Source: Erythrobacter sp. | GTDB lineage: Bacteria; Pseudomonadota; Alphaproteobacteria; Sphingomonadales; Sphingomonadaceae | Assembly (NCBI GenBank): GCA_002695185.1 | Contig: NZOF01000048.1 | Coordinates: forward strand, 1-10,129 | DNA length: 10,129 nt | Direction of reading: 5' to 3' | Shown here: positions 1-10,129 of the stretch, in pieces | Position numbering within the stretch: position 1 is the stretch's first letter | How the letters are laid out: the number at the start of each line of letters is the position of its first letter | Translations under genes and position numbers: made by a program | The notes under the pieces: generated by a model | What the model saw: only the letters and a program-made list of their open reading frames with translations | The model's database searches: none | Told to the model about the DNA's origin: nothing

Positions 1-150
1 GACAAGCTGCGTAAACAAGCGCGCCAGCTATCGAAAGCCCATTCGTTCGAAGAAATTCAGCTTACAGTGTTCGCAACAAGGCGCGTTTCGCCAATGACAG
101 TCGAGCGGCCACGCAGGATATCAAGCGCAGCTCGGCCTGTGAGACGCTAA
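1..150 (+). CDS. Possible C-terminal tail of a truncated CDS entering from the left
   Basis: Reading frame 1 is open from the first base to a TAA at 148-150, giving 49 residues that begin DKLRKQARQLSKAHSFEEIQ. The first 20 residues look like a normal charged helix, while the rest is arginine-rich and less protein-like. No family is recognised. A minus-strand frame is also open over part of this stretch, so coding is uncertain. The stretch lies outside the tRNA-derived boundary, so it is probably chromosomal flank rather than element DNA. Confidence 0.22.
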   Translation, partial: DKLRKQARQLSKAHSFEEIQLTVFATRRVSPMTVERPRRISSAARPVRR

Positions 151-202
151 CTCGACTTGGCAGCGCATCGCTAGCCCGCAAGTTCTCAGCCGCCGCGCGA
201 AG

Positions 203-258
203 TGGTGCCGCTTACGTGACTCGAACACGTGACCCCATCATTACGAATTATGTGCTCT
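203..258 (-). tRNA. 3' fragment of tRNA-Thr(CGT), likely attachment site
   Basis: On the minus strand this reads as the 3' two thirds of a tRNA. The segment 254-257 matches the 3' strand of the D-stem (GAGC). The anticodon stem-loop is 236-252, with loop TTCGTAA and anticodon CGT at 243-245, and has one A-G mismatch. The variable loop is 231-235. The T-arm is 214-230, a perfect 5-bp stem around TTCGAGT. The acceptor 3' strand AAGCGGC is at 207-213, the discriminator A at 206 and an encoded CCA at 203-205. The 5' acceptor strand GCCGCTT and a proper D-arm 5' half are absent on the integrase side, so this is not an intact tRNA. Tyrosine recombinases often integrate into tRNA 3' halves and leave such a displaced fragment at one end. 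The integrase starts about 120 bp inward, which supports an att junction. The intact tRNA-Thr should lie at the other end of the element, outside the window. Confidence 0.72.
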
Positions 259-312
259 CGCCTTCGGCACTATTGCCTCACACCCTATCAAAAGCGTGGG
301 GAAATCCCCGCT

Positions 313-343
313 GTTCCATTGATGTTCCCGCAAGTTCCCGCTA
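313..343 (+). repeat. Direct repeats between tRNA fragment and integrase, candidate arm-type sites
   Basis: GTTCCCGC occurs at 324-331 and again at 334-341, exactly 10 bp apart. A partial copy, GTTCC, lies at 313-317. They sit about 70-100 bp inside the tRNA-derived core. Many tyrosine integrases bind short direct repeats at this kind of place through their N-terminal arm-binding domain. Another exact copy lies just after the integrase gene at 1672-1679. Two reverse-strand copies, at 1874 and about 4697, fall inside genes and show that the 8-mer alone is not specific. Function is inferred. Confidence 0.35.
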
Positions 344-346
344 CGG

Positions 347-374
347 TGATTGCTGAGATCGGAGCTAGCAATCA
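347..374 (+). promoter_or_regulatory. Inverted repeat enclosing the integrase ribosome binding site
   Basis: TGATTGCT (347-354) and AGCAATCA (367-374) are perfect 8-bp reverse complements around a 12-nt loop. The loop holds GGAG at 361-364, the best ribosome binding site for the ATG at 376. As RNA, the hairpin would present the site in its loop next to the start codon. As DNA, it could be an operator for a dimeric repressor. The words ATTGCT and GATCGGA in this segment also occur in the tandem repeats at 2357-2386. Confidence 0.45.
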
Positions 375-375
375 T

Positions 376-1635
376 ATGGCGAGCGGAAACGTCACGAAAG
401 GCAACGTCGATGCCCTCCAGGCGGGCGAGCGAGATGCATTTCTGTGGGATAAGAGACTTCCAGGCTTCGGGGTGAAGATCACGCCGAAAGGAAGCAGGGT
501 TTATCTTTATCAGTACCGCATGGGCGGACGCGGTTCTAAAGTGCGCCGCTACACTATTGGTAAGCATGGGCCGCTCACACCCGAAGCGGCACGTAAAGAG
601 GCGCAGCGCCTGTCTTTGCTTGTGGCACAAGGCGAAGATCCGCAGAGCAACAAGGTCCAGCGCCAGCGAGTTAGTGTCGAACTGGCGTTTCCCGCCTACC
701 TCGATCACTTCGTAGAGCATTGCTTAAAGGTCGATTGGAAAGCTTCGGCTGGCGAAGTGGAAGCGATGCTACGCACCTATGCTCTGCCCGTCCTCAAATC
801 GAAGGCTTTGCCTGACATCACCCGCGCCGATGTAAGCGCGGTGCTGCGGCCTCTACGCTCGAAACCTGCTTCTCATAGCAAGCTCTTCGCGATCCTCCGT
901 CGCCTGTTCCGTTGGGCCATAAGTGAGGGGGACTTAACCACTGGTTCTCCCATGGCAGACATGGAAGCGCCACCCCCTCCCCCGTCCCGAAAGCGCGTTC
1001 TAAAGGATTGGGAACTGCGGCTGGTGTGGGATGCTGCGGAAGGGCTTGGCTATCCGTTCGGTCCTATGGTGCGGCTTCTGATCTTGACGGGCCAGCGCCG
1101 CAACGAAGTTTCCGGAATGCCATGGAAGGAACTAGACCATAGCGAGCGGCTATGGTCGTTACCCGCGGAACGAGCCAAGAATGGCGAGGCGACGAACGTT
1201 CCCTTGTCGCCAATAGCGATGGATGAACTTGGCAGAATTGCGCAGTCTAAGGGAAAGACGGATTGGCCGCGGACGGGCTACGTCTTCACTACGACGGGCA
1301 AAAGCCCCGTATCGGGCTACTCAAGAGCCAAGTCGCGCCTCGACAAGTTGGTAGCGGAGGCAAACAAAGGGCAGGCTCTCGACGATTGGACCCTACACGA
1401 TCTGCGCCGTACTTTAGCCACGGGCATGCAGCGCCTCGGTGTGCGCTTTGAGGTCACAGAGGCAATCTTGAACCATAAGTCCGGTTCGCGCTCGGGCGTG
1501 GCCGGTGTTTATCAGCTTCACGAATGGGCCGAAGAAAAGCGGTCTGCGCTCGATGCTTGGGCGCAACACGTTGTGGCCCTCGGCAGTGCTGCTGACGAGA
1601 CAAACGTTGTTCACCTTGCTGAAGTGCGAGGCTGA
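376..1635 (+). CDS. int: Tyrosine recombinase / phage-type integrase
   Basis: This is a 419-aa site-specific recombinase expected to integrate and excise the element at tRNA-Thr. The N-terminal about 90 residues resemble the DUF4102-type arm-binding domain (AFLWDKRLPGFGVKITPKG). A SAM-like core-binding domain spans roughly residues 95-195, and the catalytic domain follows. The catalytic residues visible are Arg241 in LTGQRRNEV, His341 and Arg344 in HDLRR, His367 in ILNHKSG, and the nucleophile Tyr379 in VYQLHEW. The set is complete, so the enzyme looks active. The frame is open back to a GTG at 229, but that would place the start inside the tRNA fragment. The ATG at 376 has GGAG 11 nt upstream and begins just before the conserved N-terminal domain, so it is preferred; ATG 322 is a weaker alternative. 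The length is typical for prophage and island integrases of this type. The gene lies beside the att fragment, pointing into the element. Confidence 0.93.
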   Translation: MASGNVTKGNVDALQAGERDAFLWDKRLPGFGVKITPKGSRVYLYQYRMGGRGSKVRRYTIGKHGPLTPEAARKEAQRLSLLVAQGEDPQSNKVQRQRVSVELAFPAYLDHFVEHCLKVDWKASAGEVEAMLRTYALPVLKSKALPDITRADVSAVLRPLRSKPASHSKLFAILRRLFRWAISEGDLTTGSPMADMEAPPPPPSRKRVLKDWELRLVWDAAEGLGYPFGPMVRLLILTGQRRNEVSGMPWKELDHSERLWSLPAERAKNGEATNVPLSPIAMDELGRIAQSKGKTDWPRTGYVFTTTGKSPVSGYSRAKSRLDKLVAEANKGQALDDWTLHDLRRTLATGMQRLGVRFEVTEAILNHKSGSRSGVAGVYQLHEWAEEKRSALDAWAQHVVALGSAADETNVVHLAEVRG

Positions 1636-1731
1636 TCGGGTGGCACGGCTAGGGTAGCTCCCAAAAGGTCGGTTCCCGCCCGATTTGCCGCGCCATGTCA
1701 TTACCAGCGGATCGCCTACGGAGGCGTATCA

Positions 1732-2352
1732 ATGACGACTGAAAGAGAATGGATAACGGGGCGTGACTTGGCGGACCTATTGGGGCGCCCCGCACGCTTA
1801 GATATGTTGCTGAGGGATTACCTAAAGGTAGGCATGATATCGGCTCGTGCGAAAGCGGCGACCCTGATCGAGCGCGGGAACCGCGCTGCTTTCGTAAGTC
1901 CTCGCAGCGTAAAGAGAGATTGGAAAGTGCCGTCCTCGGTTTGGGAGGCAGCCTCCCATGAATCTATGTTTGACCTTCTTCACGGGAAGTTCACCACTAC
2001 CCGCACGGGGATGAAGGGTATAGCCCGCGTCGAATTGGTCGGGGTTTCATTCGACAAAAATGAGGCTTTGGACGCCCTTGAACTTGAGGCGACGACTGCG
2101 AGGGCTGTCGAGCAGGTCAAGACGAGCAATGCAGGTGCAAAGACCGACAAGGCGCGATGGGCCGCATTCGCCGGGGCGTTCGCTGCTGCCGTGTATAAGG
2201 GCGACGTTGACCCCGAGACAGATAGTTCGGCCCAATCCATCTACAAAAAGGTCTCCGACGCCATGTCTGAGGCTGGCGACGACAACCCGCTAGGTTTAGA
2301 CAGCGTTAGGCCCGCAATAACAACCTTCATGCGCGAAGCCCGCACCGACTAA
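1732..2352 (+). CDS. Hypothetical protein, 206 aa
   Basis: This soluble protein has no recognised family. The start is well supported by GGAGG at 1720-1724, seven bases before the ATG. The N-terminal third (GRDLADLLGRPARLDMLLRD) could form a small helical or HTH-like DNA-binding fold. The middle contains a beta-prone stretch (ARVELVGVSFDKNEALDAL). The C-terminal 70 residues are alanine-rich and helical and end in a segment with an SAQSIYKKVSDAM motif. No signal peptide or membrane segment is seen. It lies 96 bp after the integrase in the same direction and just before the tandem repeats ahead of the AlpA-like gene, so a role in element maintenance or regulation is possible but only inferred from position. 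Confidence 0.75.
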   Translation: MTTEREWITGRDLADLLGRPARLDMLLRDYLKVGMISARAKAATLIERGNRAAFVSPRSVKRDWKVPSSVWEAASHESMFDLLHGKFTTTRTGMKGIARVELVGVSFDKNEALDALELEATTARAVEQVKTSNAGAKTDKARWAAFAGAFAAAVYKGDVDPETDSSAQSIYKKVSDAMSEAGDDNPLGLDSVRPAITTFMREARTD

Positions 2353-2356
2353 TTGT

Positions 2357-2386
2357 ATTGATCGGAATTGCTCGGGATTGATCCGC
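2357..2386 (+). repeat. Three tandem 10-bp repeats upstream of the AlpA-like gene
   Basis: ATTGATCGGA (2357-2366), ATTGCTCGGG (2367-2376) and ATTGATCCGC (2377-2386) are contiguous and in exact 10-bp register, so every copy faces the same side of the helix. They start 5 bp after the stop codon of the preceding gene and end 72 bp before the start of the AlpA-like gene. Phased direct repeats of this kind suit cooperative binding by a small winged-helix or AlpA/Xis-type protein. The binding partner is inferred. Confidence 0.55.
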
Positions 2387-2458
2387 GCTAAATCCGGCTT
2401 CTTGCGTCAAACTTCCCTCCATCGCCCGCAAATCAACGCGGCAACACGGAGGTTAGAC

Positions 2459-2656
2459 ATGACCCGACTACATACCGAAGAAGAAGAGGCGGGGCGCTTG
2501 GGCCTCGCCCCCAAGACCCTCGCAAATCAGCGCTGCCGTGGCGACGGCCCGCCGTTCCTGAAGGTAGGTCGCCTCGTCCGCTATGACCCTGACCTGACCG
2601 ACGCATGGCTAGCTGAGCGGGTGCGTTCGTCCACCTCTGATGTGGGGGGCGCGTGA
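2459..2656 (+). CDS. AlpA/excisionase-like small helix-turn-helix protein
   Basis: This 65-aa protein has the MerR/AlpA-like HTH_17 layout. An acidic N-terminus (LHTEEEEAGRLGLAPKTLAN) supplies the recognition helices. It is followed by a GDGPPFLKVGRLVRYDPDLTDAWL wing, of which the F-x-K-x-G-R-x-V-R-Y core is the diagnostic part. Such proteins bind DNA and act as excisionases (recombination directionality factors) or as activators of integrase or replication genes in islands. The start is the ATG at 2459, with GGAGG at 2448-2452 about 6 bases upstream; the longer frame back to 2378 has no ribosome site and would read through the tandem-repeat region. It is the first gene of the primase operon, and the phased repeats upstream are plausible autoregulatory or Xis sites. 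Confidence in the fold is high; the exact role is inferred. Confidence 0.82.
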   Translation: MTRLHTEEEEAGRLGLAPKTLANQRCRGDGPPFLKVGRLVRYDPDLTDAWLAERVRSSTSDVGGA

Positions 2657-2659
2657 ACC

Positions 2660-2950
2660 ATGGCCGCTATCATGACGGGGGGGCGGCTCACCCCAAAAGA
2701 AAAGAGCCGCGTAACGCTTAGCGTCCGCGACCCTTCTACGATTTCATTGCTTGGCGGCCTGAATATCGAGAAGGAACATATAAACGACGTTCACGCCTTC
2801 GGCAAGCGTCTGCTGTCGGAGCGAAACCGTTGGGACATTGCTCGTCGCAGCGGGGGACTCTTTGGATCGCGTCGCCTCAGCAAAAGCGATGCGGAGCGAT
2901 CCCTGTCCCTTGCCTTGGCTGCCCTCACTGAAAGCGGGGTGTCAGCATGA
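2660..2950 (+). CDS. Hypothetical protein, 96 aa
   Basis: This small soluble basic protein has no recognised family. It begins three bases after the stop of the AlpA-like gene and ends in an ATGA overlap with the next gene, so it is clearly part of the operon. The C-terminal half is predicted helical (AERSLSLALAALTESG), and a central segment is rich in Arg and Ser (RNRWDIARRSGGLFGSRRLS). A second in-frame ATG lies four codons in, at 2672, and could be the true start. It has no cysteines and no membrane segment. Position next to regulator and primase genes suggests an accessory regulatory or replication role, which is inference only. Confidence 0.7.
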   Translation: MAAIMTGGRLTPKEKSRVTLSVRDPSTISLLGGLNIEKEHINDVHAFGKRLLSERNRWDIARRSGGLFGSRRLSKSDAERSLSLALAALTESGVSA

Positions 2951-3216
2951 ACGACCTTTCCTTTCGTGCGATGGCGTGCCGTCCTTGGGACGGCTGCTGG
3001 CGCGTTCGCAAGCCTGACAACTTCGACGGCCTCCTATCGGTGCACCAGTTCACTGCGCTCCAAGTGCTGCGTTCTGGCACTCACCTTAGCGAGGCAGAGG
3101 CCAGGTTGCTCCAGGCCATCCACTACCAAGCCGACCCGCTCGGCCCTGCGCAGGCGTTCAATCTTGATCGACTGGTTGCCCGCGCAAGCGAATTGAACGG
3201 GAGGGCTGCGGCATGA
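2947..3216 (+). CDS. Hypothetical protein, 89 aa
   Basis: This small protein of unknown function has its ATG overlapping the stop of the upstream gene as ATGA and ends in the same kind of overlap with the next. The N-terminus has two tryptophans and a cysteine (ACRPWDGCWRVRKPDNFDG). The rest is a helix-rich stretch (SVHQFTALQVLRSG, SEAEARLLQAIHY, FNLDRLVARASELN) that could be a small helical bundle. No signal peptide or metal motif is visible. Its existence is supported mainly by coupling and by sense-strand codon use; its role is not known. Confidence 0.68.
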   Translation: MNDLSFRAMACRPWDGCWRVRKPDNFDGLLSVHQFTALQVLRSGTHLSEAEARLLQAIHYQADPLGPAQAFNLDRLVARASELNGRAAA

Positions 3217-3395
3217 CTCCACAAAGCTTTTGCGGAAGCTCGGCTGACGGGTGCGTTCCAGTTCTCATCGACGGGGTGGTAAGTTGGCTTGCCCCGGACA
3301 GCGCGAAGCTCGCCTGCTCAACCTTGGGTGCGCTGCCCGTGCCGCCATTCGAGAGCATTGACGATCAACTAGCCGCGATGGGGGGTGTGGCATGA
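3213..3395 (+). CDS. Hypothetical small protein, 60 aa
   Basis: This very small protein is joined to both neighbours by ATGA overlaps, with its end overlapping the primase start. It contains two N-terminal cysteines (SFCGSSADGC), a hydrophobic patch (PVLIDGVVSWLAP) and a short C-terminal helix (SIDDQLAAMGG). No family is recognised. It may be a real small accessory protein or may serve mainly to deliver ribosomes to the primase start. The unbroken coupling makes a real gene more likely than not. Confidence 0.6.
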   Translation: MTPQSFCGSSADGCVPVLIDGVVSWLAPDSAKLACSTLGALPVPPFESIDDQLAAMGGVA

Positions 3396-4306
3396 CTGCG
3401 TTGCTCGACCTCGAAAGCATTCGAGATGCAAACCCCCTCCCCTCTGTGGTGGGTGGTGTGGTCAAACTGCATAGGGCTGGCAGGGAATGGAAAGCCTGCT
3501 GTCCGTTCCATGCCGACCGCTCACCTAGTTTTACGATCTACGCGGGTGGCAAGCGGTTCTGCTGCTTCGGGTGTGGTGCGGAAGGCGATGTGTTCGACTT
3601 CGTTTCCAAGCTCCATGGTGTAGGCCTCCGCGATGCGGCGATCCTGCTGGGCAAGGGTGATGTGGTGACTACGGAAGTGGCACCGCTCCCCCCTGCCGAC
3701 GATGCGGGTGATAGGGTAGATGAGGCCCGCACGATCTGGCGCGCGGCTTCACCTGCGCAGGGGACGTTGGCGGAGACCTACCTCCGCTGGCGCGGTCTCA
3801 GCATCACCATACCCCCGACCATTCGCTTCGCCTCGCTGCGATATGGGAAGCGGGGGCGGGAATACCCTACGCTTGTTGCTGCTGTCTCTGGAGATGGTGG
3901 GCGCCTGACAGGAATACAGCGCACCTATTTGGCCGACAATGGCAAAGGCAAGGCGAACGTTCCCAAGGCTAAGCTATCGCTAGGCAAGGTCCGGTGCGGC
4001 GCAATCCGCCTCGCGCCTGTCGCCCGCAAGATGGTGGTGACGGAAGGGCTAGAAGATGGCTTGTCGCTACAAGAGGCGCTCGGCGCTCCCGTGTGGGTGG
4101 CCTGCGGTGCCTCCATGCTGCCTAGCCTGCGGTTTCCTGACTTTGTGCGGGACATAGCTATTGGCGGTGACAACGACGAAGCGGGACGGGCCGCTGCCGA
4201 CAAGGCGGCGAAGGCCTTTGCGAAGCGCGGCCATGGTGTGCGGGTATTCTACCCGACTGCGCCGCACAAAGATTTCAACGATGAATTGACGGGGGTTCGC
4301 GCATGA
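3392..4306 (+). CDS. DNA primase: CHC2 zinc finger plus TOPRIM domain
   Basis: This 304-aa primase would lay RNA primers for replication of the excised element. The N-terminal CHC2 zinc finger has ligands Cys37, His40, Cys58 and Cys61 in CPFH and CFGCG, with the usual PSFTIY strand between. Residues 110-140 form a linker (YLRWRGLSI) seen in phage and plasmid primases of the DUF7146/TOPRIM type. The TOPRIM domain covers about residues 205-295, with Glu218 in VVTEG and the Asp260-x-Asp262 pair in GGDNDEAG. The product is about half the length of DnaG and lacks a helicase-interaction domain, as expected for island primases paired with a separate ATPase. The start overlaps the upstream stop (ATGA) and its end overlaps the ATPase start. 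Chromosomal dnaG is excluded by the short length and context. Confidence 0.9.
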   Translation: MTALLDLESIRDANPLPSVVGGVVKLHRAGREWKACCPFHADRSPSFTIYAGGKRFCCFGCGAEGDVFDFVSKLHGVGLRDAAILLGKGDVVTTEVAPLPPADDAGDRVDEARTIWRAASPAQGTLAETYLRWRGLSITIPPTIRFASLRYGKRGREYPTLVAAVSGDGGRLTGIQRTYLADNGKGKANVPKAKLSLGKVRCGAIRLAPVARKMVVTEGLEDGLSLQEALGAPVWVACGASMLPSLRFPDFVRDIAIGGDNDEAGRAAADKAAKAFAKRGHGVRVFYPTAPHKDFNDELTGVRA

Positions 4307-5817
4307 CTGTTGCGACGATGAAAAGCGCCTTTGAGCGCGCGGAAGTGGTTTCGATCTGGCCCGCTCTGGATCGCACTCTAATCGACAACGGGCGGCGTCC
4401 CGCCGTGGACATGCCCCGCCACCTGTTCGGCCCCGCCTGGGGCGTTATCGAGCAAGTTGCGGACGCAACCGCCACTAAGCCCGATTATGCGGCGATGGGC
4501 TATCTCGGCGCTGCTGCAAGCCTCATTGGCGGCAAGCGGCGCATTAGTCCCGATAGGGGCGATTGGACAGAACCTTGCATCCTGTGGGTGGCTGCGCTCG
4601 GAGATCCGTCGTCGCGCAAGTCTGCCCCCCTCGACCATATGACTAAGCCTCTGTGGGCGATGCAAGAGGCGGCCAAGGAGTGCTTTGAGGAACGCAAGCG
4701 GGAACACGCTGCAGAAGTCGAACGCGCCAAGGCTGAACGCATGAAGTGGCAGGACAGCGTGAAGGAAGCTGCGGGCACTCCAGGGGGCACGCCTCCGATG
4801 CCTGAAATTGCGGTGGAGCCTGACGCGCCGCGCGAAGTCATCAAGATCATCAGCGATGCAACGCCGGAAGCCGTAGCCGATGTGCTGGCGGGGAATCCGC
4901 AAGGCGTGCTTTGCTACAATGACGAACTGGCCGGATGGCTTGAAAGCTTCGACCGCTACACCTCTGGCGGGCGTCCCTTCTGGCTGTCAGCCTTCGGCGG
5001 TCGCCCCCATGCGATTAGCCGCAAGGGTGGGGGCTCGCTGCATATCCCCTTTAATGGAGTGTCGGTCCTCGGCTCGATCCAGCCGGATATCGTGACAAAG
5101 CACCTAGAGGCGGCGAATGACGGGCTAGTCCCTCGCATACTCTGGGCGTGGCCCGACAAACTGCCCCCTAAGCCGCAAACAGTGCGCGTTGATCGTTCGT
5201 TGCTAGAGGCTGCGTATTCGCGCCTCGACCTGCTGGCATGGGAAGAGGATAGCGAGGGTAAGCGGTGCGCCAAAGTCCTCCCCCTCGATGATGACGCGGC
5301 GGCGGTCTTTGCCGATTGGAACGTGACCAACGCGGAGGCCGACGCGGAAGGGTCCAATCTCTACGCGTCCTTCGCTGGCAAAATGAGCGGTGCGGTCCTT
5401 CGTCTCGCACTGGTCGCGGAACTGACGGAATGGGCCTTCAATGGCGGGGGTGAACCCGCAACCGTCTCGATGCGATCCCTGTCGGCTGCAATCGAATGGG
5501 TGGAGGATTATGCCAAGCCGATGGCACAACGGGTATTCGGTGACGCTGCCGTGCCTCTCGCGGATCGCAATGCGGCCCTACTCGCCCGCTACATTCGCAA
5601 GAATGAGTTTCACACCATCAATGTGCGGGAGCTTCGCCGCCATCCCCATAAGGGCCACCTGAAGCCGCTACAGGCTAAGGGCGCAATGGATGAGGCCCTA
5701 GACATTATGCAAGACGCTGGCTGGATACTCCCTGCCTTCTCGCGGGACGGCGAAGGCGTCGGGCAACGACGCAAAGACTACAACGTAAACCCTGCCGTAT
5801 TCGAGGCCGCACAATGA
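4303..5817 (+). CDS. DUF3987-type P-loop ATPase (putative replicative helicase)
   Basis: This 504-aa protein resembles DUF3987 proteins, which usually follow a primase in phages and islands and are thought to act as replicative helicase-like ATPases. A Walker A-like loop lies at 100-107 (GDPSSRKS), with Arg where the second Gly normally stands. A Walker B-like element is YNDELAGWL at about 205-213, with Asp207 and Glu208. Downstream conserved blocks include SVLGSIQPD (about 254-262) and DGLVPRILWAWP (about 273-284), which probably hold sensor and arginine-finger residues. A charged coiled-coil insertion spans about 119-157. The C-terminal 100 residues look like a winged-helix region (RNAALLARYIRKNEF onward). 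It is translationally coupled to the primase before it and to the repeat-bearing gene after it. ATPase activity is likely from the motifs; helicase function is inferred from family context. Confidence 0.85.
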   Translation: MTVATMKSAFERAEVVSIWPALDRTLIDNGRRPAVDMPRHLFGPAWGVIEQVADATATKPDYAAMGYLGAAASLIGGKRRISPDRGDWTEPCILWVAALGDPSSRKSAPLDHMTKPLWAMQEAAKECFEERKREHAAEVERAKAERMKWQDSVKEAAGTPGGTPPMPEIAVEPDAPREVIKIISDATPEAVADVLAGNPQGVLCYNDELAGWLESFDRYTSGGRPFWLSAFGGRPHAISRKGGGSLHIPFNGVSVLGSIQPDIVTKHLEAANDGLVPRILWAWPDKLPPKPQTVRVDRSLLEAAYSRLDLLAWEEDSEGKRCAKVLPLDDDAAAVFADWNVTNAEADAEGSNLYASFAGKMSGAVLRLALVAELTEWAFNGGGEPATVSMRSLSAAIEWVEDYAKPMAQRVFGDAAVPLADRNAALLARYIRKNEFHTINVRELRRHPHKGHLKPLQAKGAMDEALDIMQDAGWILPAFSRDGEGVGQRRKDYNVNPAVFEAAQ

Positions 5818-6287
5818 GTTGGCGGGAGCAAGTGGAGGAAGCACTAAGAGATAGGGACAAAAGGGACACTAGGGACAAAAGCCCCCCTCCGTGCCCTATC
5901 TCCGCCCCTAATGTCCCTAACGTCCCTAGTGTCCCAACTAATCCGTCCAAGCTTCTGCGCGAATGGGAGGCGGGCCTAACCTCTCTCGATCCTGAAAAGC
6001 CTCCCGATGGATTTGAGGGGCGGGAATACTGGCAGCTGTGGCTAGACGCCTGCTGGCTATTCGAGACGCATGGGCGCTATGCCGCGCTGAATGGATGGGA
6101 CACGCAGGCAGTGTTCGGTGTGTTCGTTGGGTATCCTGCTGCTGGCGGCTTGGCTCAACAACTCCGAGGGTCGCGCCAACTCGTCTTCGACGGCCCTCGC
6201 GCGGTATATCGACGGCTCGGAGTGCCGGCATCTATCAACGTTGGTATTGCCCGGGGGCTTCCCCCTCTCTGGGACATCTGCAGCTAG
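5814..6287 (+). CDS. Conserved-looking hypothetical protein with DNA repeats in its 5' end
   Basis: This 157-aa protein is coupled to the ATPase gene by ATGA and is the last gene of the operon. Residues 14-22 read RDK-RDT-RDK, and residues 30-42 give an N/S/T-V-P triplet pattern. This low-complexity linker is encoded by the 9-bp repeats described separately. From about residue 45 a compact domain follows (LLREWEAGL, YWQLWLDACWLFETHG, ALNGWDTQAVFGVF, LAQQLRGSRQLVFD). Its Trp and aromatic pattern is, as I recall, shared by proteins found after DUF3987 genes in alphaproteobacteria. That domain may be a replication accessory or initiator factor, but no catalytic motif is evident. The variable linker may tolerate the origin-like DNA, which would explain its odd composition. 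Confidence 0.75.
   Translation: MSWREQVEEALRDRDKRDTRDKSPPPCPISAPNVPNVPSVPTNPSKLLREWEAGLTSLDPEKPPDGFEGREYWQLWLDACWLFETHGRYAALNGWDTQAVFGVFVGYPAAGGLAQQLRGSRQLVFDGPRAVYRRLGVPASINVGIARGLPPLWDICS
5853..5938. repeat. Two-armed 9-bp repeat array, candidate iteron origin
   Basis: AGGGACA occurs at 5853, 5862 and 5871, exactly 9 bp apart. After a 34-bp gap the reverse-strand word (TGTCCCT or a close variant) occurs at 5912, 5921 and 5930, again 9 bp apart, with a degenerate in-phase copy at 5903. The arms include a perfect 14-bp inverted match, 5863-5876 against 5922-5935. The same DNA word encodes RDK in one arm and VPN-like triplets in the other, so selection on protein sequence alone does not explain it. 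Location immediately after primase and ATPase genes is where satellite and phage origins often lie. Origin function is inferred. Confidence 0.68.
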
Positions 6288-6342
6288 GTGAGCCGGTCGG
6301 CTAAAAAAACAGCCAGAAAACACCTTTCGTGAGCGTCCGTCC

Positions 6343-7134
6343 TCAATTCCCAAACCGGTAGGAATCGTTTCCGCAGCGGTGAAAGGTCTTGTCGGCGGCT
6401 GACTGATATACAGCTCCGTAGCAAATATTGGCTGCCGCTAGTTGCGGGGCCAAGACAGCATCCCTTTGGCGGCACGCGTCCTCAGCCTGTCCCCCTCCCT
6501 GCTGGCAGTACCGGTCTAGCTCCTGCCAGCGGGCAATGATCTCTTGCTCCGCGCGATTAAATGGCGTGGGCTGAGCGGGGGCCGGTGGGGGCTTAGGCGT
6601 GGGTGTAGGCGTTGAACTAGGCGGGAGAGGCACAGTAGGCGCAGTGTTCTGCCATCGCGGCTGAGGTTCGTAAGAGGCGACCTCCAGCTTGCCCGCAAGA
6701 GCGTCGGCAAACGCCGCGCCAATGATCGACCGTTCATCGTAACCCAACTGATCGCCGTTATCATACGTGATGACCCGGCACGGATTGCGACAACTCGACC
6801 GCCCTAGAACCGACCCGCTTGGACTGACCCGAGCAAGGATATGTCGTCCTCCTTCCTCGCCTAAATACGCGTAAGTAACGACATCTCCCGCACGCTTGCC
6901 GGATTTTTGATCCTCTTCTGACACCGCAGCGATGTATGAGTAAAACACACCATCCCGCTCGTCGTAATAGTGCGAGGGCGTAGGTGGGACATAAGGGGGC
7001 ACCGCGTAACTAGCTTCTGTAGCAATGGTTGCTGGATTTGCTGGCTCTGTTTGGGTGTACGCATACCCATTTTCGCGATCATCTCCACAACCCGCGAGGG
7101 CAAGCAGCAAGATCGACGCGTTCACGTATCGCAT
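6343..7134 (-). CDS. Putative lipoprotein, 263 aa
   Basis: This is a secreted, lipid-anchored protein of unknown function. The start is the ATG at 7134, with GGGAGG about 5 bases upstream; an upstream in-frame ATG at 7149 would place the ribosome site inside the gene. Residues 1-16 form a lipoprotein signal with lipobox LAGC, so Cys16 would be acylated. Residues 17-45 are a low-complexity tether. A globular domain follows, running about 46-150 (YYDERDGVFYSYIAAV to SIIGAAFADALAG) and including a paired-cysteine SSCRNPCRVI motif. Next is a Pro/Thr-rich linker (about 165-195) and a C-terminal cysteine-bearing helical domain (ELDRYCQQ, DACRQRD, NICYG, FHRCGN) that may be disulfide-linked. A weak promoter-like pair, TTTTAC and TATTAC 16 bp apart, lies upstream around 7153-7179. 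It converges on the primase operon and is probably cargo acting in the envelope. Confidence 0.82.
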   Translation of the reverse strand: MRYVNASILLLALAGCGDDRENGYAYTQTEPANPATIATEASYAVPPYVPPTPSHYYDERDGVFYSYIAAVSEEDQKSGKRAGDVVTYAYLGEEGGRHILARVSPSGSVLGRSSCRNPCRVITYDNGDQLGYDERSIIGAAFADALAGKLEVASYEPQPRWQNTAPTVPLPPSSTPTPTPKPPPAPAQPTPFNRAEQEIIARWQELDRYCQQGGGQAEDACRQRDAVLAPQLAAANICYGAVYQSAADKTFHRCGNDSYRFGN

Positions 7135-7179
7135 AAGAACCTCCCTCACCCCGTAATACGCGGATGCCCGACAAGTAAA

Positions 7180-7208
7180 AGCCCCGCTAGACCAAAACTA
7201 GCGGGGCT
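7180..7208 (-). terminator. Rho-independent terminator of the 7241-8074 gene
   Basis: AGCCCCGCTAG (7180-7190) and CTAGCGGGGCT (7198-7208) form a perfect 11-bp, GC-rich stem with a 7-nt loop. On the minus strand the hairpin is followed by TTTTACTTGT, while on the plus strand no T tract follows, so it terminates minus-strand transcription. It lies 32 bp after the stop at 7241 and insulates the lipoprotein gene downstream. Confidence 0.85.
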
Positions 7209-7240
7209 AAAATGTCGCGACAACAAGGCTGAAAGTCGGT

Positions 7241-8074
7241 TTAGGCCGCTAGTCGCTTGGCATCATCAACGAGGCCCTCGGTCACTTCGTGGCTACGGGT
7301 CCACTGGGACGCCTCTGCATCGTGATAGGCCTGCATTTTGTAGGCGTAGGCCTTGGCGTCCGGCGCGGGGCTCGAGAGTAATGCTAGCGCCGCATCGAAG
7401 TGCGCGTCCGCCAGCTCGTCGATCTTGGCTTCATGGGCAGCGTTCTCGGGGGTGCCCATTTCGAGGTTGCGCTCGACAGACTGATACTCGTCCAGCCGCG
7501 CTTTTGCGGTTTCATAGTTCGAGACCAGTTGCCCCCAACTCGTATCAGGGGCGGTACGGTTGCGGATAATCGCTTTCACCTGTTCGGCTCCGTTGCGGGT
7601 CTTCAGTTCCCACATCGCTAGGCGCGAAGCATCGGTGTCGGCGGAAAGAAAGTGGATCTCGTCGTCACGCTCGATCCAGCCGCCGCCCCCTGCCTCGTAG
7701 TTGGTGAGCCAGCGGACGGGGTCGAACGTCGGCGAGGGGTTCTTGTCGAGGTCGCACAGGGAGGCGAAAAACGCGGTCACCATTTCGGATGGCGGTAAGC
7801 TGTCCTCGTCGCTCCAGATGATTTCGGCGATGGCCCGAAGTTCGCTTATGCTGGAAGCTTGGAAGGAAAGCGCTCGACGCTCAGCCGCAACGAGCAGATC
7901 GATCGCCGCCTGTTCGTCATCGGCGGTTGCGACGGCTGCACGGCGGTTCCGATAGTCGTCGATTGCCAGAGCAAACTCGCCGCGCATGGCTAGAGGCAAG
8001 TTCGCCCCTTCTAAGCTGTCGAGGACGCTCCGCATTGAATTGGTTTTCGGGCGTTCTGTGGTAATTGCATTCAT
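7241..8074 (-). CDS. Hypothetical helical protein with apparent internal duplication, 277 aa
   Basis: The start is the ATG at 8074, preceded by a GTGGGGA purine stretch; the frame is open further upstream to 8182 but that part is Arg/Ser-rich and lacks a ribosome site. The protein looks mostly alpha-helical and cytosolic. Residues about 18-110 (FALAIDDYRNRRAAV, IDLLVAAERRALSFQ, ELRAIAEIIW) and about 185-277 (LVSNYETAKARLDEY, IDELADAHFDAALALL, AKAYAYKMQAY, LVDDAKRL) share one heptad-like layout. They probably arose by duplication. They flank a Trp/Gly-rich central segment (DPVRWLTNYEAGGGGWIERDDEIHFL). I recall similar single- and double-copy proteins in alphaproteobacterial prophages and islands, without known function. 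It is divergent from the Xre regulator and ends at a strong terminator. Confidence 0.78.
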   Translation of the reverse strand: MNAITTERPKTNSMRSVLDSLEGANLPLAMRGEFALAIDDYRNRRAAVATADDEQAAIDLLVAAERRALSFQASSISELRAIAEIIWSDEDSLPPSEMVTAFFASLCDLDKNPSPTFDPVRWLTNYEAGGGGWIERDDEIHFLSADTDASRLAMWELKTRNGAEQVKAIIRNRTAPDTSWGQLVSNYETAKARLDEYQSVERNLEMGTPENAAHEAKIDELADAHFDAALALLSSPAPDAKAYAYKMQAYHDAEASQWTRSHEVTEGLVDDAKRLAA

Positions 8075-8190
8075 AGTCCATCCCCACTCATTTGGGTTTG
8101 CGATCAGGCCTAGTCGGAGAGAGCCACCTCTTCGGCTAGGTCGCTTTCGGCAGGATGCCTTGGCGGGGACCTTGCTAAGCATAATCTACA

Positions 8191-8217
8191 ATTGCGTCAA
8201 TAGAGAATGTGTACTAT
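8191..8217 (+). promoter_or_regulatory. Candidate operator and -10 element before the Xre gene
   Basis: The divergent gap between 8074 and 8228 holds a small palindrome, ATTG-CGT-CAAT (8191-8201), and a -10-like TACTAT at 8212-8217. No good -35 sits 17 bp upstream of that -10. The palindrome could be an operator for the neighbouring Xre protein. Both assignments are by eye only. Confidence 0.3.
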
Positions 8218-8227
8218 GCTTCACCGC

Positions 8228-8446
8228 ATGAACGCAAAGCAGTGCAAGATGGCCCGCGATGGGTTGGGTAAGACGGGGCGGGAGTTGGCCGAACTGTCGG
8301 GCGTGCCTTACGCCACCCTCGCCCGCTTCGAGGCTGGTGCGAACATCCGTGAGGATACGCGCCAGACTATCGAGGCGACGCTGGTCGAAATGGGGGCCGA
8401 GTTTTCCTATGGCGCTGGCCGCTTCGGCGTCACCGTTCCAGAATAG
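8228..8446 (+). CDS. Xre-family helix-turn-helix regulator, 72 aa
   Basis: This small Cro/CI-like DNA-binding protein has an N-terminal QCKMARDGLG helix. A canonical HTH follows (GRELAELSGVPYATLARFEAG, roughly residues 17-37), then a helix (TRQTIEATLVEMG) and a short beta tail (AEFSYGAGRFGVTVPE). That tail is typical of the alphaproteobacterial one-domain regulators that end in a GxEF-type motif. There is no C-terminal peptidase or ligand domain. ATG 8228 is chosen because it starts the conserved domain; ATG 8207 and 8216 in the same frame add only MCTMLHR. No Shine-Dalgarno is seen, and a -10-like TACTAT ends 10 bases before the ATG, which would fit a leaderless message. It is divergent from 7241-8074 and likely autoregulates or represses that gene. 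Confidence 0.83.
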   Translation: MNAKQCKMARDGLGKTGRELAELSGVPYATLARFEAGANIREDTRQTIEATLVEMGAEFSYGAGRFGVTVPE

Positions 8447-8460
8447 TTACGGTCTTTATC

Positions 8461-8489
8461 TTGGAGGTTGTGGCGGTTTGCTGTAGCCT
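8461..8489 (+). promoter_or_regulatory. Weak candidate promoter before the small membrane protein
   Basis: TTGGAG (8461-8466) and TAGCCT (8484-8489) are 17 bp apart, and the ATG follows 7 bases after the -10-like box. If real, transcription would start at or near the start codon. Both hexamers match the consensus only partly. Confidence 0.25.
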
Positions 8490-8496
8490 TTTCCGC

Positions 8497-8742
8497 ATGA
8501 AGACAACCATGAAGTATGTCGGCCTCGTTTGGATGGCGCTTTGTGTCGCCCTATGGATTTACGTCGGTATCTTTACTCCGACGCCTGATCTTGGCGATGG
8601 CTGGCTTCAATGGACGCTGCCGCGAATGTTCGCTGACACTCGCCTTGGCCTAACGTACGTTCCTATTCTTCTCGCCATTCCCGGCGCCTATCTTTGGGAG
8701 AAGGGACGCAACCGAGGCTCACGTCATTCGGACTCTCGTTAG
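8497..8742 (+). CDS. Small two-helix membrane protein, 81 aa
   Basis: This is a predicted inner-membrane protein of unknown function. It has two hydrophobic segments, about residues 6-25 (YVGLVWMALCVALWIYVGIF) and 53-68 (LTYVPILLAIPGAYLW). A polar loop (TPTPDLGDGWLQWTLPRMF) separates them, and the tail is basic (EKGRNRGSRHSDSR), which favours a cytoplasmic C-terminus. The frame opens upstream at a TTG (8461), but ATG 8497 fits the start of the first helix better; ATG 8509 is another option. No Shine-Dalgarno is visible. It lies 50 bp after the Xre gene in the same direction and may be expressed with it or separately. A lysis, immunity or toxin role cannot be assigned. Confidence 0.65.
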   Translation: MKTTMKYVGLVWMALCVALWIYVGIFTPTPDLGDGWLQWTLPRMFADTRLGLTYVPILLAIPGAYLWEKGRNRGSRHSDSR

Positions 8743-8798
8743 AGTTTCGACCTTGGCAACAGGTGCGATCAAACGCCGAAGTCAGATAGAGGTTTTTT

Positions 8799-8827
8799 GT
8801 TGCAACTCTGATTCTTAACTCGTTAAA
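8799..8827 (+). promoter_or_regulatory. Palindromes and candidate promoter before the 8836 gene
   Basis: The AT-rich 93-bp gap holds two palindromes: GTTGCAAC (8799-8806) and TTAAC-TC-GTTAA (8815-8826). A promoter-like pair, TTGCAA (8800-8805) and GTTAAA (8822-8827) with 16-bp spacing, overlaps both, so a regulator bound there would block it. The ATG follows 8 bases after the -10-like box. This is visual evidence only. Confidence 0.35.
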
Positions 8828-8835
8828 CCACTTTG

Positions 8836-9336
8836 ATGATGTGGGGCAAAAAGAGGATCGCGGGGTCAGTCTATGATCTTACGCATTTAGATCCATTTAA
8901 TGTCGAGGTAGAGCACCCTAGCGGAAAGATCACAACGCTGCAGGTCCAGTTCGGGCCACATACATTTACAGAGGCCTACACTCCTCTTCATACTCCTGAC
9001 CTCGCTATTTCGAACGGCGGCGAGTTAAGGGCATTCTGCCTAAAACGGTATGCGCACTCGCTTCGGCTCCCGGCTGCCGTTGAGCAAGCAGTAGGTGGGG
9101 AGGTTTGCAACAATAGCGGTAAAATGGTGATTAATTCGCGCCTGCCCGGTTTGAGCGGGCCCTACCTTATCGCGTTCAAGCTACGACAACGACAAAGTCG
9201 CAAGTTCGATGGAGTGATGACAGTCGTGACGGCGCATCACAGACCCAATTTGGCGCAGGACTTACCGGTAGCGCCATTTCATGCCGTACTCTCGGCTACC
9301 TTCGCAGGCCGCAAAATTAACTGGAAAAAGAAATAG
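8836..9336 (+). CDS. Hypothetical protein, 166 aa, base composition unlike neighbours
   Basis: This is a soluble protein of unknown function. Two consecutive ATGs (8836, 8839) follow a TTG, and no Shine-Dalgarno is visible; ATG 8836 or 8839 is likely. The N-terminal half is beta-rich (YDLTHLDPFNVEVEHPSG, TTLQVQFGPHTFTEAYTP). A central part follows with an LRAFCLKRYAHSLRLPAAVEQAVGG helix region, and the C-terminal part has repeated strands (GPYLIAFKLR, GVMTVVTAHHRP, FHAVLSATFAGRKI). The pattern FGxHxFT, RxFxxxRYxxSxxLP and VVTAHHR gives scattered conserved-looking His, Arg and Cys residues that could be catalytic. That, with its AT-richer codons, suggests a transferred cargo enzyme or toxin, but this is inference. 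It ends in a short hairpin that overlaps its stop codon. Confidence 0.7.
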   Translation: MMWGKKRIAGSVYDLTHLDPFNVEVEHPSGKITTLQVQFGPHTFTEAYTPLHTPDLAISNGGELRAFCLKRYAHSLRLPAAVEQAVGGEVCNNSGKMVINSRLPGLSGPYLIAFKLRQRQSRKFDGVMTVVTAHHRPNLAQDLPVAPFHAVLSATFAGRKINWKKK

Positions 9337-9351
9337 GCCCCGCAGGGCCTA
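9334..9351 (+). terminator. Hairpin at the end of the 8836-9336 gene
   Basis: TAGGCCC (9334-9340) and GGGCCTA (9345-9351) form a perfect 7-bp stem with loop CGCA, starting at the TAG stop codon itself. The plus strand lacks a following T tract, but on the minus strand the hairpin is followed by a pyrimidine-rich TTTCTTTTTCC. It may therefore terminate transcripts from the right, or act as a 3'-end stabiliser for the plus-strand message. Confidence 0.4.
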
Positions 9352-9366
9352 CTCCCGGACTAGCGT

Positions 9367-9410
9367 CCTAGCGAAACCTCTTGCCTTCGCATTCGCGAAA
9401 CCCCGCTAGG
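9367..9410. other. Nested hairpin in intergenic region
   Basis: CCTAGCG (9367-9373) pairs perfectly with CGCTAGG (9404-9410), and inside it TTCGC (9386-9390) pairs with GCGAA (9395-9399) around an ATTC loop. The word GCGAAACC is repeated at 9371 and 9395. It could be a structured RNA, part of a transcription end or a protein-binding site; no known RNA family is recognised. Confidence 0.35.
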
Positions 9411-9684
9411 GGCAGGCGCACTGTTTTGCATCGCCATCAGTACGGTGCCTAAATATATCCGACTTCCTTACGATTCAATGAAAAACTTACATAGCGGTAA
9501 GCAAGACAGTTACGACACGGATGTGATCGTAACTGTAAAACTCTTGGTTGTCAAGCACGGGAAGCCTCCTTTCGCATGTCCGAATTGGACGAATCGAGCG
9601 ATCGGTTCCTGCCAACGTCTGGACTCTAGAGTATGCCCAGCCCCGGTAGCGCCAGAGGTTTCTCGGGGTTGATGACGCTGGCTC
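9411..9684. other. No convincing gene
   Basis: A 75-codon plus-strand frame with a GTG start at 9445 exists, but it has no ribosome site and no recognisable domain. Its C-terminal part is compositionally odd (Cys/Pro/Ser-rich), so it is not called. The first part of this stretch is AT-richer than the rest of the window. No tRNA, repeat or further att copy is seen here. Confidence 0.4.
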
Positions 9685-9939
9685 CTACGTTTTGGAAATG
9701 TGCTCTTGTAGCAGGCCGCTAAATCCTGGCCCAATTCGCTGCGGCCTTCCACCGCATTGTTTGCACAATAGCCGCATTGCCAAGCCCTCCAAGCTGTAGC
9801 GCGGCCACCCTCTCGCCGCGATAGTCGCTAGCAAATCGTGCGGGTCCAGCATGACCACGCGCCCACACTGGCAATCGACCCTCACCCTGTAGCGGTGGCG
9901 GGCGTAGTCCGCGAGGGAATCAAGGCGCTTGCTGCTCAA
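9685..9939 (-). CDS. Small CxC/CxxC putative zinc-binding protein, 84 aa
   Basis: The protein carries CQCG (Cys23, Cys25) and CKQC (Cys59, Cys62) flanking a helical middle (LDPHDLLATIAARGWPRYSLEGLAMRL). This gives a four-cysteine zinc-ribbon-like pattern that I recall as common in small unknown proteins of sphingomonads. The R-V-x-V-D-C-x-C-G-R and L-C-x-x-C-G-x-R-P halves look symmetric around the helices. The reading frame begins at a TTG (9939) with GGAAG directly before it, and an in-frame stop lies upstream without any ATG, so TTG is the best start but spacing is poor. It is on the opposite strand to its plus-strand neighbours. DNA or RNA binding is plausible from the fold, not shown. 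Confidence 0.65.
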   Translation of the reverse strand: MSSKRLDSLADYARHRYRVRVDCQCGRVVMLDPHDLLATIAARGWPRYSLEGLAMRLLCKQCGGRPQRIGPGFSGLLQEHISKT

Positions 9940-9993
9940 GCTTCCGTGATTATCGCGGACCGGTCCGGCTGTCGAACATTACGAGAACAAAAC

Positions 9994-10022
9994 TTGACTT
10001 TCTTCCCAAACTGTGCTAGTTC
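9994..10022 (+). promoter_or_regulatory. Candidate promoter with extended -10, reading to the right edge
   Basis: TTGACT (9994-9999) and TAGTTC (10017-10022) are separated by 17 bp, and TG at 10014-10015 gives an extended -10 (TGCTAGTTC). Transcription would start around 10029 and run into the nested hairpin at 10055-10120. The -35 is near consensus; the -10 is moderate. Confidence 0.45.
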
Positions 10023-10054
10023 AAGCCCGCCATTTGAGTTTGCAAGATTGCATC

Positions 10055-10120
10055 GTCGGGAGACTGAGGCAAAGCGGGGGCAGACTATCGGAATCTAAGA
10101 CCCCCGCCACACCTCCCGAC
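10055..10120 (+). ncRNA. Strong nested hairpin, possible small RNA or structured 5' leader (cut by window edge)
   Basis: GTCGGGAG (10055-10062) pairs perfectly with CTCCCGAC (10113-10120). Within it GCGGGGG (10074-10080) pairs perfectly with CCCCCGC (10101-10107), leaving an asymmetric internal loop and a 20-nt apical loop. The right outer arm and its edge contain CACCTCC (10110-10116), which matches the 16S anti-Shine-Dalgarno core. A promoter-like sequence lies 30 bp upstream. No T tract follows before the window ends, so this is not a simple terminator. No known family (tmRNA, 6S, SRP, RNase P) is recognised. It could be an sRNA or a leader of a gene beyond the window; the strand is assigned from the promoter. 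Confidence 0.42.
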
Positions 10121-10129
10121 TTCGAGACA

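Follow-up and report, generated by a model that had tools for sequence, protein, structure and literature searches.

In the stretch of Erythrobacter sp. DNA analysed here (10,129 nt, hereafter the window), a two-armed array of 9-bp repeats lies directly behind the gene of a DUF3987 helicase, within the codons of the gene that follows (ORF157), and a single Arg/Gln column in the C-terminus of this helicase (Arg446 in the window) co-varies with the fourth base of the repeated AGGNAC word. From these sequence comparisons it seems that the array is a set of replication-origin iterons which would be read by the winged helix of the MCM-like DUF3987 initiator helicase, a reading to which we give a probability of roughly 0.8. 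The features concerned are listed in Table 1.

Table 1. Positions of the repeat array and of the surrounding genes in the window
Feature	Position	Strand	Remark
Integrase gene	376-1635		
HTH gene, weakly AlpA/excisionase-like	2459-2656		under Pfam cut-off; PHROG E = 1.9e-5
Primase	3392..4306	+	CHC2 zinc ribbon, DUF7146, Toprim
DUF3987 helicase (PF13148)	4303..5817	+	MCM-like by fold comparison; proposed array reader
Winged-helix-like C-terminal part of the DUF3987 helicase (residues 419-497)	5557..5793	+	model secondary structure
Arg446 codon of the DUF3987 helicase	5638..5640	+	sole residue tracking the word's fourth base
ORF157 (157-aa gene)	5814..6287	+	
Arm 1, three contiguous 9-bp units TAGGGACAA / AAGGGACAC / TAGGGACAA	5852..5878	+	
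Gap between innermost words	5877..5912		36 bp, 61% GC
Degenerate fourth arm-2 unit, plus-strand letters CCGCCCCTA	5902..5910	-	repeat family D2
Arm 2, three 9-bp units facing arm 1	5911..5937	-	

The primase gene, the DUF3987 gene and ORF157 follow each other with successive 4-base overlaps, and the DUF3987 protein is a member of its family by a score of 215.6 bits against PF13148 (gathering cut-off 27). Beside the integrase gene, the minus strand at 205-290 resembles what we take to be the 3' half of a tRNA gene, perhaps tRNA-Thr, as is expected of an attachment site; no complete tRNA was found by ARAGORN, nor a second copy of a 23-base piece within the window.

In the first arm AGGGACA begins at 5853, 5862 and 5871 (plus strand), i.e. 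in exact 9-bp steps, and in the second arm GTCCC begins at 5913, 5922 and 5931, again in exact 9-bp steps, with AGGGAC, AGGGAC and TGGGAC as the minus-strand words. This direct reading of both arms bears out the two-armed 9-bp array that an earlier note on this DNA had described, and the array is more than chance: a two-armed 6-mer test over the whole window (periods 5-30) fires at 9 and at its harmonic 18 only. Ten arrays, from the window and 9 relatives, are built of a contiguous 9-bp tile, TAGG[G/C]ACRN, in which a single base is almost free. AGGGAC itself is mildly over-represented (9 copies in the window, with as many in 7 of 200 shuffles), and the improbable feature is the arrangement of the words, not their number. 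The helicase stop codon and the first GGGAC behind it begin 39 bp apart.

The array is translated as part of ORF157, and it could be thought that the RDx / VPx peptide repeat is under protein-level selection, the DNA repeat being a by-product. The RxxRxx...VPxVP pattern is in fact kept by most of the first twelve ORF157 relatives, which made a reading of the DNA at the level of codons necessary. A profile of ORF157 relatives gave 17 places in 15 genomes among 397 genomes of one family (one of the places being the previously found locus of Erythrobacter sp. HI0063), and words were read from the codons at the ORF157 loci, leaving out one duplicate and one near-copy. The word is GGGAC in the window and in loci L001, L004, L006, L007, L011, L012 and L013, GGCAC in L003 and L005, GGAAC in L008, TGCGACA (with the order of the arms reversed) in L009, GAACACC in L010 and of the GACAAAAC type in L014 and L016; L015 has a degenerate AGGGTC-like array, and in L018 the array is absent on codon reading. 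Between loci the word switches in both arms together, and arm 1 of L013/L030 holds GGGACA in a different frame, giving GTIGTKGTI in place of RDx.

When the same peptide was recoded synonymously for the window with local codon usage, the joint counts of direct and inverted 6-mers were matched in 0 of 4000 trials, and the same joint count was reached in at most 52 of 4000 trials in 14 of 15 loci. Single counts are unremarkable in some loci (for the inverted count 693/4000 in L030, 636 in L032 and 484 in L029). Two-armed DNA arrays encode other peptides in L009/L025 and L010, and arrays stand between the listed genes of the plasmid loci L092 and L093. In the structure model of ORF157, the array-encoded residues 14-39 have a pLDDT below 50 except for one residue and are predicted to be disordered, and residues ~44-157 form a conserved, well-folded domain (for which no convincing PDB match was found), so the array sits where ORF157 is least constrained. 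Given the frame change, the word changes, the synonymous null and the arrays outside genes, selection on the peptide repeat is rejected, its probability being practically negligible. It is the DNA word rather than the peptide that is under selection, in line with the earlier note; none of the 15 loci tested keeps the peptide pattern without the DNA repeat, the outcome that the note had named as a refutation, with L033 (355/4000 for the joint count) having an array that is indistinguishable from the synonymous null.

The array goes with the DUF3987 helicase. Further loci were obtained by searches with a DUF3987 alignment, and plasmids were searched with the window protein; the set of 56 DUF3987 loci leaves out duplicates (L002-L018, L035, L052-L061, L067, L068), the array-first viral loci L077-L082, and L026, L027 and L034, which have no match to the DUF3987 profile. 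In a strict test, requiring a 6-mer repeated at exact spacing p on one strand together with its reverse complement likewise repeated at p between -150 and +700 of the helicase stop, 20 of the 56 loci pass at p = 9. Elsewhere in the range of periods 4-30, period 18 is found in three loci, all of them period-9 loci, and periods 7, 10, 17 and 21 in one each, the rest being empty. The same test at p = 9 gave nothing in upstream DNA (0/51) or within the gene (0/56), i.e. 0/107 controls in total, and nothing in 2240 dinucleotide shuffles; one upstream control region matched at period 12. With 5-mers (periods 5-15), period 9 was found in 17 loci and period 7 in a single one. The pass rate was 9/15 for loci discovered via ORF157 or the window and 11/41 for those discovered via DUF3987 alone, and among the 36 loci that fail, several are imperfectly two-armed by eye and others show nothing.

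Several DUF3987 loci with similar arrays have no ORF157-like gene in the inspected stretch directly behind the helicase. An Acinetobacter plasmid carries CTGACA as a 2+2 array behind its DUF3987 gene and a Streptomyces plasmid carries repeats in the same position, in both cases between the listed genes (of an incomplete PLSDB table); L085 has a 3+3 array of the GCCAATAG type, and L083 a 2+2 array of GACAATAG. No array was found at E. coli yfjI, and the window module used as a DNA query matched no plasmid. In L062 and L063 an ORF157-like gene (by eye) stands behind the DUF3987 gene and no array was seen there, the array being either located elsewhere or lost.

Many of the words from distant loci have a GACA-like core in common (GGGACA, TGACAA, CTGACA, GCGACA, GACAAA), a hint that they may descend from a single site whose flank varies. 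Three alphaproteobacterial loci (L071, L088, L090) carry a repeat containing TTGCGCGCG beside TTGTCG/TTGCTG words behind the DUF3987 gene, which is possibly a different origin layout. In L076 (genome G813) the DUF3987 frame passes, by eye, from the winged-helix stretch into an ORF157-like C-terminus, as if one deletion had taken the wing and the array together.

To find the reader of the array, helicases were paired with words. In 12 loci the helicase has a winged-helix stretch of the form [EDT]-[LM]-[KR]-x-x-PHK and the word was read from the DNA. The other 14 pairs, from lists of 120 of 412 helicases and of 102 ORF157 relatives, consist of a helicase and an ORF157 joined solely by an identical length of the longest contig, matched by eye, and their word was read from the ORF157 peptide (R-D, R-N, R-H), not from DNA; as some lengths miss each other by a single base (2470/2471, 3447/3448), roughly one of these exact matches may be a coincidence. 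Initially there were 19 such pairs, of which two coincide with L022/L023 (and agree with them) and three were dropped for having no readable array (P0129/P0161, P0085/P0210, P0025/P0221). Over the 514 columns of the last 500 aligned residues, exactly one column separates the word classes of the 26 pairs, namely that of R446 in the window, with R at G-words in 18/18 and Q at A- or C-words in 8/8 (14 of the 26 pairs being contig-joined); the next-best column has a normalised information of 0.30. The 12 DNA-read loci taken alone leave five columns that separate the labels, and the 14 joined pairs taken alone leave the R446 column only, while shuffled labels gave any perfect column in 2 of 2000 cases. 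As is generally known, Arg suits G, and Gln suits A.

P0015, which among these helicases is most closely related to that of the window (83% identity over 420 columns), differs from it in both word and residue. In a tree built without the last 80 helicase residues the word label changes 6 times, and residue and word agree in 4/4 well-supported independent pairs, for which the sign test alone gives p = 0.125 because there are only four to six independent switches. A second code residue (T for GGCAC) was considered and rejected: P0087 and P0101 combine T with R, and P0069 combines E with Q.

The co-variation strongly suggests that the array is read by an element-encoded initiator, and that this is the DUF3987 ATPase. 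The earlier note had named two possible binders, the ATPase and the repeat-bearing protein itself; its main line and the first of the two hold up, and ORF157 as the reader finds no support and is rejected as the leading candidate. Its best column outside the arms reaches 0.196 of 1 (151 columns scored), with columns inside arm 1 reaching 0.55, the array-encoded segment is the part predicted to be disordered, and similar arrays occur behind DUF3987 genes without such a gene in the stretch inspected. That the primase should read the array, as strand-specific priming sites with one arm per strand, is very improbable. Such a role would fit the primase-helicase operon, in which facing arms would serve both strands, and has a precedent in ssiA/ssiB of RSF1010 (described in an excerpt of PMC4234260), but 3 of 12 array-bearing loci (L020, L024, L030) yielded no relative of the window primase, and it is a column of the helicase winged helix that tracks the word (the columns scanned being those of the helicase and ORF157).

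The structure model of the helicase has a mean pLDDT of 76 (moderate confidence) and a winged-helix-like end, in which Arg446 lies just after, or at the end of, the second helix, not in the classical third. Its best fold matches are MCM helicases (Foldseek E = 2.7e-4, TM-score 0.33), this being the sole match at E <= 0.001, and papillomavirus E1 ranks further down; no solved structure matched the helicase by sequence.

In the mechanism proposed here, DUF3987 monomers would dock via their C-terminal winged helices on the 9-bp tiles TAGGGACRN, and the facing arms, with three units to each, would position two helicase assemblies in opposite directions; these would open the DNA, after which the element's primase would follow. 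The array occupies the first stretch behind the helicase gene, which in this lineage consists of linker codons of the next gene, where a period of 9 bp costs no reading frame. Binding by the helicase, loading of hexamers, melting and the priming step are presumed steps of this scheme, and the origin activity of the array is suggested by its position, its architecture and the precedent of the SaPI and PICI origins.

Alternatively, the array might be bound by the same winged helix in a regulatory role (autorepression, copy-number control or handcuffing) and not as an origin. The co-variation points to the likely reader and not to the outcome of binding, and plasmid iterons often serve both roles. 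We consider regulation alone unlikely, since the array lies behind the helicase gene and not ahead of the operon, no promoter-like site was found in 5700-6500, and a 3' location with two sets of repeats fits the SaPI/PICI origins.

The C-terminal domain of SaPI Rep reads iterons just 3' of the rep gene (according to an excerpt of PMC7581432), and the origins of PICI elements directly follow the initiator gene on its 3' side, their two sets of iterons flanking an AT-rich region (excerpt of PMC6092414). In the window, too, putative iterons lie directly 3' of an initiator-helicase gene and form two sets, which here face each other; recognition by the C-terminal domain is predicted, one winged-helix residue co-varying with the word in 26/26 pairs. 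Between the two sets of the window, however, there is no clear AT-rich core, the gap having 61% GC versus 62% for the helicase gene; across the window and 9 close loci the gap has a GC fraction of 0.42-0.61, and it is below that of the helicase gene in 16 of the 17 loci measured, which is a mild trend. The window helicase furthermore belongs to DUF3987, whereas a kinship with the DUF927-containing Cch is reported for SaPIbov1 Rep, and the fixed 9-bp tiling of both arms, the placement within the coding sequence of the next gene and the one-residue word code in the DUF3987 set are further differences. With no clear AT-rich core and another helicase family, the window is therefore not filed as a PICI origin.

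A different use of the two arms would be as a hairpin, either as an RNA attenuator or terminator or as a DNA stem-loop origin of the pRN1 type, in which case the pairing would be used and not the word. The RNA fold is stable (-32.9 kcal/mol, z = -4.0), and the archaeal plasmid pRN1 needs a stem-loop just 3' of its replication gene, the product of which has a C-terminal winged helix as well (excerpt of PMC4234260). In contrast to pRN1, pairing beyond the words is not conserved in the array loci: the almost free base is paired between the arms in 3 of 16 cases, fewer than the 5.4 expected from shuffled pairing (10 loci). A hairpin has no need for the same word to recur within an arm in 9-bp steps, the region 5700-6500 yielded no terminator-like site, and the gene around the array is open, all of which makes the hairpin quite improbable. 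The iteron reading also has some likeness to oriV of RSF1010 (IncQ), where iterons are combined with an element-encoded helicase and primase. The iterons of RSF1010 have a length of 20 bp. They are read there by a separate protein, RepC (excerpt of PMC4234260), whereas here the helicase itself appears to do so.

Iterons 3' of an initiator helicase are thus already known. DUF3987 proteins (YfjI) have been predicted to be replicative helicases of mobile genetic elements (excerpt of PMC5862659), and DUF3987 together with DUF5906 defines the primase gene that marks PICMI satellites (excerpt of PMC10803314); in the literature searched, including these excerpts, no DUF3987 origin or iterons were found described. 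The reading proposed here would give an origin and its reader to a large helicase family that Pfam lists as of 'unknown function', with at least 412 relatives of the window protein at E <= 1e-40. More broadly, and with clearly less assurance than for the window, we lean towards DUF3987 proteins being one more family of self-loading MCM-like initiator helicases with a simple winged-helix code, in which base 4 of AGGNAC would be G with Arg446 and A or C with Gln, with repeated switches of origin specificity in which one residue and the iterons of both arms change as a pair, and with the origin placed in the codons of a disordered linker. Such a residue-by-base rule is testable and would offer a sequence-based route to the origins of satellites, plasmids and prophages. 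An origin nested in coding DNA could still evolve, the arms changing together and the host gene staying open, and each of the four to six independent paired switches would amount to a natural experiment on the rise of replication specificity, hence of incompatibility between elements.

For other helicase families the strict 9-bp design is not claimed. DUF927 loci were found at 6 places in 5 of 179 genomes, and among the five that were tested (the near-copy L100 being left out) the strict period-9 signal occurs only in the ORF157-linked L096; the three VapE loci (3 of 172 genomes) gave no such signal. In L026 (genome G089) the ORF157 relative stands behind a DUF927 helicase and not behind DUF3987. 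L026 and L027, which are near-identical copies on one contig of G089, carry a GAACACC/GGTGTTC array that is unusually large and divided into several blocks.

Among viral sequences, the ORF157 profile found no relative and the DUF3987 profile found one, and the window helicase as a query matched 6 of 50,697 phage records. The literal ACTGACAAA triple was found in 0 viral contigs, and a search for GGGACA triples gave 6 (L077-L082), of which L079 and L082 share flanking DNA and L081 is unrelated. The large ORF of L077, the only one tested, is a VapE with PriCT-2, and L077 fails the strict two-armed test; with GGGACA repeats behind a VapE-type gene, the same word may serve another helicase family. 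In L077, L078 and L080 the GGGACA 9-bp repeats begin 72-75 bp after a large ORF, and these ORFs have a common C-terminus.
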